Positions 1 to 64,000 of a DNA stretch of 64,000 bases are shown here, one piece after another; position 1 is the first letter of the stretch, and each line of letters begins with the position of its first letter. A program made the position numbers and the translations under genes. A model generated the notes under the pieces. The model did no database searches and was not told the origin of the DNA. It saw only the letters and a program-made list of their open reading frames with translations. Source of the DNA: Pigmentiphaga kullae (GTDB lineage Bacteria > Pseudomonadota > Gammaproteobacteria > Burkholderiales > Burkholderiaceae_B); NCBI RefSeq assembly GCF_004216695.1, contig NZ_SGXC01000001.1, forward strand, positions 434,001 through 498,000, read 5' to 3'.

Positions 1-1
1 C

Positions 2-499
2 GCCGGATACCGGGGCAGGATAGATCGCTGGCAGGAGTTCGAGTGGCGTCCCGGCGTGTTGCAATTCCATTCGGGATCGACCGAGACAGGGATCGGCGGC
101 CTGGAAGGCAATCGGGAAAAGGGCGTGCACATCCGCCATTTCCATGGGGTCACGCCAGAGACCGAGGACAGCACGCTGTATTTCTACAGCAGCGCGCGCA
201 ACTTCCGCATCGACGATGCCGAGTTGACGACGAAGATGGGCGCCTCGACCCGCGCGACGTTCATGGAGGACCAGATCGTACTGGAAGCGCAACAGGCGCG
301 CCTGCGGGAGGATCCTGCGCGCGCCTTGTTCACGCTGCGCAACGATCAGGCGTTGATCCAGGCCCGGCGCATCACGGAAGAGTTGCTGTCGGCGGAACGG
401 AAAGCGCAGCCGCTCGCGCCTGCCCCGGCCGGACCGCGCATACAGGCCGAAGCACGCGCATTTCCCTCGCTGCGTCAGGCGGAAACCCACTCCAACTGA
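2..499 (+). CDS. Rieske-type aromatic ring oxygenase, C-terminal part (vanillate O-demethylase oxygenase-like), 5' end outside window
   Basis: The reading frame is already open at base 2 and runs 165 codons to TGA, so the N-terminal Rieske [2Fe-2S] domain lies outside the window. What remains resembles the C-terminal catalytic region of VanA-type oxygenases: RWQEFEWRPG, then a FHGVTPETED stretch, then a long helix ending in QARRITEELL. Such enzymes use a mononuclear iron and an external reductase to demethylate or hydroxylate aromatic acids. A hairpin (516-534) separates it from a Bug gene on the same strand, which could bind the substrate. The exact substrate cannot be told from this part. 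The family is fairly sure; the vanillate label is only a nearest guess. Confidence 0.72.
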   Translation, partial: AGYRGRIDRWQEFEWRPGVLQFHSGSTETGIGGLEGNREKGVHIRHFHGVTPETEDSTLYFYSSARNFRIDDAELTTKMGASTRATFMEDQIVLEAQQARLREDPARALFTLRNDQALIQARRITEELLSAERKAQPLAPAPAGPRIQAEARAFPSLRQAETHSN

Positions 500-515
500 C
501 CGGACGCGTTCACAT

Positions 516-534
516 GCCGCCCGCAAGAGGCGGC
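516..534 (+). other. GC-rich hairpin between oxygenase and Bug gene
   Basis: GCCGCC and GGCGGC are perfect 6-bp arms around a 7-base loop. No T tract follows, so it is a poor intrinsic terminator. It could reduce or stabilise read-through in the two-gene transcript. Confidence 0.35.
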
Positions 535-557
535 TCCCACCCGCTCGGAGACTCGAT

Positions 558-1535
558 GTGCAAACGAAAGCCAAAACATGGACTCCATGCCTGCTGGCAG
601 GCTGGCTGGCCGTTTTCTCCGCAACCGTCGCGGCGGCCTATCCGGACCGTCCCATCCGACTGGTCATGCCGGCGCCGCCCGGGGGCACGCTCGATGCGCT
701 GATGCGCACGGTCGGCAAGGCCGCGGGCGAGATCCTCGGGCAGCCATTGATCATGGACTACCGGCCGGGCGCGGCCGGCATGCTGTCCTTGCAGGAAGTC
801 GCGAAATCCCAGCCCGACGGCTACACCCTGGGCCTGGCCTTGAACGCCATGGTCATCACGCCGCTGGTACAGAAGAGCGGCTCCACGCTCGACCTGTCCA
901 AGGACATCGATCCCATCTCCCTGGTTGCATCAGGACCAATGGTGCTGTTCACGGGACCTTCGGTTCAAGAACCGGATCTGCGATCCTTCTTCGACCATGC
1001 GAAAAATCATCAAGGCGACATCTTCTATGGCAGCAGCGGCGTGGGCGGCCCCGGACACCTGCTGACCGAACTGATGGCAAGGCAGGCCGGCGTGCATTGG
1101 ACACACGTGCCATTCAAGGGACAGAATCCGCAGCTGACCGCGCTTCTGGCCGGAGATGTCCACCTCATGGTCACGACGGTTTCCGACACCGTGATGCAGT
1201 ACGTTGCAAGCAGGAAGATCAAGGCCATGGCGGTCACCACGCTCGAGGAATCGCCAGTGGTGCCGGGGGTTCCTCCCCTGAGCACCGTACTGCCGGGATT
1301 CGACTATTCGGTGTGGTTCGGCATGGTGGCGGCGAAGGGCACGCCGCCCGCCCTGACCCAGCGCCTGCAACTCGCTTTCGCCCAGGCGCTGCAACAACCC
1401 GAGGTACGAGCCAGTGTCGCGCGGCTCGGCCTGGTGGCGAAATCCTCCACTCAGCGGGAATTCGCCGATACCGTCGCCAAAGAGTCCGCGCTTTGGCGCA
1501 GAACGCTGAAAGACATGAACATCACGTCCGAGTAG
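558..1535 (+). CDS. Bug-family (TctC) periplasmic substrate-binding protein
   Basis: Protein of 325 aa with a Sec signal peptide (hydrophobic residues about 11-26, cleavage near VAAA-YPDRP). The usual Bug landmarks follow: PAPPGGTLD, a YRPGAAG loop, QPDGYTLG and HVPFKGQNP. Bug proteins are periplasmic clamshell receptors for small carboxylates that normally feed tripartite tricarboxylate transporters. The start is GTG at 558, about six bases after GGAGA; the ATG at 556 is out of frame. It follows the Rieske oxygenase fragment on the same strand and probably shares its transcript, which hints at an aromatic carboxylate ligand. The ligand itself is unknown. Confidence 0.9.
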   Translation: MQTKAKTWTPCLLAGWLAVFSATVAAAYPDRPIRLVMPAPPGGTLDALMRTVGKAAGEILGQPLIMDYRPGAAGMLSLQEVAKSQPDGYTLGLALNAMVITPLVQKSGSTLDLSKDIDPISLVASGPMVLFTGPSVQEPDLRSFFDHAKNHQGDIFYGSSGVGGPGHLLTELMARQAGVHWTHVPFKGQNPQLTALLAGDVHLMVTTVSDTVMQYVASRKIKAMAVTTLEESPVVPGVPPLSTVLPGFDYSVWFGMVAAKGTPPALTQRLQLAFAQALQQPEVRASVARLGLVAKSSTQREFADTVAKESALWRRTLKDMNITSE

Positions 1536-1551
1536 ATCGGCGCACGCCGGC

Positions 1552-3069
1552 TCAAGCCAGGCCGGCGTACGCCGGCTTGCAGGCATACACGTCGTCGGGC
1601 CGCGCCGCCAGCATGGCCTCCAGCCGCGTCCGCAAATCCGCATACCCGGGTTCGTGGAAGACGTTGCGCGTCTCCAGCGGATCGGCTTGCAGGTCGTACA
1701 TCTCGCCGTCGCCGCTGTGCATCTCCACCGTCAGCTTGGCATCCGCCGTGCGCACCGCCCGCAGCAGCAGCGGCACACCCCTGCGGCCGGCGCCCAGGTC
1801 CCATTCGCACAAGGCATGCTCGCGGCTGTCGCGCCCCTCGATCAGGCCGCGCAGCGTCGCGCCGTGCATGGGCGCGGCGGCCGGCACCCCGCCGTAGTCG
1901 AGCAGCGTGGCGGCCACGTCCAGCGTGGACACCGGATCGGCCACGACCCTGCCCGCCGGGATGCCGGGCCCCTTGGCGATCATGCCGACCCGCATCAACC
2001 CGTCGTACAGCATCGGCCCCTTCTGTAACAGGCCATGGTCCCCCAGCCATTCGCCATGGTCCGAGGTGAAGACGACCAGGGTATCGCCGGCCAGGCCCAG
2101 TTCAGAGACGAGCGCCTCGATGCGGCCCACCTGGTGGTCGATGAGCGAGATCATGCCGTAGTAGTTGGCGATGATGTGCCGGAGCTGGACGTCGGACGGC
2201 GGCTCGTTCGCCGGCCGGATGCGCAGGCTTCTCAGGTCGTCGCCGCCCGCGGTGGACACGCCCTCCAGGTAGGCGCGGTGCCACCAGGGCTTGTCGTCCA
2301 GGCGGCGCGTCCGCGCCCGTGGCAGATCGATGTCCGACGGCGCGTGCAGCCTGGACCAGGGCTCGGGGCAGTCGAAGGGATGATGGGGATCCGGGAACGA
2401 CGCCCAGACGACGAACGGGCGGTCATGGTTGCGCCGGATGAACTCCAGGGTCCGGTCGCCGATCCAGGTCGAGTTGTGCCAGGCCAGCGGCAAGGCGGAG
2501 TAATGGGTTTCCCAGGCGCCGCCGGTCGAGGGCCCCAGGTCCCGGGAATACAGCGCGTTGCGCTCCGCCCCCCGGCCATCGCCGTAGTACCAGCGCGAGT
2601 AATGCTGCCCGGCGGGCGGTTCGAAGGGAGGATGGTTGTTGTGCCCCTCCACGATCAGCTCCACGTGCTGGAACCCCATGTAGGGACCATTCCAGTCGGC
2701 GCCGAAGTTCGCCTGGCTGTGGCGGCACTCCGGGCTGCCCGTGGGCGCGAAGGTCAGGTGCGAGGCGAAGTGCGCCTTGCCGATGAACCCGGTGCGATAG
2801 CCGGCGTTCGACAGCGCCGCGGCGAATCCCCGTTCCCCCATCGCCGCCGGCAGGTCGATGCCGTTGTCGCTGACGCCGTGCGTCATGGGCAGCAGGCCTG
2901 TCAGGATCGAGGCGCGCGCCGGCTGGCAGACCACGCTGGGCGTCACGCAATGGGCGAAGCGGGTGCCGTGCCGCGCCATGTCGTCCAGATGGGGCGTGCT
3001 GACGCGGCGGCCTTCGAAGCCGTAGCAGTCTCCGCGGTGCTGGTCGGACGTGATGAAGATGATGTTCAT
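1552..3069 (-). CDS. Sulfatase / alkaline-phosphatase-superfamily hydrolase
   Basis: Protein of 505 aa. It opens with the metal-binding strand ITSDQH and carries C48-Q-P-A-R52, a canonical CxPxR motif whose Cys is converted to formylglycine in type I sulfatases. A second metal region, FTSDHGEWLGDHG, lies in the C-terminal half. No signal peptide is visible, so it is probably cytoplasmic. The ATG at 3069 has a GGCGAG ribosome site. The longer upstream frame runs through the preceding Bug gene and is not one protein. It is 14 bases downstream of that Bug gene, as in the second sulfatase module at 39788-42421. The substrate could be a sulfate ester or a phosphonate monoester. Confidence 0.85.
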   Translation of the reverse strand: MNIIFITSDQHRGDCYGFEGRRVSTPHLDDMARHGTRFAHCVTPSVVCQPARASILTGLLPMTHGVSDNGIDLPAAMGERGFAAALSNAGYRTGFIGKAHFASHLTFAPTGSPECRHSQANFGADWNGPYMGFQHVELIVEGHNNHPPFEPPAGQHYSRWYYGDGRGAERNALYSRDLGPSTGGAWETHYSALPLAWHNSTWIGDRTLEFIRRNHDRPFVVWASFPDPHHPFDCPEPWSRLHAPSDIDLPRARTRRLDDKPWWHRAYLEGVSTAGGDDLRSLRIRPANEPPSDVQLRHIIANYYGMISLIDHQVGRIEALVSELGLAGDTLVVFTSDHGEWLGDHGLLQKGPMLYDGLMRVGMIAKGPGIPAGRVVADPVSTLDVAATLLDYGGVPAAAPMHGATLRGLIEGRDSREHALCEWDLGAGRRGVPLLLRAVRTADAKLTVEMHSGDGEMYDLQADPLETRNVFHEPGYADLRTRLEAMLAARPDDVYACKPAYAGLA

Positions 3070-3083
3070 GCGCTCGCCTGCCC

Positions 3084-4037
3084 TCATTTCCTCAGGGTTT
3101 CCAGGACCTGGTCCCGCTCGGCCGCGATGCGCCGGGCGAACTCGGCCGGCGAGCACGAAGTCGCGACGATTCCCGCGTCCGCCAGTTGCCGCGATACCTC
3201 GGGCAGCGCCAGCACCCGCGCGACCTCGGCATGGAGTTTGGCCAAGACGTCCGCCGGCAGGCCGGCCGGGGCCAACAGGCCGAACCAGGCCTCGAACGTA
3301 TAGCCGGGCAAGGTCTCGGCCACGGCCGGCACGTCGGGCATGAAGTCCAGCCGGCGGGCCGAGGTCACCCCCAGCGCCTGCATCCGACCCGCCTTGCGCT
3401 GCTGCTCGGCCGGCCCAGGAGCAAGCAGCATGGTGTCGATGTTGCCGGCCATGACGTCGTTCATGGCCTGCGGACCGGCCCGGTAGGGGACGTGCATCAT
3501 GCCGATGCCCGCGGCCTTCTGCAGCAAGGCCATGCCGACATAGTGGACGGAGGCGTCGCCGGCCGAACCGAAACGCAGCTTGCCCGGGCTGCGCTTCGCG
3601 GTATCGAGCAGGCTGTCCAGCGACCGCAGGCCCGATGACGGACTCGCCACCACGACCATGGGCAGCGTCGCGAGCAGGGAGATGGGCGTGAAATCCCGCC
3701 GCACGTCGTAGGGCAGTTCCGGCATCAGCGCGGGCACGATGGTCAGGGCGTTCTCGCTGGTCGCCAGCAGCGTGTAGCCGTCCGGCCGGGCGCGCGCCAC
3801 GGCGCTGGCGCCTATGCTGGCGTTCGCCCCGGGCCGGTTCTCGATCACGACCGGCGTGTCGAGCCCCTTGGCCAATTGATTGCCGACGATGCGCGAAACC
3901 GTGTCCAGCGCGCCGCCCGGCGCCGAGGACACGACGATCGTGATCGAACGCGAGGGATAGGTCGACGCCTGCGGCGCCGAACACGCCAGGCAGAGGAACC
4001 AGGCGCCAGCCAACTTGGATACCATGGGCGCTTTCAT
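3084..4037 (-). CDS. Bug-family (TctC) periplasmic substrate-binding protein
   Basis: Protein of 317 aa. A Sec signal (about residues 1-25, ending SAPQAS) precedes TYPSRSITIVV. SSAPGGALDTVSR, ENRPGANASIG, RPDGYTLL and HVPYRAGPQ are the family landmarks. The start at 4037 is preceded by GGGAGACA. It is the first gene of a Bug-sulfatase operon that faces a LysR gene across about 135 bases, so the LysR protein probably controls it. The expected role is periplasmic capture of the sulfatase substrate or a precursor. This is inferred from linkage only. Confidence 0.9.
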   Translation of the reverse strand: MKAPMVSKLAGAWFLCLACSAPQASTYPSRSITIVVSSAPGGALDTVSRIVGNQLAKGLDTPVVIENRPGANASIGASAVARARPDGYTLLATSENALTIVPALMPELPYDVRRDFTPISLLATLPMVVVASPSSGLRSLDSLLDTAKRSPGKLRFGSAGDASVHYVGMALLQKAAGIGMMHVPYRAGPQAMNDVMAGNIDTMLLAPGPAEQQRKAGRMQALGVTSARRLDFMPDVPAVAETLPGYTFEAWFGLLAPAGLPADVLAKLHAEVARVLALPEVSRQLADAGIVATSCSPAEFARRIAAERDQVLETLRK

Positions 4038-4125
4038 CGCCGTGTCTCCCGGGATCTGATTGAAGTCCTTTGCCAGGAATGATGGCCGCTTCCCGGGCGG
4101 CAGGCCAATCGCGAATTCGCCGCGG

Positions 4126-4147
4126 GCCATATTCATCCGGATATGGC
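4126..4147. promoter_or_regulatory. Candidate LysR operator: perfect 7-bp inverted repeat
   Basis: GCCATAT and ATATGGC flank an 8-base spacer in the divergent gap between the Bug-sulfatase operon and the LysR gene. Symmetric arms around an AT-rich centre are typical of LysR-type operators. The most upstream possible ATG of the LysR gene (4143) lies inside this palindrome, which favours the internal start at 4173. Confidence 0.5.
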
Positions 4148-4172
4148 ACCGGGGCACACGGGGACGGCTCAC

Positions 4173-5123
4173 ATGCTCAGAGAAGACTGGTATCTTCGCG
4201 ACCGCCTGAAGCTGCGGCATCTCCAGATCCTGGTGACGCTCGCCTCGGTGCGCAACCTGAGCCAGGCGGCCCGGCTGCTGCACACGACGCAGCCCGCGCT
4301 GTCCAAGGCGCTGGGCGAACTGGAGAAAATGCTGGGCGTGAACCTGTTCGAACGCCTGCCCAAGGGCCTGGCCCCGACGACGCACTGCCTGGGCATCGTC
4401 GAACGCGCGCGGGAAGTGCTGGGCTCGCTGGGCCGGATGCGCGAGGACCTGGACGCGGTCGACACGGGTATCGACGGCGTGATCAACATCGGGGCGAACA
4501 CGTCCGCCACCGCCCTGCTGCTGCCGCACATCATCCTGCGTATCAAGTCGCTGCTGCCCGGCGTGACGGTGCGGGTGCACGATGGCGCCTTCGAGGACCT
4601 GATGGCCGGCCTGCGCGCCAACCGGCTCGATTTCCTGCTCGGCCGCTTCCACTCCGCCGAGCACCTGGACAACGTCGAGAACATCGGACTCTTCAACATC
4701 CGCATGGTCGCCGTCTGCGCCAACGGCCACCCCATCCTGAAGCGGCGGCGCGTCACGCTGGCCCAGCTCGCGCAATGGCCGTGGATACTGCCGCCCGGCG
4801 ACGGCATCACCCGCCGGGGCCTGGAACTGATCTTCATGGAGGCCGGCGGCGCGCCCCCGCGCTTCGGCGTCGAATGCGCCTCGGTGCTGGCCAACATGGT
4901 CATCATGCAGAACAGCCGGGCCCTGGCGGTGGCGGCCCTGCCCACCGCCACGCTGTTCGCATCCTCGGGACAGTTGTCCATCGTGCCGGTGACGCTGCCG
5001 CCGGTGTTCGGCCGCATCTCGCTGCTGCACCTGCGCGACCGCCCCTTGCACGCCCGCGACAGGCTGTTCCTGGACTGCGTGCAGAACGTGTCGGCGCAAC
5101 TGGGCGAAAGCTACCTGAGGTAG
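4173..5123 (+). CDS. LysR-family transcriptional regulator
   Basis: Protein of 316 aa from ATG 4173, which follows GGGGACGG. An ATG at 4143 would add ten residues, but it sits in a palindrome and lacks a ribosome site. The N-terminal winged helix-turn-helix includes [19 protein letters not shown]. The C-terminal half is the usual periplasmic-binding-like inducer domain. It is divergent from the Bug-sulfatase operon, the classic position of a local activator. The inducer is probably the Bug ligand or a product of the sulfatase. The next gene, xerC, converges on its 3' end. Confidence 0.9.
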
Positions 5124-5129
5124 CCCGCC

Positions 5130-6146
5130 CTATTCCTTCTTCCCGGGCTCCTTGCGGGCCGCCCGAGGGTGCGCCTTGTCGTACACCTTGGCCAGGTGCT
5201 GGAAATCCAGCCGGGTATAGATCTGGGTGGTCGAGATGCTGGCGTGGCCCAGCATTTCCTGCACCGCGCGCAGGTCCTCGGCCGATTGCAGCACGTGGCT
5301 GGCGAAGCTGTGCCGCAGCACGTGCGGATGCACGTGGGTAGGCACGCCCGCGGCCTGGCCTCTCCTGGCCAACTGCGCCTGGACCACGCGGGCCGAGATG
5401 CGGCGGCCGCGCAGCCCGACGAACAGCGCGTGGGCATCGCCGCCCGCGGCCAGGACGGGACGCGCGTCCAGCCAGGCGCGCAGGGCCTCGCAGGCCCGGC
5501 TGCCGACCGGCACGATGCGGCGCTTGCTGCCCTTGCCCAGCACGCTGACCTCGGCCTCGGCCAGGTCCAGCCAGCTGGACGATTCGTAGCCCGGTTCGCG
5601 CGCGTAGGCCGTGTCCAGGCCCACCAGTTCGGACAGGCGCAGGCCGCTGGAATAGAACAGCTCGAACATGGCGGTGTCGCGCAATTCGACGGCATGCCGC
5701 TGTTCGGCGTTCTGGCCGGTGACTTCGGCGGCGACGGGCGGGGTGTGGTCTAGCAGGGCCTGCGTCTGGTCCACCGACAAGGCCTTGGGCAGGCCGCGCG
5801 GCGCCTTGGGGCCGCGCACGCCCGCCGCCGGATTGCCGGGCATGCCCACGCGCGGCGCCCACCACTGGTAGAAGCCGCGCCAGCTGGCCAGCAGCCGGGC
5901 CAGGCTGCGCGGGCTCATGCCCTGCGCGTGCAGTTGCCCCAGGTAGCGGCGCACGTGCCCCTGCGACACGCGCTCCAGCGGCACGTCATCGGCCAGCTCG
6001 ACCAGATGGGCGAGGTCCCGCCGGTAGGCGGCCAGGGTGTGGGGGGAATAGCGGCGGCCCGAACCCAGGTGTTCGAGCCATTCCAGCATGGGCCGGACCA
6101 GCGCCGGCCCCGTGGCCTCGGAACCGGAATGGGGATCGTCGGCCAC
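5130..6146 (-). CDS. xerC: Tyrosine recombinase XerC
   Basis: Protein of about 338 aa. The N-terminal SAM-like core-binding domain includes [15 protein letters not shown]. The catalytic domain shows Arg in SSGLRLSEL, Lys in [21 protein letters not shown] and the nucleophile in TQIYTRLD. With XerD it resolves chromosome dimers at dif near the terminus. The best start is GTG 6146, just after the stop of the DUF484 gene; ATG 6089 is the next alternative. DUF484 genes lie beside xerC in many proteobacteria, which supports the call. The gene belongs to the core run dapF-DUF484-xerC. Confidence 0.93.
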
Positions 6147-6154
6147 GGTACGGG

Positions 6155-6841
6155 TCAGGCGCGCGGCGCCTCGGTCAACAGGCGCGACAGCGAGGCACTG
6201 GCCAATTCGCCGATACGCGTCAGGAAGGTGGTGCCCATCGAAGGCGTGAAACGCTCGGCGTCGGGCGATGCCAGCACCAGCAGCCCGAAGGCCTCGGGCG
6301 CGATGCCCACGCGCAGGGGGATCAGGGCCAGTGAACGCACTTCGCGCTCGAGCCAGGCGGAGGCCTCGAAGCCCGAGTTGGGGCCGCAGTACGGCGACAT
6401 CAATCCATTGGCGAAGGTGCGGGCATCGGCCGAGACTTCGCCGCGCCAGGGGGCCTCGGCATCGCCCGGGGCGGTATCGGCCCAGATGCGCAGCGCCACG
6501 TCGGGCACGCTGAAGATCTCGCCCAGGCCGCCGGCGACGGCGGCGGGCAGCGCCTGCGGGTCGCGTTCCTTGAGCAGGCCTCGGCTCCACAGCAGCAGCC
6601 GGTCGGAGATGTGTTCGTTCTCGGAGGCGGCGCGCACCAGTTCCGACACCCGCAGCTCCATGCCACGCACGCGTTCGCGCAGCGCCAGCACCTGGCGCTC
6701 GGCCAGCGAGACGGCCTTGCCCTCGTGGGGATGGGGCACCTTCATGGTGGAGAACAGCTCCGCGTGCCGTTCGAAGAAATCGGTGTTGTCCTTGAGGTAT
6801 TGCGCGACTTCGTTGGCGTCCATGTATGTTCCGGAATTCAT
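6155..6841 (-). CDS. DUF484 family protein
   Basis: Protein of 228 aa. The N-terminus (VAQYLKDNTDFFERHAELF) is the typical DUF484 opening. It is followed by a coiled-coil stretch (AVSLAERQVLALRERVRGME) and a GAF-like C-terminal half. The molecular function is unknown; the family travels with dapF and xerC. It ends 9 bases before the xerC start, so the two are probably co-transcribed. ATG 6841 is used here; ATG 6823 is equally possible because neither has a strong ribosome site. No signal peptide is seen, so it is cytoplasmic. Confidence 0.85.
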   Translation of the reverse strand: MNSGTYMDANEVAQYLKDNTDFFERHAELFSTMKVPHPHEGKAVSLAERQVLALRERVRGMELRVSELVRAASENEHISDRLLLWSRGLLKERDPQALPAAVAGGLGEIFSVPDVALRIWADTAPGDAEAPWRGEVSADARTFANGLMSPYCGPNSGFEASAWLEREVRSLALIPLRVGIAPEAFGLLVLASPDAERFTPSMGTTFLTRIGELASASLSRLLTEAPRA

Positions 6842-6888
6842 TGTTGATATAAGGGCGCGCGAAGCGCGTAGGGGGTGGGTTCCCCTTT

Positions 6889-7764
6889 CTATCCCAGAAG
6901 GCGGTCGACGTCGACGGTGCCTTCGAACACGGTCACGGCCGGGCCGGTCATCAGCAGTTGCTCGCCGTCCCAGGCGATGGTCAGCACGCCACCGCGCGTC
7001 TGCACCCGCACCGGCGACTCCAGCAGCCCCCGGCGGATGCCCGCGGCCACCGCCGCGCAGGCGCCAGTGCCGCAGGCCAGCGTCTCGCCCGCGCCGCGCT
7101 CGTAGACGCGCAGCCGGATGTTGTGGCGATCGACCACCTGCATGAAACCGGCATTGACCCGGCGGGGAAAGCGCGGATGGCTCTCGACCCGCGGACCGAC
7201 GGACGCCACCGGCGCGGCGTCGACGTCGTCGACCACCTGCACCGCGTGCGGATTGGAAATGCCCACGGCGGACACCCAGACGATGCGTTCGGCCTCGCCC
7301 GGCGCCGACACGTCCAGCGGCCAGACGTCGTCCGCGCCTTCGCGCCGGGGCGTCAGGCCCGCCGGATCGAACGGCACGGCGGCCGGATCGAAGCTGCTGC
7401 GGCCCATGTCGACGCTGACCTCGCCATCGTCCTGTTCGTTCAGCACGATGATGCCGGTGCAGATCTCGGCGCGCACGGGATTGCGGTCGGTCAGCCCCTG
7501 CTCGTGGACGAAGCGCACGAAGCAGCGGGCGCCGTTGCCGCAATGCTCGACCTCGCCGCCGTCGGCGTTGAAGATGCGGTAGCGGAAGTCGGCGTCGGAG
7601 CGCGTGGGCCGCTCGACCAGCAGGATCTGGTCGGCGCCGATCCCGAACTGCCGGTGGGCGAGCTTGCGCGCCCGCTCGGGGGTGAGCCGGATATCTTGGC
7701 GCACGCCGTCCAGGACGACGAAATCATTGCCCGCGCCATGCATTTTGGTGAAGTGCCAGGTCAT
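6889..7764 (-). CDS. dapF: Diaminopimelate epimerase
   Basis: Protein of 291 aa, the usual length. It interconverts LL- and meso-diaminopimelate in lysine and peptidoglycan synthesis. The two catalytic cysteines are C75 in HCGNGARC and C231 in LACGTGAC, and the N-terminal KMHGAGNDF motif is intact. It heads the dapF-DUF484-xerC run. There is no clear Shine-Dalgarno, and a TATAAT box on the minus strand ends only six bases before the ATG, so the mRNA may be leaderless. In Bordetella I recall lpxL genes directly upstream of dapF; here a 10-kb accessory block intervenes. Confidence 0.97.
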
Positions 7765-7770
7765 GCCGGA

Positions 7771-7776
7771 ATTATA
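7771..7776 (-). promoter_or_regulatory. dapF: Candidate -10 box of dapF (TATAAT, leaderless start)
   Basis: Read on the minus strand this is a perfect TATAAT whose end lies six bases upstream of the dapF ATG. Transcription would begin at or next to the A of the start codon. No convincing -35 element is visible at 16-18 bp. Confidence 0.4.
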
Positions 7777-7852
7777 GTCCGCGCCAGGCACCGCGCGCCG
7801 CCCGGGGCGGAGCTTGGTATTCTGGCGATTGGCCGGTCTACTGGAACTTGCA

Positions 7853-9499
7853 ATGGCTCGTATCGTCCCCGACGGTTGGCGGGAAATCAACGCCACCGGC
7901 GCCGCCCGCCGGGAAATCGAAACCCTGGCCACGCTCGAACGCGGCCTGCCCGATTCCTACACCGTCTACCACGCCGTCCACTGGACCAACGTCGAGCACG
8001 GCTTCTCGGTCTATGGCGACATCGACTTCGCCATCGTCAACGCCGCCGGCGACCTGCTGCTGATCGAGCAGGTCAGCGGGTTCCTGGAGGAAACCGCCGA
8101 CGGGCTCTGCAAGAAATACCCCAGCCACAGCACCAACGTGCCGATACAGATCGCCCGCCAGCTGGCGGTGCTGCGCGGCCGGCTGGCCCGGCGCCCGCAC
8201 CTGGACGCCATCCGCGTCGAATACCTGCTGTACTGCCCGGACTACTCGGTGCGCCACCCGGAAACCGCCGGGCTGTCGTCCGAACGCATCGTCGATGCCG
8301 CCGAACGCGACCGCCTGTGCGCGGTCATCCAGCTCGCGCTGCCGCAGGCGCCCGCCACCCAGGCCGCGCCGGCCGTGCGCCGCTTCCTGGACGACATCAT
8401 CCAGCTCGAACCCGACGCCAACGCCCTGGTGGGGCAGGCGCGGGCGCTGGTCACCCGCATTTCGGGCGGCCTGGCGCACTGGGCGCGGCGGTTGGAGTTC
8501 GAGCCGTTCCGGCTCAGGGTGATCGGCACCGCCGGTTCGGGCAAGACCCAGCTCGCCCACGCCGAATTCCGCGCCGCCATCGACGCCGGCCGCCGGCCGC
8601 TGTACGTTTGTTTCAACCGGCCGCTGGCGGACCACTTCAACGGCATCGCCCCCGAAGGCGGCCTGGCGTGCACCTTCCACACCCTGTGCGACAAGGTGCT
8701 GCACGCCGCCGGACAGCCGGTGGACTTCTCGGGCCCCGACGCCTTCACCACCCTGGTGGCGCGCGCCGCGCGCGAAGCCGTGCCCGAGCACCTGCGCTTC
8801 GACACCATCATCATCGACGAAGGCCAGGACTTCTCCGACGAATGGCGCGACCAGATCCTGCGCCACGCGCGCGAGCACGCGCGCATGGTCTGGCTGGAAG
8901 ACCCGATGCAGAACCTGTACGGCAAGCCGGCCGTGCACCTGCCGGACTGGGTCACGCTGCGCGCGCAAAGCAACTACCGCAGCCCGCGCAGCATCGTGAA
9001 GCTGCTGGACCGCCTGTTGCCCGACGACCAGCACATCGAGCCGCGCGGCCCCATCGCCGCCGGCGGGCTGGGCGTGCTGGTCTACGACAACGAGGCGGAA
9101 CTGCTGGCGCACACCAAGAAAGCCATCTCGCAGTGCCTGGCCGCCGGCTTCAAGCGCGCCGACATCGCGGTGGTCAGCTTCCGCGGCCGCGAAAGCTCGG
9201 CCGTGCTGGGCCAGACCCAGCTGGGCCCGCATGCCATGCGCACCTTCACGGGCCGCTACGACCTGTTCGGCAAGCCCGAATTCTCGGAAGGCGAGGTGCT
9301 GATGGAGTCGGTCTACCGCTTCAAGGGCCAGGCCGCGCCGGCCGTCGTCTTCACCGAGGTCGACTTCGACCACCTGGACGAACGGACGGCACGCAAGCTC
9401 TTCGTGGGCGCCACGCGCGCCATGCTGCGTCTGGAACTGGTGGTGTCGCGGCATGCGATGGAACATGGCCTGGGCGCGATACTCGAAAGCGCGTCCTAG
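7853..9499 (+). CDS. NERD-domain superfamily 1 (UvrD/Rep-like) helicase
   Basis: Protein of 548 aa from ATG 7853; 13 extra codons are possible from ATG 7814. Residues about 1-150 resemble a NERD nuclease-like domain: GDIDFAIVN, then LLLIEQVSG. The usual E-x-K signature reads E-Q-V here, so nuclease activity is doubtful. A compact SF1 helicase core follows: Walker A GTAGSGKT (225-232), Walker [10 protein letters not shown] (about 319-327), [20 protein letters not shown] and GATRA. It stands alone between dapF and a Bug operon. Proteins of this build act in DNA repair or defence; the function here is not known. Confidence 0.8.
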
Positions 9500-9521
9500 G
9501 CGCGGGACGGCCGCGCCGGCA

Positions 9522-10493
9522 TCAGTCCACCGTCGCGCCCGACTCCCGCACCACCGCGCCCAGCTTGGCGATCTCGCTGCGGATGAAGCGCCCGAACTCC
9601 TCCGGCGTATCGCCCACCGGCTGCATGACCTGGGCCAGCAGCCTGGCCTTGACCTCCTTGTCGCGCAGGGCAAGGGCGATCTTGCGGGACAAGATCTCGA
9701 CGATGGGCTGCGGTGTTTCCGCCGGCGCGACCAGCCCCAGCCAGCCGACGAACTCGTAGCCCGGCAGCGTTTCGGCCACGGTGGGAACATCCGGCATCGA
9801 TTCGAAACGCCTGGCGCTGGTAACGGCCAGGGCCCGCAGCTTGCCTGATTCCACATGCGGCATGACCACGGGAATGCTCTCGAAGTCGACGCCGACCTGG
9901 CCGGCCAGCAGGGCGGCCACGGCGGGGGCGCTGCCGCGATAGGGAACGTGCGTCATGCGGGTGCCCGCCAGGCTGTTGAACAGCTCGCCGGCGATGTGCA
10001 TGGAGGTGCCGTTGCCCGCCGAACCGCGGTTCACCTTGTCCGGATGCTGGCGGACATAGGCCAGGAACTCCGTCATGTTGGAAACCGGGACGGTGGCGGG
10101 ATTGATGGCCAGCACGAGCGGATAGGTGACGGCCAGGGAGATCGGCGTGAAGTCTTTCACCGCGTCGTAGCCGAGCTTGCGGTACAGCGTCGGGTTGATG
10201 CCGTGCGTGCTGACCGTGCCCATCAGCAGCGTATAGCCGTCGGGCTCGGCCCGCGCCACGGTTTCGGCGGCGATCACACCGCCACCTCCGCCGCGGTTCT
10301 CGACGATGAAGGGCACGCCCATGCTTTGCGACAGCTTGTCACCCAGCAGCCGCGCGACCAGGTCGGTGGGCCCGCCGGGCGCGGCGCCGACGACGATGCG
10401 CACGGGTTTGGAGGGATAGCCGTTCTGGGCCGCCGCCGGTCCGGCAAGCAGGGCGGCCGACATGAACACGATCAGGCGCGGCAGGGCATGCAT
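9522..10493 (-). CDS. Bug-family (TctC) periplasmic substrate-binding protein
   Basis: Protein of 323 aa. The signal peptide covers about residues 1-22 (AGPAAAQ), followed by NGYPSKPVRIVV. Landmarks are GAAPGGPTDLVAR, a glycine-rich variant ENRGGGGGVIAAET, EPDGYTLL and HVPYRGSAP. A strong GAGGAGA ribosome site precedes ATG 10493. It is the last gene of a six-gene leftward run starting at 14803, which carries a second Bug gene at its head. Two binding proteins in one operon suggest two related ligands, or a substrate and an intermediate. Confidence 0.9.
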   Translation of the reverse strand: MHALPRLIVFMSAALLAGPAAAQNGYPSKPVRIVVGAAPGGPTDLVARLLGDKLSQSMGVPFIVENRGGGGGVIAAETVARAEPDGYTLLMGTVSTHGINPTLYRKLGYDAVKDFTPISLAVTYPLVLAINPATVPVSNMTEFLAYVRQHPDKVNRGSAGNGTSMHIAGELFNSLAGTRMTHVPYRGSAPAVAALLAGQVGVDFESIPVVMPHVESGKLRALAVTSARRFESMPDVPTVAETLPGYEFVGWLGLVAPAETPQPIVEILSRKIALALRDKEVKARLLAQVMQPVGDTPEEFGRFIRSEIAKLGAVVRESGATVD

Positions 10494-10531
10494 GGGTGTC
10501 TCCTCGTTGTCGGAATGGCGGTGCCCGCTTC

Positions 10532-10828
10532 CTAGGGCGCGACCACGCGGCCGTGGGTGATGTGGCGGTTGAAGATCCACCCGTCGTAGCGCTTGCGCGT
10601 GTCGTTCAGCGCGGAATGCGCCAGGTGCCAGTCCAGCGCGGCCTGATCCTTCCATTCCTCGAACAGGAAGACCCGGTCGTCCATCGGTGCCGACGGCGTG
10701 ACGATCTTGAATTGCAGGCAGCCCGCCTCCTTGAGCGAATTGGCGGCGTGCGTCCGCATGACCGCCAGGAATTCCTCGCGGTGCTCGGGCTTGATGGAGA
10801 ACTCGACGATCAGCGATATGGCTTGCAT
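10532..10828 (-). CDS. ABM-fold monooxygenase-like protein (putative quinol monooxygenase family)
   Basis: Protein of 98 aa, normal for a single antibiotic-biosynthesis-monooxygenase domain. The pattern fits: an opening beta strand (ISLIVEFSIKPEHREEF), then CLQFKIV, FLFEEWKDQAALDWHLA and the end of the ferredoxin-like barrel. Such small dimers carry out cofactor-free oxygenation of quinols or act as isomerases. ATG 10828 follows GGAAAG. An upstream ATG at 10846 would overlap the previous gene. It lies fifth in the TetR-controlled leftward operon. The substrate is unknown, and a non-catalytic role cannot be excluded. Confidence 0.75.
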   Translation of the reverse strand: MQAISLIVEFSIKPEHREEFLAVMRTHAANSLKEAGCLQFKIVTPSAPMDDRVFLFEEWKDQAALDWHLAHSALNDTRKRYDGWIFNRHITHGRVVAP

Positions 10829-10842
10829 GGTGTCTTTCCGTT

Positions 10843-11661
10843 TCATGGGTTTGAAAGAAGGGTCCGGCAGCGATCGACGGCGATGCGTACCACTTCGTCC
10901 GGATCGCGCTCCCACCAATCGGTGGAGAAGATCTCGACTTCGTACGGGCCGGCGTAGCCGCTGCGCGCCAGGCAGGCCAGCAGCCCCGCCAGGTCGGCGG
11001 CGCCGTCGCCCATCATGGCGCGGTCGTTGACCGGATGGCGGGTGGGCACGCGCCAGTCGCACAGCTGCACGGTGGCGATGTGGGGCAGACAATGCGGCGC
11101 GAGGCTGTCGTACAGGTCGGGATCCCACCACGTGTGGAAGACGTCGAGCACGACGCCACAACCCGGGCCGGCCTCCTGGCACAGGCGCAGCGCCTGCGCC
11201 AGCGTGTTCACGCAGCCCCGCTCGGCCGCATGCATGGGGTGGAAGGGCTCGATGCCCAGCTTCACGCCCGCCTGGGCCGCCAGTGGCGCGGCCTCGCGCA
11301 GCAGGTCCCGCACTTCCATGCGCGCCCGCGCCAGGCCGGCCGCCGCGCCGCCCCCACAGACGAACACCACGGCCCCCGCGCCGATCTCGGCCGCCTCGTC
11401 GATGGCCTGGCGGCAATCGGCCAGCGCGGCGCCCGGCCCGCGTTCGCGCAGCAGCGCCAGGTCGCCCGCCTTGCACAGCGACGGCACCCAGGCATCCGCG
11501 TCCCGCAGCAGCCGGCGGGCCCGCGCCACACCGCATTCGGCCAGCTTGTCGCGCCACACACCCACGCCACGCACGCCGTGGCGCGCGTAGCCGGCAATCG
11601 CCTGTTCCAGCGACCAGGTGGGCGTGGTGATCTGGTTGATGGCCAGCCGCTCCCGCATCAT
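10843..11661 (-). CDS. Sugar phosphate isomerase/epimerase-family TIM-barrel protein
   Basis: Protein of 272 aa, typical for the AP-endonuclease-2-like xylose-isomerase fold. Candidate metal ligands are in LGIEPFHPM, VVLDVFHTWW, DWRVP and GPYEVEIFS. Two ATGs are adjacent (11661 and 11658) with GGGAGA upstream. It lies between an Asp/Glu racemase-like gene and an ABM gene in the same operon. Members isomerise or epimerise sugars, inositols or hydroxy-acids. In this locus a hydroxy-carboxylate is more likely than a sugar, by inference from the Bug neighbours. Confidence 0.78.
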   Translation of the reverse strand: MMRERLAINQITTPTWSLEQAIAGYARHGVRGVGVWRDKLAECGVARARRLLRDADAWVPSLCKAGDLALLRERGPGAALADCRQAIDEAAEIGAGAVVFVCGGGAAAGLARARMEVRDLLREAAPLAAQAGVKLGIEPFHPMHAAERGCVNTLAQALRLCQEAGPGCGVVLDVFHTWWDPDLYDSLAPHCLPHIATVQLCDWRVPTRHPVNDRAMMGDGAADLAGLLACLARSGYAGPYEVEIFSTDWWERDPDEVVRIAVDRCRTLLSNP

Positions 11662-11689
11662 GCGCGTCTCCCGCCGGTCCGGTGCGCCA

Positions 11690-12484
11690 TCACCGCGACC
11701 GCAGGGCGTCGATGTTGCGCACCTCGGCCACCTTGCGCACATATTCCTCGGGCGGAGCCTGGTACAGCAGCTTGCGGCTGACGTGCACGCCGGTCATCTC
11801 TTTCATGGCCACGACCATTTCCGTCGCCTTGACCAGCAGCCGGTAGCAGTCCAGCAGCGGCACGCCGTCGACCTCGAAGATGCCGCGCTGGGCCAGCAGC
11901 GTGGACGACGGCCCGGCGGGGATCACCACTTCGGCACCGCGCTCGATGGACTTGCGCGAGGCGGCCAGGATCTGCTCCACGCAATCGTCGCCGGCGCGGG
12001 TATCGGTGAACACGGCATCGAAGCCGCGGATATTCGAGAACTCGATGTACTCGACCGAGGCCAGCCGGTCGCGCAGCCCATAGCCGATGGGGATCTCGCG
12101 ATAGCGCGGCACCATCTTCTCGTTGGGCACCACCAGGCCGAAGCGCTCGCCCATGGTGCAGGCATGGAAGCAGCAGACCTCCATGAAGGACACCACGGGG
12201 ATGTCGAGGATCTCGCGCAGTTCGACCAGCGCGGGGTCCAGCGAGTTGGCCAGCACGAACGCGTCGTAGCCGCCCTGCTGGCGGATGGCCAGCGCGTTGT
12301 CGATGATCTCGCGCACATCGTAGTTCCAGAACAGGCGGAACTGGTCGCCCAGGGCGCCCTGCTGGGTGCCGCGCACTTCCACCCGGGTCCCCGGCAGCGC
12401 GGCGCCGTCGCACAGCGCCTGGGTGGCACGCAGGAAATTCGCCATGCCGGTCTCGGACGAGACGAGCTGATACCAGATACGCAT
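11690..12484 (-). CDS. Asp/Glu/hydantoin racemase-superfamily protein
   Basis: Protein of 264 aa. It opens RIWYQLVSSETGM and carries one candidate catalytic Cys in MEVCCFHACTMGERFG; a second region, VVIPAGPSSTL, lacks the usual Cys. The fold resembles Asp/Glu racemases and maleate isomerases, which use a Cys pair, so the loss of the second Cys raises doubt about racemisation. Its ATG overlaps the stop of the CapA-like gene as TAATG, implying translational coupling. It is the third gene of the TetR-controlled leftward operon. Confidence 0.7.
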   Translation of the reverse strand: MRIWYQLVSSETGMANFLRATQALCDGAALPGTRVEVRGTQQGALGDQFRLFWNYDVREIIDNALAIRQQGGYDAFVLANSLDPALVELREILDIPVVSFMEVCCFHACTMGERFGLVVPNEKMVPRYREIPIGYGLRDRLASVEYIEFSNIRGFDAVFTDTRAGDDCVEQILAASRKSIERGAEVVIPAGPSSTLLAQRGIFEVDGVPLLDCYRLLVKATEMVVAMKEMTGVHVSRKLLYQAPPEEYVRKVAEVRNIDALRSR

Positions 12485-13833
12485 TACAGCCTCCTTGGTT
12501 GGGCGGACACGGCAGCGCCGTGCCCATGCAAAAGGTGTTGCGCGGCCTCCAGCCGCAGGTCGGTTCCCAGTTCGCGGCTCAGGTCGCGCACCTTCTCGAG
12601 CAGTTGCAGGCCCTCGCCGTTGCGCGCCAGCCTGGGCAGGCCGTCGGGCCCTTCTCCCTCGGCCCACAAGGTGAGCGGCTGCATCGTGAACGCGGGCGGG
12701 CCGTCGCGCCGACAGGTCAGGCGGACGAACAAGGCTTCCCAGGCCGAGCGCTTGCGGTAGAAGCCGGCGTTCTCGCGCCGGGCGCGGTAGACGTCGGCCA
12801 GCGGTTCGTCGCGCATCGCGTAGGCTTCGAAGAAATCGGCGGGCTGCCTGGGAAACAGATAGGGCTGGAACACGAAGGCGCCGATGCCATGGAAAATGGG
12901 CCGGCCGCGATGCAACTGCACGCCCCGCACGCCGTGCGCGCCGTGGCCGATGACGGCATCGGCCCCCGCGTCGATGGCGCGGCGGGCCATCTCCACCGCG
13001 AAGTCCGGCGGCGCGTCGGGCCGGCTGTCGTATTCGTGCGTGTGCATGCTCAGCAGCACCCAGTCGGCGTCGCGGCGCGCCGCACGGACCGCCGCCTCGA
13101 TGTCGGCGGCATCGTCCGGCGCGGCCCAGGACTCCACGCCGAAATCCTCGCCCCTTACGAAGCGTGCGCCCAACAGCGACAGCGCCGGGCCGCGTTCGTC
13201 GTCGTAGGCGCGCGCCAGCGGATGTTCGCGATGCTTGCCCGCGGGCAGGCGTTCCAGGATGCGTTCGAGCGCCGCATAGGCCTCGGCATCGACGCGGTAG
13301 CGCGTGCCGAAGCGCAGCGGCGCGACGCCCGGCCGGCCCGGGGTGTCGTCGCGCGAGCGCCCCGCCCGCGCGTGATCGAGATGGCTGGACGAGACGGCCA
13401 GCACGGCCACGCGGCCGCCCGGCGTGTCGACCACGGCGGGGCGCAAGGCCTGCGCCAGATCGGGGCCGGTGCCGGCATGGGGAATACCCAGGTCGCCAAG
13501 CGCGGCCTCGGTCTGGCGCAGGCCGTCGGCACCGTAGTCGCCGGCATGATTGTTGGCCGTGGACGCCACGTTGACGCCCAGCCAGGCCACGTCTCCGGCC
13601 AGTTCCGCGGGCGCGCCCGCCCACGCGCCGGGCGCCTGGGCCGCGGCCGCCGTCGGACGGCTCAGCAACTGGACTTCGAGATTGGCGAAGCGCACGTCGC
13701 ACGCGCGCAGGGCCCGCACCGCCGCGGCGAAGCCCGGATCCGTCTCGCCACGCAGCGGCTTGCCGATGTAGAGGTCGCCCACGGCGCCTATCGTGACCGC
13801 CCGCGCCCCGGATGCCGGCTCGTTGGAAGACAT
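12484..13833 (-). CDS. CapA-family protein (metallophosphatase-like fold)
   Basis: Protein of 449 aa. The CapA motifs are GAVGDLYIG near residue 20, FANLEVQLL, VASTANNHAGDYG, SMHTHEYD and VIGHGAHGVRGVQL. CapA/PgsA proteins have a calcineurin-like fold. Known members serve poly-gamma-glutamate capsules, but many occur in catabolic operons with no assigned reaction. No capsule synthase gene is nearby and no N-terminal membrane anchor is seen, so the capsule role is unlikely here. It starts only 4 bases after the head Bug gene ends. An enzymatic role on the imported compound is an inference. Confidence 0.8.
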   Translation of the reverse strand: MSSNEPASGARAVTIGAVGDLYIGKPLRGETDPGFAAAVRALRACDVRFANLEVQLLSRPTAAAAQAPGAWAGAPAELAGDVAWLGVNVASTANNHAGDYGADGLRQTEAALGDLGIPHAGTGPDLAQALRPAVVDTPGGRVAVLAVSSSHLDHARAGRSRDDTPGRPGVAPLRFGTRYRVDAEAYAALERILERLPAGKHREHPLARAYDDERGPALSLLGARFVRGEDFGVESWAAPDDAADIEAAVRAARRDADWVLLSMHTHEYDSRPDAPPDFAVEMARRAIDAGADAVIGHGAHGVRGVQLHRGRPIFHGIGAFVFQPYLFPRQPADFFEAYAMRDEPLADVYRARRENAGFYRKRSAWEALFVRLTCRRDGPPAFTMQPLTLWAEGEGPDGLPRLARNGEGLQLLEKVRDLSRELGTDLRLEAAQHLLHGHGAAVSAQPRRL

Positions 13834-13837
13834 GACG

Positions 13838-14803
13838 TCACTCGGCCTGGATGTTGGCGGCCTTCACGACCTTGGCAACGCGCGCGCGCTCGCGGCCGAT
13901 GAAGTCGGCGAACTGCTGGCGCGTGCCGGGCGACGGCGTCGCGCCCAGGTCCACCAGCCGCTGCTTCACCGCCGCCTCGTCGACCACCTCGCGCAGTACC
14001 GCGTTCAGCTTGTCCAGCACCGCCGGCGGCGTGGACGCGGGCGCGGCCAGTCCGTACCACACCGATTCCTCGTAGCCGGGCACGCCCGACTCGGCCGCGG
14101 TCGGCACGTCGGGCAGCAGGTCCATGCGGCTGGCGCGCGCGATCGCCAGCGCGCGCAGCTTGCCGCCCTTGATGTGCGCCATGGATTCGACCGTGTTCAG
14201 CGGCATGAACGAGATGCGTCCGCCCAGCATGTCGGACAGCGCGGGCGCGGCGCCCTTATAGGGCACGTGCAGGACTTCGATGCCCGCCGCCTGCTTCAGC
14301 GACTCGCCCGCCAGGTGGGCCGAGCTGCCGATGCCCGGCGACGCGTAGGTCAGTTCCCCGGGCTTGGCGCGGGCCCGGGCCAGCAGATCGCCCAGCGTCT
14401 TGAACGGCGAGGCCGCCGGCACCGCCACCACCAGCGGCGCGGAGGCGATCATGCCCACCGGCGCGAAGTCGCGCTGGCCGTCGAACGGCAGGTCGGCGAA
14501 CAGGCTGTTGTTGGTGGCGATGGAATTGGCCACCAGCAGCAGGGTGTAGCCGTCGGCCGCCGCGCGCGCCACGGCCTGCATGCCGATGTTGGAACTGCCG
14601 CCGGGCTTGTTCTCGACGATGAAGGGCTGCCCCAGCTTCTCCGCCATGCGCTGCCCCACCAGCCGCGCGACCGCGTCGGTCGCGCCTCCCGGCGCATAGG
14701 GCACGACGATGGTGACCGGATGCGTCGGCCACGCCCCGGCCGCCGCGTGCGCGGATGCCGCCAGCGTCCAGGCGGCCAGGCCCGCCAGGAAATGTCGAAC
14801 CAT
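13838..14803 (-). CDS. Bug-family (TctC) periplasmic substrate-binding protein, head of TetR-linked operon
   Basis: Protein of 321 aa with a clear signal peptide (about residues 1-21, ASAHAAA). The landmarks PYAPGGATDAVAR, ENKPGGSSNIG, ADGYTLLL and HVPYKGAAP are intact. GGGAGACAAAC precedes ATG 14803. It is the first gene of the leftward run Bug, CapA-like, racemase-like, TIM-barrel, ABM, Bug. Upstream lie a TATAAT box and a near-perfect copy of the CAAACGTTTG palindrome, also found in front of the BKACE gene. The adjacent TetR probably represses it until the ligand or a metabolite appears. Confidence 0.92.
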   Translation of the reverse strand: MVRHFLAGLAAWTLAASAHAAAGAWPTHPVTIVVPYAPGGATDAVARLVGQRMAEKLGQPFIVENKPGGSSNIGMQAVARAAADGYTLLLVANSIATNNSLFADLPFDGQRDFAPVGMIASAPLVVAVPAASPFKTLGDLLARARAKPGELTYASPGIGSSAHLAGESLKQAAGIEVLHVPYKGAAPALSDMLGGRISFMPLNTVESMAHIKGGKLRALAIARASRMDLLPDVPTAAESGVPGYEESVWYGLAAPASTPPAVLDKLNAVLREVVDEAAVKQRLVDLGATPSPGTRQQFADFIGRERARVAKVVKAANIQAE

Positions 14804-14826
14804 GTTTGTCTCCCGCATTTATTAAA

Positions 14827-14836
14827 CCAACGTTTG
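14827..14836. promoter_or_regulatory. Candidate TetR operator upstream of Bug operon
   Basis: The sequence CCAACGTTTG matches the palindrome CAAACGTTTG at 9 of 10 positions. It lies about 15 bp downstream of a minus-strand TATAAT (14851-14856), so bound protein would block initiation. The partner site is at 15810-15819. Confidence 0.55.
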
Positions 14837-14850
14837 AATTATTAGTGGCG

Positions 14851-14856
14851 ATTATA
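14851..14856 (-). promoter_or_regulatory. Candidate -10 box of the leftward Bug operon
   Basis: This is a perfect TATAAT on the minus strand, 47 bases upstream of the Bug ATG at 14803. No good -35 match is seen, so strength may be low or activator-dependent. The 205-base gap up to the TetR gene otherwise shows only the operator. Confidence 0.45.
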
Positions 14857-15008
14857 GGCTGTCGTCGACCCCTCGCCACCGGGGTTAACCCTGGCATCGA
14901 TCGATCGAAAAGCATGCGCCCGCCACGGCGAACGCGCCACAAGGAGAGGTACGCCGGAGGCGCGGGGAAAGCGCGGGAAGGGAGACGGCGCGGGACCGCG
15001 CCGTGAGG

Positions 15009-15725
15009 CTAGTCGGCCAGCAGACCGGCCAGGAAGAAGCGCACCATCCGGTCGACCATGTCGTCGGGCCGGTGGTGGACGTGCGGCAGCGGCGCGGACG
15101 CGAAGGCCGCCGGGGGCCGTTCCATGCGTTCCCAGCCGCCCATCGCGTAGATGATGCCGCCCACCATCAGGTTGTAGCGCCAGATCACTTCCTCCAGCGG
15201 CAGCCTGGGCAGGAAGTGCTTGAGCGCCAGGATGAAGCGGCTGCGCACGGGTTCGTAGTAGGTCTGCAGGAATTCGTTCTCGCCCGGCATGGCGAAGGCG
15301 CGCGACAGGAACTGCATGACCACCAGCGCCGAGTTGCTGCTGCGGGCGTTGATCGCCGCGGTCAGCTTCATCGGTGGCTCGACGAAGGCCCGCACCACCG
15401 CTTCCAGCGTGGGAGCGCCGCTGGCCAGCGCCGTATCCAGCAGCGCCAGCCGTTCATCGTTCAGGGGCACGACGCGGCGCCGGAACATTTCCTCGAACAG
15501 CTGGGACTTGCCGCCGAAGTGGTAGGTGATGGCGGCCAGGTTGACCCCGGCCGCGTCGCTGATGGCGCGCACCGACAAGGCTTCGAACCCTTCCGCCGCG
15601 CAGATGCGCTCGGCCACGTCGAGGATGGTGGTGCGCGTTTCTTCTCCGGCCGCGTTCTGCGAGCCACGGGGCCGGACGCGCGTGGCGGGCGGGGCGGACA
15701 CGGCGGAAGCGGATTTGCGGGTCAT
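15009..15725 (-). CDS. TetR-family transcriptional regulator
   Basis: Protein of 238 aa. The N-terminal helix-turn-helix region (about residues 30-76: TRTTILDVAERICAAEGFEA, then VNLAAITYHFGGK) is typical, and the ligand domain follows. It lies between two operons read in opposite directions. Each has a copy of the same near-palindrome downstream of a TATAAT box (14827-14836 and 15810-15819). The simplest reading is a local repressor of both operons, and possibly of itself, since the second site is in its own upstream region. The ligand is unknown but is probably a CoA ester or an acid from the pathway. Confidence 0.9.
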   Translation of the reverse strand: MTRKSASAVSAPPATRVRPRGSQNAAGEETRTTILDVAERICAAEGFEALSVRAISDAAGVNLAAITYHFGGKSQLFEEMFRRRVVPLNDERLALLDTALASGAPTLEAVVRAFVEPPMKLTAAINARSSNSALVVMQFLSRAFAMPGENEFLQTYYEPVRSRFILALKHFLPRLPLEEVIWRYNLMVGGIIYAMGGWERMERPPAAFASAPLPHVHHRPDDMVDRMVRFFLAGLLAD

Positions 15726-15774
15726 GGATGGAAGGCCGTAACGGAGAACGAGTCTGGATTGTACGTCGTAAGCG

Positions 15775-15804
15775 TTGACCGTCTTATTTTGCCTCGCCTA
15801 TAAT
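15775..15804 (+). promoter_or_regulatory. Promoter of the BKACE-nitrilase-cupin operon
   Basis: TTGACC (15775-15780) and TATAAT (15799-15804) are separated by 18 bp, close to the sigma-70 consensus. Predicted transcription starts near 15811, inside the candidate TetR operator. Confidence 0.65.
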
Positions 15805-15809
15805 TTAAA

Positions 15810-15819
15810 CAAACGTATG
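15810..15819. promoter_or_regulatory. Candidate TetR operator at the BKACE promoter
   Basis: CAAACGTATG matches CAAACGTTTG at 9 of 10 positions and overlaps the predicted transcription start. The flanks are also similar to the first site: both read AAAC, then AACGT, then an AT-rich run. Confidence 0.6.
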
Positions 15820-15836
15820 TATTTATGGAGAAGACA

Positions 15837-16715
15837 GTGCCTACCCCCATCCTGACCTGCGCCATCACGGGCGGGGACGACACGGCCGGGCGATTCCCGG
15901 CCGTCCCGGTCACGCCACGCCAGATCGCGGAATCGGCCATCGAAGCCTGCCGCGCGGGCGCCGCCATCGCCCATATCCACGTGCGCGACCCGGCCACCGG
16001 CAAGCCGTCGCTGGACCGCGCGCTGTACCGGGAAGTGGTGGAGCGCGTGCGCGACAGCGTCTCGCCCGTCATCCTGAACCTGACCACCGGCGCCGGCGCG
16101 CGCTTCCTGCCCGATGCGTCCGCGCCGAACACCGCGGCGGCGGGCTCCAACCTGCGCCCGCCGGCCGAGCGCTGCGCCCACATCCTGGAACTGCGGCCGG
16201 AGATCTGCACGCTGGACATGGGGTCGCTGAACTTCGGCAAAGGGGCGCTGATCAACGTGCCCGACCACATCGAGGCCATCGCCGCCGTGATCCGCGAGGC
16301 CGGCTCCAAAACCGAACTGGAGATCTTCGACACCGGCCACATCGCGCTGGCGCGGCATCTGATCGAGCGCGGCGTGATCGAGCCCGAACCGCTGTGGCAA
16401 CTGGTGCTGGGCGTGCCGTGGGGAGCACCCGCCAACAGCGAGACCATGATGCACCTGCGCGGCCAGTTGCCGGCGGGCGCGCGTTGGGCGGCGTTCGGCA
16501 TCGGCCGCCAGGAATTCCCCATGCTGGCCCAGGCCGCGCTGCTGGGCGGCCACGTGCGCGTGGGCCTGGAGGACAACCTGTACCTGTCGCAAGGCGTGCA
16601 GGCCCGCAGCAACGCGGAACTGGTCGGGCGCGCGGTGGAGATTCTGCATGCGCTCGACATGGAACCCGCCACGCCCGACCAGGCGCGGCGCATGATCGGA
16701 CTGCCGCCGCGATGA
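15837..16715 (+). CDS. BKACE-family beta-keto acid cleavage enzyme (DUF849)
   Basis: Protein of 292 aa. BKACE enzymes condense a beta-keto acid with acetyl-CoA and release acetoacetate plus a new CoA ester, using a metal ion. Landmarks are ILTCAITGG at the start, AAIAHIHVRDP (two metal-ligand His), VILNLTTGAG, LDMGSLNFG and LVGRAVEIL at the end. GTG 15837 is preferred: it has GGAGA at the right distance, whereas ATG 15825 would place its ribosome site in the operator. The 3' end overlaps the nitrilase start as ATGA. The natural beta-keto acid cannot be deduced from sequence alone. Confidence 0.88.
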   Translation: MPTPILTCAITGGDDTAGRFPAVPVTPRQIAESAIEACRAGAAIAHIHVRDPATGKPSLDRALYREVVERVRDSVSPVILNLTTGAGARFLPDASAPNTAAAGSNLRPPAERCAHILELRPEICTLDMGSLNFGKGALINVPDHIEAIAAVIREAGSKTELEIFDTGHIALARHLIERGVIEPEPLWQLVLGVPWGAPANSETMMHLRGQLPAGARWAAFGIGRQEFPMLAQAALLGGHVRVGLEDNLYLSQGVQARSNAELVGRAVEILHALDMEPATPDQARRMIGLPPR

Positions 16716-17593
16716 CCCCGGAAGAACCATTGCGCATCGCGCTGGCGCAGCTGCGGCCGGGCCCGGACCTGGACCGCAACCTGGACAAACTGGCGGCCTT
16801 GGCCGTGCAGGCGCGCCGCCAGGGCGCGCAGTGGCTGCTGCTGCCCGAGTACGCCGCCATGCTGCACGGCAGCCGGCAGGCCATGCGAGCCGCGGCCGAC
16901 CGCGCCGGCGACGTCGAAGCCGCCGTGCGCGGCCTCGCGCGGGACCTGGGCATGTGGGTGCTGCTGGGCTCGCTGGTGACGCCCGACGGACCGCGCCGCA
17001 TGTTCAACCGCAGCCTGCTGTTCGACGCCGACGGCCGCGTGGCCGCCCGCTACGACAAGCTTCACCTGTTCGACGCCACGCTGCCCGACGGCCGGACGAT
17101 ACGCGAATCGTCCGCCTATACCGCGGGCGACGAAGCCGTCGCGGTCGATACCCCCTGGGGGCGCGTGGGACTTTCCATCTGCTACGACCTGCGCTTTCCC
17201 GGGCTGTATCGCGCGCTGGCACTGGCCGGCGCGCAGATCCTGGTGGTCCCCGCCGCCTTCGCCCGCGCCACCGGCGCCGCCCACTGGCATGCGTTGCTGC
17301 GCGCCCGCGCCATCGAGAACGGCGCCTTCGTGCTGGCACCCGCCACCTGCGGCGACAGCCCCGGCGGCCGGGCCAGCTACGGCCACAGCCTGGCGCTGGA
17401 CCCCTGGGGCGACACGCTGGGCGAACTGGGCGACGAGCCCGGCTGCCTGGTCGTTCCGCTGGACCTGGCCGCCGTGGCCCGGGTCCGCGCGGAGCTGCCC
17501 GGCCTGTCCCACGAACGCACGTTCAGCGTGCGGCTGGCCGGCCCTTCCCTACTTGTTCCCTCCGACGGAATGCCTCATGACACAACCGCATGA
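16712..17593 (+). CDS. Nitrilase-superfamily carbon-nitrogen hydrolase (omega-amidase-like)
   Basis: Protein of 293 aa. The E-K-C triad is visible as E46 in LLLPEYAA, K116 in YDKLHLFD and C157 in ICYDLRFP. The motifs and length resemble the Nit/omega-amidase branch more than true nitrilases, so an amide is the likelier substrate. It is translationally coupled to BKACE (ATGA overlap) and overlaps the cupin gene by 17 bases. In the pathway it could remove an amide nitrogen from the compound before or after cleavage, by inference. No signal peptide is seen, so it is cytoplasmic. Confidence 0.88.
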   Translation: MTPEEPLRIALAQLRPGPDLDRNLDKLAALAVQARRQGAQWLLLPEYAAMLHGSRQAMRAAADRAGDVEAAVRGLARDLGMWVLLGSLVTPDGPRRMFNRSLLFDADGRVAARYDKLHLFDATLPDGRTIRESSAYTAGDEAVAVDTPWGRVGLSICYDLRFPGLYRALALAGAQILVVPAAFARATGAAHWHALLRARAIENGAFVLAPATCGDSPGGRASYGHSLALDPWGDTLGELGDEPGCLVVPLDLAAVARVRAELPGLSHERTFSVRLAGPSLLVPSDGMPHDTTA

Positions 17594-17978
17594 ACAGCGC
17601 TCGCCCGCCAGGACGAGCCAGCCCTCGAACCTTCGCTCGCGCTACGTCGACGCGGCCGCCATGGCCTGGCATCCGACCGACTTCCCCGGCATAGACATGA
17701 AGATCCTTTACGCCGACGCCGACAGCGGCATGTCGACCATCCTGTTCCGGATGGCGCCCGGCTCGGTCGTGCCCCTGCACGAACACACGGCGCTGGAGCA
17801 GACCTACATCCTGTCCGGACGCCTGGTGGACGACGAGGGCGAGGTCGGCCCGGGGGGATTCGTCTGGCGGCCGGGCGGCAACATCCACATCGCCCGCGCA
17901 CCGGAAGGCGCGACTTTCCTGTCGGTCTTCATGAAGCCCAACCGCTTCTTCGGCGGGGCGAAGTTCTTCACCGACTGA
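17577..17978 (+). CDS. Small cupin-domain protein
   Basis: Protein of 133 aa with a single cupin barrel. Cupin motif 1 appears as VVPLHEHTALEQTYILSGR, giving the HxH-x-E ligands, and motif 2 as PGGFVWRPGGNIH. The metal site is therefore likely intact. Such proteins (ChrR or acetylacetone-cleaving-like) can be dioxygenases, isomerases or sensors. It overlaps the 3' end of the nitrilase gene and closes the BKACE operon. The specific reaction is unknown. Confidence 0.82.
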   Translation: MTQPHEQRSPARTSQPSNLRSRYVDAAAMAWHPTDFPGIDMKILYADADSGMSTILFRMAPGSVVPLHEHTALEQTYILSGRLVDDEGEVGPGGFVWRPGGNIHIARAPEGATFLSVFMKPNRFFGGAKFFTD

Positions 17979-17986
17979 AGCGCGCG

Positions 17987-18832
17987 TCATGCCGCGGGCG
18001 GGGTCTCGCCGCGCGGCGCCTTGTAGCGGTTATAGCCCCACAGGTACTGCTCGGGACAACGCCGGATCATGGCCTCCATGCCGGCGTTGACCCAGGCGGC
18101 CTGGTCCTCCGCGGTCTCGGGCACCGGGCCGGGCAGCCGCACGAAATGGACCTTCCAGCCCTGTGCGCCGGGCAGGCGCTCGCCCGCCGCCAGCACCACG
18201 GCGGCGCCCGTCTGCGCCGCCAGCCGGCCGGGCAGCACCATGCTGAACGCGGGCTTGCCGAAGAACGGCGCCCACACACCTTCGCCGTTGCCGGGCACCT
18301 GGTCCGGCAGGATGCCGATCGCCTCGCCGCGGCGCAGGGCCCGCACCAGTTGGCGCACCCCCTGCAGGTTGGCGGGCGCGGTATCCAGGTTCGGCCCGCG
18401 CCGGCCGCCTTCGACCAGTTGCGACACCCAGGCCTTGCGCGGCGGCCGGTAGAGCACCGTGATGGGGCCGCCCCGGTGCGCGTAGTAGCGCGCCGCGACT
18501 TCGAAGCAGCCCAGGTGCGGCGTCAGGAACAGAATGCCCTTGCCCTCGTCCAGCGCACCCTGCACGGCGTCCCAGTCGTCGGTGCGGCACTCGGCCAGCG
18601 CCCGGTCGGGCCGGAACCAGACGCGCGGGATCTCCAGCGCGCCCTCGCCCGCGGCGGCGGCCGAGCGGCGCGCGAAATCCTCGCCTTCATAGCCGCCCAG
18701 GGCGGCGTTGGCGCGCAGGCGCGCGGCATAGTCGGCGGAACCGCGATACACCAGCAGTCCCAGACAGCGCCCCAGGCGGTGCAGCCAGCCCAGCGGCAGC
18801 CGCGCGAGCAAACGATAGAAAGTCAGCAGCAT
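17987..18832 (-). CDS. lpxL: Lipid A biosynthesis acyltransferase (LpxL/HtrB family)
   Basis: Protein of 281 aa from ATG 18832. ATG 18898 would add 22 residues that look unlike the family start. The catalytic HX4E motif is H106-LGCF-E111, an N-terminal hydrophobic anchor is present (LLARLPLGWLHRL), and GILPDQVPGNGEGVW matches the family. It adds a secondary acyl chain to lipid A at the inner membrane. It is divergent from metK. I recall two lpxL copies beside dapF in Bordetella; only one is seen here, and it is separated from dapF by the accessory block at 7853-17978. Confidence 0.9.
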   Translation of the reverse strand: MLLTFYRLLARLPLGWLHRLGRCLGLLVYRGSADYAARLRANAALGGYEGEDFARRSAAAAGEGALEIPRVWFRPDRALAECRTDDWDAVQGALDEGKGILFLTPHLGCFEVAARYYAHRGGPITVLYRPPRKAWVSQLVEGGRRGPNLDTAPANLQGVRQLVRALRRGEAIGILPDQVPGNGEGVWAPFFGKPAFSMVLPGRLAAQTGAAVVLAAGERLPGAQGWKVHFVRLPGPVPETAEDQAAWVNAGMEAMIRRCPEQYLWGYNRYKAPRGETPPAA

Positions 18833-19059
18833 CGAACGATCCGAACCTCGAATGACAAGCCCCGCCGCCACGTTGCCGGCAAGGGGGGTGGGCTCCATCG
18901 GGATTTTCCCCTAAAATGGAAGAGATCGCCGAGTTAACAGACAACTTGCGGGGCGATCGCGGCGCCGGCCCGTCCGGTGCGCGCATAAATGCCGCTAAAG
19001 CGTCGCTGCTCGCCACAGGTCCAAGACCCAGCAACGTGCAACACGCCGCGGAACCGATA

Positions 19060-19077
19060 GCCGGCGTGCGCGCCGGT
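19060..19077 (+). other. Perfect hairpin in the metK leader
   Basis: CCGGCG, loop TGCG and CGCCGG (19061-19076), with one extra G-U pair, lie 22 bases upstream of the metK GTG. The 266-base gap between lpxL and metK shows no known SAM riboswitch signature that I could recognise. Confidence 0.4.
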
Positions 19078-19098
19078 CAGCTTTCAAAGGACTATCGA

Positions 19099-20259
19099 GT
19101 GGCCAATTCCTACCTCTTCACTTCGGAATCCGTCTCCGAAGGACACCCCGACAAAGTCGCCGACCAGGTCTCGGACGCCATCCTGGACGCCATCCTCGCG
19201 CAGGACCCGACCTCGCGCGTGGCCGCGGAAACGCTGTGCAACACCGGCCTGGTCGTGCTGGCGGGCGAGATCACCACGCGCGCCAACGTCGACTACATCC
19301 AGGTCGCGCGCGACACCATCAAGCGCATCGGCTACGACAACACCGACTACGGCATCGACTACAAGGGCTGCGCGGTGCTGGTCGCCTACGACAAGCAGTC
19401 GCCCGACATCGCCCAGGGCGTGGACCGCGCCTCGGACGACTACCTGAATCAGGGCGCCGGCGACCAGGGCCTGATGTTCGGCTACGCGTGCAGCGAAACG
19501 CCCGACCTGATGCCCGCGCCGATCTGGTATGCGCACCGCCTGGTGCAGCGCCAGAGCGAGCTGCGCAAGGACGGCCGCCTGCCGTGGCTGCGCCCCGACG
19601 CCAAGTCGCAGGTCACCTTCCGCTACGTCGACGGCAAGCCGGTCGAGGTCGACACCGTGGTGCTGTCCACGCAGCACTCGCCCGACGTCAGCCAGGAGAC
19701 CATCCGCGAGGCCGTCATCGAGGAAATCATCAAGAAGACCTTCGCCGACGGCCTGATCACCGACAAGACGCGCTACCTGGTCAACCCGACCGGCCGCTTC
19801 GTCATCGGCGGCCCGCAGGGCGACTGCGGCCTGACCGGGCGCAAGATCATCGTCGACACCTATGGCGGCGCGTGCCCGCACGGCGGCGGCGCCTTCTCGG
19901 GCAAGGATCCGTCCAAGGTCGACCGCTCGGCCGCCTATGCCGCCCGCTACGTGGCCAAGAACATCGTCGCCGCCGGCCTGGCCACGCGCGCGCAGATCCA
20001 GGTCAGCTACGCCATCGGCGTGGCCGAGCCCATCAACATCACGGTCGACACCTACGGCACCGGCGTCATCCCCGACGACCAGATCGCCAAGCTGGTGCGC
20101 GAGCACTTCGACCTGCGTCCGAAGGGCATCGTCAACATGCTGGACCTGCTGCGCCCGATCTACCAGAAGTCGGCCGCCTACGGCCACTTCGGCCGCTCGG
20201 AGCCGGAGTTCAGCTGGGAAGCCACCGACAAGGCGGCGGCGCTGCGGTCCGCTCGGTAA
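19099..20259 (+). CDS. metK: S-adenosylmethionine synthetase
   Basis: Protein of 386 aa. It makes SAM from methionine and ATP in the cytoplasm. Signature motifs are [11 protein letters not shown] at the start, [12 protein letters not shown] and [17 protein letters not shown] near the phosphate loop. GTG 19099 is used, preceded by AAAGG; the frame is open upstream from 18916 but that part has no family similarity. In many betaproteobacteria metK lies close to ahcY. Here 23 kb of accessory genes separate it from ahcY at 43707. Confidence 0.97.
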
Positions 20260-20266
20260 CGCCCCG

Positions 20267-21169
20267 CTACCCGCCGAAGTCGCCGTAGACTTCGCGCGGG
20301 TTGCGAACCAGGATCCGCTCGAGCACCGGGCGGTCCTCCACCCACTCGGCCAGCAGGTCGAACAGATCGCCGTCGTTGGGCATACCCCTGCCCTGCATGT
20401 TCGTGTGCGGCCAGTCGCTGCCCCACAGCAGGCGCTCGGGCGCATGGCGCACCAGCGCGCGTACCAAGGGCGTGACCTCCGAATAGGGGTAGTCCTGCGC
20501 CGTGCAACGCATGGGGCCGGAAATCTTCACCCACACGCGCCCGGTATCCAGCAGTTCCAGCAGCCGCCGGAAGGCCGGCTGGTCCGACCCGCCCGCGGCG
20601 GGAATGCAGGCGAAATGGTCCAGCACGATGCGGTTGGGCAGGCGCAGCAGCGCATCGGCATGCTCGACCAGGTCGGTGCCGTGCGGATAGAACTGCACGT
20701 GCCAGCCGAACTCCGCGATCAGCTCGGGAATGCGCGGCGACGACAATCGGGGCAAGGCGCCGCGGTGGCCATGGCTGACGAAGCGGGCGCCGCGCACGCC
20801 CAGCGCGTCGAGTTCGGCCACCCGCGCGCGATCCACGTCGTCGGGCAGCAGCGCCACGCCGCGAAAGCGATCCGGGAAGCGCTCCAGCACCTCGGCCAGG
20901 TGGTCCGGATTCTGGCCGTAACCGGCGCCGCTGACCACCACCGCGCCGGACAATCCCAAGGTGTCCTGCAAGGCGATGTTGGTCTCGGGCAGCGCGTCCG
21001 CCGAGCGGTACTTGCTGCCCGGGTGGAACGGATAGCGGCTGGCGGGCCCGAACAAGTGGACGTGGCAATCGATGGCGCCCGCCGGCGCCGCCAGCCGGGG
21101 CTTGCGCGGATGCGGATCGGGCGGCGGCGTCAGCGGGAGCCCGTCCTGGCCGGGCATGGGGTTCTCCAT
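20267..21169 (-). CDS. Amidohydrolase-2 family hydrolase (LigI-like, 2-pyrone-4,6-dicarboxylate hydrolase family)
   Basis: Protein of 300 aa. The metal-binding HxH is in IDCHVHLFGP, followed by FVSHGHRG, IVLDHFAC, VKISGPMR and LLWGSDWPHTNM, a pattern close to LigI-type lactonases. These open cyclic esters such as 2-pyrone-4,6-dicarboxylate during aromatic breakdown. ATG 21169 overlaps the stop of the upstream Bug gene as TGATG. A second amidohydrolase-Bug pair lies in mirror image beyond the LysR at 22311. The substrate is inferred only at the level of a cyclic or lactone carboxylate. Confidence 0.82.
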   Translation of the reverse strand: MENPMPGQDGLPLTPPPDPHPRKPRLAAPAGAIDCHVHLFGPASRYPFHPGSKYRSADALPETNIALQDTLGLSGAVVVSGAGYGQNPDHLAEVLERFPDRFRGVALLPDDVDRARVAELDALGVRGARFVSHGHRGALPRLSSPRIPELIAEFGWHVQFYPHGTDLVEHADALLRLPNRIVLDHFACIPAAGGSDQPAFRRLLELLDTGRVWVKISGPMRCTAQDYPYSEVTPLVRALVRHAPERLLWGSDWPHTNMQGRGMPNDGDLFDLLAEWVEDRPVLERILVRNPREVYGDFGG

Positions 21170-22158
21170 CAGTTCGCCGTGATGCGGGCACGCCGCACCA
21201 CGTCCTTCCATTGCCGGATCTCGGCCGAGATCATGGCGGCGAAATCCTCGGGCGTGCTGGTCCTGGGCTCCACGCCTGCCGCCTGCAACTGGCTGTTCCA
21301 GGCGGGATCCTTGCCGATCTCGGCCATCGTCCGGTGCAGCGCGTCGATCACCTCGCGCGGCGTGCCCGCGGGCGCCAGCACGCCCAGCCACAGGATGCCT
21401 TCGTAGCCTGGCACGCCGGACTCGGCGATGGTCGGCACGTCGGGCAGCAGCGCCGAGCGCTTCGCGCTGGCGATGGCCAGCGGCTTGATCCGCCCGCTGG
21501 CGAAATGGGGCTGCGAGGTGGTGACCGTGTCCATCTTGACCGCGATCTGGCCGCCCAGCAGGTCGTTGAGCGCCGGCGCCGCCCCCTTGTACGGCACGTG
21601 CACGACCTGGATGCCGAGCCGCTGCAGCAGGAGTTCCGTCGTGACGTGGGGCAGCGTGCCGTTGCCCGCCGATCCGTAGGTCAGCTTGCCCGGGTTCTTG
21701 CGGGCGAAATCGACGAAGCCCTTGAAGTCATCGAAGGGCTGGTTGCCGCTGGCCACCAGCAGCTCGGGGATCTGCGCGACGAGTCCGATGGGCGCGAAGT
21801 CCTTTTCCGTATCGAAGGACAGGCGCGGCGTGATCGCCGGATTGATGGTGTGGTTGGGCGTGGTGAACAGCAGCGTGTAGCCGTCGGGCGCCGCGCGCGC
21901 GACGCGCTGGGTGGAGATCACGCCGCCGGCGCCGGGTACGTTCTCGACCACGAACTGGGCATCGAGCCGCCGGCCGAGCTGCGCGGCCAGCATGCGCGCC
22001 ACGGCGTCCACCGATCCGCCGGCCGAGAACGGCACCACCAGCGTGACCGGCCGGGACGGGTAGCGGGCAGCCTGCGCCGGAGCGGCCAGCGCCACGCCGG
22101 CGGCGAGGCAGGCGGCGGCATGCAGCCACGCGCGACGGACAGGGTATGGGCACGGCAT
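21169..22158 (-). CDS. Bug-family (TctC) periplasmic substrate-binding protein
   Basis: Protein of 329 aa. The signal peptide covers about residues 1-30 (APAQAA). Landmarks are PFSAGGSVDAVAR, ENVPGAGGVIS, APDGYTLLF and HVPYKGAAP. It faces the LysR gene across about 150 bases and is coupled by TGATG to the amidohydrolase, so the two form a two-gene operon. A 15-base palindromic element (22217-22231) lies upstream and has a close relative before the mirror-image Bug at 23340. Confidence 0.92.
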   Translation of the reverse strand: MPCPYPVRRAWLHAAACLAAGVALAAPAQAARYPSRPVTLVVPFSAGGSVDAVARMLAAQLGRRLDAQFVVENVPGAGGVISTQRVARAAPDGYTLLFTTPNHTINPAITPRLSFDTEKDFAPIGLVAQIPELLVASGNQPFDDFKGFVDFARKNPGKLTYGSAGNGTLPHVTTELLLQRLGIQVVHVPYKGAAPALNDLLGGQIAVKMDTVTTSQPHFASGRIKPLAIASAKRSALLPDVPTIAESGVPGYEGILWLGVLAPAGTPREVIDALHRTMAEIGKDPAWNSQLQAAGVEPRTSTPEDFAAMISAEIRQWKDVVRRARITAN

Positions 22159-22216
22159 CGGATCTCGCCTCCTGGTTTGCGGGACGCTGAGCTTAGTGGC
22201 GGTGGCCGACCCGCCT

Positions 22217-22231
22217 CAAATGATTGTTTTG
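22217..22231. promoter_or_regulatory. Candidate LysR operator, left copy
   Basis: CAAATGATTGTTTTG lies in the gap between the left Bug gene and the LysR gene. It is nearly identical to the reverse complement of the element at 23232-23246 (CAAATGAATTGTTTG), differing by a small shift in the centre. Confidence 0.5.
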
Positions 22232-22310
22232 CACCAGTCCATGAATTCCTTGCATGCCGCCCCGCTCGTGATAATGATGTCGCTGTGCCGTTTTCCCCCA
22301 CGAGGCATCC

Positions 22311-23225
22311 ATGCAAATCGATTTCCTCGGCATGCAGGCCTTTCTCTGCATCGTCGAGCAAGGTGGCTTCCTGCCGGCCGCCACCCACCTGAACCTGTCC
22401 CAGACGGCGGTCAGCCACCGCCTGCGCAAGCTGGAGGACAGCCTGGGCATGAAGCTGCTGACGCGCACCACGCGCGCGATCACGCTGACCGATGCCGGCC
22501 GCGCCCTGCTGCCGCGCGTGCGCAAGGCCATGCAGGAGCTGGAGCTGTCCTACGACACCGTACGCCAGCACGCGGGCAGCGCGCCGCGCTGGCTGGTGTT
22601 CGGCTGCCTGCCGACCCTGGCGACCACACAGTTGTCGCCGGCGCTGCTGCGCTTCGCGGCGCAGCACCCGGACATCTCGGTACGCGTGCTGGACGACTCC
22701 ATCGGCGAAATCGCCGAGCACGTGCACAACGGCACCGCGGCCTTCGGCGTGTCGCTGGCCAGTTCGAACCGGTTCGGCCTGGACATGGACGTATTCGCCG
22801 AAGAACCGTTCGTGCTGGCCTGCCCGCCCCGCCACCGCCTGGCGCGGGCCAGGGTAGTGGATTGGGAACGCCTGCGCGGCGAACCCCTGATCCGCATCAG
22901 CCTTCCCGCCGGCAACGCGGCCACCATCGACGACGCGCTGGGCGATCGCCGCCTGCAGTTCCGCTGGGCCTACGAGGCCCAGCACACGTCGATCGCGCTG
23001 GACTTCGTCGCCAACGGGCTGGGGCTGACCGTGGTGCCGGCGCTGTCGGCCACCAAGGCGCCCGGCGTGGTCACGCGGCCGCTGGCCGGTCCCGCGGTGG
23101 CGCGCCATCTGGCCGTGGTCACGCGCCGCGGCGCCGTGCTCGCTCCGGCCGCGCAGGCCATGCGCGACCTGCTGGTGGTCCAAATCCGGGACCGCCTGGC
23201 GGCCGTCCATGAACGGCGCGCATGA
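22311..23225 (+). CDS. LysR-family transcriptional regulator
   Basis: Protein of 304 aa. The N-terminal helix-turn-helix includes FLPAATHLNLSQTAVSHRL, and an inducer domain follows. It is the only regulator in a symmetric module: to the left Bug plus amidohydrolase read leftward, to the right Bug plus amidohydrolase read rightward. Related palindromes stand before both Bug genes, so one protein may control both arms. ATG 22311 (MQIDFLGMQAFL) fits the normal family start, although ATG 22332 is possible. Confidence 0.92.
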   Translation: MQIDFLGMQAFLCIVEQGGFLPAATHLNLSQTAVSHRLRKLEDSLGMKLLTRTTRAITLTDAGRALLPRVRKAMQELELSYDTVRQHAGSAPRWLVFGCLPTLATTQLSPALLRFAAQHPDISVRVLDDSIGEIAEHVHNGTAAFGVSLASSNRFGLDMDVFAEEPFVLACPPRHRLARARVVDWERLRGEPLIRISLPAGNAATIDDALGDRRLQFRWAYEAQHTSIALDFVANGLGLTVVPALSATKAPGVVTRPLAGPAVARHLAVVTRRGAVLAPAAQAMRDLLVVQIRDRLAAVHERRA

Positions 23226-23231
23226 ATCCGC

Positions 23232-23246
23232 CAAACAATTCATTTG
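23232..23246. promoter_or_regulatory. Candidate LysR operator, right copy
   Basis: CAAACAATTCATTTG lies 94 bases before the right-hand Bug ATG, just after the LysR stop. Its reverse complement nearly repeats the left copy at 22217-22231. The rest of the 114-base gap shows only a GAGGAGA-like ribosome site before 23340. Confidence 0.5.
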
Positions 23247-23339
23247 TCCACGCCTCCCCGGGTGCCTAGACTGGCGGCGAATCGACGGTCCTCCCGCATG
23301 CCCCGGCGCGGGCCCGGACCGCGCCACGAGGAGACCGCC

Positions 23340-24311
23340 ATGTTCCACCGCGCCGCGCGGCCGATTGCCGCCGCGCTGATGTTCGCCGCCATCACCCCGC
23401 TCCACGCGCAGGATGACCGCTACCCCGAGCAACCCATACGCGTAATCGTGCCCTTCGGCGTCGGCGGGCTGGCCGACATTTCCCTGCGCCTGGTCACGCA
23501 GCGCCTGTCCGAACGCCTGGGCCAGCAGGTCGTGGTCGAGAACAAGCCCGGAGCGGGCGGCGTGGTGGCCACCAACGCCGTGCTGGGCGCGCCGCGCGAC
23601 GGCTATACGCTCGCGGTATTCGCCAACGGCACGGCGATCAGCAAGACACTCTTCAAGCTGCCCTACGATCCCGTCGCCGATTTCGCACCCATCTCCACCG
23701 TCGCCTACTTCGACCTGGTGCTGCTGACCAACGCCAAGGGCAAGCTGCAATCCCTGCCCGCGCTGCTGGCCGAGGGCAGGAAACGCCAACTGGTGCTGGG
23801 CACCATCAACCCGGGCAGCACGCAGAACCTGTCGGCCGAGCTGTTCAAGTCCATGGCCGGCATCGACGCCATGGTCGTGCCCTTCAAGAGCACGCCCGAG
23901 GTACTGACCGCCCTGCTGCGCGGCGACGTCGACGTGATGTTCGAGTCGTATGCCGCGCTCAAGGGCGCCATCACGTCGGGCCAGGCAACGCCGATCGCGG
24001 CCACCGGCAGCCACCGCTCGAGCTGGCTGCCCAAGGTGCCCACCGTGGCCGAGAGCGGCGTGCCCGGCTACGAGGTCGCCGGCTGGAACGCCCTGTTCGC
24101 CCCGGCCGGCACGCCGCCCCGCAGGCTGGACCGTCTGAACGCCGCGCTGAACAAAGTGCTGCGCGAACCCGCCATCCGCCAGCGCCTCGAGGAACTCGGC
24201 ACGCAGGCTCAAGGCAGCACGCGCGAGGAACTGGCGGACGTGTTCAGGCGCGACATCGCCAAGTGGGCGGACGTCATCCGCAAGGCGGGCATTCCCATGC
24301 AACAGAACTAG
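23340..24311 (+). CDS. Bug-family (TctC) periplasmic substrate-binding protein
   Basis: Protein of 323 aa. The signal peptide ends near PLHAQ (about residue 22). PFGVGGLADISLR replaces the usual GGxxDxxAR, ENKPGAGGVVA and PRDGYTLA follow, and the HVPYKG region is altered to VVPFKSTPE. The binding pocket may therefore differ from its mirror-image neighbour at 21169. ATG 23340 follows GAGGAGACC. The amidohydrolase gene begins 12 bases later, so they are probably one operon. Divergent ligand residues suggest the two arms are not simple duplicates. Confidence 0.9.
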   Translation: MFHRAARPIAAALMFAAITPLHAQDDRYPEQPIRVIVPFGVGGLADISLRLVTQRLSERLGQQVVVENKPGAGGVVATNAVLGAPRDGYTLAVFANGTAISKTLFKLPYDPVADFAPISTVAYFDLVLLTNAKGKLQSLPALLAEGRKRQLVLGTINPGSTQNLSAELFKSMAGIDAMVVPFKSTPEVLTALLRGDVDVMFESYAALKGAITSGQATPIAATGSHRSSWLPKVPTVAESGVPGYEVAGWNALFAPAGTPPRRLDRLNAALNKVLREPAIRQRLEELGTQAQGSTREELADVFRRDIAKWADVIRKAGIPMQQN

Positions 24312-24323
24312 CAGGAGCATTTC

Positions 24324-25136
24324 GTGACTTTCGCGACTTCCCCGGCCGACGCGGTGCTGGTCGATGCCCACGTCCACGTCTTCACGCGCGACATGCCGCT
24401 CGTGCCCAATCCGCGCCACAGTCCGGACTACAGCTTCACGGTCGAGCAGTTGCTCGGCACCATGGACCGGCATGGCGTGCACTACGCCGTGATCGCCGCC
24501 GCCAGTCCCTGGGGGGACTACAACGACTACGTCATCGAGTCCTTGGGCAAGTCGGCGCGGCTGCGCGGTACGGTCATCGTACAACCCTCTATCGAAAGAC
24601 AGGTGCTGGAGCCCATGCATGCGGCGGGCATACGTGGCGTACGCCTGCCTTTCATCAGCCTGGACCGCCTGCCCGACCTGGACTCCTGGGATTACCGCAA
24701 ATTCCTGCGCCGCCTGGTCGATCTGGACTGGCACGTACACGTCCATATCGAAGGACCGCGCCTGCCTGAAGTGCTGCCTGCGTTGCAGCGCTCGGGCGTC
24801 AAGATCGTCATCGACCACATCGGGCGGCCGGATCCGGTCGCCGGCGTCGATAGCGAAGGCTTCCAGGCCATGCTGCGCGCGGTCGAGAAAGGGCGGACCT
24901 GGGTCAAGCTGTCGGGCGCCTACAGGTTGGGCGCCAACGCCCGCGAGTGCGCACAGGCACTGTGCCGCGAAGCGGGCCACGAGCGCCTGATGTGGGCCAG
25001 CGACTGCCCCTTCGTCGGCGCCGAATCCACCATGAGCTACCCGGCGGCTGTCGAGTGGCTGGTCGACACCATTGCCGATCCCGTCATCCGGCGCCGCATA
25101 TTCGGCGATACCGCGCTGCGGTTCTATTTCTCCTGA
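24324..25136 (+). CDS. Amidohydrolase-2 family hydrolase
   Basis: Protein of 270 aa from GTG 24324, with AGGAG directly upstream. The metal-binding HxH is in VDAHVHVF, then GVRLPFIS, WHVHVHIEG, IVIDHIGRP, VKLSGAYR and LMWASDCPFVG. It belongs to the same superfamily as the gene at 20267 but is shorter and only distantly similar. It probably hydrolyses a lactone or decarboxylates a ring acid. It is the second gene of the right arm of the mirrored module and converges on the leftward operon ending at 25153. Confidence 0.82.
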   Translation: MTFATSPADAVLVDAHVHVFTRDMPLVPNPRHSPDYSFTVEQLLGTMDRHGVHYAVIAAASPWGDYNDYVIESLGKSARLRGTVIVQPSIERQVLEPMHAAGIRGVRLPFISLDRLPDLDSWDYRKFLRRLVDLDWHVHVHIEGPRLPEVLPALQRSGVKIVIDHIGRPDPVAGVDSEGFQAMLRAVEKGRTWVKLSGAYRLGANARECAQALCREAGHERLMWASDCPFVGAESTMSYPAAVEWLVDTIADPVIRRRIFGDTALRFYFS

Positions 25137-25152
25137 CCCGGCATCCGGTCCG

Positions 25153-26145
25153 TCAGTTCTTCGAGAGATTCAGCACGCCAGGGTGGAACAGCTCTTCCGG
25201 GGCCACGCGGCGTGGCGAGAGCCCTTGCTCGTGATGATAGCGGGTGAAAGTCTCGAGGACGTGCCGGTTCGGTTCGAGTCCGTAGCTCCAGAAATCGTCC
25301 CCCATCAACTCGCGCGAGGCATGGTACTCGGCCACGCCCCACGGCAGCGAGGCATAGAGATGCCCGATCTGGGCAAGCTCTTCCATGGCCAGGCGCTTGG
25401 CCTGGACGAACGCTTTGTAGACGCTGACCGGCAGCCAGGGGTGCTTGTCCACCAGCGCGCGGCGGATACCCACCACGTGCATGATGGGAAACAGGCGCGT
25501 GCGGGAGAAATAATCCCGCTCGACCGAGCGGAAATCGGGAAACATCAAGCCCACGCCAGGCACTCCGCGCTGGAAGCAGGACGGCGCCTTGGCGCTGAAC
25601 ACCGCATCGAGCTCGCCCGACTCCAGCAGACCCGACAAAGTCTCGTCGTTGCCGATCTGGCGCACGTCGATGTCGGGCGGCAGATCGATCGGCGCGCGCT
25701 CTTCGCGGCCAGGCTGCTCCACCCCGCCCCGCCGCCAATGCACGTCGCGCGGATGAAGCCCGAACTCGTCCTGCAACATGCCCCGGATCCAGACGTTGGC
25801 GGTGATCTGGTATTCGGGCACGCCGATTTTCCGGCCCTTGAGCGCCGCGGGACTGTCAATTCCCCGATCGGTCCGGATGTAGATGCCGGAATGGCGGAAT
25901 ACACGCGAGACGAACGCAGGAATGGCGACGTAGTCGGTTTGCCCGCGCGCCGTCATGACCGTATGGCTGCTCAGGGAAAGTTCGGAAATATCGAACTCTT
26001 GGCCGTTGAAGGCGCGATGGAAGATCTCTTCGGGATGCAGGGCGAGCGGTACGAGCGCGCATCCTTCGATGGCAACCCGGCCATCGAACAATGCGCGCGT
26101 GCGGTCGTAGTCGCAGCAGCCTAGGCTGAGCTGCAAGGTGGACAT
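25153..26145 (-). CDS. 4,5-dihydroxyphthalate decarboxylase-like / solute-binding-fold protein
   Basis: Protein of 330 aa. The opening LQLSLGCCDYDRTRALFDGRV and the later FDISELSLSSHTV and GVPEYQITANVWIRG match proteins named 4,5-dihydroxyphthalate decarboxylase, which have a periplasmic-binding-protein fold. No signal peptide is seen, so it is probably cytoplasmic. GAGGAGA precedes ATG 26145. It is the last of five leftward genes (CMD, dehydrogenase, Bug, Bug, this one) facing a LysR. A role in decarboxylating an aromatic diacid is plausible by family. Some relatives may only bind ligands. Confidence 0.75.
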   Translation of the reverse strand: MSTLQLSLGCCDYDRTRALFDGRVAIEGCALVPLALHPEEIFHRAFNGQEFDISELSLSSHTVMTARGQTDYVAIPAFVSRVFRHSGIYIRTDRGIDSPAALKGRKIGVPEYQITANVWIRGMLQDEFGLHPRDVHWRRGGVEQPGREERAPIDLPPDIDVRQIGNDETLSGLLESGELDAVFSAKAPSCFQRGVPGVGLMFPDFRSVERDYFSRTRLFPIMHVVGIRRALVDKHPWLPVSVYKAFVQAKRLAMEELAQIGHLYASLPWGVAEYHASRELMGDDFWSYGLEPNRHVLETFTRYHHEQGLSPRRVAPEELFHPGVLNLSKN

Positions 26146-26227
26146 GTGGTCTCCTCGGTTTCGGAACCCAGTGGGGAAAAGACCGGGCCGCCCCGGCCCG
26201 GTCGCTGATGGCGGCAACAGGGGCTGG

Positions 26228-27205
26228 TCACTCGGGCTGGATATTCGCATCCTTGGCGACGCGCGCGTACTTCTCGTAATCCGAGCGCACCAGCTTCATC
26301 ATCTCCTCGGGATTCATCACGAGCATGTCCAGCCCCGCGTCCCTCAGCCGCTTCTGCACGTCCGGCATCGCAGCCACGCGGCGCATGTCTTCCTCTATCT
26401 TCTTGAGCACGGGAGCCGGCGTGCCGCGAGGCGCCATCAGTCCATAGTAATTGTCCAGCGAAAAGTCCTTCAGTTCGGGAATGCCCGACTCGCGTATCGT
26501 CGGCACGCCGGCGGCCGACTCGCTGCGCTCGGCGGAAAACAGCGCCAGCGCGTTCAGCCTGCCGTTCTTGGTGAAGGCGATGGCGGCCGGGGCCGAGACC
26601 GCCGCCGCGTGGACATGGTCTGCGAGCACGTCGGCGACGGCGGGCGTGCAGCCACGATACGGAACATGCAGCGCCTTGATGTTCATCTCGTGCTTGTACA
26701 TTTCCAGGCCGAAATGATGGGGACTGGCGACATTGCAACTGGCGATCTCGTACTTGCCGGGATTGGCCTTCAGCAGTGCCGTGAACGCTTTCATGTTCCG
26801 GACCGGCAGGGAAGGGTTGATCACCAGCATCATCGGCGACGAAGTCAGTAGCCCCAACGGCGCGAAGTCCTTGGTGAAATCGAACGCCAGATTGGGATAG
26901 ACGACCTGATTGATGATGTGCGTATTGGTCGCGAGCAGCAAGGTGTAGCCGTCCGCCGGCGAACGCAGCACCGCTTCGGCGCCGATCGAGCCGCCCGCCC
27001 CCGGGCGGTTCTCGACCACCACGCCCTGCTTCCAAAGTTCCGCCAATTTCTCGGAGAACACACGGGCCGTGACATCGGCCGCGCCTCCGGGTGTGAACGT
27101 CACCACGATCTTGACGGGACGATTGGGATAGGTCTGCGCGCTGGCCAGGCAGGGCAGGAGCGACGCGGCCAGGGCCGTATAGAAAAAGCGAAAGACGCGG
27201 TTCAT
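26228..27205 (-). CDS. Bug-family (TctC) periplasmic substrate-binding protein
   Basis: Protein of 325 aa. The signal peptide covers about residues 1-23 (CLASAQ). Landmarks are TFTPGGAADVTAR, ENRPGAGGSIG, PADGYTLLL and HVPYRGCTP. Cysteines in the ligand region (ASCNVAS and RGCTP) are unusual for the family. It is separated by 239 bases from the next Bug upstream, a gap that holds an AT-rich stretch and a weak terminator-like hairpin, so it may have its own promoter. The decarboxylase-like gene follows 82 bases downstream. Confidence 0.9.
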   Translation of the reverse strand: MNRVFRFFYTALAASLLPCLASAQTYPNRPVKIVVTFTPGGAADVTARVFSEKLAELWKQGVVVENRPGAGGSIGAEAVLRSPADGYTLLLATNTHIINQVVYPNLAFDFTKDFAPLGLLTSSPMMLVINPSLPVRNMKAFTALLKANPGKYEIASCNVASPHHFGLEMYKHEMNIKALHVPYRGCTPAVADVLADHVHAAAVSAPAAIAFTKNGRLNALALFSAERSESAAGVPTIRESGIPELKDFSLDNYYGLMAPRGTPAPVLKKIEEDMRRVAAMPDVQKRLRDAGLDMLVMNPEEMMKLVRSDYEKYARVAKDANIQPE

Positions 27206-27276
27206 GATGTCTGAATCCCCAAAAGGCTGTGTTAAAGAAAATCTTCACAAATCTCTTTTTTGAGACCGAACGTGCC

Positions 27277-27298
27277 AAAAAAACGCCCCATGTCGGCG
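27277..27298 (-). terminator. Weak intrinsic terminator-like hairpin
   Basis: On the minus strand a 4-bp stem (CGCC and GGCG, 7-base loop) is followed by seven T residues. It lies between two Bug genes and would end transcripts from the upstream operon. The stem is short, so the call is tentative. The rest of the 239-base gap shows no gene. Confidence 0.3.
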
Positions 27299-27444
27299 CA
27301 ACCCTGACGACGCCATAGGCACAGCGATTCCAATGTGGTGCATCTGCGAGGGACCAGCCGGAGCGTCATCCCCCGAGGGTTATCCAAGCAAGTTGCGGGC
27401 CATCTATCCGCCCGCGCGACCGCGCCACGAAAACCGGCCGCAGG

Positions 27445-28419
27445 TCATTCGCCGGTGATGCCGGCATCCTTGACCACCTTGCTCCACTTCGCCGTCTCGG
27501 CCTGGACGAAGCCGGCAAAGGCCCGGCGGTCCAGGGGAGTTGCCTGTATTCCCTGGCCGAGCAGGCTCTCGGCCACCTCCCTGTCGGCCAGCGCGGCGTT
27601 CAACGTGCGGGACAACCTGTCCAGCACATCCGCGGGCGTATCCTTGGGCGCGAAGAGTCCCATCCACAATTCGGCGCGATAACCGGGCAATCCGGATTCG
27701 GCCACCGTCGGCACGTCGGGCAGCAGCGGCAGCCGCTGAGCGCCGGTTACCGCCAAGGCCTTGAGCACGCCGTTCTTGACGTAGGGCAGAACGGGCATGA
27801 CCGACCCGAACTGCAACGCAATGGTGCCGTTGATCGTGTCGGTGACCGATTGCGCCGAGCTCTTGTAGGGAATGTGCGCCAACTGGATGCCCGCCTGATA
27901 GGCCAGCAATTGAGCGGCAAGATTGGCCATGCTGGCGTTGCCCGCCGAGGCGTAGGTGAGCTTGCCGGGCTGGGTCCGCGCCTCGGCGACAAAAGCGGCC
28001 AAGTCCTTGGCCGCGATGCGTGAGGCGCTGACCAGCACATAGGGCGAGGCGCCTATCAGGCCCACAGGCGCCAGGTCTCGGGCCGGATCGAAGGACATCT
28101 TGCTGTTCAAGCCGACCGACACGGATTGCGTGCTGACCGTGCCGAGCAGGATCGTGTAGCCATCGGGAGCTGCGCGCACGACCGCCTCGGCCCCGATCAG
28201 GCCGCTTGCTCCGACCCGGTTCTCGACGATGACGGGCTGCTTGAGCAATGCCCCCATGCGCAGGCCCACCACCCTCGCCGCCGAGTCGGTCGCGCTACCC
28301 GCCTGGAACGGCACGATCATCCGCACGGGCCGCTCCGGCCACGCATCCTGGGCCAGGACCGGCGTGCAAACGGCCGCCAATGCCGCCGCCGTGGCCCAAC
28401 CCTCTGTGTATCGACTCAT
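27445..28419 (-). CDS. Bug-family (TctC) periplasmic substrate-binding protein
   Basis: Protein of 324 aa. The signal peptide ends near PVLAQ (about residue 23). Landmarks are PFQAGSATDSAAR, ENRVGASGLIG, APDGYTILL and HIPYKSSAQ. GAGGAGGAC precedes ATG 28419. It follows the D-2-hydroxyacid dehydrogenase gene by 58 bases on the same strand. With the next Bug gene it gives this operon two different binding proteins. Confidence 0.9.
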   Translation of the reverse strand: MSRYTEGWATAAALAAVCTPVLAQDAWPERPVRMIVPFQAGSATDSAARVVGLRMGALLKQPVIVENRVGASGLIGAEAVVRAAPDGYTILLGTVSTQSVSVGLNSKMSFDPARDLAPVGLIGASPYVLVSASRIAAKDLAAFVAEARTQPGKLTYASAGNASMANLAAQLLAYQAGIQLAHIPYKSSAQSVTDTINGTIALQFGSVMPVLPYVKNGVLKALAVTGAQRLPLLPDVPTVAESGLPGYRAELWMGLFAPKDTPADVLDRLSRTLNAALADREVAESLLGQGIQATPLDRRAFAGFVQAETAKWSKVVKDAGITGE

Positions 28420-28477
28420 GGAATGTCCTCCTCTGGCGCAGTGGGCGCCTGTTTGTTCCAACCGCCTCTTGACCGCC

Positions 28478-29560
28478 TCAGCGCGCCAACGCCCGGTCAA
28501 GACCGGCGACCAGTTCCTCGAAATCGGCGGTGGCATTCAAACGAGGGCTGCCCGCCATGTGGGGAGTCAGCACGACCTGGGGATACCTCAGCAATTCGTC
28601 GTCGTCCTCGCCCGGCTCGCTCCAGAGCGTGTCCAGGCCCAGACCCGCGAGCGTTCCGTCGCGTAGCGCCGCCAGCGTCGCCTCGCGGTCCATGACCTGG
28701 GCACGCGACACGTTCACCACGCGCGCGCCTTTCTTGAGCTTGGCGAACCTGGCGGCATCCAGCAGCCTTTCCGTGGAAGGCGTGGCCGGCAATTGCGGCA
28801 CGAGCCAGTCGCTTCGGCCCAGCAATTCATCCATCTCCAGATACTCGACCCCCAGCGCGGCTTCGTCCCCGGCCGCCAGCCGGGTGCGCTGGGTGTAGAC
28901 GATGCGCATATCGAAGGCCCGCGCGCGCTGGGCGATTTCGCGCCCGATCTCGCCCATGCCGATGATGCCCATGGTCGCGCCGTTGAGCATGGAAATACCC
29001 GATACACGGGCCCAGTTGGAGCTCGGCGTGTGCGTCCGGTCGAACGGCGCGGGCCTGAAGCCTGCTTCGCGCAGGCGGCGAACCGTCGTGCGCCCGTTCA
29101 ATTCCGCCAGCCGTTTGGCCAATGCCAGCACCATCATCATGGCCTGCTCCGCACAGGCGATGTTGGCGCGCCTGCGCAAGGTCAGCACCTCGACCCCCTG
29201 TCGCCCGCACGCTTGCACGTCGATGTTGCGGATCACCACGCCGTACTTCTGGACGGCGCGCAGCCGCGGCGCGAGTTCCAGTTCCCGGCGCCCCACCGTC
29301 AGCGATTCGACCAACACCGCGTCGGCCTGCGGCAGCGCCCTTTGCAGTTCCGAAGACGAGGCCACGAACACCACCGTTGCGGGAAAAATCCGCTGGCAGC
29401 GCGCGCGCACGGTGTCGAGCCAACCGCGGAAATCGGGAACGTCGTGGACGAAGAAATCTTCGAAGGCCGCGACACGGGCTGCCTCGGTGCAGGGGTCGAG
29501 AATGACGCCGAGGACGCGGGTGAATACGTCTTCTTCGACGACGATGCGGAGACTGGACAT
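28478..29560 (-). CDS. D-isomer-specific 2-hydroxyacid dehydrogenase
   Basis: Protein of 360 aa. The NAD-binding motif is MGIIGMGEIGREIA. The catalytic residues of the family are visible as Arg in NVSRAQVMD, Glu near GLDTLWSEPGED, and His in LTPHMAGSP. It reduces a 2-keto acid or oxidises a D-2-hydroxy acid with NAD(P). The N-terminal part (about residues 1-75) is longer than in many relatives. It sits between a CMD-family gene and a Bug gene in the leftward operon. The specific acid is unknown. Confidence 0.88.
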   Translation of the reverse strand: MSSLRIVVEEDVFTRVLGVILDPCTEAARVAAFEDFFVHDVPDFRGWLDTVRARCQRIFPATVVFVASSSELQRALPQADAVLVESLTVGRRELELAPRLRAVQKYGVVIRNIDVQACGRQGVEVLTLRRRANIACAEQAMMMVLALAKRLAELNGRTTVRRLREAGFRPAPFDRTHTPSSNWARVSGISMLNGATMGIIGMGEIGREIAQRARAFDMRIVYTQRTRLAAGDEAALGVEYLEMDELLGRSDWLVPQLPATPSTERLLDAARFAKLKKGARVVNVSRAQVMDREATLAALRDGTLAGLGLDTLWSEPGEDDDELLRYPQVVLTPHMAGSPRLNATADFEELVAGLDRALAR

Positions 29561-29601
29561 GTCACTTCCGATGATGAACGTGGATAGGTGCCGGCATGCG
29601 G

Positions 29602-30129
29602 CTATTCGGGATCGATTTCCAGCGCGTTGATGACGCGGGTGTGCATGTTGTAGGCGCCGACCAACACCGACAGCTCGACCATCTGGCGCTCGTCCAGAAA
29701 CTCCCGCGCCTGGCGGAACACCTGCGCCGACACTTTCGCGCGGCGGGTCGATTCATCCACGTAGGCAATGACCGCCGCATCCGCCGCGCCGAACACGCCA
29801 TGCGGCACGCTCGGCGCGCATAGGGCGTCGCATTCGGCGGCGGCCAGGCCGTCCCCGCTGGTGAAATGGCGGCGATGCACGTCGATCACGTAAGAAGCGC
29901 CGTTCAAGGCGGCAACGCGGAGAATCACCAGCTCGCGCACGCGGGCGTCGAGTCGCGTACTCCAGCGCACCGCGTTGATCAGCGCCATCCAGGCGCGCGC
30001 CACGTCAGGGCTGTGCAACAGCAGTCCATAGACGGGAATCAACTTGCCCCGGCGCTCCTGCCTTATCTGTCCGATCAACGCCGCCAGTTCGGGATGAGAA
30101 CGCTCATCCACATAGGAAACCCTGGCCAT
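29602..30129 (-). CDS. Carboxymuconolactone decarboxylase (CMD)-family protein
   Basis: Protein of 175 aa. The alpha-helical CMD core is seen in LDARVRELVILRVAALNGASYVIDVHRRH, where true decarboxylases or AhpD-like members often have Glu/Trp or Cys pairs before the His; here the residues are Val-Ile-Asp. It lacks a CxxC, so AhpD-type peroxidase activity is unlikely. It is the first gene of the leftward operon facing the LysR at 30264. A decarboxylase or hydratase role on a lactone or ring product is possible; many members have no known reaction. Confidence 0.78.
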   Translation of the reverse strand: MARVSYVDERSHPELAALIGQIRQERRGKLIPVYGLLLHSPDVARAWMALINAVRWSTRLDARVRELVILRVAALNGASYVIDVHRRHFTSGDGLAAAECDALCAPSVPHGVFGAADAAVIAYVDESTRRAKVSAQVFRQAREFLDERQMVELSVLVGAYNMHTRVINALEIDPE

Positions 30130-30194
30130 CGTCTATCTCCGTCCCGTTTCATGGTCTTTTCATGGAGCAGATTTAAGCAGCCGGAAGCGTCATG

Positions 30195-30214
30195 ATCGAT
30201 AGCGTCGAATCGAT
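30195..30214. promoter_or_regulatory. Candidate LysR operator (two ATCGAT boxes)
   Basis: ATCGAT occurs twice with an 8-base spacer in the gap between the CMD gene and the LysR gene. The outer flanks (ATG before, CAT after) extend the symmetry. It lies 50 bases before the preferred LysR start. Confidence 0.45.
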
Positions 30215-30263
30215 GGCATTATTCATTCCATTCCATGATGCCGACCTTGGCAGGAGGCCCCGC

Positions 30264-31256
30264 ATGCCCGGCCGCTCTCCGGTTTCTCCCGTCACCCTGC
30301 AGTTGCTCGTGCAGTTCGAAGCGCTGATACAGGAGCGCCACGTCACCCGCGCCGCCGAGCGCATGGGCATCAGCCAGTCCACGATGAGCGCGGCGCTGGC
30401 CAGGCTGCGCCGGCAGTTCGACGATCCGCTGCTGATCAGGACGGCCAAGGGCATGGTACCCACGGCCAAGGCCCTGGAACTGGCCAAACGCGTCCGGGTC
30501 GCACTGGAATTGCTCGAACCGGACCGCCTGCATGAACGCACGTTCCGCGCGCAGGAATCCGAGCGGCACTTCCGCATCCTCACCACGGAAGGCCTGGCAC
30601 TGTTGCTCGCGCCCCCGATCGCCAATCATTTGCGGCAGCATGCGCCCCGCATCCGCCTCACGATCCAGCCTTCGGACATGCGCGGCACGGTTGAAGCGCT
30701 GCGGGACCAGGCATGCGACCTGACCATCGGCCACATCCTGCATCCGCCATCGGACCTCAGGAAGAAGCTCATCTATCCCCAGGCGGCGTGCTGCATCGTC
30801 AGCGGCCGGCATCCCGAGATCGACGGACGCATCACCTTGCGGCAATTCCTCAAGTATCCCCACGTGGTCTGGGGCGCCGACGAAACCTCTTATCGATCCA
30901 TCGAGACTTCGGTGGCACGCGCCCTGGGCAACGCCAGGCATCCGCTCAAGCACGCCATCCGGGTGCCGAACATCCTTATCGTGCCTGCGGTGGTGGCGGC
31001 CACGGACATGATCGCCACCGTCCCTCTGCGCATCGCCCGCGAAGCCGCCGAGCGGCTGGACATCCAGGCCGTCCAGCCGCCCTTCAAGCTCGCCAATCCG
31101 GACATCAGCATGTACTGGCACGAATTGAACCACCGGGACCCAGCCCATATCTGGTTCCGGCAATCGATACAGACGATCGCCCAGGCGGTGCGAGCGCCCC
31201 TGAGCGAACGTGCCGGCGCTAACGCGCCGAGTCGCCCCACCGGTAGACCTGCGTGA
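30264..31256 (+). CDS. LysR-family transcriptional regulator (NodD/NahR-like subgroup)
   Basis: Protein of 330 aa from ATG 30264, which has a perfect AGGAGG seven bases upstream. ATG 30192 would add 24 residues without a ribosome site. The helix-turn-helix includes VTRAAERMGISQSTMSAAL; LARLRRQFDDPLLIRTAKGMVPT is characteristic of the NodD/NahR/LinR group that senses aromatic compounds. It is divergent from the CMD-to-decarboxylase operon. Its 3' end overlaps the convergent aldo/keto reductase gene by 38 bases. Confidence 0.92.
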   Translation: MPGRSPVSPVTLQLLVQFEALIQERHVTRAAERMGISQSTMSAALARLRRQFDDPLLIRTAKGMVPTAKALELAKRVRVALELLEPDRLHERTFRAQESERHFRILTTEGLALLLAPPIANHLRQHAPRIRLTIQPSDMRGTVEALRDQACDLTIGHILHPPSDLRKKLIYPQAACCIVSGRHPEIDGRITLRQFLKYPHVVWGADETSYRSIETSVARALGNARHPLKHAIRVPNILIVPAVVAATDMIATVPLRIAREAAERLDIQAVQPPFKLANPDISMYWHELNHRDPAHIWFRQSIQTIAQAVRAPLSERAGANAPSRPTGRPA

Positions 31257-32223
31257 GCTCGTCCAGCCGCTGCTTCAGCCCCGCGTCCAGCACGTAGTCG
31301 GCCGCCGCCAGCGTATCGTCCAGTTGGTCGGGCCGGCTTGCGCCCAGCAGCGGGGCGGTAACCAGCGGGTTGGCCAGCACCCAGGCCACCGACAGCGTCG
31401 TCAGCGGCACGCCGGCCTCCTTCGCCAGCGCCTGCAACGCGTCCACCGTGTCGAAATACCGGTCGGCCCAATAGCGTTCCTGATAGCGCTCGGCCGCGGT
31501 GCCCAGCGTGAAGCGGGTGCCTTCGGTGGGCGCGCCGCGGCGATGCTTGCCGGTCAGCAGCCCGCCGGCCAGCGGGTTGTACGGGATCACGCCCAGGCCC
31601 TCTTCCTGCGCCAGCGGCAGCAGTTCGCGCTCGATCTCGCGGAACAGCAGGCTGTAGCGGGGCTGCACCGAGACGAAGCGCACGAGGCCATGCAGCTCGG
31701 ATTTCCCCAGCGCACGGGCCAGGCGGTACGCCAGGAAATTCGACACGCCCACGTAGCGGGCGCGGCCGGAACGCACGATGGTATCCAGGGCTTCCAGGGT
31801 CTCGTCCAGCGGGGTGCGCGTGTCGTCGCCGTGCAGTTGATAGAGGTCGACGTAGTCCGTCTGCAGCCGTGCCAGCGAGGCGTCGATCGCATCCAGCAGA
31901 TGTTTGCGCGACGAACCCTGGTCCCACGGATGCGGACCGGTCCGGCCGAAGGCCTTGGTCGCCACGACGAAGCCGGCGCGCCGGCCCGGCGCGTCGCGCA
32001 GCCAGCGGCCCAGGATTTCTTCGGTGGCGCCTATCGTGTTCAAGCCGCCGCCCAGCGGATAGACGTCGGCGGTGTCCAGGAAGTTGATGCCGCCCTGGGC
32101 GGCCTTGTCCAGTATCTGGCGGGCGACGGATTCCTCGGTCTGCAGGCCGAAGGTCATGGTGCCGAGCGCGAGGCGGCTGACGGTCAGGCCGGTGCGGCCC
32201 AGGCGGGTGGTGGCCAAGGTCAT
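31219..32223 (-). CDS. Aldo/keto reductase
   Basis: Protein of 334 aa with a (beta/alpha)8 barrel. The catalytic tetrad is visible as Asp and Tyr in FLDTADVYP, Lys in VVATKAFGR and His in LYQLHGDD. ASRPDQLDDTL near the C-terminus matches the NADPH site. It resembles the YajO/Tas branch of the superfamily. The coding end overlaps the LysR gene on the other strand by 38 bases, so the two mRNAs would be partly complementary. The physiological substrate is not known. Confidence 0.9.
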   Translation of the reverse strand: MTLATTRLGRTGLTVSRLALGTMTFGLQTEESVARQILDKAAQGGINFLDTADVYPLGGGLNTIGATEEILGRWLRDAPGRRAGFVVATKAFGRTGPHPWDQGSSRKHLLDAIDASLARLQTDYVDLYQLHGDDTRTPLDETLEALDTIVRSGRARYVGVSNFLAYRLARALGKSELHGLVRFVSVQPRYSLLFREIERELLPLAQEEGLGVIPYNPLAGGLLTGKHRRGAPTEGTRFTLGTAAERYQERYWADRYFDTVDALQALAKEAGVPLTTLSVAWVLANPLVTAPLLGASRPDQLDDTLAAADYVLDAGLKQRLDELTQVYRWGDSAR

Positions 32224-32372
32224 GGTGGATGCGTCGGTGGAGAATGGAAGGAACCGACTATGCTAGAACACCCCGGCGCTTCCTGGAACCAATCCCTGGA
32301 AGTAAGGATATGTCGTGTCGGCGTCTCGCCCTCGGCCGGAAGGCCCATCCGTTGGCGTTACACTGCCTTCAT

Positions 32373-32588
32373 ATGACCGCCAAGTTGCCTGCTTCCGACT
32401 CCCCCAGCCTCTCTTCCACCCCCGACTCGCCCTGCGTGGCGGTGTGCTCCACCCTGTTCGACGACATCTGCCGCGGATGCGGCCGCACCGCCATGGAAGT
32501 GGCCAACTGGGTGCAGATGAGCCCCGAGGAGAAGCAGGTGGTCTGGCAGCGGATCCGGGCGCAAGGCTATCCCCGGCGCAAGGGCTGA
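32373..32588 (+). CDS. DUF1289 small cysteine-rich protein
   Basis: Protein of 71 aa. The family pattern PCVAVC, then ICRGCGRT, and EVANWVQMSPEEKQVVWQRI is complete, giving four cysteines that may bind an Fe-S cluster or zinc. The function is unknown. ATG 32373 is preferred over the longer frame from 32229, which lacks family similarity. It stands alone in a 150-base divergent gap from the aldo/keto reductase and precedes the glycosyltransferase gene by about 100 bases. Confidence 0.85.
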   Translation: MTAKLPASDSPSLSSTPDSPCVAVCSTLFDDICRGCGRTAMEVANWVQMSPEEKQVVWQRIRAQGYPRRKG

Positions 32589-32598
32589 CCGGCTGCGC

Positions 32599-32640
32599 CT
32601 TGTCACGGCCCCCGCGTCATGACAGTCTTCGGCCTGTCAC
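32599..32640 (+). promoter_or_regulatory. Cluster of TGTCA elements (Pho-box-like) before glycosyltransferase
   Basis: CTTGTCA (32599-32605), CTGTCAT on the minus strand (32619-32625) and CTGTCAC (32634-32640) occur within 42 bases. A TAAATA box lies at 32652-32657. The units resemble the PhoB half-site CTGTCAT, but the spacing and orientation are not those of a standard Pho box. Confidence 0.3.
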
Positions 32641-32685
32641 ATGCCGCAGGCTAAATAGGCGCCATCGCACCGACTTCCACCGCCC

Positions 32686-33732
32686 ATGCGCATCGTCCTC
32701 GTCACGGATGCCTGGCATCCGCAAATCAACGGCGTCGTCCACACCTGGACGTACATGCAGAAGACGCTGACGTCCTGGGGCCACGAACTCATCATCGTCA
32801 GCCCCGTCGGCAGCCGCACCATCCCCACCCCCACCGAACCCGACGTGCGGCTGTGCGTGGAACCGCGCCGGCACCTGCTGCGCACGCTGGCGGGCCGCGC
32901 GCCCGATACCCTGCACATCGCCACCGAAGGGCCGCTGGGCCTGGCGGCGCGGCGGCTGGCGCGGCAGCGGGGATGGCGCTACACCACTTCCTTCCACACC
33001 ATGTTCCCGGACTATCTCCAGGCGCGGATGGGCATCCCGGCGAACTGGACCTGGCGCTTCATGCGCTGGTTCCACCGGCCCTCGCAGCGCGTGCTGGTTC
33101 CGACTCCCACCGTGCGCGACACGCTGGCGGCCAAGGGCCTGGGCAATCTCCACATCTGGGCGCGCGGCGTGGACACCGAGCGCTTCCGGCCCGAAGCGGG
33201 CAACGCGCTGCCCTACCCCGGCCCCATCTTCCTGAGCGTGGGCCGCCTGGCCAGGGAAAAGAACCTGGATGCCTTCCTGTCCCTGGACCTGCCGGGAACC
33301 AAGGTGGTCGTGGGCGGCGGCCCGGACGAGGCCAGGCTGCGGCGCAAGTTCCCCGGCGCGGTGTTCCTGGGCATGAAGCCGCACGGCGAGCTGGCGCGCT
33401 ACTACGCCGGCGCCGACGTGTTCGTCTTTCCCAGCCAGACCGATACCTTCGGCCTGGTCATGCTGGAGGCGATCGCCTGCGGCACGCCGGTGGCCGCCTA
33501 TCGCAGCGAGGCACCGATGGCGGTCGTAAGCGAAGGACGCACCGGCGTCCTGCACGACGACCTGCGCGCGGCCTGCATGGGGGCGCTGGAACTGTCGGGC
33601 ACCGACATCCGCCAGCACGCGCTGGAGCACAGCTGGACCGCCATCGCCGCCCGCCTGCTGGAGTTGCAGGTGCCGGCCGATCCGAAGCGCGAGAAGGCCG
33701 ACCTGGACTGGTATCCGCAAGGCGCGGTGTAG
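32686..33732 (+). CDS. GT-B family 4 glycosyltransferase (MgtA/GDP-mannose-dependent-like)
   Basis: Protein of 348 aa, slightly short for the group. The N-terminal RIVLVTDAWHPQINGVVHTW and the C-terminal donor site TFGLVMLEAIACGTPVAAYRSEAP are classic GT4 motifs. SVGRLAREKNLDAFL marks the second Rossmann domain. Relatives include enzymes that build glycolipids under phosphate limitation and mannosyltransferases. No PlcP-like gene is adjacent, so the lipid-remodelling role is only a possibility. It has no signal peptide; such enzymes work at the cytoplasmic face of the inner membrane. Confidence 0.85.
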   Translation: MRIVLVTDAWHPQINGVVHTWTYMQKTLTSWGHELIIVSPVGSRTIPTPTEPDVRLCVEPRRHLLRTLAGRAPDTLHIATEGPLGLAARRLARQRGWRYTTSFHTMFPDYLQARMGIPANWTWRFMRWFHRPSQRVLVPTPTVRDTLAAKGLGNLHIWARGVDTERFRPEAGNALPYPGPIFLSVGRLAREKNLDAFLSLDLPGTKVVVGGGPDEARLRRKFPGAVFLGMKPHGELARYYAGADVFVFPSQTDTFGLVMLEAIACGTPVAAYRSEAPMAVVSEGRTGVLHDDLRAACMGALELSGTDIRQHALEHSWTAIAARLLELQVPADPKREKADLDWYPQGAV

Positions 33733-33744
33733 CGGCCCTGAGGG

Positions 33745-34230
33745 TCAGGCGCCGGGCGTTCCTTCCCGAAGCGCGATGTCCAGGTCGACCAGCACCGGAG
33801 CGTTGCGCGGCAGCTCGCTCACGCCGATGACGGAACGCGGATGGCGCCCGCTATCGCCGAACAGCGCCACCAGCAGCTCGGACCCTTCGTCGGCCAGCTC
33901 CGACCACCGCCCTCGCGCGCGGCCAACCTGGAAGAAGTAGTTCACGCGCAGCACCCGGTCGACGCCGGCCAGCGAGCCGCCGGCCAGGTGCCGCACCCAC
34001 GCCAGGGCGTGCAGCACGCACAGCCGGACGGCCTCGCGCCCCATGCCGGCACCCACCGACTCGCCCACGACCCCCTGGGCCAGGAGCGTATCGGCCCCGG
34101 TCTTGGGGATCTGTCCGGCGACGTGGACGGTATCGCGGTGCCGGATCGCCGGCGCGTACGAGAAAAGCGTCGGCGTGGGCGGCGGCAGCGCCAGCCCCAG
34201 CGCGCGCAGGCGCTCATCGGCATTCGGCAT
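33745..34230 (-). CDS. RidA-family protein (YjgF/L-PSP-like, long subgroup)
   Basis: Protein of 161 aa, longer than classical RidA (about 130). VHVAGQIPKTG matches the first RidA strand, but the active-site Arg context is altered (HPRSVIGVSELP), as in the YjgH/Rid6-like branches. Imine deaminase activity is therefore less certain than for its neighbour at 35228. It is the last gene of a leftward run: dipeptidase-like, RidA, Bug, this gene. Having two Rid proteins around one Bug suggests an amino-acid-derived substrate with reactive enamine intermediates. Confidence 0.8.
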   Translation of the reverse strand: MPNADERLRALGLALPPPTPTLFSYAPAIRHRDTVHVAGQIPKTGADTLLAQGVVGESVGAGMGREAVRLCVLHALAWVRHLAGGSLAGVDRVLRVNYFFQVGRARGRWSELADEGSELLVALFGDSGRHPRSVIGVSELPRNAPVLVDLDIALREGTPGA

Positions 34231-34239
34231 GGACGTCTC

Positions 34240-35205
34240 CTAGCGCTTCGTGGGCTTGAAGCCCACTTCCCGGGCCAGCTTGGCCCAACGCTGGTTCTCG
34301 GCCTCGACGAAGGCCGCGAACTGGGCGGCGGATCCGCCTTTCACCGACACGCCCTGCTCTTTCAGGCGCGCCGCGACCTCGGGCGACTTGAGCGCGCGGT
34401 TGAACGCCGCGTTCAGGGCCTCGACCACCTCGCGCGGGGTAGCGGCGGGCGCCACGATGCCTTGCCAGGACGTAATGTCCAGGCCTTCCAGGCCGGCTTC
34501 CTTGTAGGTCGGGATCTCGGGCGCGATCTCGATGCGCGTGGGCGAGGTCACCGCCAGGGCCTGGATCTTCCCGGCCCGGGCATGCGGCAACAGCGTGATG
34601 ACCGGATCGAGCAGCAGATCGATATGTCCGCCCAGCAGGTCGTTGATGGCGGGCGCGCTGCCCTTGTAGGGCACGTGCGTCATCCGCGTACCGGCCCGTG
34701 CGTTGAAAAGCTCGCCCGCCAGGTAGGTCGAACTGGACGCCGAACCGAAGGTCAGCGCGCCCGGCTTCTGTTTGGCCAGCCGGATGAACGCGGCCAGGTC
34801 GGCTGCCGGCAGGCCGGGCTTGGCGGCGATGATGTAGGGCTGGTCCGCCAGCATGACGACGGGCGTGAAGTCGCGGCTCGCGGAGTAGGGCAGGTCCGAG
34901 TATTGCAGCTCGTTGATGGACATGACCGGCAGGTTCGCCACCAGCAGCGTGTAGCCGTCGGGCGCGGCCCGCGCCACGTGTTCCGCGCCGATGATGCCGC
35001 TGGCGCCCGGCTTGTTGTCGACCACCACGGGCTGGCCGATGTCCTGGGCCACCTTCTGGCCCACCGTGCGCGTCACGAGATCGGCCACGCCGCCCGGGGG
35101 AAAGGGCACGACGAGATGGATCATCCTGCTGGGAAAGGACGCCGCCTGGGCGCCCGCGGCACATGACAGCGCCAGGACGGCGGCGGCTACGCGATACATG
35201 GACAT
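34240..35205 (-). CDS. Bug-family (TctC) periplasmic substrate-binding protein
   Basis: Protein of 321 aa. The signal peptide covers about residues 1-21 (AGAQAA). Landmarks are PFPPGGVADLVTR, DNKPGASGIIG, APDGYTLLV and HVPYKGSAP. GGAGACC precedes the ATG. It lies between two RidA-family genes, 22 bases after the upstream one and 9 bases before the downstream one, so the operon structure is tight. The ligand may be an amino acid or N-acyl amino acid, judging from the dipeptidase-like and RidA neighbours. Confidence 0.92.
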   Translation of the reverse strand: MSMYRVAAAVLALSCAAGAQAASFPSRMIHLVVPFPPGGVADLVTRTVGQKVAQDIGQPVVVDNKPGASGIIGAEHVARAAPDGYTLLVANLPVMSINELQYSDLPYSASRDFTPVVMLADQPYIIAAKPGLPAADLAAFIRLAKQKPGALTFGSASSSTYLAGELFNARAGTRMTHVPYKGSAPAINDLLGGHIDLLLDPVITLLPHARAGKIQALAVTSPTRIEIAPEIPTYKEAGLEGLDITSWQGIVAPAATPREVVEALNAAFNRALKSPEVAARLKEQGVSVKGGSAAQFAAFVEAENQRWAKLAREVGFKPTKR

Positions 35206-35227
35206 GAAAGGTCTCCTTCTTCGTTGT

Positions 35228-35578
35228 TCAGGCCGCGGCGACCGCGACGATTTCTATATCGCACCCGGGCGAAGCCAGCGCGGCCTGCACCGTGGCGCGG
35301 GCCGGGGCCTGGCCGGCGGCGACCCAGGTATCCCGGACTTCGTTCATGGGCGCGAACAGCGCCATGTCCCGCAGGTATATCTGGCAGGACAGCAGCCGGG
35401 TGCGATTGCTGCCCGCGCCTTCCAGCAGCCCGTCGATCATGCCCAGCACTTCGGCCGTCTGCTCGCGGATGTCGCGCCCGCGGGTTTCCTTGGGCACCTG
35501 GCCCGCCAGGTACAGGACGCCATTGAAGACCGAGATTTCCGACATGCGCGCGCCGGGTCCGATTCTCTGGATGCCCAT
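35228..35578 (-). CDS. RidA-family enamine/imine deaminase
   Basis: Protein of 116 aa. The key RidA Arg is in PARATVQAAL and the catalytic-site Glu in DIEIVAVA; LYLAGQVP and SCQIYLRDM fit the trimeric fold. RidA enzymes hydrolyse reactive 2-aminoacrylate and related imines formed by PLP enzymes. ATG 35578 overlaps the dipeptidase-like stop as TGATG. A GTG at 35581 directly before is possible. Its neighbours are the dipeptidase-like gene upstream and a Bug gene downstream. Confidence 0.88.
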   Translation of the reverse strand: MGIQRIGPGARMSEISVFNGVLYLAGQVPKETRGRDIREQTAEVLGMIDGLLEGAGSNRTRLLSCQIYLRDMALFAPMNEVRDTWVAAGQAPARATVQAALASPGCDIEIVAVAAA

Positions 35579-36621
35579 CACGCCGCCTCCCGCGCGTCGG
35601 CCTGCATGGGCCCGAAGCCCGCCTCGAAAAAGCGCAGCCAGTTCTCGCCCAGCACCCGCGCGGTATCCCGTTCCGAGAAGCCCACGGCGCGCAGTCCGGC
35701 CTCGATCCGTGCCATGTCACGGCTGTCGCGGAACCAGTCGGGCTGCGGCGGGAACCCCGGCTGCGCCGCCGACCCCTCGCCGTAGTCCATCCGCTTGGTG
35801 TAGCGCCCCATTCGCATCCACTGCACGACGGAGTCCGGCTGGTCCTGGCACAGGTCCGAGCCTATGCCCAGCGCCTCGATCCCCGCCAGCTCGGCGGTAC
35901 GGGCCACCATTTCGCAAAACGCTTCCAGGCTGCAGGCGGACTTGTCCTTCAGGTGATGGGGATACAGCGAAAAACCCAGCATGCCGCCGGACGCGGCCAG
36001 CGCCTTGATGACCCTGTCCGACTTGTTGCGCAGCGCGGGCGCCCACGCATGCGGGTTGGCGTGGCTGACGACGATGGGGCGCTGCGACAGTTCGATCGCT
36101 TCGAGCGTCGAGCGCTCGCCCGAGTGGCTCATGTCGATCACCAGGCCGACGCGGTTCATCTCGCGTATGACCTCGCGCCCCATGCGCGTGACGCCGCCGT
36201 CGTTCGCTTCATAGCAGCCGCTGGCCAGCAGCGACTGGTTGTTGTAGGTCAGCTGCATGAAGCGCACGCCCAGCGTGTGCAGCACTTCCACCAGCCCGAT
36301 GTCGTCCTCGATGGGCGAGGGATTCTGGCATCCGAACACGACCGCCGTGCGCCCTTCGTCGCGCGCCCGGCGCACGTCGCCGGCGCTGCGGGCCAGCACG
36401 ATGAGCTCGGGAAAAGCCTCGAACCAGCGGTTCCAGCGTTCGATGACCTGCACCATTTCGCGGAAGTTCTCGTGGTACGCGATGGTGACGTGCACGGCGT
36501 CCAGGCCGCCCTCCCGCCATTGGCGGAAGATCTTCTCGGACCAGTTGTTGTATTGCAGCCCATCGATGCGAAAGGGATGCGTCCTGTCGTTGCCCATTCC
36601 CGGTTCCAGCTCCTGCGTCAT
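35578..36621 (-). CDS. Membrane dipeptidase (M19)-like protein with altered metal site
   Basis: Protein of 347 aa. The overall pattern is M19 (renal dipeptidase): RIDGLQYNNW near the start, DMSHSGERS, VVSHANPHA and GIGSDLCQDQ. In dinuclear-zinc members the first motif is DGHxD; here it is D20-G-L22-Q-Y24, and the bridging Glu position reads Gln99. The two later His (H166, H187) remain. The enzyme may bind one metal or act on another substrate. It has no signal peptide. It is first in the RidA-Bug-RidA run and faces a LysR. Confidence 0.82.
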   Translation of the reverse strand: MTQELEPGMGNDRTHPFRIDGLQYNNWSEKIFRQWREGGLDAVHVTIAYHENFREMVQVIERWNRWFEAFPELIVLARSAGDVRRARDEGRTAVVFGCQNPSPIEDDIGLVEVLHTLGVRFMQLTYNNQSLLASGCYEANDGGVTRMGREVIREMNRVGLVIDMSHSGERSTLEAIELSQRPIVVSHANPHAWAPALRNKSDRVIKALAASGGMLGFSLYPHHLKDKSACSLEAFCEMVARTAELAGIEALGIGSDLCQDQPDSVVQWMRMGRYTKRMDYGEGSAAQPGFPPQPDWFRDSRDMARIEAGLRAVGFSERDTARVLGENWLRFFEAGFGPMQADAREAA

Positions 36622-36671
36622 TGATGGCGAAACTGTAGAGATCCAGGCAGAATTCAGTCAAACTAAAATAT

Positions 36672-36682
36672 ATTCAATGAAT
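36672..36682. promoter_or_regulatory. AT-rich palindrome between dipeptidase-like and LysR genes
   Basis: ATTCAATGAAT is a perfect palindrome around one central base in the 76-base divergent gap. It lies 15 bases before the LysR ATG. It may be part of the LysR operator or simply promoter DNA. Confidence 0.35.
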
Positions 36683-36697
36683 TCAAATTTTCCTTAA

Positions 36698-37582
36698 ATG
36701 AAGATCGATCAACTACGGACTTTCGTCGCGGTGGTGGACACGGGCGCGCTGGTCGAGGCGGGCGACCGGGTCGGCCGCACGCCCGCCGCGCTGTCGATGA
36801 CCCTGAAGCAGATCGAATCGGAACTGGGCGGAGCCCTGTTCGAGGGCGAACGCAAGAACCGGCTGACGCCGCTGGGCCGGCACGTGCATCTCCAGGCGCA
36901 GCGGGCGCTGCATGCCTTCGATGCCGCGCTGGCCCAGATGCGCGGCTACGCGCAGGGCGGCCAGGGCATCGCCCGGATCGCCGCCGTGCCGTCGGCGGCC
37001 ACCCGTCTGCTGCCGGCCGCCATTGCCCGCATGCGGGCGACCCGCCCCGGCGTGCGCATCGACCTACGGGACATCGATTCGGCGGCAGTGATCCAGGCCG
37101 TTTCCGCCGGCGTCGTCGACTTCGGCATCGCCACGGCGCCCGCCTCCAATGCCGACCCGGACCTGAAGGCCGAACCGCTGCTGAAGGATCCCTTCGTGCT
37201 GGTCTGCCCCGCCGGGCACCGCCTGAACGCGCTGAAACGGCCGGTCCGCTGGCGCGACATCGATCCGGCCGAGTTCATCGCCAACGGCCTGTGTTCGCGC
37301 TTTTCCTCGCCCGAACTGTCGCGCCTGGTGGAACAGGCGCCGCTGAACCTGCACAACACCACGTCGCTGCTGACCTTCGTGGCCCAGGGCTTCGGCGTCA
37401 CGCTGCTGCCGACCATGGCCGTCACCGCCAGCCGGACCGTCCGCCTGCTGCCCCTGGCCGACCAGGGCGCAACCCGCAGCCTCGACCTGATCACGCTGCG
37501 CGACGCCAGCCTGAGCCCGGCGTCCCAGGCCATGCTGGACCTGGTCCTGGACTGCAGCCGCACCATGGCCGCCACGATCTGA
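36698..37582 (+). CDS. LysR-family transcriptional regulator
   Basis: Protein of 294 aa. The helix-turn-helix spans about residues 15-45 (ALVEAGDRVGRTPAALSMTL), and an inducer domain follows. It starts with MKIDQLRTFVAVVD, a typical LysR opening. No ribosome site is evident, so translation may be weak or leaderless-like. It is divergent from the dipeptidase-RidA-Bug-RidA operon and probably controls it. Next, on the same strand after 134 bases, comes the degenerate EAL gene. Confidence 0.9.
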   Translation: MKIDQLRTFVAVVDTGALVEAGDRVGRTPAALSMTLKQIESELGGALFEGERKNRLTPLGRHVHLQAQRALHAFDAALAQMRGYAQGGQGIARIAAVPSAATRLLPAAIARMRATRPGVRIDLRDIDSAAVIQAVSAGVVDFGIATAPASNADPDLKAEPLLKDPFVLVCPAGHRLNALKRPVRWRDIDPAEFIANGLCSRFSSPELSRLVEQAPLNLHNTTSLLTFVAQGFGVTLLPTMAVTASRTVRLLPLADQGATRSLDLITLRDASLSPASQAMLDLVLDCSRTMAATI

Positions 37583-37601
37583 ATCGCGGAATCGGGGCCG
37601 C

Positions 37602-37621
37602 TTGCTCAGATTTGCTCAGAT
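37602..37621 (+). repeat. Tandem 10-bp direct repeat upstream of the EAL-like gene
   Basis: TTGCTCAGAT occurs twice with no gap, a spacing of about one helical turn. It lies 96 bases before the EAL-like ATG and may be an activator site. Otherwise the 134-base gap shows only a TTGACT (37654-37659) without a matching -10 box. Confidence 0.55.
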
Positions 37622-37716
37622 AAAGATGCGATGCCCCCCTTATCCTTGCATTCTTGACTATCGGTCCATAGGCATGGACGGCAGGTCGAGAGAACTGACG
37701 TCGAAGGCAGCATTCC

Positions 37717-38499
37717 ATGCAGGTTACCCATCCATCGCCAGCGCAGCCGGCCCTCCCTCTCTCCTTTCCCGCCCCGCCGCCCGCTTACGTCGACATGCCC
37801 GGACCCGGCGCCCGGGCCCTGGCGTTCCAGCCTGTCTCGTCGCTGCTGGATGGCACGCGCAACCTCTACCAGAGCGTCACGTCCCGCCTGCTGGCATCGC
37901 CCGACGACGACGCGCGGGACGCGCCCGGCCTTGCGCTTGTCCAGGCCGTGATGGCGGTCCTGCGTGACCACCCCTGGATCACGCTGGGCTGCTCCGTCTC
38001 GCCGGACATGCTGGCCGACGAAGCCGGCTGGGCCCCCCTGCTGGACGAACTGCGCGCCGACAACCGGCTCGCCCGGCGGCTGGTGATCGAACTGGCCCAG
38101 AGCGACGACAGGCTGGAATCGCGGCAAGCCCTCGGCCTTGCCGGCCGGCTGCGCAAACTGGGCTGCCTGCTGGCCATCGACGATTTCGGCGCGGCCGGCG
38201 GCACCGTGGACTTCCTGCTCGATGCCCGTCCCGACATCGTCAGGATCGCTCCGGCATACCTGCATCGCGCGCGCCGCCTGCACGGCGTGGGCGGCACCTC
38301 CGGCCTGATCCGCCTGTGCCGCCGGCTGGCGCCGGCGGTCGTCATCCAGGGCGTGGACGATCCCGCCGACCTGCTGCGTCTGCCGCGCGAGGCGGGCGTA
38401 TGGATCCAGGGCGTCCTGGCGGGCCTTCCCGCGCTGCATGCTCCCTGGCTGCGGCCCAGCCCGTGGCGCCTGGCGGCCTGCGCGGGCGAACGTCACTGA
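37717..38499 (+). CDS. Degenerate EAL-domain protein (likely no c-di-GMP phosphodiesterase activity)
   Basis: Protein of 260 aa. EAL landmarks are present but altered. The EAL motif region reads LYQSVTSRL (50-58), IDDFGAAGGTVDFL (154-167) keeps the DDFG, the KxD pair reads R176-I-A178, and the loop-6 Glu is Gln211 in IQGVDDP. WIQGVLAGLP near the end matches the usual QGY region. Loss of the metal and Lys residues argues for a binding or docking protein, not an enzyme. The proline-rich N-terminus (1-40) is likely disordered. The pseudo-receiver gene starts 13 bases later. Confidence 0.72.
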   Translation: MQVTHPSPAQPALPLSFPAPPPAYVDMPGPGARALAFQPVSSLLDGTRNLYQSVTSRLLASPDDDARDAPGLALVQAVMAVLRDHPWITLGCSVSPDMLADEAGWAPLLDELRADNRLARRLVIELAQSDDRLESRQALGLAGRLRKLGCLLAIDDFGAAGGTVDFLLDARPDIVRIAPAYLHRARRLHGVGGTSGLIRLCRRLAPAVVIQGVDDPADLLRLPREAGVWIQGVLAGLPALHAPWLRPSPWRLAACAGERH

Positions 38500-38512
38500 C
38501 CGGACCGCCACC

Positions 38513-39004
38513 ATGACCGCCGCCCCCGCCCGGAACGAACCGGCCGCCCCCGCGGCCAAGGCCCGCCCCGCGCGCAAGACGCCGCGCCGCAGCGCCAAGC
38601 GCATCCCCCGCAATGACTTCGCCCTGGCCGTCGCCTCGCCCTCCCCCCCGCCCGCGCGCACCAACAAGCGCGTGCTGGTGGCCGACATGGGCAAGCGGTT
38701 CTGCGCCGATGTCTGCGACTTCCTCAGCCAGCAGGGCTGCCATGCGCGCGCCGTGCACGACCGGCGGCACCTCGTCCAGGTCCTGGCCGAATGGCAGCCG
38801 ACGACGCTGTTCCTGAACGTCTCCCTACCGAACCTCGATCTGGGAGAACTGACGCCGCTATACCCCCACTTGCCGCGGGACTTCCAGATCGTCCTCCTGC
38901 TCGAGCCCGGCGTCCCCTTCACCTTGTCCGTTCCGCCCAAGACGCCATGCCTAGCCCGTCACCTCAAGTCCCCGTGCCTGACGGATCTGCGCCACTTCCT
39001 GTGA
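38513..39004 (+). CDS. Pseudo-receiver (response-regulator-like) protein lacking the phospho-acceptor Asp
   Basis: Protein of 163 aa. Residues 1-50 are a basic, Pro/Ala-rich tail. From residue 52 the pattern KRVLVADMG, then LVQVLAEWQPTTLFLNVSLPNLD, follows the receiver fold, but the phospho-acceptor position is Asn102 and only one acidic-pocket Asp (D58) remains. It should not be phosphorylated. It sits between the degenerate EAL gene and the heparinase-like remnant on the same strand, so the three may be co-transcribed. A partner role for the EAL-like protein is an inference. Confidence 0.65.
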   Translation: MTAAPARNEPAAPAAKARPARKTPRRSAKRIPRNDFALAVASPSPPPARTNKRVLVADMGKRFCADVCDFLSQQGCHARAVHDRRHLVQVLAEWQPTTLFLNVSLPNLDLGELTPLYPHLPRDFQIVLLLEPGVPFTLSVPPKTPCLARHLKSPCLTDLRHFL

Positions 39005-39783
39005 CCCGGCAGGCCGCCGGCGCCACCGGCGGGGCGGGCCACGTCCGGGGCGACCGGCGACCGCCGGCCGGATTGCGCCGCCTCCTGTCCAGGCTTGTCC
39101 GCGACTACCTCCATGGCATGAAGCGCCACGAGCGCTATCTGATGGACCCCGTCCATGGCCGGTCGCCGTCGCTGCGGCCCGCCGCGCGGCGCTGGCCGGC
39201 CGGCAGCGGCCCCCGCTCCATGACCGCTCCCCGGGCCTTTTCCTTCCAGGGCATCGAACGCGTCCTGCCGGATTCGCGCGGCTGGCATCATCAGCCCTGG
39301 GGCCAGGACTGGATCGGCCAGTTGCACCGCTTCGACGACCTGAACGCCGCCGACGCCGAGCAGCGACGGGAGTGGCACCGGGCGCTGGTATTGAACTGGG
39401 CGGTCGCCAACGGTCCGGGCCGCGGCCCCGGATGGGAGGCGCCCAGCCTGGCGCCCCGCATCGTCAACTGGATCAAATGGGACCTGCGCGGCGGCGGGCT
39501 GGCCAGCGAGACCACCCGCCGCAGTCTCGTGGTCCAGGTCCGCTACCTGCGCCACTTCTTCTCGCGCCAGTGGCGCGACGGTTCTCGTCCGGACATCGCC
39601 AAGGCGCTGATCTTCGCCGGCAGCTATTTCGCCGACAGCCGCGAATCGCGCGCCTGGCTGCGCAAGGGCTTGCGAGCCTTGAACACGCTGGCGCCCACCG
39701 ACCTGTCCACCGAAGACCTGCGGGACCTGGCGCTGCTATCCCTGGTCTACCCGGACCTGCATCCGCCGCACGGCCACCGCTGA
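38947..39783 (+). pseudogene. Heparinase II/III-like N-terminal fragment (truncated)
   Basis: An open frame of 278 codons from ATG 38947; ATG 39118 is also possible. Residues from about 95 on (FSFQGIERVLPDSRGW, LHRFDDLNAADAEQRREWHRAL, PRIVNWIKWDL, AKALIFAGSYFADS) match the all-alpha N-terminal part of heparinase II/III-family polysaccharide lyases such as those in exopolysaccharide clusters. The C-terminal beta-sandwich half is missing, and the end runs into low-similarity codons. No adjacent frame continues it; the sulfatase converges at 39788. It is probably a decayed gene, unless a short form has been adopted. Confidence 0.62.
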
Positions 39784-39787
39784 CGCC

Positions 39788-41392
39788 TTACGCAACCCCG
39801 GCGGGCAGCGGCGATGCGTCGGCATGCTCGATCATGGCAGCCAGCAGGAGATCGGTCAGTTCGGCGCGCCGGCTTGCCGCGCCCGGATCGTCCCAAAGAT
39901 TGCGCAGCTCCAGCGGATCCTTTTCCAGGTCATAGAGTTCGCACAGCGCCCGGTCGTCCGACTGCGTGATCCGCCACTGCCCGGTCAACAGCGTGCGCAG
40001 GCGGAAGCGCCGCGGACGTCCGAACTGGAACATGACCGGCTCGTTCTCGACCAGCACGCCCGGCCGCGGCAGCGGGGCGCCGCGCTCCAGCGCCTCGCGC
40101 AGGCTCAGGCCCTGCATGCCGTTGTAGGCGGCGATGCCCGCCCGGTCGAGCACGGTCCCGGCGATGTCCAGGGTCCCGGCCGGCGCCTCGCAGACCGTTC
40201 CGCGCCGGGTTTCCGGCAGCGCGGGGTCGCTCCAGATGAAGGGCACCCTGACTACGCCCTGATAGTGCATGGGCCCCTTCAGCATCACGCCGTGGTCCCC
40301 CATCATGTCGCCGTGGTCGCTGGTGAAGATGACGAGGGTGTTCTCGCGCAGCCCCAGGCGGTCCAGCGTCGCCATCACGCGGCCGACCTGCTCGTCGATC
40401 AGGCCGATCATGCCGTAGGTCAGGGCCGTGATCTCGCGGCACTCGCGTTCGGAAACGGGGAAGGCCGTATAGCCTTCGCGCGTGCCGCCGCCGCGGCCGT
40501 AGTCGTGCACACCCCGCACCAGCGGCGAGCCGCCGGGCGCATGGAACGACGCCGGCAGCGGCACGTCCGCCGGATCGTACAGGTCCCAGAACCGCCCCGG
40601 CGGCGTGAAGGGGTGGTGCGGATCGGGAAAGGAGCACATCAGGAAGAACGGCGCCGCCGGCCCGGCTTGCGCGGCCAGGGACTCCAGCCAGCCGCAGGCA
40701 CGCTCGCCGATGTAGGACGACGGATAGAGCGCCTCCGGCACGCGCGTGCGCCAGGCCTGCGGCGCCCCGCCCCCCTGGGCGGGCAGCGCGTGGTCCCGCC
40801 CGCGCAGGCTGTCGGGATCCGGATGGCGCTCGGCCAGCCAGCGGGCGTAGTCACCCTGCACCTGGTCGCCGTGCAGCGTGCACAGTTCGACGTGATCGAA
40901 GCCGTAGTACGGCGTATCCACCCGCTGCCGGCGCCCCGCCTTCCAGTCCGGCGTCCATTCGTTGCCGTAGCCTTCGCCCATGCGCGGCCGCTTGGTGGCG
41001 TCGCGCAGGCCTTCGGCGGGCGACCGGCGCCCCTCCACGGGCCGCCAGTCGCGCTTGTCGGGATGGTCGTAGCCGAAGCATTGCAGGTGCGACTTGCCGA
41101 TCAACGCTGTGGCATAGCCCGCGTCGCGCAGCAGCTCCACGAAGGTGGTCTGGTCCAGCGACAGGTTGATGCCGTTGTGGACCACCCCGTGCACCGACGG
41201 CAGGCGCCCCGTCATCAACGTCGCGCGGTTGGACATGCAGGTCGTGCTGGCGGCGTAGAAGCGCTCGGCGCGCACGCCCGCAGACGCCAGCGCGTCGATG
41301 TGGGGCGTGCGCAGCACGGGGTTGCCGTAGCAGCCCAGGTGGTCGGCCCGGTGCTGGTCGGTGATGAAGATCAGGATGTTGGGGACGGACAT
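39788..41392 (-). CDS. Sulfatase / phosphonate-monoester-hydrolase-like protein with non-canonical active-site motif
   Basis: Protein of 534 aa. It opens ILIFITDQHRADHLG; the second metal site is FTSDHGDMMGDHG, and SFPDPHHPF is also shared with the sulfatase at 1552. The nucleophile motif is C52-M-S-N-R56, where the Pro of CxPxR is Ser. Formylglycine-generating enzyme usually needs that Pro, so maturation is in question. No signal peptide is seen. It begins 3 bases after the Bug gene ends and so is in one operon with it; a LysR is divergent. Confidence 0.85.
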   Translation of the reverse strand: MSVPNILIFITDQHRADHLGCYGNPVLRTPHIDALASAGVRAERFYAASTTCMSNRATLMTGRLPSVHGVVHNGINLSLDQTTFVELLRDAGYATALIGKSHLQCFGYDHPDKRDWRPVEGRRSPAEGLRDATKRPRMGEGYGNEWTPDWKAGRRQRVDTPYYGFDHVELCTLHGDQVQGDYARWLAERHPDPDSLRGRDHALPAQGGGAPQAWRTRVPEALYPSSYIGERACGWLESLAAQAGPAAPFFLMCSFPDPHHPFTPPGRFWDLYDPADVPLPASFHAPGGSPLVRGVHDYGRGGGTREGYTAFPVSERECREITALTYGMIGLIDEQVGRVMATLDRLGLRENTLVIFTSDHGDMMGDHGVMLKGPMHYQGVVRVPFIWSDPALPETRRGTVCEAPAGTLDIAGTVLDRAGIAAYNGMQGLSLREALERGAPLPRPGVLVENEPVMFQFGRPRRFRLRTLLTGQWRITQSDDRALCELYDLEKDPLELRNLWDDPGAASRRAELTDLLLAAMIEHADASPLPAGVA

Positions 41393-41395
41393 GGC

Positions 41396-42421
41396 TCAGT
41401 CCGCCTGGATCTTGAAGCGTTTCACGATCTCGCCGTAGCGCTCGTAGTCTTCGCGCGTGGCCTTGGCCAGCACCTCGCGGGGTCCGCCCGCCACCAGTTC
41501 GCCGCGCTGCCTGAAGTGCTCCACGGCATCCGGTTCGCGCAGGGCCGCGTTGATCTGCGCGTTCAGCCGGTCGGCCAGCGCGGGCGCCATGCCTGCCGGA
41601 CCGTAGACGCCGAACCAGATGTTCACGAACACGCCCGGGAAGCCCTGCTCCGCCATCGTGGGCAGGTCGGGGATCAGCGGGCTGCGGCGCTCGTCCACGA
41701 CTGCGAGCGGCACCAGCCGTCCGCTCTCGATGTAGGGCTTGGCGCCGCCATAGCCCAGATAGATCAGCTTGACCTGCCCGCCCAGCGCGTCGTTCAGCGC
41801 CGGCCCCACGCCACGGTACGGAGAATGCAGCAGCGACAGCCCGGCGGCGCGGTTGAACAGTTCGCCGGCGATGTGCATGGGCGAGCCGTTGCCGGAGGTC
41901 GCGTAGGCCAGCGGCGGCCCGCTCCGGGCAAGCTCGGCCAGTTCGCGGGCGTTCTTCACGCCCAGGCCGGGATGCGCCAGCAGCAGCATGGGCGTGGAGG
42001 AAATCATCGCGATGGGCGTGAAGTCCCGCTGCACGTCGAAGGTGTAGCCCAGGTTCCGGGGCAAAACGTGTGGAGCCATGGCGAAAGTGTTGGCCGTGAC
42101 CAGCAGGGTGTAGCCGTCGGGCTCGGCGCGCGCCACGATGCCGGTGCCTATGCTGCTGCCTCCGCCGGGACGGTTGCTGACCACCACCGGCTGGCCCCAG
42201 GCCTTGCCCAGCTTCTCGCTCAGCAGCCGGGCGATGGGATCCACACCGCCCCCGGGCGGGAAGGGCACGACGAGCGTCACCGCCCTGGCGGGAAACCCCT
42301 GGGCCATCGCGGGCCGGGGCGGCAGCCCCCCGCCCGCCAGCCAGCAGGCCGTCAGCCCGGCTCCCGCGCGCAGCCCCGCCCGCCGGCCGGGCCGCATGCC
42401 GTCCCTGCGCTTGCCATCCAT
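41396..42421 (-). CDS. Bug-family (TctC) periplasmic substrate-binding protein
   Basis: Protein of 341 aa with an extended basic N-terminus (KRRDGMRPGRR) before a signal core and AMAQ near residue 41. The twin Arg runs may only be a longer Sec signal. Landmarks are PFPPGGGVDPIAR, SNRPGGGSSIG, EPDGYTLLV and HSPYRGVGP. GGGGAGA precedes ATG 42421. Downstream sulfatase, upstream LysR: this repeats the plan of 1552-5123. The two Bug proteins are clearly paralogous but not close copies. Confidence 0.9.
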   Translation of the reverse strand: MDGKRRDGMRPGRRAGLRAGAGLTACWLAGGGLPPRPAMAQGFPARAVTLVVPFPPGGGVDPIARLLSEKLGKAWGQPVVVSNRPGGGSSIGTGIVARAEPDGYTLLVTANTFAMAPHVLPRNLGYTFDVQRDFTPIAMISSTPMLLLAHPGLGVKNARELAELARSGPPLAYATSGNGSPMHIAGELFNRAAGLSLLHSPYRGVGPALNDALGGQVKLIYLGYGGAKPYIESGRLVPLAVVDERRSPLIPDLPTMAEQGFPGVFVNIWFGVYGPAGMAPALADRLNAQINAALREPDAVEHFRQRGELVAGGPREVLAKATREDYERYGEIVKRFKIQAD

Positions 42422-42474
42422 GCTTGATCTCCCCAAAGGCGTTCGATGCAAGCGCAGTCTAGGGTGGTCGATAT

Positions 42475-42492
42475 TTATCGTGTAGTGGATAA
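42475..42492. promoter_or_regulatory. Candidate LysR operator (TTATC-N8-GATAA)
   Basis: Perfect 5-bp arms flank an 8-base spacer in the gap between the Bug-sulfatase operon and the LysR gene. A further CGATA-TT-TATCG palindrome overlaps it on the left (42469-42480). The arm-N8-arm form matches the site at 4126-4147. Confidence 0.5.
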
Positions 42493-42526
42493 TCGCTTGA
42501 ATCACTTTCAAGCTGCATTTGCAAAT

Positions 42527-43444
42527 ATGGACCACCTGCGGCTCATCGTCACGTTCGCCCGGGCGGCGGAAGCGGGCAGCTTCAGCAAGGCGGCCCGCAC
42601 GCTGGGCGTCACGCCGCAGGCCGTCAGCGCCCAGATCAGACAGCTCGAACAACAGGTGGGCGTGCGCCTGTTCTACCGCACCACCCGCAGCATCAACCTG
42701 ACCGAGGAAGGCCGGGCCTTCCACGAACGCTGCCGGGTCGGCATGGAAACCATCCAGGGCGGGCTCGATGTCCTGCGCGACCGCACCGAACAGATGGTGG
42801 GTACGGTCAGGCTGGCGCTGCCCTATGCCATCAGCTATGAACTCGTCGCGCCGTTGATGGGCCGCTTCCTGGACCGCTATCCCCAGATCCGGGTCGACAT
42901 GCTGACCCTGAACCAATTGCCGGACGTGGTCGAGCACGGCGTGGACGTGGGCATCATAGGCGGCGAGCTTCCCAGCAGCTCGCTGGTCGCCCGCAAGGCC
43001 GGGGCCTTCAACCACGTGCTGTGCGCCTCGCCGGCCTACCTGGACGAATGGGGCGTGCCGGACCACGTGGACGCGTTGCGCGGCCATCGCTGCGTGCTGC
43101 TGCGCCATCCCCGCACTGGCAGGCTCTGGCCCTGGACCTTCCAGTCGGGCGGCGACATCGTCACGCTCAATCCCGAGGGCGCGCTGTCGGTGCAGGACGC
43201 CGAAAGCCAGCACCGCGCGGTGCTGCACGGCGCGGGCATTGGCCAGATCGCCAGCTACTACGCGGCGCCGCACATCCGCGCGGGCAGGCTGCGTCCGGTG
43301 TCCATCGGCTACGTCTCGCGCCAGGTCGACGTCCATCTCTACCTGCCCCAGCGCGACCACATCCCCCTGCGCTGCCGGGCGCTGGCTGACTATCTGCTGG
43401 CCGGACTCAAGCGCAATCCGGACCTGGTTCCGGCAACATTCTGA
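42527..43444 (+). CDS. LysR-family transcriptional regulator
   Basis: Protein of 305 aa from ATG 42527 (MDHLRLIVTFARAAEAGSF), the normal family start. The frame is open from 42446 but those residues overlap the operator. The helix-turn-helix includes FSKAARTLGVTPQAVSAQI. The C-terminal region with DVGIIGGEL and WPWTF resembles the CrgA/AaeR-like branch that senses aromatic acids. It is divergent from the Bug-sulfatase operon. Its 3' end is followed by the promoter and riboswitch of ahcY. Confidence 0.9.
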   Translation: MDHLRLIVTFARAAEAGSFSKAARTLGVTPQAVSAQIRQLEQQVGVRLFYRTTRSINLTEEGRAFHERCRVGMETIQGGLDVLRDRTEQMVGTVRLALPYAISYELVAPLMGRFLDRYPQIRVDMLTLNQLPDVVEHGVDVGIIGGELPSSSLVARKAGAFNHVLCASPAYLDEWGVPDHVDALRGHRCVLLRHPRTGRLWPWTFQSGGDIVTLNPEGALSVQDAESQHRAVLHGAGIGQIASYYAAPHIRAGRLRPVSIGYVSRQVDVHLYLPQRDHIPLRCRALADYLLAGLKRNPDLVPATF

Positions 43445-43501
43445 TGCCCGAATCCCGCGCCGCGCGCCCTCGCCTGTCATGCCGGCGACGCGGGAACCCG
43501 C

Positions 43502-43507
43502 TACAAT
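43502..43507 (+). promoter_or_regulatory. ahcY: Candidate -10 box of the ahcY operon
   Basis: TACAAT lies nine bases before the first stem of the SAH riboswitch, so the transcript would start at the aptamer. CTGTCA at 43474-43479 is a possible -35, but the 22-base spacer is too long. Confidence 0.45.
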
Positions 43508-43515
43508 GCCAGCCA

Positions 43516-43620
43516 CCTGAGGAGCGTTGCGACGACCGGCATCCCCGCCAGGCCGCCAGGCTCAGGTAACGGATCGGCCGCGGCCCGCCAGGGCGGCACC
43601 GGTCCACGGCAACGGCGCTC
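43516..43620 (+). promoter_or_regulatory. SAH riboswitch upstream of ahcY
   Basis: The region reproduces the SAH aptamer: CCTGAG at 43516-43521 pairs with CTCAGG at 43561-43566, GAGCGTTGCGAC follows the first arm, and CAACGGCGCTC near 43610-43620 supplies the pseudoknot strand that pairs with GAGCG (43522-43526). A variable GC stem lies at about 43574-43604. SAH binding is known to switch on ahcY, so SAH build-up would raise its own hydrolase. It may also raise the downstream genes to metF. Confidence 0.9.
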
Positions 43621-43680
43621 GCCCCACATCCTGCCCCTTGCAGGCCATGCGGCGAGCCTTCCCGGCTCACGCCGCGGCGT

Positions 43681-43701
43681 CAAAGGGCAAGCACTTTGGA
43701 G
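43681..43701 (+). promoter_or_regulatory. Hairpin next to the ahcY ribosome binding site
   Basis: CAAAG (43681-43685) can pair with CTTTG (43694-43698), which touches the GGAG ribosome site (43698-43701). It may be the part of the SAH riboswitch expression platform that hides the ribosome site. Confidence 0.35.
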
Positions 43702-43706
43702 TCCTC

Positions 43707-45125
<1,419 letters not shown>

Positions 45126-45191
45126 TCGTTCCCTTCCGGGGCTCCCCGCCCCGGAACGCCCCACCCTTTTCCCTCTGGCAAGGAGTTCGCG

Positions 45192-45530
45192 ATGACCCTG
45201 TTACTCGTCTGGTTGCTCAACGCCGTGGCACTGCTGGTCGTGGCCTATCTGCTGCCCGGCATCACCGTGGCGAGCTTCGGTTCGGCGCTGATCGCGGCGC
45301 TGGTGCTGGGCCTGCTCAATTCGCTGGTCAAGCCGGTGCTGGTGCTGCTGACGCTGCCGATCACCGTGGTCACGCTGGGCCTGTTCCTGATCGTGCTGAA
45401 CGCGCTGCTGTTCTGGTTCGCCGGTTCGATCCTGAAGGGCTTCCAGGTCAACGGTTTCTGGTGGGCCGTGATCGGGGCGGTGCTCTACAGTCTGATCTCG
45501 GGCCTGTTGTCGGCCATCGTGCCGAACTGA
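45192..45530 (+). CDS. Phage holin 4-2 superfamily small membrane protein
   Basis: Protein of 112 aa with four hydrophobic segments (about residues 1-22, 30-50, 52-77 and 85-108). NSLVKPVLVLLTLPITVVTLGLF matches the family often found between ahcY and metF in betaproteobacteria. The name is historical; a lytic role is not implied. AAGGAG precedes ATG 45192. Its function in the SAM cycle, if any, is unknown. It ends 25 bases before the metF start. Confidence 0.85.
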   Translation: MTLLLVWLLNAVALLVVAYLLPGITVASFGSALIAALVLGLLNSLVKPVLVLLTLPITVVTLGLFLIVLNALLFWFAGSILKGFQVNGFWWAVIGAVLYSLISGLLSAIVPN

Positions 45531-45555
45531 CCCTTTTCCTACAGGTTGCCCGCAA

Positions 45556-46419
45556 GTGAGTTCATCCTTATCTCCCGACGCGGCGGCTGACGCCGCGCCG
45601 GTCTACAGCCTGGAGTTCTTCCCGCCGCGCGACATCGCGGCGCAGGAACGGCTGGTGCGCACGGCCAAGCAGCTGCAGGGCCTGCATCCCCATTTCGCCA
45701 GCGTGACGTTCGGCGCGGGCGGTTCGACCCGCGACGGCACGATGCTGGCGGTATCGATGTTGCAGAAGCTGGGCTACGAGGCCGCGCCGCACCTGTCGTG
45801 CATAGGTTCGACGCCCGAGAGCCTGCGCGACATTCTCTATGCCTACCGGCAGGCCGGGATCCGGCGGCTGGTGGCCCTGCGCGGGGACATGCCGTCGGGC
45901 ATGGGCGACATGGGCGAGCTGCGCTATGCGCGGGACCTGGTGGAGTTCATCCGCCGGGAAACGGGCGACTGGTTCCATATCGAGGTGGCGGCGTATCCGG
46001 AGATGCATCCGCAGGCCCAGGGGCCGGAGGCGGACCTGGACCGGTTCGTGGAGAAGATGCAGGCGGGCGCGGACAGTGCGATCACGCAGTATTTCTTCAA
46101 CGCGGATGCGTATTTCGATTTCGTGGACCGGGCGACGGCGAAGGGGGTGTTGGCGCCCATCGTGCCGGGAATCATGCCGATCACGAATTACACGCAGCTG
46201 GCGCGGTTCTCGGACATGTGCGGGGCGGAGATTCCGCGGTGGATACGGTTGCGGCTGGCGTCGTACGGGGATGACCGGGCTTCGATCCGGGCGTTCGGGC
46301 ACGATGTGGTGACGGAGTTGTGCCAGACATTGCTGGATGGGGGAGCGCCGGGGTTGCATTTCTATACGATGAACCAGGCGGATGCTACGCAGGCGGTTTG
46401 GAAAGAGTTGGAGCGGTGA
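45556..46419 (+). CDS. metF: 5,10-methylenetetrahydrofolate reductase
   Basis: Protein of 287 aa, a normal length. FAD-dependent MetF makes 5-methyl-THF for methionine synthesis. YSLEFFPPRD, VTFGAGGSTRDGT, ALRGDMPSG and PGIMPITNYTQ are characteristic. The start is GTG 45556, 25 bases after the membrane protein stop. The last third uses G-ending codons (GGG, GCG, TTG) much more than the rest of the window, although the protein remains normal. It is probably in the riboswitch-led ahcY transcript, joining SAM and folate cycles. Confidence 0.96.
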   Translation: MSSSLSPDAAADAAPVYSLEFFPPRDIAAQERLVRTAKQLQGLHPHFASVTFGAGGSTRDGTMLAVSMLQKLGYEAAPHLSCIGSTPESLRDILYAYRQAGIRRLVALRGDMPSGMGDMGELRYARDLVEFIRRETGDWFHIEVAAYPEMHPQAQGPEADLDRFVEKMQAGADSAITQYFFNADAYFDFVDRATAKGVLAPIVPGIMPITNYTQLARFSDMCGAEIPRWIRLRLASYGDDRASIRAFGHDVVTELCQTLLDGGAPGLHFYTMNQADATQAVWKELER

Positions 46420-46468
46420 CGGTCGTTCGAGTTCTTCTTTAGACGGTTGTTTCCGGCCTTGGGGCGTC

Positions 46469-47146
46469 TTATGGTGTAGCGGGTCTAGCGCCCTGGTCGG
46501 TGGTGTGGGGGCCGGGAATACAACCTTCTTCGGTGATGATGGCGTCGAGCCGCATGTCGTGCGGCTCGGGTACGTGCACGTCGGGGGCCAGGCGGCCGCA
46601 GGCGTAGGCGATGCCCAGGGCCAGGGTTTCGTGGCCGCCCTGGCGCAGGGCGGCCAGGGTGCGGTCGTAGTAGCCGCCGCCGTAGCCGATGCGGTCGCCG
46701 TCGACGGTGTAGCCCAGGGTGGGGACCAGGACGATGTCGGGGGTACGGGGACCGGTGGACTGGGGTTCGGGGATGCCGTAGGCGCCGGGGGCCATGGGGG
46801 TGTCGGGCGTCCAGGCGCGGAACTCCAGGGGGGCGGCCTTGGTCAAGATCACGGGTAGGGCCAGTTCCAGCCGGTCGTCGCGGGCCCAGGCCCGCAAGGC
46901 GGGGCGCAGGTCGGGTTCGTCGCCGATGGGCCAGAATGCCGACAGCACCACGCGCCTGCCGCCCCGCGGGGCCGCGGCCAGGTAGTCGTGTATCCTGCCT
47001 TGCAGGAGGCCGGCGATGCGGGCGTCGGCCGCGGCGCGCTCGGTGGCGCTCATGGCCGCGCGCAGGGCGCGCAGGCGTGGGCGCAGCGCGGCGGCGGTGG
47101 CCTCTCTGGGCTTTGTGGGTTTACCCGATGCTATTCTTGCTGCCAT
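46469..47146 (-). CDS. ygfA: 5-formyltetrahydrofolate cyclo-ligase
   Basis: Protein of 225 aa. It converts 5-formyl-THF to 5,10-methenyl-THF with ATP. The ATP-site signature GYGGGYYDR and VPTLGYTVDGDRIG are clear, and LRPRLRALRAAMSATERAAAD is the usual N-terminal helix. ATG 47146 overlaps the start codon of slt on the other strand inside CCATGG, so neither gene has a normal 5' spacer. It converges on metF, with 49 bases between stops and no obvious terminator. Its role fits the surrounding folate genes. Confidence 0.93.
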   Translation of the reverse strand: MAARIASGKPTKPREATAAALRPRLRALRAAMSATERAAADARIAGLLQGRIHDYLAAAPRGGRRVVLSAFWPIGDEPDLRPALRAWARDDRLELALPVILTKAAPLEFRAWTPDTPMAPGAYGIPEPQSTGPRTPDIVLVPTLGYTVDGDRIGYGGGYYDRTLAALRQGGHETLALGIAYACGRLAPDVHVPEPHDMRLDAIITEEGCIPGPHTTDQGARPATP

Positions 47147-49112
47147 GGCCTATTCAGCTCTCTTCAACAGAATCCGCATTACAGCACTTGCCGCCGTGCT
47201 GGCAAGCGCCGCCATGGGCTCGGCCTGCGCGCAGGTCTCGGCGCCCGGGTCCGACGACGCCCTGCTGGCGGCGCGGACCGCGGTGCAGACGGGCAACTGG
47301 GACATCGTCCGGTCGCTGATCCCGCGGCTGGAAGGCCATGTGCTGGCGGCCTATCCGCAGTACTGGGTGCTGCGGCAGCAGTTGAACGATCCGCGCAAGC
47401 CGCTGCCCGAGTCCGAGCTGAACGAGTTCGTCAACGCCCACCGCGGCACCTACCTGGCGGAACGGCTGCGCGGCGAATGGCTGCTGGCCGCCGCCAAGCA
47501 GGCCGACTACGCCACGGTGCGCACGCTGGCCGACACCACGGTGAATACGCCGCAAGTGGACTGTGCGGTGCTGCTGGCCATGCATGCGCGCGGCGAGCGG
47601 ATCACGGCCCAACTGGCCATGTCCAAGTTCGAGCCGGGCGACAGTTGCTGGTCGCTGTACGACCGGCTCCAGGCCGACGGCGTCATGCAATGGGACGACT
47701 TCGCCGCGCAGATGCGCAACCTGCTCGAGACCAACTCGCTGGCCAATGCCCGGCGCATGGCGCGCTACGTGTTCGACCCCGCGCAATTGAAGACGCTGAA
47801 CGGCGTGCTGGACCAGCCCATGATCTGGCTGGTGCGGCAGAACACGCTGCCGCGCGACCGCGCCGGCCGCGAGCTGGTGGTGACCGCGCTGAGCCGCCTG
47901 GCGCGCAACGACCTGCAGGTGGGCTACGACTATTTCGAACGCAGCTGGGCACGGCAGTTGCCGGCCGACGATGCCAGCTGGGTGCGCAACCAGTTCGCGC
48001 TGCAGGCCTCGTTCAAGCTCGATCCGATCGCCGTCGCCTGGTATCGCGCCGGCGAAGGCGGCAGGCTGACCGAATACAACCAGGGCTGGCGCGCCCGCAT
48101 GGTGCTGCGCCAGCAGCCCGTGGACTGGCGCACGCTGAACCGCTACATCGAGCAGATGCCCGCGGCCATGCGCGAGGACCCCACCTGGGTCTACTGGCAT
48201 GCGCGCGGCCTGGTCGCGCAAGGCGCCGTGCAGGAAGGCCAGGCGCTCTACCGCAGCATCGCCGGGCAGTTCAACTTCTACGGCCAGCTGGCCGCCGAGG
48301 AACTGGGCATCGCCACCACCATTCCGACGTCTTCCGCCCCGATCACGCCGGACGAACTGGCCAAGGCGCAGTACAACCCGGGCCTGCAACGCGCGGTCGC
48401 GCTGTTCCGGCTGGGCTGGCGCACGGAAGGGGTGCGCGAATGGAACTACGCGCTGCGCGGCATGAACGACCGGCAGTTGCTGGCCGCCGCCCAGCTCGCC
48501 CACCGCGAGAACCTGTACGACCGCGCGGTCAACACCGCCGAGCGCACGCGCGACCAGCACGATTTCAACCTGCGTTTCCTCACGCCCTTCCGCGACCAAC
48601 TGGTGGACAAGTCGCGCGAGATCGGCGTGGACGCGACCTGGGTATATGGCCTGATCCGCCAGGAGTCGCGCTTCGTCATGGATGCCCGCTCCAGCGTCGG
48701 CGCCTCCGGCCTGATGCAGCTGATGCCGGCCACCGCCAAGTGGGTGGCGCGCCGCATCGGCATGAGCGACTACGCGCAGCACCGCGTCAACGACATGGAC
48801 ACCAACCTGACCCTGGGCACCAGCTATCTGCGCATCGTACTGGACGACCTGGGCGGGTCGCCCCTGCTGGCCTCGGCCGGCTACAACGCCGGCCCCCGAC
48901 GGCCCCATACCTGGCGCTCGACCCTGCCGGGGCCGGTGGAAGGCGCGATATTCGCCGAGACCATTCCCTTCACCGAGACCCGCGACTACGTCAAGAAGGT
49001 GCTGTCCAACGCCACCTACTACGCGGCCCTGTTCACGGGACAGCCGCAATCGCTCAAGGCCCGGCTGGGAACGGTCGCCCCGCAGACGGTGGAGACCACC
49101 GCGATACCCTGA
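47145..49112 (+). CDS. slt: Soluble lytic murein transglycosylase
   Basis: Protein of 655 aa. The signal peptide spans about residues 1-30 (ASAAMGSACAQ). A long alpha-helical superhelix follows, then the catalytic domain, with the acid Glu in GLIRQESRFVMDARSSVGASGLMQLMP and SAGYNAGP near the end. It cleaves peptidoglycan glycan strands to 1,6-anhydro products in the periplasm. ATG 47145 overlaps the cyclo-ligase ATG on the other strand. The NDUFA9-like gene begins 13 bases after its stop. Confidence 0.95.
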   Translation: MAYSALFNRIRITALAAVLASAAMGSACAQVSAPGSDDALLAARTAVQTGNWDIVRSLIPRLEGHVLAAYPQYWVLRQQLNDPRKPLPESELNEFVNAHRGTYLAERLRGEWLLAAAKQADYATVRTLADTTVNTPQVDCAVLLAMHARGERITAQLAMSKFEPGDSCWSLYDRLQADGVMQWDDFAAQMRNLLETNSLANARRMARYVFDPAQLKTLNGVLDQPMIWLVRQNTLPRDRAGRELVVTALSRLARNDLQVGYDYFERSWARQLPADDASWVRNQFALQASFKLDPIAVAWYRAGEGGRLTEYNQGWRARMVLRQQPVDWRTLNRYIEQMPAAMREDPTWVYWHARGLVAQGAVQEGQALYRSIAGQFNFYGQLAAEELGIATTIPTSSAPITPDELAKAQYNPGLQRAVALFRLGWRTEGVREWNYALRGMNDRQLLAAAQLAHRENLYDRAVNTAERTRDQHDFNLRFLTPFRDQLVDKSREIGVDATWVYGLIRQESRFVMDARSSVGASGLMQLMPATAKWVARRIGMSDYAQHRVNDMDTNLTLGTSYLRIVLDDLGGSPLLASAGYNAGPRRPHTWRSTLPGPVEGAIFAETIPFTETRDYVKKVLSNATYYAALFTGQPQSLKARLGTVAPQTVETTAIP

Positions 49113-49125
49113 GGAAGCGCACGCC

Positions 49126-50103
49126 ATGACCATGATCTATCCACGCATACTCGTGCTGGGCGGTTCGGGCTTCATCGGCAGCCACCTGGTCGCCCGCCTG
49201 GCGGCCCAGGGCCGCAAGCTGCTGGTCCCGACCCGCCGCTACATGAGCGCCCGCCACCTGCTGCCGCTGCCCACGGTGGACATCGCCCAGGCCGACCTGT
49301 CCGACGACGCCACCCTGAACCGCCTGGTCCAGGGGTGTGACGCGGTCATCAACCTGATCGGCACGCTGCATGGCGAGCGCGGCACGCCCTACGGCAAGAC
49401 TTTCCGCAAGCTGCACGTCGAGCTGCCGGAACGCCTGGCCCGGGCCTGCGTGGCGCATGGCGTGACCCGCATGCTGCACATGAGCGCGCTGGGCGCGGAT
49501 TCCCACGGCGCCAGCATGTACCAGCGCTCCAAGGGCGACGGCGAGACCGCCGTGCGCGGCGTGTTCGATGCCTGGCCCCAGGGCGCGCTGACCATCTTCC
49601 GGCCGTCGGTGGTATTCGGCCCCGACGATCGCTTCCTCAATACCTTCGCCGCACTGGCCCGCTGCTTCCCGGTGCTGCCGGTGGCGGGCGGGTCGGCGCG
49701 CCTGCAGCCCATCTACGTGGGTGACCTGACCGAAGCCATGGTCAACGCGCTGGGCGACCATCGCACCTACGGCAAGACCTATGCCGTGGCCGGGCCGCAG
49801 GCGTATACGCTGCGGGATCTGGTCGAGAAGGCCGCCGCCTGGAGCGGCCATCCCCGCCGCGTGCTGCCGCTACCCATGGGCCTGGGCAAACTCCAGGCCG
49901 CCGCCATGGAGATGCTGCCCGGCACGCCGCTGATCACGCGCGACAACCTCGATACCCTGACGCGGGATGCGGTCCTGGACGGGCCGCTGGCACCGGAACT
50001 GGGCATCCACCCCAGTTCGCTGGAAGCGCTGGCGCCCGATTACCTCGGTCAGGGCGAACACACGCGCTTCGACATGTTCCGCATGCGCCATGGCCGACGC
50101 TGA
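49126..50103 (+). CDS. Complex I NDUFA9-like NAD(P)-binding protein (atypical SDR)
   Basis: Protein of 325 aa. The Rossmann start is [38 protein letters not shown] and [19 protein letters not shown] match the extended/atypical SDR group related to NDUFA9. The catalytic Tyr-Lys pair reads Tyr-Gln-Arg-Ser-Lys, so YxxxK is present. It may bind NADPH for quinone-related or structural work; the function in bacteria is not set. Its last 14 bases overlap the cca start, which argues for co-translation. Confidence 0.88.
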
Positions 50104-51211
50104 CCTCGCCCGGCCGGCGCCGGGTCCCGACCCGGCCACCGACGGACTCGAGGTCTTCGTCGTGGGCGGCGCCGTGCGCGACGCTCTGCTGGGCCTGCCC
50201 GCAGGCGACCGCGACTGGGTGGTCGTGGGCGCCACGCCGGAACAGATGTCGGCCCGCGGCTTCGTGCCCGTGGGCGGCGACTTCCCGGTCTTCCTGCATC
50301 CGGCCACGCGCGAGGAATACGCGCTGGCCCGCACCGAACGCAAGTCGGGGCGCGGCTACAAGGGCTTCACCTTCCACACCGGCCCCGAGGTCACGCTGGA
50401 GGACGACCTGGGCCGGCGCGACCTGACCGTCAACGCCATCGCCCAGACGCCCGACGGCCGCCTGATCGACCCCTACGGCGGCCAGGACGACCTGCGCGCC
50501 CGGCGCTTTCGCCACGTCGGCCCGGCCTTCGCCGAAGACCCGGTGCGCATCCTGCGGCTGGCGCGCTTCGCGGCCCGCTTCCACGACTTCGAGGTGGTGC
50601 CCGAGACCCTGGCGCTGTGCCGCCGCATGGCCGCCGAGGGCGAGGTCGACGCCCTGGTGCCCGAACGCGTCTGGCGCGAGCTGTCGCGCGGCCTGATGCA
50701 GGAGCGGCCTGCGCGCATGCTGCAGGTGCTGGCCGACACCGATGCGCTGCCGCGTGTCGCGCCCGGCCTGGCGGTGGATGGGCAATTACTGGCCGTCCTG
50801 GACCAGGCCGCCGACGCGGGGCTGCCGCTGGCCTCGCGCTACGCCCTGCTGTGCTCGGACAGCGCCGACCCGGCCGGATTGGGCAGGCGGCTGCGCGCCT
50901 CGAACGACTGCAACGACATGGCGCGCCTGCTGCAACTGGCCCTGGCCGAACTGCCGCGCGCGGGCCGGGACCCCGAACGCGTGCTGGCCCTGCTGGAACG
51001 CGCGGACGCCCTGCGCAAGCCCGAGCGTTTCGAACAATTGCTGGCCGCCGCGCAACAGCGGATGCCGGTGGACGCGGCGCAGTGGACGGCGTGGCGGGAT
51101 ACGGTCAGGGCGGTCGACGCCGGCGCCATCGCCGCCCGGCACGCCGACCGGCCCGGCGGCATCCGCGAGGCCGTGCGGGCCGCCCGGCTGGCGGCATTGG
51201 GCGGCACTTAA
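50090..51211 (+). CDS. cca: CCA tRNA nucleotidyltransferase (no HD domain)
   Basis: Protein of 373 aa. It adds or repairs the 3' CCA of tRNA. The nucleotidyltransferase signature is [13 protein letters not shown] with the catalytic GDRDWVV (DxD), then [10 protein letters not shown] and [16 protein letters not shown]. It lacks the C-terminal HD phosphohydrolase domain found in many gamma- and betaproteobacterial forms of about 410 aa, so phosphatase activity is not expected. It starts at ATG 50090 inside the end of the previous gene and is followed by an ABC exporter 46 bases later. Confidence 0.93.
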
Positions 51212-51257
51212 GCGGCACTTAAGACAGCGCGGCTAACGTGGCAGCGTTGCCACGTGG

Positions 51258-53105
51258 ATGCCCGCCATGTCTCTTGCCATGCTCCGCCCCGACGACCCGG
51301 CCGCAGACACCGGCCCGGCCCCCCGCGACATCCGCGGACAACTGCGCCTGGGCGCCACATGGCGGCTGCTCAAGCCCTACTGGATATCCGGCGACCGCAA
51401 GGCGGCGCTCGGCCTGCTGGCCCTGGTCGTCGGCCTGAACCTGGCCCTGGTGGCCGCCAACGTCTGGCTGACCAACTGGAACCGCGTCTTCTACAACGCC
51501 CTGGAAGCGCGCGACTTCGCGGCGTTCAAACTGCAACTGGCGCACTTCTGCGCAATCGCGGCGGCGTTCATCGTCATCGCCGTCATGAAGCAGTTCTACA
51601 CCATGATGCTGGAGATGCGCTGGCGCACCTGGCTGACCGGGGAATGGCTGCGGCGCTGGACCTCGGGGCAGGCGTACTACCGGGTGGAGCAGTCGCACGG
51701 CGCCGACAACCCCGACCAGCGCCTGGCCGAGGACCTGCGCACCCTGGCCAGCACCAGCCTGACGCTGTCGCTGGGGCTGCTGAACTCGGTGGTGACGCTG
51801 CTGTCTTTCGTCACGCTGCTGTGGACCATATCGGGGCCGCTGGTCTTCGCGCTAAGCGGCCGGACCATCGCCATACCTGGCTACATGGTGTGGTTCGCCG
51901 TGCTGTATGCCGCCGCCGGATCCTGGCTGACCCACAGGATAGGCAAGCCGCTGATCGGCCTGAGCTTCCGCCAGGAGCAGACCGAGGCGGATTTTCGCTA
52001 CGCGCTGATGCGGCTGAACGCCGAGGGCATCGCGCTGTACGGCGGCGAACCCGCCGAGCGTGCGGGGCTGCATGGGTCTTTCGGCCACATCCGCGAGAAC
52101 TGGCGCTGGCTGATGGTCTACACGCGCCGGCTGGTGTTCGTGAACTCCGGCTATGGGCAGGTGGCGATCGTCTTTCCGCTGATCGTGGCCGCCCCGCATT
52201 ATTTCTCCGGCGCCATCACGCTGGGCGTACTGATGCAGATCGCCTCGGCCTTCGGCCAGGTCCAGGGCGCGCTGTCGTGGTTCGTGGACGGCTATGCCTC
52301 GCTGGTGGGCTGGCAGGCCGCCGCCAACCGCCTGCTGGACTTCCAGTCCGCGCTGGGGGCGGCCGAAGCCGAGCACGCGGCGCGCGATGGCCTGCGCGGC
52401 ATCGCGCTGTTCGACCGCGAAGATACCCGCGCGCCGGGCGCCATCGCCGCCAGCGCATTGGTGCTGGCCCTGCCCGGCCAGGGCGGGGGGCGGACGCTGA
52501 CCGAGCCTTTCTCGATGACGTTGCGGCCGGGCGAACGGGTGCTGGTGACAGGCCCCTCGGGCGCGGGCAAGAGCGTCCTGTTCCGCGCCATGGCCGGCAT
52601 CTGGCCCTACGGCCGGGGCACCATCGAACGCCCCGCCGCCGCGCGCATCCTGTTCCTGCCGCAGCGCAGCTACGTTCCCGCCGGCACGCTGGCCGCCGCG
52701 CTGGACTATCCCTCGCCGCCCGGCACCCACGACGACGCCACCCTGGCCGCGCTGCTGCGCGATTGCCGGCTGGAGCGCCTGGCCGGCCTGCTGCAACGAC
52801 GCGACAACTGGGGGATGCGGCTGTCGCCGGGCGAACAGCAGCGCCTGGCCTTCGCCCGCGCCATCCTGCAGCGGCCCGACTTCCTGTTCCTGGACGAGGC
52901 GACCTCGGCGCTGGACGAGGAAACCGAGGCCGCCATGTATGCCCTGCTGGTCGAGCGGCTGCCGCGCGCGGCCATCGTCAGCATCGCCCACCGCAGCACG
53001 GTCGCCCGCTGGCACGGCCGCCACCTGCGCTACCGTCCCGTCCATGCGGCGGGAGATGGGCCTCGCTACCTGCCGGCCGACGAGGCGCTGCCGCGCCCAG
53101 CCTAG
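51258..53105 (+). CDS. ABC transporter, fused permease and ATPase (SbmA/BacA/YddA-like)
   Basis: Protein of 615 aa. An N-terminal membrane domain with several helices (about residues 45-330) matches the ABC_membrane_2/SbmA_BacA type: RVFYNALEARDFAAF, EMRWRTWLT and RYALMRLNAEGIALYGGE. The ATPase half has Walker A GPSGAGKS, signature LSPGEQQRLAFARA and Walker B FLFLDEATSALDE. Related proteins move peptides or very long acyl chains across the inner membrane. ATG 51258 or 51267 may be used. It has no partner gene nearby. Confidence 0.9.
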   Translation: MPAMSLAMLRPDDPAADTGPAPRDIRGQLRLGATWRLLKPYWISGDRKAALGLLALVVGLNLALVAANVWLTNWNRVFYNALEARDFAAFKLQLAHFCAIAAAFIVIAVMKQFYTMMLEMRWRTWLTGEWLRRWTSGQAYYRVEQSHGADNPDQRLAEDLRTLASTSLTLSLGLLNSVVTLLSFVTLLWTISGPLVFALSGRTIAIPGYMVWFAVLYAAAGSWLTHRIGKPLIGLSFRQEQTEADFRYALMRLNAEGIALYGGEPAERAGLHGSFGHIRENWRWLMVYTRRLVFVNSGYGQVAIVFPLIVAAPHYFSGAITLGVLMQIASAFGQVQGALSWFVDGYASLVGWQAAANRLLDFQSALGAAEAEHAARDGLRGIALFDREDTRAPGAIAASALVLALPGQGGGRTLTEPFSMTLRPGERVLVTGPSGAGKSVLFRAMAGIWPYGRGTIERPAAARILFLPQRSYVPAGTLAAALDYPSPPGTHDDATLAALLRDCRLERLAGLLQRRDNWGMRLSPGEQQRLAFARAILQRPDFLFLDEATSALDEETEAAMYALLVERLPRAAIVSIAHRSTVARWHGRHLRYRPVHAAGDGPRYLPADEALPRPA

Positions 53106-53111
53106 GCCCGC

Positions 53112-54008
53112 TCACGCCGCATCCGCGCCCGCGTCCCTGGCCTGGGCCGCCACCCGCTCGAACGCCGCCCTGAGCACGCCCAGCGCCGGCTTGTCGACAT
53201 CCGCCCGGCGGCACACGAAGGCGATCTGCCGCCGTGGTCCGCCCCGCCCCAGCGACAGCTCGCGGAAGCGGTAGGCCTTGCGCAGCGGGTCGTAGGGCTG
53301 CGGAATGATGGACACTCCCAGCCCCGCCGAGACCATCGCGATGATGGCATGGCTGGACAGGAGATCGATACGGCTTTTCATGCGCGGATGCAGGCGGTGC
53401 ACGTATTGCGCGGCAATGCGGCCACCCGTGGAAGTCTTGTCGAAGCGTATCCAGTCGTAGCCGCGCAGCAATTGCTCGACCGTGTCGCCCCGCGCGTCGG
53501 GCGGGGCCACCAGCACCATGGTCTCGTGCATCAACGTCTGCCAGTGCAACCGGCTCGATCCGCCCGACTGCGGCCGCACCAGCACCGCGGCGTCGATGGC
53601 GCCGTCCCGCAGTTCGCCCAGCAGCCGCTCCGAGCGGCCCCGGGCCAGGTGCACGTCCAGTTCGGGATAGTCCGATTGCAGCACCTTCATCGCCATGGGC
53701 AGCAGCGTGGCCTGGATGGAATCGATGGTGCCCAGCGCGACCTTGCCGGACACCCGCGTCTGGCGCCGCGCGCGCAGGGCCTCCAGCGATTCCAGCGTGC
53801 CCTGGACCAGCGCCGCGAGTTCGTGCGCGAACGGCGTGGGACGGGCCTGGCGCGCCGCGCGGTCGAACAAGGGCTGCCCGAAATGCTGCTCCAGGTACTT
53901 GATGTGCTGGCTGACCGCGCCCGGGGTCAGGTTCACTTCCTCGGCGGCGGCCGCGAAGGTGCCCCGGCGCAGGACGGCGCAAAGGGTTTGCAGGAATTCC
54001 AGTTTCAT
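53112..54008 (-). CDS. LysR-family transcriptional regulator
   Basis: Protein of 298 aa. The helix-turn-helix includes FAAAAEEVNLTPGAVSQHI, and the inducer domain follows. It is divergent from the Bug-CoA-transferase-lyase operon at 54101 and is the likely controller. The 92-base gap contains a 7-bp inverted repeat (54032-54050) and a TAGAAT -10 for the operon. It converges on the ABC exporter gene with only 6 bases between stops. Confidence 0.92.
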   Translation of the reverse strand: MKLEFLQTLCAVLRRGTFAAAAEEVNLTPGAVSQHIKYLEQHFGQPLFDRAARQARPTPFAHELAALVQGTLESLEALRARRQTRVSGKVALGTIDSIQATLLPMAMKVLQSDYPELDVHLARGRSERLLGELRDGAIDAAVLVRPQSGGSSRLHWQTLMHETMVLVAPPDARGDTVEQLLRGYDWIRFDKTSTGGRIAAQYVHRLHPRMKSRIDLLSSHAIIAMVSAGLGVSIIPQPYDPLRKAYRFRELSLGRGGPRRQIAFVCRRADVDKPALGVLRAAFERVAAQARDAGADAA

Positions 54009-54031
54009 TAGATTTCCTAAACAGACGCATC

Positions 54032-54050
54032 ACGAAAAATCGCTTTTCGT
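54032..54050. promoter_or_regulatory. Candidate LysR operator (ACGAAAA-N5-TTTTCGT)
   Basis: Perfect 7-bp inverted repeat between the LysR gene and the Bug operon. It overlaps the -35 region expected for TAGAAT at 54066-54071. It could also form a hairpin in RNA, but its position favours an operator. Confidence 0.5.
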
Positions 54051-54100
54051 AGTTTATCGAGTGTCTAGAATCCGTCGGATAACCATGACAGGAGACACCC

Positions 54101-55111
54101 GTGAAGACCGTCCCGCCCGCCGCTGCCCAGCCCCTTTTCCGTCCCGGCCGCCGCGCGGCCTGCCTGGCCGCGATACTGGCCTGCGCCGGGCCGGCGCAGG
54201 TGCTGGCCCTGGAAGCCTTTCCCGCCCGGCCGATCACGCTGATCGTGCCCAATCCGCCCGGCGGCTCCAACGACGTGTTCGCCCGCGCGATCGGCAAGCG
54301 CCTGGGCGACGCGCTGGGCCAGCCGGTGGTGGTGGACAACAAGGCCGGCGCGGGCGGCAGCGTGGGCGCGGGGCTGGCGGCGCGCGCGCAGGCGGACGGC
54401 TACACGCTGCTGTTCGTGTCGTCCACCTACACCACCAATGCCGCCATCCAGACCAATCTGCCGTTCGATCCGGTGCACGCCTTCACGCCGGTCGCCATGG
54501 TGGCCAAAGGACCGATGATCCTGACGGTGAACAACGAGCTGCCCGTCAAGACGCCGCAGGAGCTGCTCGCGCAGGCGAAAAGCCAGCCGGGCAAGCTGAA
54601 CTACGCCAGCTCGGGGGTAGGCAGCATCAACCACTTCGCCACGCACCAGTACGCCCAGGTCGCGGGCGTGCAGATGACGCACGTCCCGTACAAGGGCATG
54701 GCGCCGGCCATCAACGACCTGATCGGCGGACATATCCAGGTGCTGATCGCCAGCGGCCCGTCCATCCTGCCCTCCGTGAAGGCGGGCAAGGTGCGCGCGC
54801 TGGGCGTGACCAGCGCCACGCCCTCGGCGGTGGCGCCCGGGCTGGCGCCGCTGGCCGCCAACGGCGCGCCGGGCTACGAATCGGGGCTGTGGTGGGGCAT
54901 CCTGGCGCCCGCTGGCACGCCGGCCCCGGTCGTGGCTCGCCTGAACACCGAGATCAATCGTATCCTGGGCCAGGACGAGATCAAGGACCTGCTGCTGCGC
55001 GAAGGCGCCGAGCCCGACCCCAAGACGCCGGACGCGTTCGGCGCCCAGTTGCGGGGCGACATCGAGCAATGGCGCCGTATCGCCCAGCAGGCGAACATCA
55101 AGGCGGAGTGA
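54101..55111 (+). CDS. Bug-family (TctC) periplasmic substrate-binding protein
   Basis: Protein of 336 aa from GTG 54101, with ACAGGAGAC directly upstream. The signal core is about residues 20-37. Landmarks are PNPPGGSNDVFAR, DNKAGAGGSVG, QADGYTLLF and HVPYKGMAP. Its stop overlaps the CoA-transferase ATG as TGATG, so the proteins should be made together. A dicarboxylate or citramalate-like ligand would fit the downstream CoA-transferase and lyase; this is inferred from context. Confidence 0.92.
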   Translation: MKTVPPAAAQPLFRPGRRAACLAAILACAGPAQVLALEAFPARPITLIVPNPPGGSNDVFARAIGKRLGDALGQPVVVDNKAGAGGSVGAGLAARAQADGYTLLFVSSTYTTNAAIQTNLPFDPVHAFTPVAMVAKGPMILTVNNELPVKTPQELLAQAKSQPGKLNYASSGVGSINHFATHQYAQVAGVQMTHVPYKGMAPAINDLIGGHIQVLIASGPSILPSVKAGKVRALGVTSATPSAVAPGLAPLAANGAPGYESGLWWGILAPAGTPAPVVARLNTEINRILGQDEIKDLLLREGAEPDPKTPDAFGAQLRGDIEQWRRIAQQANIKAE

Positions 55112-56349
55112 TGGCATCGTTGAAGCAACGCGGTTATGAACCCGGCGCGGGCGGTCCGCTGTCGAACGTACGCATCCTGGACCTGTCGCGGCTGGTGGCG
55201 GGCAACACGCTCACCCAGGTGCTGGCCGACTTCGGCGCCGACGTGGTCAAGGTGGAAAGTCCGGACGGCGACACCCTGCGCGCCTGGCGCACCCAGGACG
55301 TGGACACCAACTGGAAGCTGTACGCGCGCAACAAGAAAAGCCTGGGCCTGGACCTGCGCCAGCCCGCGGCGCGCGAGCTGCTGCTGGAACTGGCTGCCTC
55401 GGCGGCGGTGCTGGTCGAGAGCTTCAAGCCGGGCGTGCTGGAGGCCATGGGCCTCGCGCCCGACGTACTGCTGGCGCGCAATCCGCGCCTGGTCGTGGTG
55501 CGCATCTCGGGCTGGGGCCAGACCGGACCCTATCGCGGCCGGCCCGGTTTCGGCACGCTGGTCGAGGGCATCTCGGGCTTCGCCGCCATGAACGGTTTCG
55601 CCGACCGCGAACCCGTGCTGCCGCCCATGTACCTGGCCGACACGGTGGCCGGGCTGTACGGCGTGGCGGGCCTGCTGATCGCGCTGCGCGAGGTCGAGGT
55701 CAACGGCGGACAGGGACAGGTGATCGACCTGCCCCTGCTCGACCCGCTGTTCGCGGTGCTCGGCCCGCAAGCCGCCAACTACCGCCTGACCGGACGCATC
55801 AAGCCACGCACCGGCAGCCGCTCGACCAACTCCGGTCCGCGCAACGCCTATCTGTGCAAGGACGGCCTGTACGTGGGCCTGTCGGCCTCGACCCAGAAAA
55901 TGGCCGAGCGCCTGTTCGTTTCCATCGGCCGGCCCGACCTGGTCGCCGATCCCCGCTACCGCACCAACGCCGACCGCGTGCGCCATGCCGAGGAACTCGA
56001 CGCCATCATCGGCGCCTTCATCGCGCGGCGCACACAGGCCGAAAACGTCCGCTTCTTCGAGCAGGCCCAGGTCACCATCGGTCCCATCTACGACATCTCG
56101 CAGATCGTGGACGACCCGCACTTCGTCGACCGCGAGATCCTGGCCGACTACCCCGACCCCGACATGGGCGCCTTCCCCATGCATCACGTCGTGCCCCGCA
56201 TGAGCGGCACGCCCGGCGCGATCCGCACCCCGGCGCCGGCCATCGGCCAGCACAACCGCGAGATACTGGCGGCGCTGGGCGTGGACGACGGACGCTACCG
56301 CGAACTGGCGCAGGACGGCGCCGTGCACCAGGAACACGCGGACCGCTGA
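55111..56349 (+). CDS. CaiB/BaiF-type CoA-transferase (family III)
   Basis: Protein of 412 aa. Family III transferases move CoA between carboxylic acids via an Asp thioester; the catalytic Asp is D177 in MYLADTVAG. Other marks are ILDLSRLVAGN, ADFGADVVKVE, KKSLGLDLR and SGWGQTGPY. It is coupled to Bug (TGATG) and followed 25 bases later by a CitE-like lyase gene. Together they could activate a hydroxy-dicarboxylate such as citramalate or malate and then split it. The donor CoA ester is not known. Confidence 0.88.
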   Translation: MASLKQRGYEPGAGGPLSNVRILDLSRLVAGNTLTQVLADFGADVVKVESPDGDTLRAWRTQDVDTNWKLYARNKKSLGLDLRQPAARELLLELAASAAVLVESFKPGVLEAMGLAPDVLLARNPRLVVVRISGWGQTGPYRGRPGFGTLVEGISGFAAMNGFADREPVLPPMYLADTVAGLYGVAGLLIALREVEVNGGQGQVIDLPLLDPLFAVLGPQAANYRLTGRIKPRTGSRSTNSGPRNAYLCKDGLYVGLSASTQKMAERLFVSIGRPDLVADPRYRTNADRVRHAEELDAIIGAFIARRTQAENVRFFEQAQVTIGPIYDISQIVDDPHFVDREILADYPDPDMGAFPMHHVVPRMSGTPGAIRTPAPAIGQHNREILAALGVDDGRYRELAQDGAVHQEHADR

Positions 56350-56374
56350 AGGTCCCCACCGCCAAGAGACCTCC

Positions 56375-57238
56375 ATGCGCAGCAAACTCTTCGTTCCCGG
56401 CTCCCGCCCCGAACTCTTCGCCAAGGCCCTGGCCGGCGACGCCGACGCGCTGTCCTTCGACCTGGAGGACTCGGTGCAACCCGATCGCAAGGACGAGGCG
56501 CGCGCCGCCGTCGCAGCCTTCCTCGCGCAGCGGACCGCCGGCGCCGGCAAGCGCATGGTCGTGCGGATCAACGCCTGGGACTCGCCGCATTTCCGCGCCG
56601 ACCTGGACGCGGTGGCGCTGCCGGCGCTGGACCTGGTCAACCTGCCCAAGGCCGAATCCCCGCGCGCCATCCAGGCCACGGCGCTGCGACTGGACGAGAT
56701 CGAGCGGGCGCGGAGCATCGTCCGGCCGATCGGCATCCTGGTAAACATCGAGACGCCTGAGGCCCTGGCGCGGGCCGCGGAACTGGCGGGCGCCCATCCG
56801 CGCGTGGCGGGGCTGCAAGTCGGGCTGGGCGACCTGTTCGAAGACCTGGGCGTGGACCGGCGCGACACCGCCGCCGTACATCACGTCCTGCTGGCCATAC
56901 GGCTGGCCGCCGGCCGCGCGGGCGTCTGGGCCTGCGACGGCGCCTATGCCGACATCGCCGACCGCGCGGGCTACCTGGCCGAGGCGCACATGGCGCGGCG
57001 GCTGGGCTACGTGGGCAAGAGCTGCATCCATCCCAGCCAGGTGGCGGCGGCCAACGAGGCCTTCCGGCCCACCGACGAGGAAATCCGGCACGCGGCGCGG
57101 GTGCTGCAAGCCGAGCAGGAAGCGGCGCGCGACGGCCTGGGCGCCTTCACCGTGGACGGCCGCATGGTGGACGCGCCCTTCATCCGCCGGGCCCGCGCCA
57201 TCATGGAAACGGCGCGCCGCCTGGGGCTGGCCGGCTAG
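56375..57238 (+). CDS. HpcH/HpaI (CitE-like) CoA-ester lyase
   Basis: Protein of 287 aa. The CitE/citramalyl- or malyl-CoA lyase pattern is visible: RSKLFVPGSRPELF, DALSFDLEDSV (metal and substrate Asp/Glu), VRINAWDSP, LVNLPKAES, LVNIETPEAL and KSCIHPSQV. It cleaves a 3-hydroxyacyl-CoA with Mg2+, giving acetyl-CoA plus pyruvate or glyoxylate in known relatives. It follows a CoA-transferase gene, so its thioester substrate is probably made by that enzyme. It ends the block between the ABC exporter and the midA-like gene. Confidence 0.88.
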   Translation: MRSKLFVPGSRPELFAKALAGDADALSFDLEDSVQPDRKDEARAAVAAFLAQRTAGAGKRMVVRINAWDSPHFRADLDAVALPALDLVNLPKAESPRAIQATALRLDEIERARSIVRPIGILVNIETPEALARAAELAGAHPRVAGLQVGLGDLFEDLGVDRRDTAAVHHVLLAIRLAAGRAGVWACDGAYADIADRAGYLAEAHMARRLGYVGKSCIHPSQVAAANEAFRPTDEEIRHAARVLQAEQEAARDGLGAFTVDGRMVDAPFIRRARAIMETARRLGLAG

Positions 57239-57267
57239 GCTCCCCGCCCCCGGGGCGGCCACGCGGG

Positions 57268-58425
57268 CTACAGCGTGTGGCTGCGGTCGCCCCGGCCGAA
57301 GCCCGACAACGGCCGGTCCAGGCCGCGGCCCACCGCCAGCACCTTGAACAGTTCGCCCATCTCGGCCGGCGACAGCAGCTTCTGCACCGGCGCCACCGCC
57401 TGCGCATAGGCGGCCACATCGGCCGGATCCACGCGGGACAACAGTTCCATCAGCCCCGCATTCATCAGGAAGCCGGCCTGCGAGGCATAGCCCAGCACCT
57501 CCAGCCCGCCCGCAACCGCCGCCTCGGCCATGGCCGTGAAATCGACGTGGGCGGTGATGTCCTGCACGCCCACGGCGACCAGCGGATCGGCATGCGCCAC
57601 GTGCCGCAGATGGCACATCAGCGTGCCTTCCATGCGCTGCGGGTGGTAGTACTCGGCGCGCGAGAAACCGTAGTCGATCAGCAGGGCGGCGCCCGCTTGC
57701 AGCCATGCCCCCATGCCGCGCACGAAGGCCTCGCCCTGCGGGTTGATCTCGGACACGTAGCCCGGCAGCGGCGGCATTCTTGCTTCGACCGCCTGGACGA
57801 GGTCGGCCGGCGCCGCGCGGTCCTGCCAGGCGAAGCCTTCGTCGCCCTGAAGGGCGACGCCGCGCTCCAGCAGGCCGGCATCGGTCCAGTGGAACAGGCG
57901 CACGGGCATGGCATCGAGCACTTCGTTGGCCACCACGCAGCCCACGAAGGACGCCGGCAGGGCATCGAGCCACTCGACCCGGCCGCCATGGACCGCCAGC
58001 CGCGTCCGCTGGCGCTCGCGCAGGTCGGCCGAGACCTCGACGATGCGATAGCGCGCCGGCACGCCCAGCTCGTCCAGCGCCGCCAGCAACCCGGCCGCCA
58101 GCGCCCCGGTGCCGGCGCCGAACTCCAGCACCTCCATGCCGCCGCAGGCCGCCAGTACTTCGGCCACCTGCCGCGCCAGGGTCTGCGCAAACAGGGGCGT
58201 GAGCTCGGGCGCGGTCACGAAGTCCCCGGACGGATGCCGCCCGCCCTCGGCCAGCTTGGCGCTGCCGGCGGCGTAGTAGCCCAGGCCGGGCGCGTACAGG
58301 GCCTCGTCCATCCATCGGTCGAACGGCAGCCAGCCGCCTGCGGCGCGGATCTTCGTCTGAAGATGGCGGGCGACGAGGCGGGAATGGGCGCCGGCGGCGG
58401 GATCGAGATCGGGAAGCTTGCTCAT
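57268..58425 (-). CDS. MidA/NDUFAF7-like SAM-dependent methyltransferase
   Basis: Protein of 385 aa from ATG 58425. The SAM site is LEFGAGTGALAAGLL, followed by ANEVLDAMPV and ALLIDYGFSRAEYYH, all typical of the NDUFAF7/MidA (DUF185) family. The human member dimethylates an arginine of complex I subunit NDUFS2; the bacterial target is not proven. It is divergent from the pteridine reductase gene with about 80 bases between starts. It belongs to the conserved backbone of this region. Confidence 0.9.
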   Translation of the reverse strand: MSKLPDLDPAAGAHSRLVARHLQTKIRAAGGWLPFDRWMDEALYAPGLGYYAAGSAKLAEGGRHPSGDFVTAPELTPLFAQTLARQVAEVLAACGGMEVLEFGAGTGALAAGLLAALDELGVPARYRIVEVSADLRERQRTRLAVHGGRVEWLDALPASFVGCVVANEVLDAMPVRLFHWTDAGLLERGVALQGDEGFAWQDRAAPADLVQAVEARMPPLPGYVSEINPQGEAFVRGMGAWLQAGAALLIDYGFSRAEYYHPQRMEGTLMCHLRHVAHADPLVAVGVQDITAHVDFTAMAEAAVAGGLEVLGYASQAGFLMNAGLMELLSRVDPADVAAYAQAVAPVQKLLSPAEMGELFKVLAVGRGLDRPLSGFGRGDRSHTL

Positions 58426-58506
58426 GCCGCCATTTTCCCATGACTGCGTGCCGCGCCCCCTCCTTGCTAAAATCCCTGTCTTGCCGTCATCCGGACCCGA
58501 CTCGCC

Positions 58507-59319
58507 ATGCGCGAAGCGCGCCCTTCCTCCCCCCGTCCCGTCGTCCTGGTCACCGGCGCCGCCCGCCGCATCGGCCGGGAAATCGCGCTGGCCTTCGCCC
58601 GCGCGGGCTGGGACGTGGCCGTGCACTATGCGACCTCGCGCGACGCCGCGCTGGAAACCTGCGACGCCCTGCGGGCCCTGGGCGCCCGCGCCGAGGCCCA
58701 TGCCTGCGACCTGGCCGACCCGGCCGCCGCCGAAACGCTGGTCCCCGCCGTCCAGGCCGGATTCGGCCGCGTGGATGCGCTGGTCAACAATGCCTCCACC
58801 TTCGAATACGACGACGTCGCCTCGTTCGACGCCCGGATGCTGCAGACCCACCTGCTGCCCAACCTGGTCGCGCCCGTGGTACTGGCGCGCGCGCTGGCGG
58901 CGGACGTGGCGCGGCGCGGGCCGGACGCCCGCGGGGCGGTGGTCAACCTGCTGGACCAGAAGCTCTGGAACTACAACCCGGACTTCTTCTCCTACACGCT
59001 GAGCAAGGCCGCCCTGGAAGCCGCCACGACCATGCTGGCCCAGGCGCTGGCGCCGGCGGTGCGGGTGGTGGGCGTGGCGCCCGGGCTGACCATGATCAGC
59101 CATATGCAGACGCCCCAGCAGTTCGCGCAGACCCATGCGATGTCGCCGCTGGGCCATGCCAGCCGCCCCGAGGACATCGCCCAGGCGGTCCTGTTCGCGG
59201 CGCAGAACCGCTCCATCACCGGCACGACGCTGCTGGTCGACGGCGGACAGCACCTGGTCGGCTTCGACCGCGACTTCAGCATGATGAACCCGCCGGCGGG
59301 CGCCGCCGGCCAGACTTGA
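58507..59319 (+). CDS. SDR-family pteridine reductase-like protein
   Basis: Protein of 270 aa. TGAARRIGREIA is the TGxxxRxG motif of PTR1/FolM-like reductases, followed by LVNNASTFEYDD, a modified active site LLDQKLWNYNPDFFSYTLSKAAL and TGTTLLVDGGQ. It probably reduces dihydropterins or dihydrofolate with NADPH. The dihydroneopterin aldolase gene begins 8 bases after its stop, supporting a folate or pterin role. The ATG at 58507 fits the Rossmann start at about residue 12. Confidence 0.87.
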   Translation: MREARPSSPRPVVLVTGAARRIGREIALAFARAGWDVAVHYATSRDAALETCDALRALGARAEAHACDLADPAAAETLVPAVQAGFGRVDALVNNASTFEYDDVASFDARMLQTHLLPNLVAPVVLARALAADVARRGPDARGAVVNLLDQKLWNYNPDFFSYTLSKAALEAATTMLAQALAPAVRVVGVAPGLTMISHMQTPQQFAQTHAMSPLGHASRPEDIAQAVLFAAQNRSITGTTLLVDGGQHLVGFDRDFSMMNPPAGAAGQT

Positions 59320-59327
59320 GTAAAACC

Positions 59328-59699
59328 ATGGGCACACGCCGCATTTTCTTCAACCGCCTGGCCATCGATGCGCAGATCGGCATACTGGATCACGAACGCG
59401 GCGCCACCCAGCCCCTGCACGTCGATGCCGAGATCGACCTGCGCGACGTGGACAAGCCCACCCACGACGGCATCCAGGAAGTGCTGGACTACCGGCGGCT
59501 GCGCGAATGCATCATCGACGAGTGCACGCGCACCCATGTGAACCTGATCGAGACGCTGTGCGACCGGCTCGCCCAGCGCCTGCTGGAGCAGTTCCCGGAG
59601 ATCGGCAACGTCCGCCTGCGCGTGGCCAAGCCGCAGGCCTTCGCCGATTGTGCCGCCGTGGGCATCGAGGTCACCGCCAGCCGCGGCCAGGGGAACTGA
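59328..59699 (+). CDS. folB: Dihydroneopterin aldolase
   Basis: Protein of 123 aa. FolB makes 6-hydroxymethyl-dihydropterin in folate synthesis. The catalytic Glu is in [13 protein letters not shown] and the Lys in [22 protein letters not shown] and [11 protein letters not shown] match the tunnelling-fold core. It lies between the pteridine reductase-like gene and ttcA, with a one-base gap to the ttcA ATG. It links with metF and the cyclo-ligase as part of folate metabolism in this region. Confidence 0.93.
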
Positions 59700-59700
59700 G

Positions 59701-60675
59701 ATGGACTCCATCGTCATCCCCGCCGCCCCGGCCGCCGACGCGGGCCGCGCGCGGCTCAAGCTGGAACGCGAGCGCAACAAGCTGGAAAAGCGCCTGATGC
59801 GCGAAGCCGGTCGCGCGATCGGCGACTTCAACATGATCGAGGCGGGCGACCGCGTGATGGTGTGCCTGTCGGGGGGCAAGGATTCCTACGGCATGCTCGA
59901 CATCCTGCTCAAGCTGCGCGAGCGGGCGCCCATCGACTTCGACATCGTCGCCGTCAACCTCGACCAGAAGCAGCCCGGCTTCCCCGACGACGTGCTGCCG
60001 CGTTACCTGACCGAACTGGGCGTGCCCTTCCACATCGAGACCCAGGACACCTATTCCATCGTCACCCGCGTCATTCCCGAGGGCAAGACGATGTGCTCGC
60101 TGTGTTCGCGGCTGCGGCGCGGCATCCTGTACCGTGTCGCCGACGAGCTGAAGGCGACCAAGATCGCGCTGGGCCACCACCGCGACGACATCCTCGCCAC
60201 GTTCTTCATGAACATGTTCTACGGCGGGCAGTTGAAGAGCATGCCGCCCAAGCTGGTGTCGGACGACGGCCGCCACACGGTGATCCGGCCGCTGGCCTAT
60301 ATCAAGGAAGACGACCTGATCGCCTATGCGCAATGGAAGGGCTTCCCCATCATTCCCTGCAACCTGTGCGGCTCGCAGGAGAACCTGAAGCGCAAGGAAG
60401 CCGGGCGCCTGATCGACGAATGGGAACGCGCCTTTCCCGGGCGTATCGAGAACATCTTCAACGCGCTGTCGCGCGTGACGCCCTCGCACCTGCTCGACCG
60501 CGGCCTGTTCGACTTCGTCAACCTGCGGCCCACCGGCGTGCCCGACCCGGATGGCGACACGGCCTTCGACCACGTCGATCCGCAGCCCTCCCCGGCCAGC
60601 CCATGCGGGGACGAAGCCGACGAACCCCTGGCCGAACGCACCGTGCGCTTCTTCCGCGACGGCCCCGCGCATTGA
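59701..60675 (+). CDS. ttcA: tRNA 2-thiocytidine(32) synthetase TtcA
   Basis: Protein of 324 aa. TtcA thiolates C32 of some tRNAs with ATP and a [4Fe-4S] cluster. The PP-loop is SGGKDS (57-62); cluster cysteines are C132 and C135 (MCSLC) and C220 or C223 (PCNLCG). The C-terminal tail beyond about residue 290 is acidic and variable. ATG 59701 follows the folB stop by one base. Its own stop is shared with the TTG start of the ABC ATPase gene (TTGA). Confidence 0.96.
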
Positions 60676-61427
60676 ACGCCACGCCGGTCCTGGAGGCCCG
60701 AGGCGTCGCCCGCCGCTTTCCCAACGGCGTGGACGCGCTGTCGCCGATCGACCTGACCGTGCGCGCGGGCGAATTCGTCACGCTGCTGGGCCCCTCCGGG
60801 TGCGGCAAGACGACCCTGCTGCGCATCTTCGCCGGACTGGACACCCCCACCGCCGGCACCCTGCGCCGCAACGGCCAGGTCGACGACCTGTCCTACGTGT
60901 TCCAGGACGCCACCCTGATGCCCTGGGCCTCGGTGGCCACCAACGTGCGGCTGCCCCTGGACCTCGAACGCGGCCCGCGCCGGCTGCCCATGGAGGCCCG
61001 GCGCGGCCGGGTGCGCGAAGCGCTGGAACGGGTGGGACTGGCCGACTTCGACGCGGCGCGCCCCAGCGAGCTGTCCGGCGGCATGCGCATGCGCGTGTCC
61101 ATCGCCCGCGCGCTGGCGACCCAGCCCAGCCTGCTGCTGATGGACGAACCCTTCGGCGCGCTGGACGACATCACCCGCCAGCACCTGGACGATGAACTGC
61201 TGGGCCTGGCCGCGCGCCAGAACCTGACCGTGGTGTTCGTGACCCACAGCATCTTCGAGGCCGTCTACCTGTCGAGCCGCGTCGTCGTCCTGTCGCGCCG
61301 GCCCGGCCGCATCGTGGCCGACATTCCCATCGAGGCTCCCGAGCGCGACGCCGCCTTCCGTGTCTCGCCGGCCTTCGCCATGCAGGCCGCCCGCTTGCAG
61401 GCGGCGCTGCTGGAGGGACAGCAATGA
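60672..61427 (+). CDS. ABC transporter ATP-binding protein (nitrate/sulfonate/taurine/pyrimidine type)
   Basis: Protein of 251 aa. Walker A is GPSGCGKTT, the Q-loop [11 protein letters not shown], the signature [15 protein letters not shown] and Walker [14 protein letters not shown], which resemble SsuB/TauB/ThiZ. The only start that fits is TTG 60672, overlapping the ttcA stop as TTGA. It drives import through the permease coded next, with an ATGA overlap at 61424-61427. The binding protein follows only after an inserted toxin-antitoxin pair. Confidence 0.9.
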
Positions 61428-62191
61428 ACGCCTGGCTGCGCCTGGGCGCCCCCGTCGCGGTCGCGCTGGTCGTGATCGGTCTGTGGCAGGCCCTGGTGCG
61501 CGCGTTCGACGTCCCCATCTACCTGGTACCCGCGCCGGTGGACGTGGCCCAGGCCCTGGTGCGGGACTGGGACCTCCTGTCCGGCTCGCTGTGGGTCACG
61601 CTGGAGATCACCGGTCTCGCGCTGCTGGCGGCCACCGTGCTGGGCGTGCTGCTGGCCTTCCTGTTCGTGCAGAGCCGCGTCATCGAGGCGAGCCTCTTCC
61701 CCTACGCGGTGCTGCTCCAGGTCACCCCCATCGTGGCGGTCGCGCCGCTCATCATCATCTGGGTCAAGCACACCGTGGTGGCGCTGACCCTGTGCGCCAC
61801 CATCGTCGCGATCTTCCCCATCATCAGCAACACGGTACTGGGACTGCGCAGCATCGACCCCGGCCTGCTCGACTTCTTCCGCCTCAAGCGGGCCAGCCGC
61901 TGGCAGATCCTGTGGCGGCTGCGCCTGCCATCGGCCCTGCCAGCCTTCTTCGGCGGCCTGCGCATCGCCTGCGGCCTGGCCCTGATCGGCGCTGTCGTGG
62001 CCGAATTCGTCGCCGGCACCGGCGGCTCGCAAACCGGCCTGGCCTACCAGATCCTGCAAGCCGGCTACCAGATCAACATCCCCCGCCTGTTCGCCGCGCT
62101 GCTGCTGATCACCCTGGCCGGCGTGGTGCTGTTCGCGGCGATGACGCTGTTGTCGCGCGTCGTGCTGCGGGGCTGGCACGAGATGCGGTAA
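61424..62191 (+). CDS. ABC transporter permease (SsuC/ThiX-like)
   Basis: Protein of 255 aa with about six membrane helices. The EAA-like loop region near FFRLKRASRWQILWRLRLPSALP is characteristic of BPD_transp_1 permeases for nitrate, sulfonate, taurine or pyrimidine precursors. It is coupled to the ATPase gene by an ATGA overlap. The next importer gene, the binding protein at 62854, is separated by the toxin-antitoxin genes. Confidence 0.92.
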   Translation: MNAWLRLGAPVAVALVVIGLWQALVRAFDVPIYLVPAPVDVAQALVRDWDLLSGSLWVTLEITGLALLAATVLGVLLAFLFVQSRVIEASLFPYAVLLQVTPIVAVAPLIIIWVKHTVVALTLCATIVAIFPIISNTVLGLRSIDPGLLDFFRLKRASRWQILWRLRLPSALPAFFGGLRIACGLALIGAVVAEFVAGTGGSQTGLAYQILQAGYQINIPRLFAALLLITLAGVVLFAAMTLLSRVVLRGWHEMR

Positions 62192-62231
62192 GCCATCCAG
62201 GACCTGCCTGTCCTGTTTTCACCACGCCTCA

Positions 62232-62261
62232 TGTGCTACCCTGTACTTATCATGTAACACA
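62232..62261. promoter_or_regulatory. Candidate autoregulatory operator of the toxin-antitoxin pair
   Basis: TGTGCTAC (62232-62239) and GTAACACA (62254-62261) form an inverted repeat (7 of 8 matches) around a TATCAT -10 box (62248-62253). This is a usual position for a ribbon-helix-helix antitoxin operator. Confidence 0.5.
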
Positions 62262-62276
62262 TCGGGGAGCAACGCC

Positions 62277-62564
62277 ATGAGCGAGGCAACCTTTACATTC
62301 AGGGTCGATGAGTCGCTGAAGACCGCTTTCGCCACCGCGGCCAAGGCTCGCGACCGGACCGGCGCCCAACTTCTACGCGACTTCATGCGCGAATTCGTGC
62401 AGCAACAACATGAAGCGGCCGAACATGACACCTGGTTCCGCCGCGAAGTGAAAGCCGGGCAGGACTCCGCGAATGGCGGCCGTCTGGCACCGGCCGCCGA
62501 GGTCGAAACCCGATTCGCAGCCCGTCGGGCTGCCACGCGCCGCCGGCTTGAACAGTCAGAATGA
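62277..62564 (+). CDS. Type II antitoxin, ribbon-helix-helix (ParD/RelB-like)
   Basis: Protein of 95 aa. The N-terminal ATFTFRVDESLKTAFATAAKARDRTGAQLL is a ribbon-helix-helix DNA-binding unit. The charged C-terminus (from about residue 50) should wrap the toxin. CGGGGAGC precedes ATG 62277. Its stop overlaps the toxin ATG as ATGA. With the inverted repeat upstream it probably represses its own promoter. The pair lies inside an ABC importer operon, so it may also affect the downstream binding-protein gene. Confidence 0.82.
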   Translation: MSEATFTFRVDESLKTAFATAAKARDRTGAQLLRDFMREFVQQQHEAAEHDTWFRREVKAGQDSANGGRLAPAAEVETRFAARRAATRRRLEQSE

Positions 62565-62848
62565 TCCAACTGTATTGGACATTCGAGGCCATTGGCGACC
62601 GTGAATCGATCTATGACTACATCGAGACCGACAACCCTGTCGCCGCACTCGCCCTCGACGAACTGTTTGAAGAAAAATCCGGCCGCCTGATCGACCACCC
62701 GGACATGGGCCGGCCTGGCCGTGTCGCCGGTACCCGGGAACTCGTCGTACACAGGCACTATGTGCTGGTTTATGACATGACCGGCGAGAAAATACGTGTA
62801 CTGCGTGTACTGCACGCAGCCCGGCAGTGGCCACCATCCAAGGAGTGA
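62561..62848 (+). CDS. Type II toxin, RelE/ParE superfamily
   Basis: Protein of 95 aa. LYWTFEAIGDRESIYDYIETDNP, then LIDHPDMGRPGRVAGTRELVVHRHYVLVYDMTGEKIRVLRVLHAARQWP follows the RelE/ParE fold closely, including the C-terminal RVLHARRxWP-like end. Relatives cut mRNA at ribosomes (RelE) or poison gyrase (ParE); sequence alone does not decide which. It is coupled to the antitoxin (ATGA). Its stop lies within the AGGAG region that serves the next gene. Confidence 0.85.
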   Translation: MIQLYWTFEAIGDRESIYDYIETDNPVAALALDELFEEKSGRLIDHPDMGRPGRVAGTRELVVHRHYVLVYDMTGEKIRVLRVLHAARQWPPSKE

Positions 62849-62853
62849 GGCAT

Positions 62854-63846
62854 ATGAAAAATACCCCCATGGCGAGCCTCCTGGCCGCCCTGCCCCTTGC
62901 CCTGGCCTTCCAGGCCCACGCCCAGTCCCCCGCGCCCGCCGACAAGCTCGTCTTCGGCTCGAACTGGTACGCCCAGGCCGAGCACGGCGGCTTCTACCAG
63001 GCCCTGGCCGAAGGCACCTACAAGAAGCACGGGCTGGACGTCGCCATCAAGATGGGCGGCCCGCAGATCAACGTGCTGCAACTGCTGCTGGCCGGCCAGT
63101 ACGACGTCGCCATGGGCGACGACCTGCAGACCTACAAGGCCGTGGAACAGGGCCTGCCGCTGGTCACCGTGGCTACCACCTTCCAGCAGTCGCCCACCGT
63201 CCTGGTGTCCCACCCCGGTCCCAAGACCCTGGGCGACCTCAAGGGCAAGACCCTGTACATCGGCCAGGCCAGCGAGACCACCTACTGGCCCTGGCTCAAG
63301 ACCAAGTACGGCTTCACCGAGGCCCAGAAGAAGCCCTACACCTTCTCGGTCCAGCCCTTCCTGGTGGACAAGAACTCCGCCGTGCAGGGCTACCTGGCGT
63401 CCGAGCCCTACACCATCGAGACCCAGGGCCGCTTCAAGCCCACCGTGTTCCTGCTGGGCGCCTACGGCTACCCTCCCTATGCGCAGACCATCGTCGCCAC
63501 CAAGACGGGGCTGGACGCGAAGAAAGACGCGATCCGCCGCTTCGTCGAGGCCAGCGCCGAGGGCTGGAAGAGCTACCTGAAGAACCCCGCCCCCGGCAAC
63601 GCGCTGATCCTGAAGGACAACCCGCAGATGACGCAGGCCCTGCTGGACTACGGCGTCAAGGCGCTGCGCGACGCGCGGCTGGTGGACGGCGGCGATGCCC
63701 GGACGCAGGGCCTGCTGACCATGACCGATGCGCGCTGGAAGAAGACCTACGACTTCATGGTGCGCGAGAAGCTCTTGAGTCCCAAGGTCGATTACCGGTC
63801 GGCGTTCACCACCGACATCGTCGACCAGGTCCGTGTGCTGCCCTGA
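62854..63846 (+). CDS. ABC transporter substrate-binding protein (NMT1/ThiY/SsuA type)
   Basis: Protein of 330 aa. The signal peptide covers about residues 1-24 (FQAHAQ). The mature protein starts DKLVFGSNWYAQAEHGGFYQAL, the NMT1/ThiY-like pattern for pyrimidine or sulfonate binding. The ribosome site AAGGAG lies across the toxin stop. It completes the importer begun at 60672. The Trp-rich stretch TTYWPWLKTKYGF may line the ligand pocket. The ligand could be a thiamine pyrimidine precursor or an organic sulfonate. Confidence 0.9.
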   Translation: MKNTPMASLLAALPLALAFQAHAQSPAPADKLVFGSNWYAQAEHGGFYQALAEGTYKKHGLDVAIKMGGPQINVLQLLLAGQYDVAMGDDLQTYKAVEQGLPLVTVATTFQQSPTVLVSHPGPKTLGDLKGKTLYIGQASETTYWPWLKTKYGFTEAQKKPYTFSVQPFLVDKNSAVQGYLASEPYTIETQGRFKPTVFLLGAYGYPPYAQTIVATKTGLDAKKDAIRRFVEASAEGWKSYLKNPAPGNALILKDNPQMTQALLDYGVKALRDARLVDGGDARTQGLLTMTDARWKKTYDFMVREKLLSPKVDYRSAFTTDIVDQVRVLP

Positions 63847-63875
63847 GCCGCGCGGCGTTCCGGCGCGGACCGGCC

Positions 63876-64000
63876 ATGCATAGCGACGAACTCGACTGCT
63901 TCTACCAGGTCGCACTGTGCGGCGGCATACGCAAGGCCTCCGAGCGGCTGGACCTCGCGCCCTCGGTCGTGAGCCGTCAGGTCGGCCGCCTGGAATCGGA
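63876..64000 (+). CDS. LysR-family transcriptional regulator, 3' end outside window
   Basis: The first 41 codons are in the window from ATG 63876. The residues FYQVALCGGIRKASERLDLA and SVVSRQVGRLE are a typical LysR helix-turn-helix. It follows the importer binding-protein gene by 29 bases on the same strand and may regulate that operon. No more can be said from the part present. Confidence 0.8.
   Translation, partial: MHSDELDCFYQVALCGGIRKASERLDLAPSVVSRQVGRLES

Follow-up and report, generated by a model that had tools for sequence, protein, structure and literature searches.

A conserved ten-gene cluster of Pigmentiphaga kullae that probably serves the uptake and breakdown of a nitrogen-containing organic acid

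The window analyzed here is a stretch of 64,000 nucleotides from Pigmentiphaga kullae (contig NZ_SGXC01000001.1, positions 434,001 to 498,000), and all coordinates count from its first letter. As an earlier note on this DNA had described, a TetR gene is flanked by a leftward run of six genes and a rightward run of three, and the coordinates hold. All ten frames begin with ATG as listed and contain no internal stops. The CapA-like gene and gene 4 overlap by 1 base, the BKACE and nitrilase genes by 4, and the nitrilase and cupin genes by 17; the remaining gaps inside the runs measure 4-38 bases. Domains were assigned with Pfam, and bit scores were compared with family cut-offs. A literature search found no published description of the ten-gene cluster; the earlier note likewise knew of no named pathway with such a gene set. 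The cluster is real, conserved and undescribed.

The left arm, on the reverse strand, starts with Bug1 (13838..14803; PF03401, 262 bits) and ends with Bug2 (9522..10493; PF03401, 239 bits). Both belong to the TctC family of tripartite tricarboxylate receptors, and a Bug2 homolog was found in 9 of the 9 genomes that carry the cluster. Bug receptors bind small carboxylates. No TctA permease gene is present in the cluster; seven are present in the genome. Next to Bug1 lies a PGA_cap protein of metallophosphatase fold (12484..13833; PF09587, 167 bits; PDB 8gq9, E 1e-44), for which the earlier designation CapA-like has to be corrected: the protein carries the complete catalytic set of the lasso-peptide epimerase MslH. 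MslH has Glu44, Asn87, His259 and His261 as metal ligands and His88/Asp91 and His295/Asp11 as catalytic dyads (PMC10406935). The active site here consists of D20, E53, N95, H96, D99, H264, H266 and H300, all eight kept in nine orthologs. Against the NCBIfam MslH equivalog the protein scored 194 bits, below the cut-off of 700, and it may be called MslH-type only in the sense that it would work alike. A role as a capsule or poly-gamma-glutamate gene is disfavored by this active-site match and by the gene context, since no capsule genes occur among the cluster's ten.

Gene 4 (11690..12484, reverse strand) encodes a member of the Asp/Glu-racemase superfamily (PF01177; 66 bits, cut-off 31). The superfamily part of its earlier description is sound; the catalytic racemase type is not, for Asn80 and Ala190 occupy both Cys positions of 3qvj/3qvk. 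The first of these sites is Asn in 9 of 9 orthologs and in relatives of 33-39% identity, and among five more distant relatives (24-32%) a Cys was found there in one, at locus L089. The predicted model of gene 4 has a mean pLDDT of 62. The arm is completed, on the same strand, by a xylose-isomerase-like TIM barrel (10843..11661; PF01261, AP_endonuc_2, 121 bits), which matched PDB 7vpf, 3qc0 and 3ju2 at E about 1e-60, and by a small ABM-domain protein (10532..10828; PF03992, 58 bits), whose copies in the Bordetella genus are only 42% identical.

The right arm, on the forward strand, is headed by a BKACE (DUF849) gene (15825..16715; PF05853, 328 bits against a cut-off of 24.8). Its start is probably GTG 15837 rather than ATG 15825, to judge from the sequence: GGAGAAG at 15827-15833 precedes the GTG, and the ATG is missing in 4 of the 6 Pigmentiphaga copies. 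The residues sought were, in Kce numbers, the zinc ligands His46, His48 and Glu230, assigned after BsfD (PMC12871164), and the base Glu143, assigned after BKACE15 E171 by its offset to Tyr173 (PMC11961710). The protein keeps them as H50, H52, E249 and E166. The canonical Tyr (Kce Tyr145) is replaced by Phe168, as it is in 29 of the 29 homologs tabulated, and this Phe-type subfamily includes a gene adjoining an annotated L-carnitine dehydrogenase (locus L102). Since Phe is common to all of them, Phe168 was dropped as proof of BsfD chemistry, and the enzyme may still form acetoacetate. This product is likely rather than certain, because the Phe-type enzyme BsfD makes a 1,3-diketone in place of acetoacetate (PMC12871164).

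The BKACE also belongs to a group with Asp at the position of Kce Glu14, here Asp18. Of the 12 loci whose BKACE has this Asp, 11 carry a nitrilase gene after the BKACE gene, compared with 0 of the 17 that have another residue. The exception, locus L101, weakens Asp18 as a strict nitrilase marker. At several loci (L039, L069, L074, L076-L078 and L090) codon-based gene calling was poor and was replaced by tblastn, or at L090 by an ORF listing. At the BKACE loci L086 and L125-L127, which came from the sampled searches outside the family described below, no nitrilase was found by tblastn, with L086 covering 1.5 kb on each side only.

The nitrilase-superfamily amidase (16712..17593, forward strand; PF00795, 190 bits) is nearest to deaminated-glutathione amidase and Nit2 (PDB 1ems, 2w1v). 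The catalytic triad of this superfamily is Glu-Lys-Cys, and the protein keeps E46, K116 and C157, as expected of a CN_hydrolase amidase. With a query without the last three residues, it reached 220 bits with the NCBIfam model of deaminated glutathione amidase, below the cut-off of 500. The gene ends at 17593, inside the last gene of the arm, which encodes a Cupin_7 protein (17577..17978, forward strand; PF12973, 71 bits). Alignment, a predicted model and Foldseek place its metal-site residues at H68, H70, E74 and H104. Its likeness to the acetylacetone dioxygenase Dke1 is weak in sequence (3bal, E 0.046); in Foldseek the predicted model matched Dke1 with a TMq of 0.71, which placed it 23rd among the 445 matches that reached E <= 0.001. 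The neighborhoods of cupin genes in Rhodococcus ruber and Variovorax, and of nitrilase genes in Rhodococcus pyridinivorans and Qingshengfaniella, contained no pointer to the substrate.

The regulator gene between the arms (15009..15725, reverse strand) encodes TetR_N and TetR_C_30 domains. PsrA is its best NCBIfam match, although the score of 90 bits stays far below the cut-off of 300; it is termed PsrA-like here. PsrA boxes have the form AAAC-N4-GTTT, and PsrA proteins have long-chain fatty acids as ligands (PMC13104628). Sites of the form AAAC-N2-4-GTTT were sought at the locus. A perfect AAAC-N4-GTTT site lies in the Bug1 promoter region (14824..14840, no strand assigned), and 0 of 300 shuffles were as good. 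A second site (15807..15823, likewise without strand) lies in the BKACE promoter, two bases past TATAAT; it has one mismatch, and with 18 of 300 shuffles as good it is marginal when taken alone. Across the 6.2-Mb genome the 17-base motif is matched exactly only twice, once in the promoter of each arm, and the pattern read backwards is not matched at all. Promoter-like sites were found for the left arm (ACGACA-16-AATAAT, 14838..14865, reverse strand, 9/12 matches) and for the right arm (TTGACC-18-TATAAT, 15775..15804, forward strand, 11/12 matches); each arm thus has one sigma70-like site, whereas 0.7 such sites would be expected in the whole 8.7 kb. Both operator-like sites are matched in 6 of 6 Pigmentiphaga copies, and a perfect AAAC-N4-GTTT site is present in each of the two promoters from the Bordetella genus as well as on the BKACE side of Allopusillimonas. 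In the left-arm promoter of Allopusillimonas, no PsrA-type site is better than chance (198/300 shuffles).

A search of 268 genomes of the family found close BKACE orthologs (63-100% identity) in nine genomes and close gene 4 orthologs (78-100%) in the identical nine. The two genes sit in different arms, yet neither close ortholog occurs alone. All ten genes are present in 9 of the 9 genomes, which belong to three genera; the set thus recurs outside this strain, as the earlier note had asked to be checked, in at least three genera, and the arrangement goes beyond chance. The two-armed layout holds for Pigmentiphaga and not for the two Bordetella-genus genomes, where all nine catabolic genes follow one another in a single run. 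The BKACE-nitrilase pair of Allopusillimonas lies about 10 kb off behind its own TetR gene, and the cupin gene is joined to the left arm. In sampled searches outside the family, with the own genome counted, the CapA-like protein was matched at E <= 1e-60 in 2 of 399 order-level genomes, and the BKACE in 3 of 399 at E <= 1e-95 and in 4 of 398 phylum-level genomes at E <= 1e-98. The gene set shared by nine genomes, the single run in Bordetella and the motif present at two sites suggest that the two arms probably form one regulon. The shared motif also speaks against arms unlinked in expression, the outcome that the note had named as contrary to its proposal.

The cluster probably represents an uptake and breakdown route for a nitrogen-containing organic acid, with ten genes under one switch. 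A single catabolic regulon for one such carboxylate is the reading we favor, with somewhat better than even confidence. The gene set, its linkage, the shared motif and the active-site residues of the BKACE (apart from Tyr), nitrilase, MslH-like protein and cupin are observed; from them we infer each reaction, their order and the substrate. The PsrA-like TetR would sit on the operator-like site seen near each arm's transcription start until a carboxylate or acyl inducer released it. Bug1 and Bug2 would capture the substrate outside the membrane, with a permease from elsewhere in the genome because the cluster has no TctA. The MslH-like enzyme and the racemase-superfamily protein may fix the configuration of the carbon beside an acid or amide group, or carry out a rearrangement there. 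By isomerization or dehydration the TIM-barrel enzyme may form a beta-keto acid bearing an amide or amine. The nitrilase-superfamily enzyme would take ammonia off the amide, and the BKACE would transfer the terminal two-carbon unit of the beta-keto acid to acetyl-CoA, so that acetoacetate is formed together with a shortened acyl-CoA. The cupin may be a metal-dependent oxygenase or isomerase. Against this reading stand the product of BsfD, the TetR score far below the PsrA cut-off, and the lack of an obvious keto-group-forming enzyme in the cluster; most other BKACE loci seen carry an SDR or another dehydrogenase.

The arms may instead be two neighboring units under a common regulator, a Bug-CapA-isomerase route and a BKACE-nitrilase-cupin route with different substrates. 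The right-hand trio in Sinorhizobium meliloti and the BKACE-nitrilase pair in Caballeronia NK8 have no left arm nearby, and the separate Allopusillimonas pair with its own TetR agrees with this; however, BKACE and gene 4 orthologs never separate in the 268 family genomes, Bordetella has a single run, and the Allopusillimonas cupin gene stays with the left arm, which leaves two units unlikely. Degradation of an acyl amide, such as an acyl-homoserine lactone or lipid amide, comes to mind because a PsrA-like regulator senses fatty-acyl groups, and TetR_C_30, the best NCBIfam match, the PsrA-type boxes and the fatty-acid ligands of PsrA proteins all point that way. It is nevertheless improbable, given the low PsrA score, Asp18 and Arg93 of the BKACE, which would suit a polar group better than a fatty one, and the preference of Bug receptors for small carboxylates.

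Equally improbable is a BsfD-like BKACE that acetylates and decarboxylates a beta-keto acid to a 1,3-diketone, which a Dke1-like cupin would cleave with oxygen. Phe168, an equally long loop after beta3 and the alignment of Arg93 with BsfD Arg91 favor it, as do the overlap of the cupin and nitrilase genes and the faint Dke1 likeness in sequence and in fold. However, Phe also occurs at carnitine-type loci (L102, with L-carnitine dehydrogenase and thioesterase, L105 and L106), where presumably cleavage takes place, and diketone chemistry can therefore not be predicted from this residue; the Dke1 fold match is one among hundreds of cupins, and chain lengthening before cleavage would be wasteful. 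Slightly more doubtful still is a hitherto undescribed aerobic version in which the Cys-free racemase-fold protein and the MslH-type epimerase would prepare a polar amide or amine beta-keto acid for this diketone route.

BKACE enzymes terminate several pathways, many of them uncharacterized. The tight co-occurrence, the candidate switch and the nitrilase-associated Asp18 make the cluster a good way into a new BKACE pathway, and it offers a catabolic context for MslH-like "CapA" proteins and Cys-less racemase-fold proteins, both poorly understood. Uncharacterized catabolic clusters are common, and the surprise is therefore moderate. Known BKACE catabolic operons, of the carnitine type or for deoxyribonate (PMC6365646), resemble the cluster in that the BKACE adjoins uptake genes; the deoxyribonate operon was compared by its description. 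These operons have a dehydrogenase that makes the keto acid, often with a thioesterase, whereas the present cluster has neither and contains instead a nitrilase, a cupin, a CapA-like protein, a racemase-like protein and a TIM barrel. With 50-55% identity, the BKACEs of the carnitine-type loci L102, L105 and L106 belong to the Phe-type subfamily as well. BsfD, which comes from the flavophos cluster (9ZSC; PMC12871164), shares the Phe for Tyr, the long beta3 loop and the aligned Arg; it differs in having Gln at the Glu14 position, a biosynthetic phosphonate setting and a 1,3-diketone product. The setting of MslH also differs, peptide biosynthesis genes being absent among the cluster's ten. Pseudomonas PsrA shares the C-terminal domain family and AAAC-N4-GTTT sites close to where transcription starts, although one of the two sites here has a mismatch; for the present regulator we propose a local role in controlling a catabolic cluster. 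The gene order recurs on two plasmids, as BKACE-nitrilase-cupin in the case of S. meliloti pAK76 and as BKACE-nitrilase in that of Caballeronia sp. NK8 pNK81, where IclR, MmgE/PrpD, SDR, aldehyde dehydrogenase and ABC transporter genes replace the TetR, Bug and left-arm enzyme genes, and where the BKACEs, at 60-68% identity, have Asp at the Kce Glu14 position.

The ten-gene set described in the earlier note could be recovered in that layout, with all reading frames open. The Pfam families represented are TctC (twice), ABM, AP_endonuc_2, PGA_cap, TetR_N/TetR_C_30, BKACE, CN_hydrolase, Cupin_7 and Asp_Glu_race, and spacing within the runs is -17 to 38 bases. Translation of the BKACE gene probably starts at the GTG at 15837, because GGAGAAG is located at 15827-15833 and the ATG at 15825 is absent in four of six Pigmentiphaga copies (loci L034, L035, L036 and L038).

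The gene set also occurs outside this strain, as the earlier note had proposed to check, with homologues of all ten genes in nine of nine cluster genomes from three genera. BKACE matches (E <= 1e-80) were found in 14 of 268 family genomes, with best identities of 63-100% in nine and 52-57% in the other five. Matches to gene 4, the Asp/Glu-racemase-superfamily protein at 11690-12484 on the minus strand (E <= 1e-20), were found in 49, with best identities of 78-100% in nine and at most 39% in all others. The close orthologues of both proteins fall in the identical nine genomes: six Pigmentiphaga (the genome containing the window, G190, G194, G195, G196 and G197); two of the Bordetella genus (G096 and G102); and one Allopusillimonas (G076). 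These genomes, the window's own included, are mutually related and do not represent nine independent events; three genera and three arrangements remain. In the two Bordetella-genus genomes the ABM homologue is only 42% identical. Five further Pigmentiphaga genomes (G189, G191, G192, G193 and G198) have no close orthologue of BKACE or gene 4. Gene-4 orthologues of 96-99% identity are present in Pigmentiphaga sp. NML030171 and NML080357, Alcaligenaceae bacterium SAGV5, and a Burkholderiales MAG.

Gene order in the Pigmentiphaga copies is that of the window. Both Bordetella-genus genomes contain a single run (BKACE, nitrilase, cupin, CapA-like, gene 4, ABM, TIM barrel, Bug1, Bug2) with a divergent TetR gene. 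Allopusillimonas has one run of TetR, Bug1, CapA-like, gene 4, TIM barrel, ABM, Bug2 and cupin; its BKACE and nitrilase genes follow another TetR gene at a distance of about 10 kb. BKACE identity to the window copy is 73% in Allopusillimonas versus 63-64% in the Bordetella genus, whereas gene-4 identity is 78% versus 84-85%. This reversal of ranking suggests that pieces of the cluster may have separate histories.

The stable pair is BKACE and nitrilase. On plasmid pAK76 of S. meliloti (L090), MmgE/PrpD, BKACE (60%), CN hydrolase (49%) and cupin (64%) genes are consecutive, near IclR, transhydrogenase, ABC transporter, SDR and aldehyde dehydrogenase genes. On pNK81 of Caballeronia sp. NK8 (L091), BKACE (68%) and nitrilase (50%) are flanked by aldehyde dehydrogenase and hydroxyisobutyrate-dehydrogenase-like genes, with MmgE/PrpD and IclR-like genes further out; tblastn found no cupin at this locus. 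The MmgE/PrpD-type genes near the pair on both plasmids hint at the upstream chemistry of the plasmid variant.

In the alignment, BKACE keeps His50, His52, Glu249, Glu166, Arg245 and Asp250. His50, His52 and Glu249 correspond to the zinc ligands by alignment with BsfD, and Glu166 to the base described in PMC11961710. Asp18 occupies the position of Glu14 in the reference enzyme Kce. Asp is found there in 12 of 29 tabulated homologues, near relatives among them (nine orthologues including the window copy, NK8, pAK76 and L101); in the remaining 17 the residue is L, G, A, I, H or T. A nitrilase gene follows BKACE in 11 of the 12 Asp-type loci and is absent from the stretch examined in all 17 others, four of which span just 1.5 kb on each side. 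Since Glu14 contacts the amino group in Kce, a substrate bearing an amine or amide is plausible.

Phe is located at the Kce Tyr145 position in all 29 tabulated homologues. According to the flavophos preprint (PMC12871164), every BKACE has this Tyr, and Phe in BsfD is tied to its different chemistry; the 29 Phe-bearing members conflict with the first statement. A Phe-type BKACE also adjoins annotated L-carnitine dehydrogenase and thioesterase genes at L102, and L105 and L106 are similar loci with Phe, which speaks against Phe alone deciding the chemistry.

Judging from the families, the substrate would be taken up by the Bug receptors, remodelled by the CapA-like, gene 4 and TIM-barrel enzymes, hydrolyzed at an amide, and then cleaved by BKACE to acetoacetate and an acyl-CoA. 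The main gap of this putative route is that no enzyme for making the keto group by oxidation is evident among the ten genes. The cluster has no TctA; seven are present elsewhere in the 6.2 Mb, five-contig genome. BKACE catabolic operons are already known as a kind; no published account of this gene set was found in a search mostly of titles and abstract beginnings, with incomplete journal coverage.

The CapA-like protein (12484-13833, minus strand) keeps all eight MslH residues named in PMC10406935. Four plasmid homologues (31-34% identity) were viewed in context: one near alanine racemase and D-aminoacylase; one near an amidase and an ABC transporter; one near aspartate ammonia-lyase, M20 aminoacylase and Xaa-Pro peptidase; and one, from Roseomonas, with an uninformative neighbourhood. 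A paralogue in the window's genome (L084, G000:C3:446262-447575; 36%) is part of a cluster that includes Bug, TauD-family and M24/creatinase-like genes. In the phmmer alignment, Asn80 and Ala190 of gene 4 stand where hydantoin racemase has its two catalytic Cys; MAFFT gave the same first site and placed the second differently. Cysteine-free racemase-superfamily proteins (33-39%) adjoin a Bug gene in four (L073, L079, L080 and L081) of nine relatives' loci viewed (L073-L081; gene calls were of low quality for L074 and L076-L078), and may be a partner of Bug transport that has no name yet. Cupin residues H68, H70, E74 and H104 are kept in 7/7, and the cupin model (pLDDT 85) resembles many metal cupins about equally.

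Both arms are probably held by one PsrA-like repressor acting through candidate operators, as suggested by a motif at both promoters, its PsrA-type core and the best model of the TetR protein (15009-15725). The pattern AAACNAACGTNTGNATT occurs at 14824 and 15807 with no third match in the genome, and read backwards it has none; a second pattern, ACGTTNGTTTAA, matches only these two sites. Both patterns were composed after the sites were seen. The two sites (14824-14840 and 15807-15823) are matched exactly in all six Pigmentiphaga copies. Two sigma70-like sites, one per arm, were found in 9400-18100 versus 0.7 expected, and in each arm the motif overlaps or directly follows the sigma70-like site downstream. 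AAAC-N4-GTTT, the PsrA box given in PMC13104628, is perfect at the first site (equalled by 0/300 shuffles) and has one mismatch at the second (18/300). It is perfect in both Bordetella-genus promoters (5/300 and 3/300) and, twice, ahead of the Allopusillimonas BKACE (5/300); ahead of the Allopusillimonas Bug1 the best match has two mismatches and does not stand out from shuffled sequence (198/300). The top NCBIfam model of the TetR protein is PsrA, with a score of 90 bits where the cut-off is 300.

The interval 9500-17986, between a helicase-like gene (7814-9499) and an acyltransferase-like gene (17987-18898), both as read, is variable in the genus (window, L121-L124). It is about 760 bases in G189; contains Bug, LysR-like and CaiB-like genes, read from sequence starts, in G191 and G198; has different genes in G192; and is about 9 kb long in G193. 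The window's genome has six BKACE genes. The genus has a second BKACE locus (L042-L044, L047 and L048; G000:C2:746864 in this genome) with SDR-like, dehydrogenase-like and Bug genes, and a Skermanella plasmid carries a similar annotated set without Bug.
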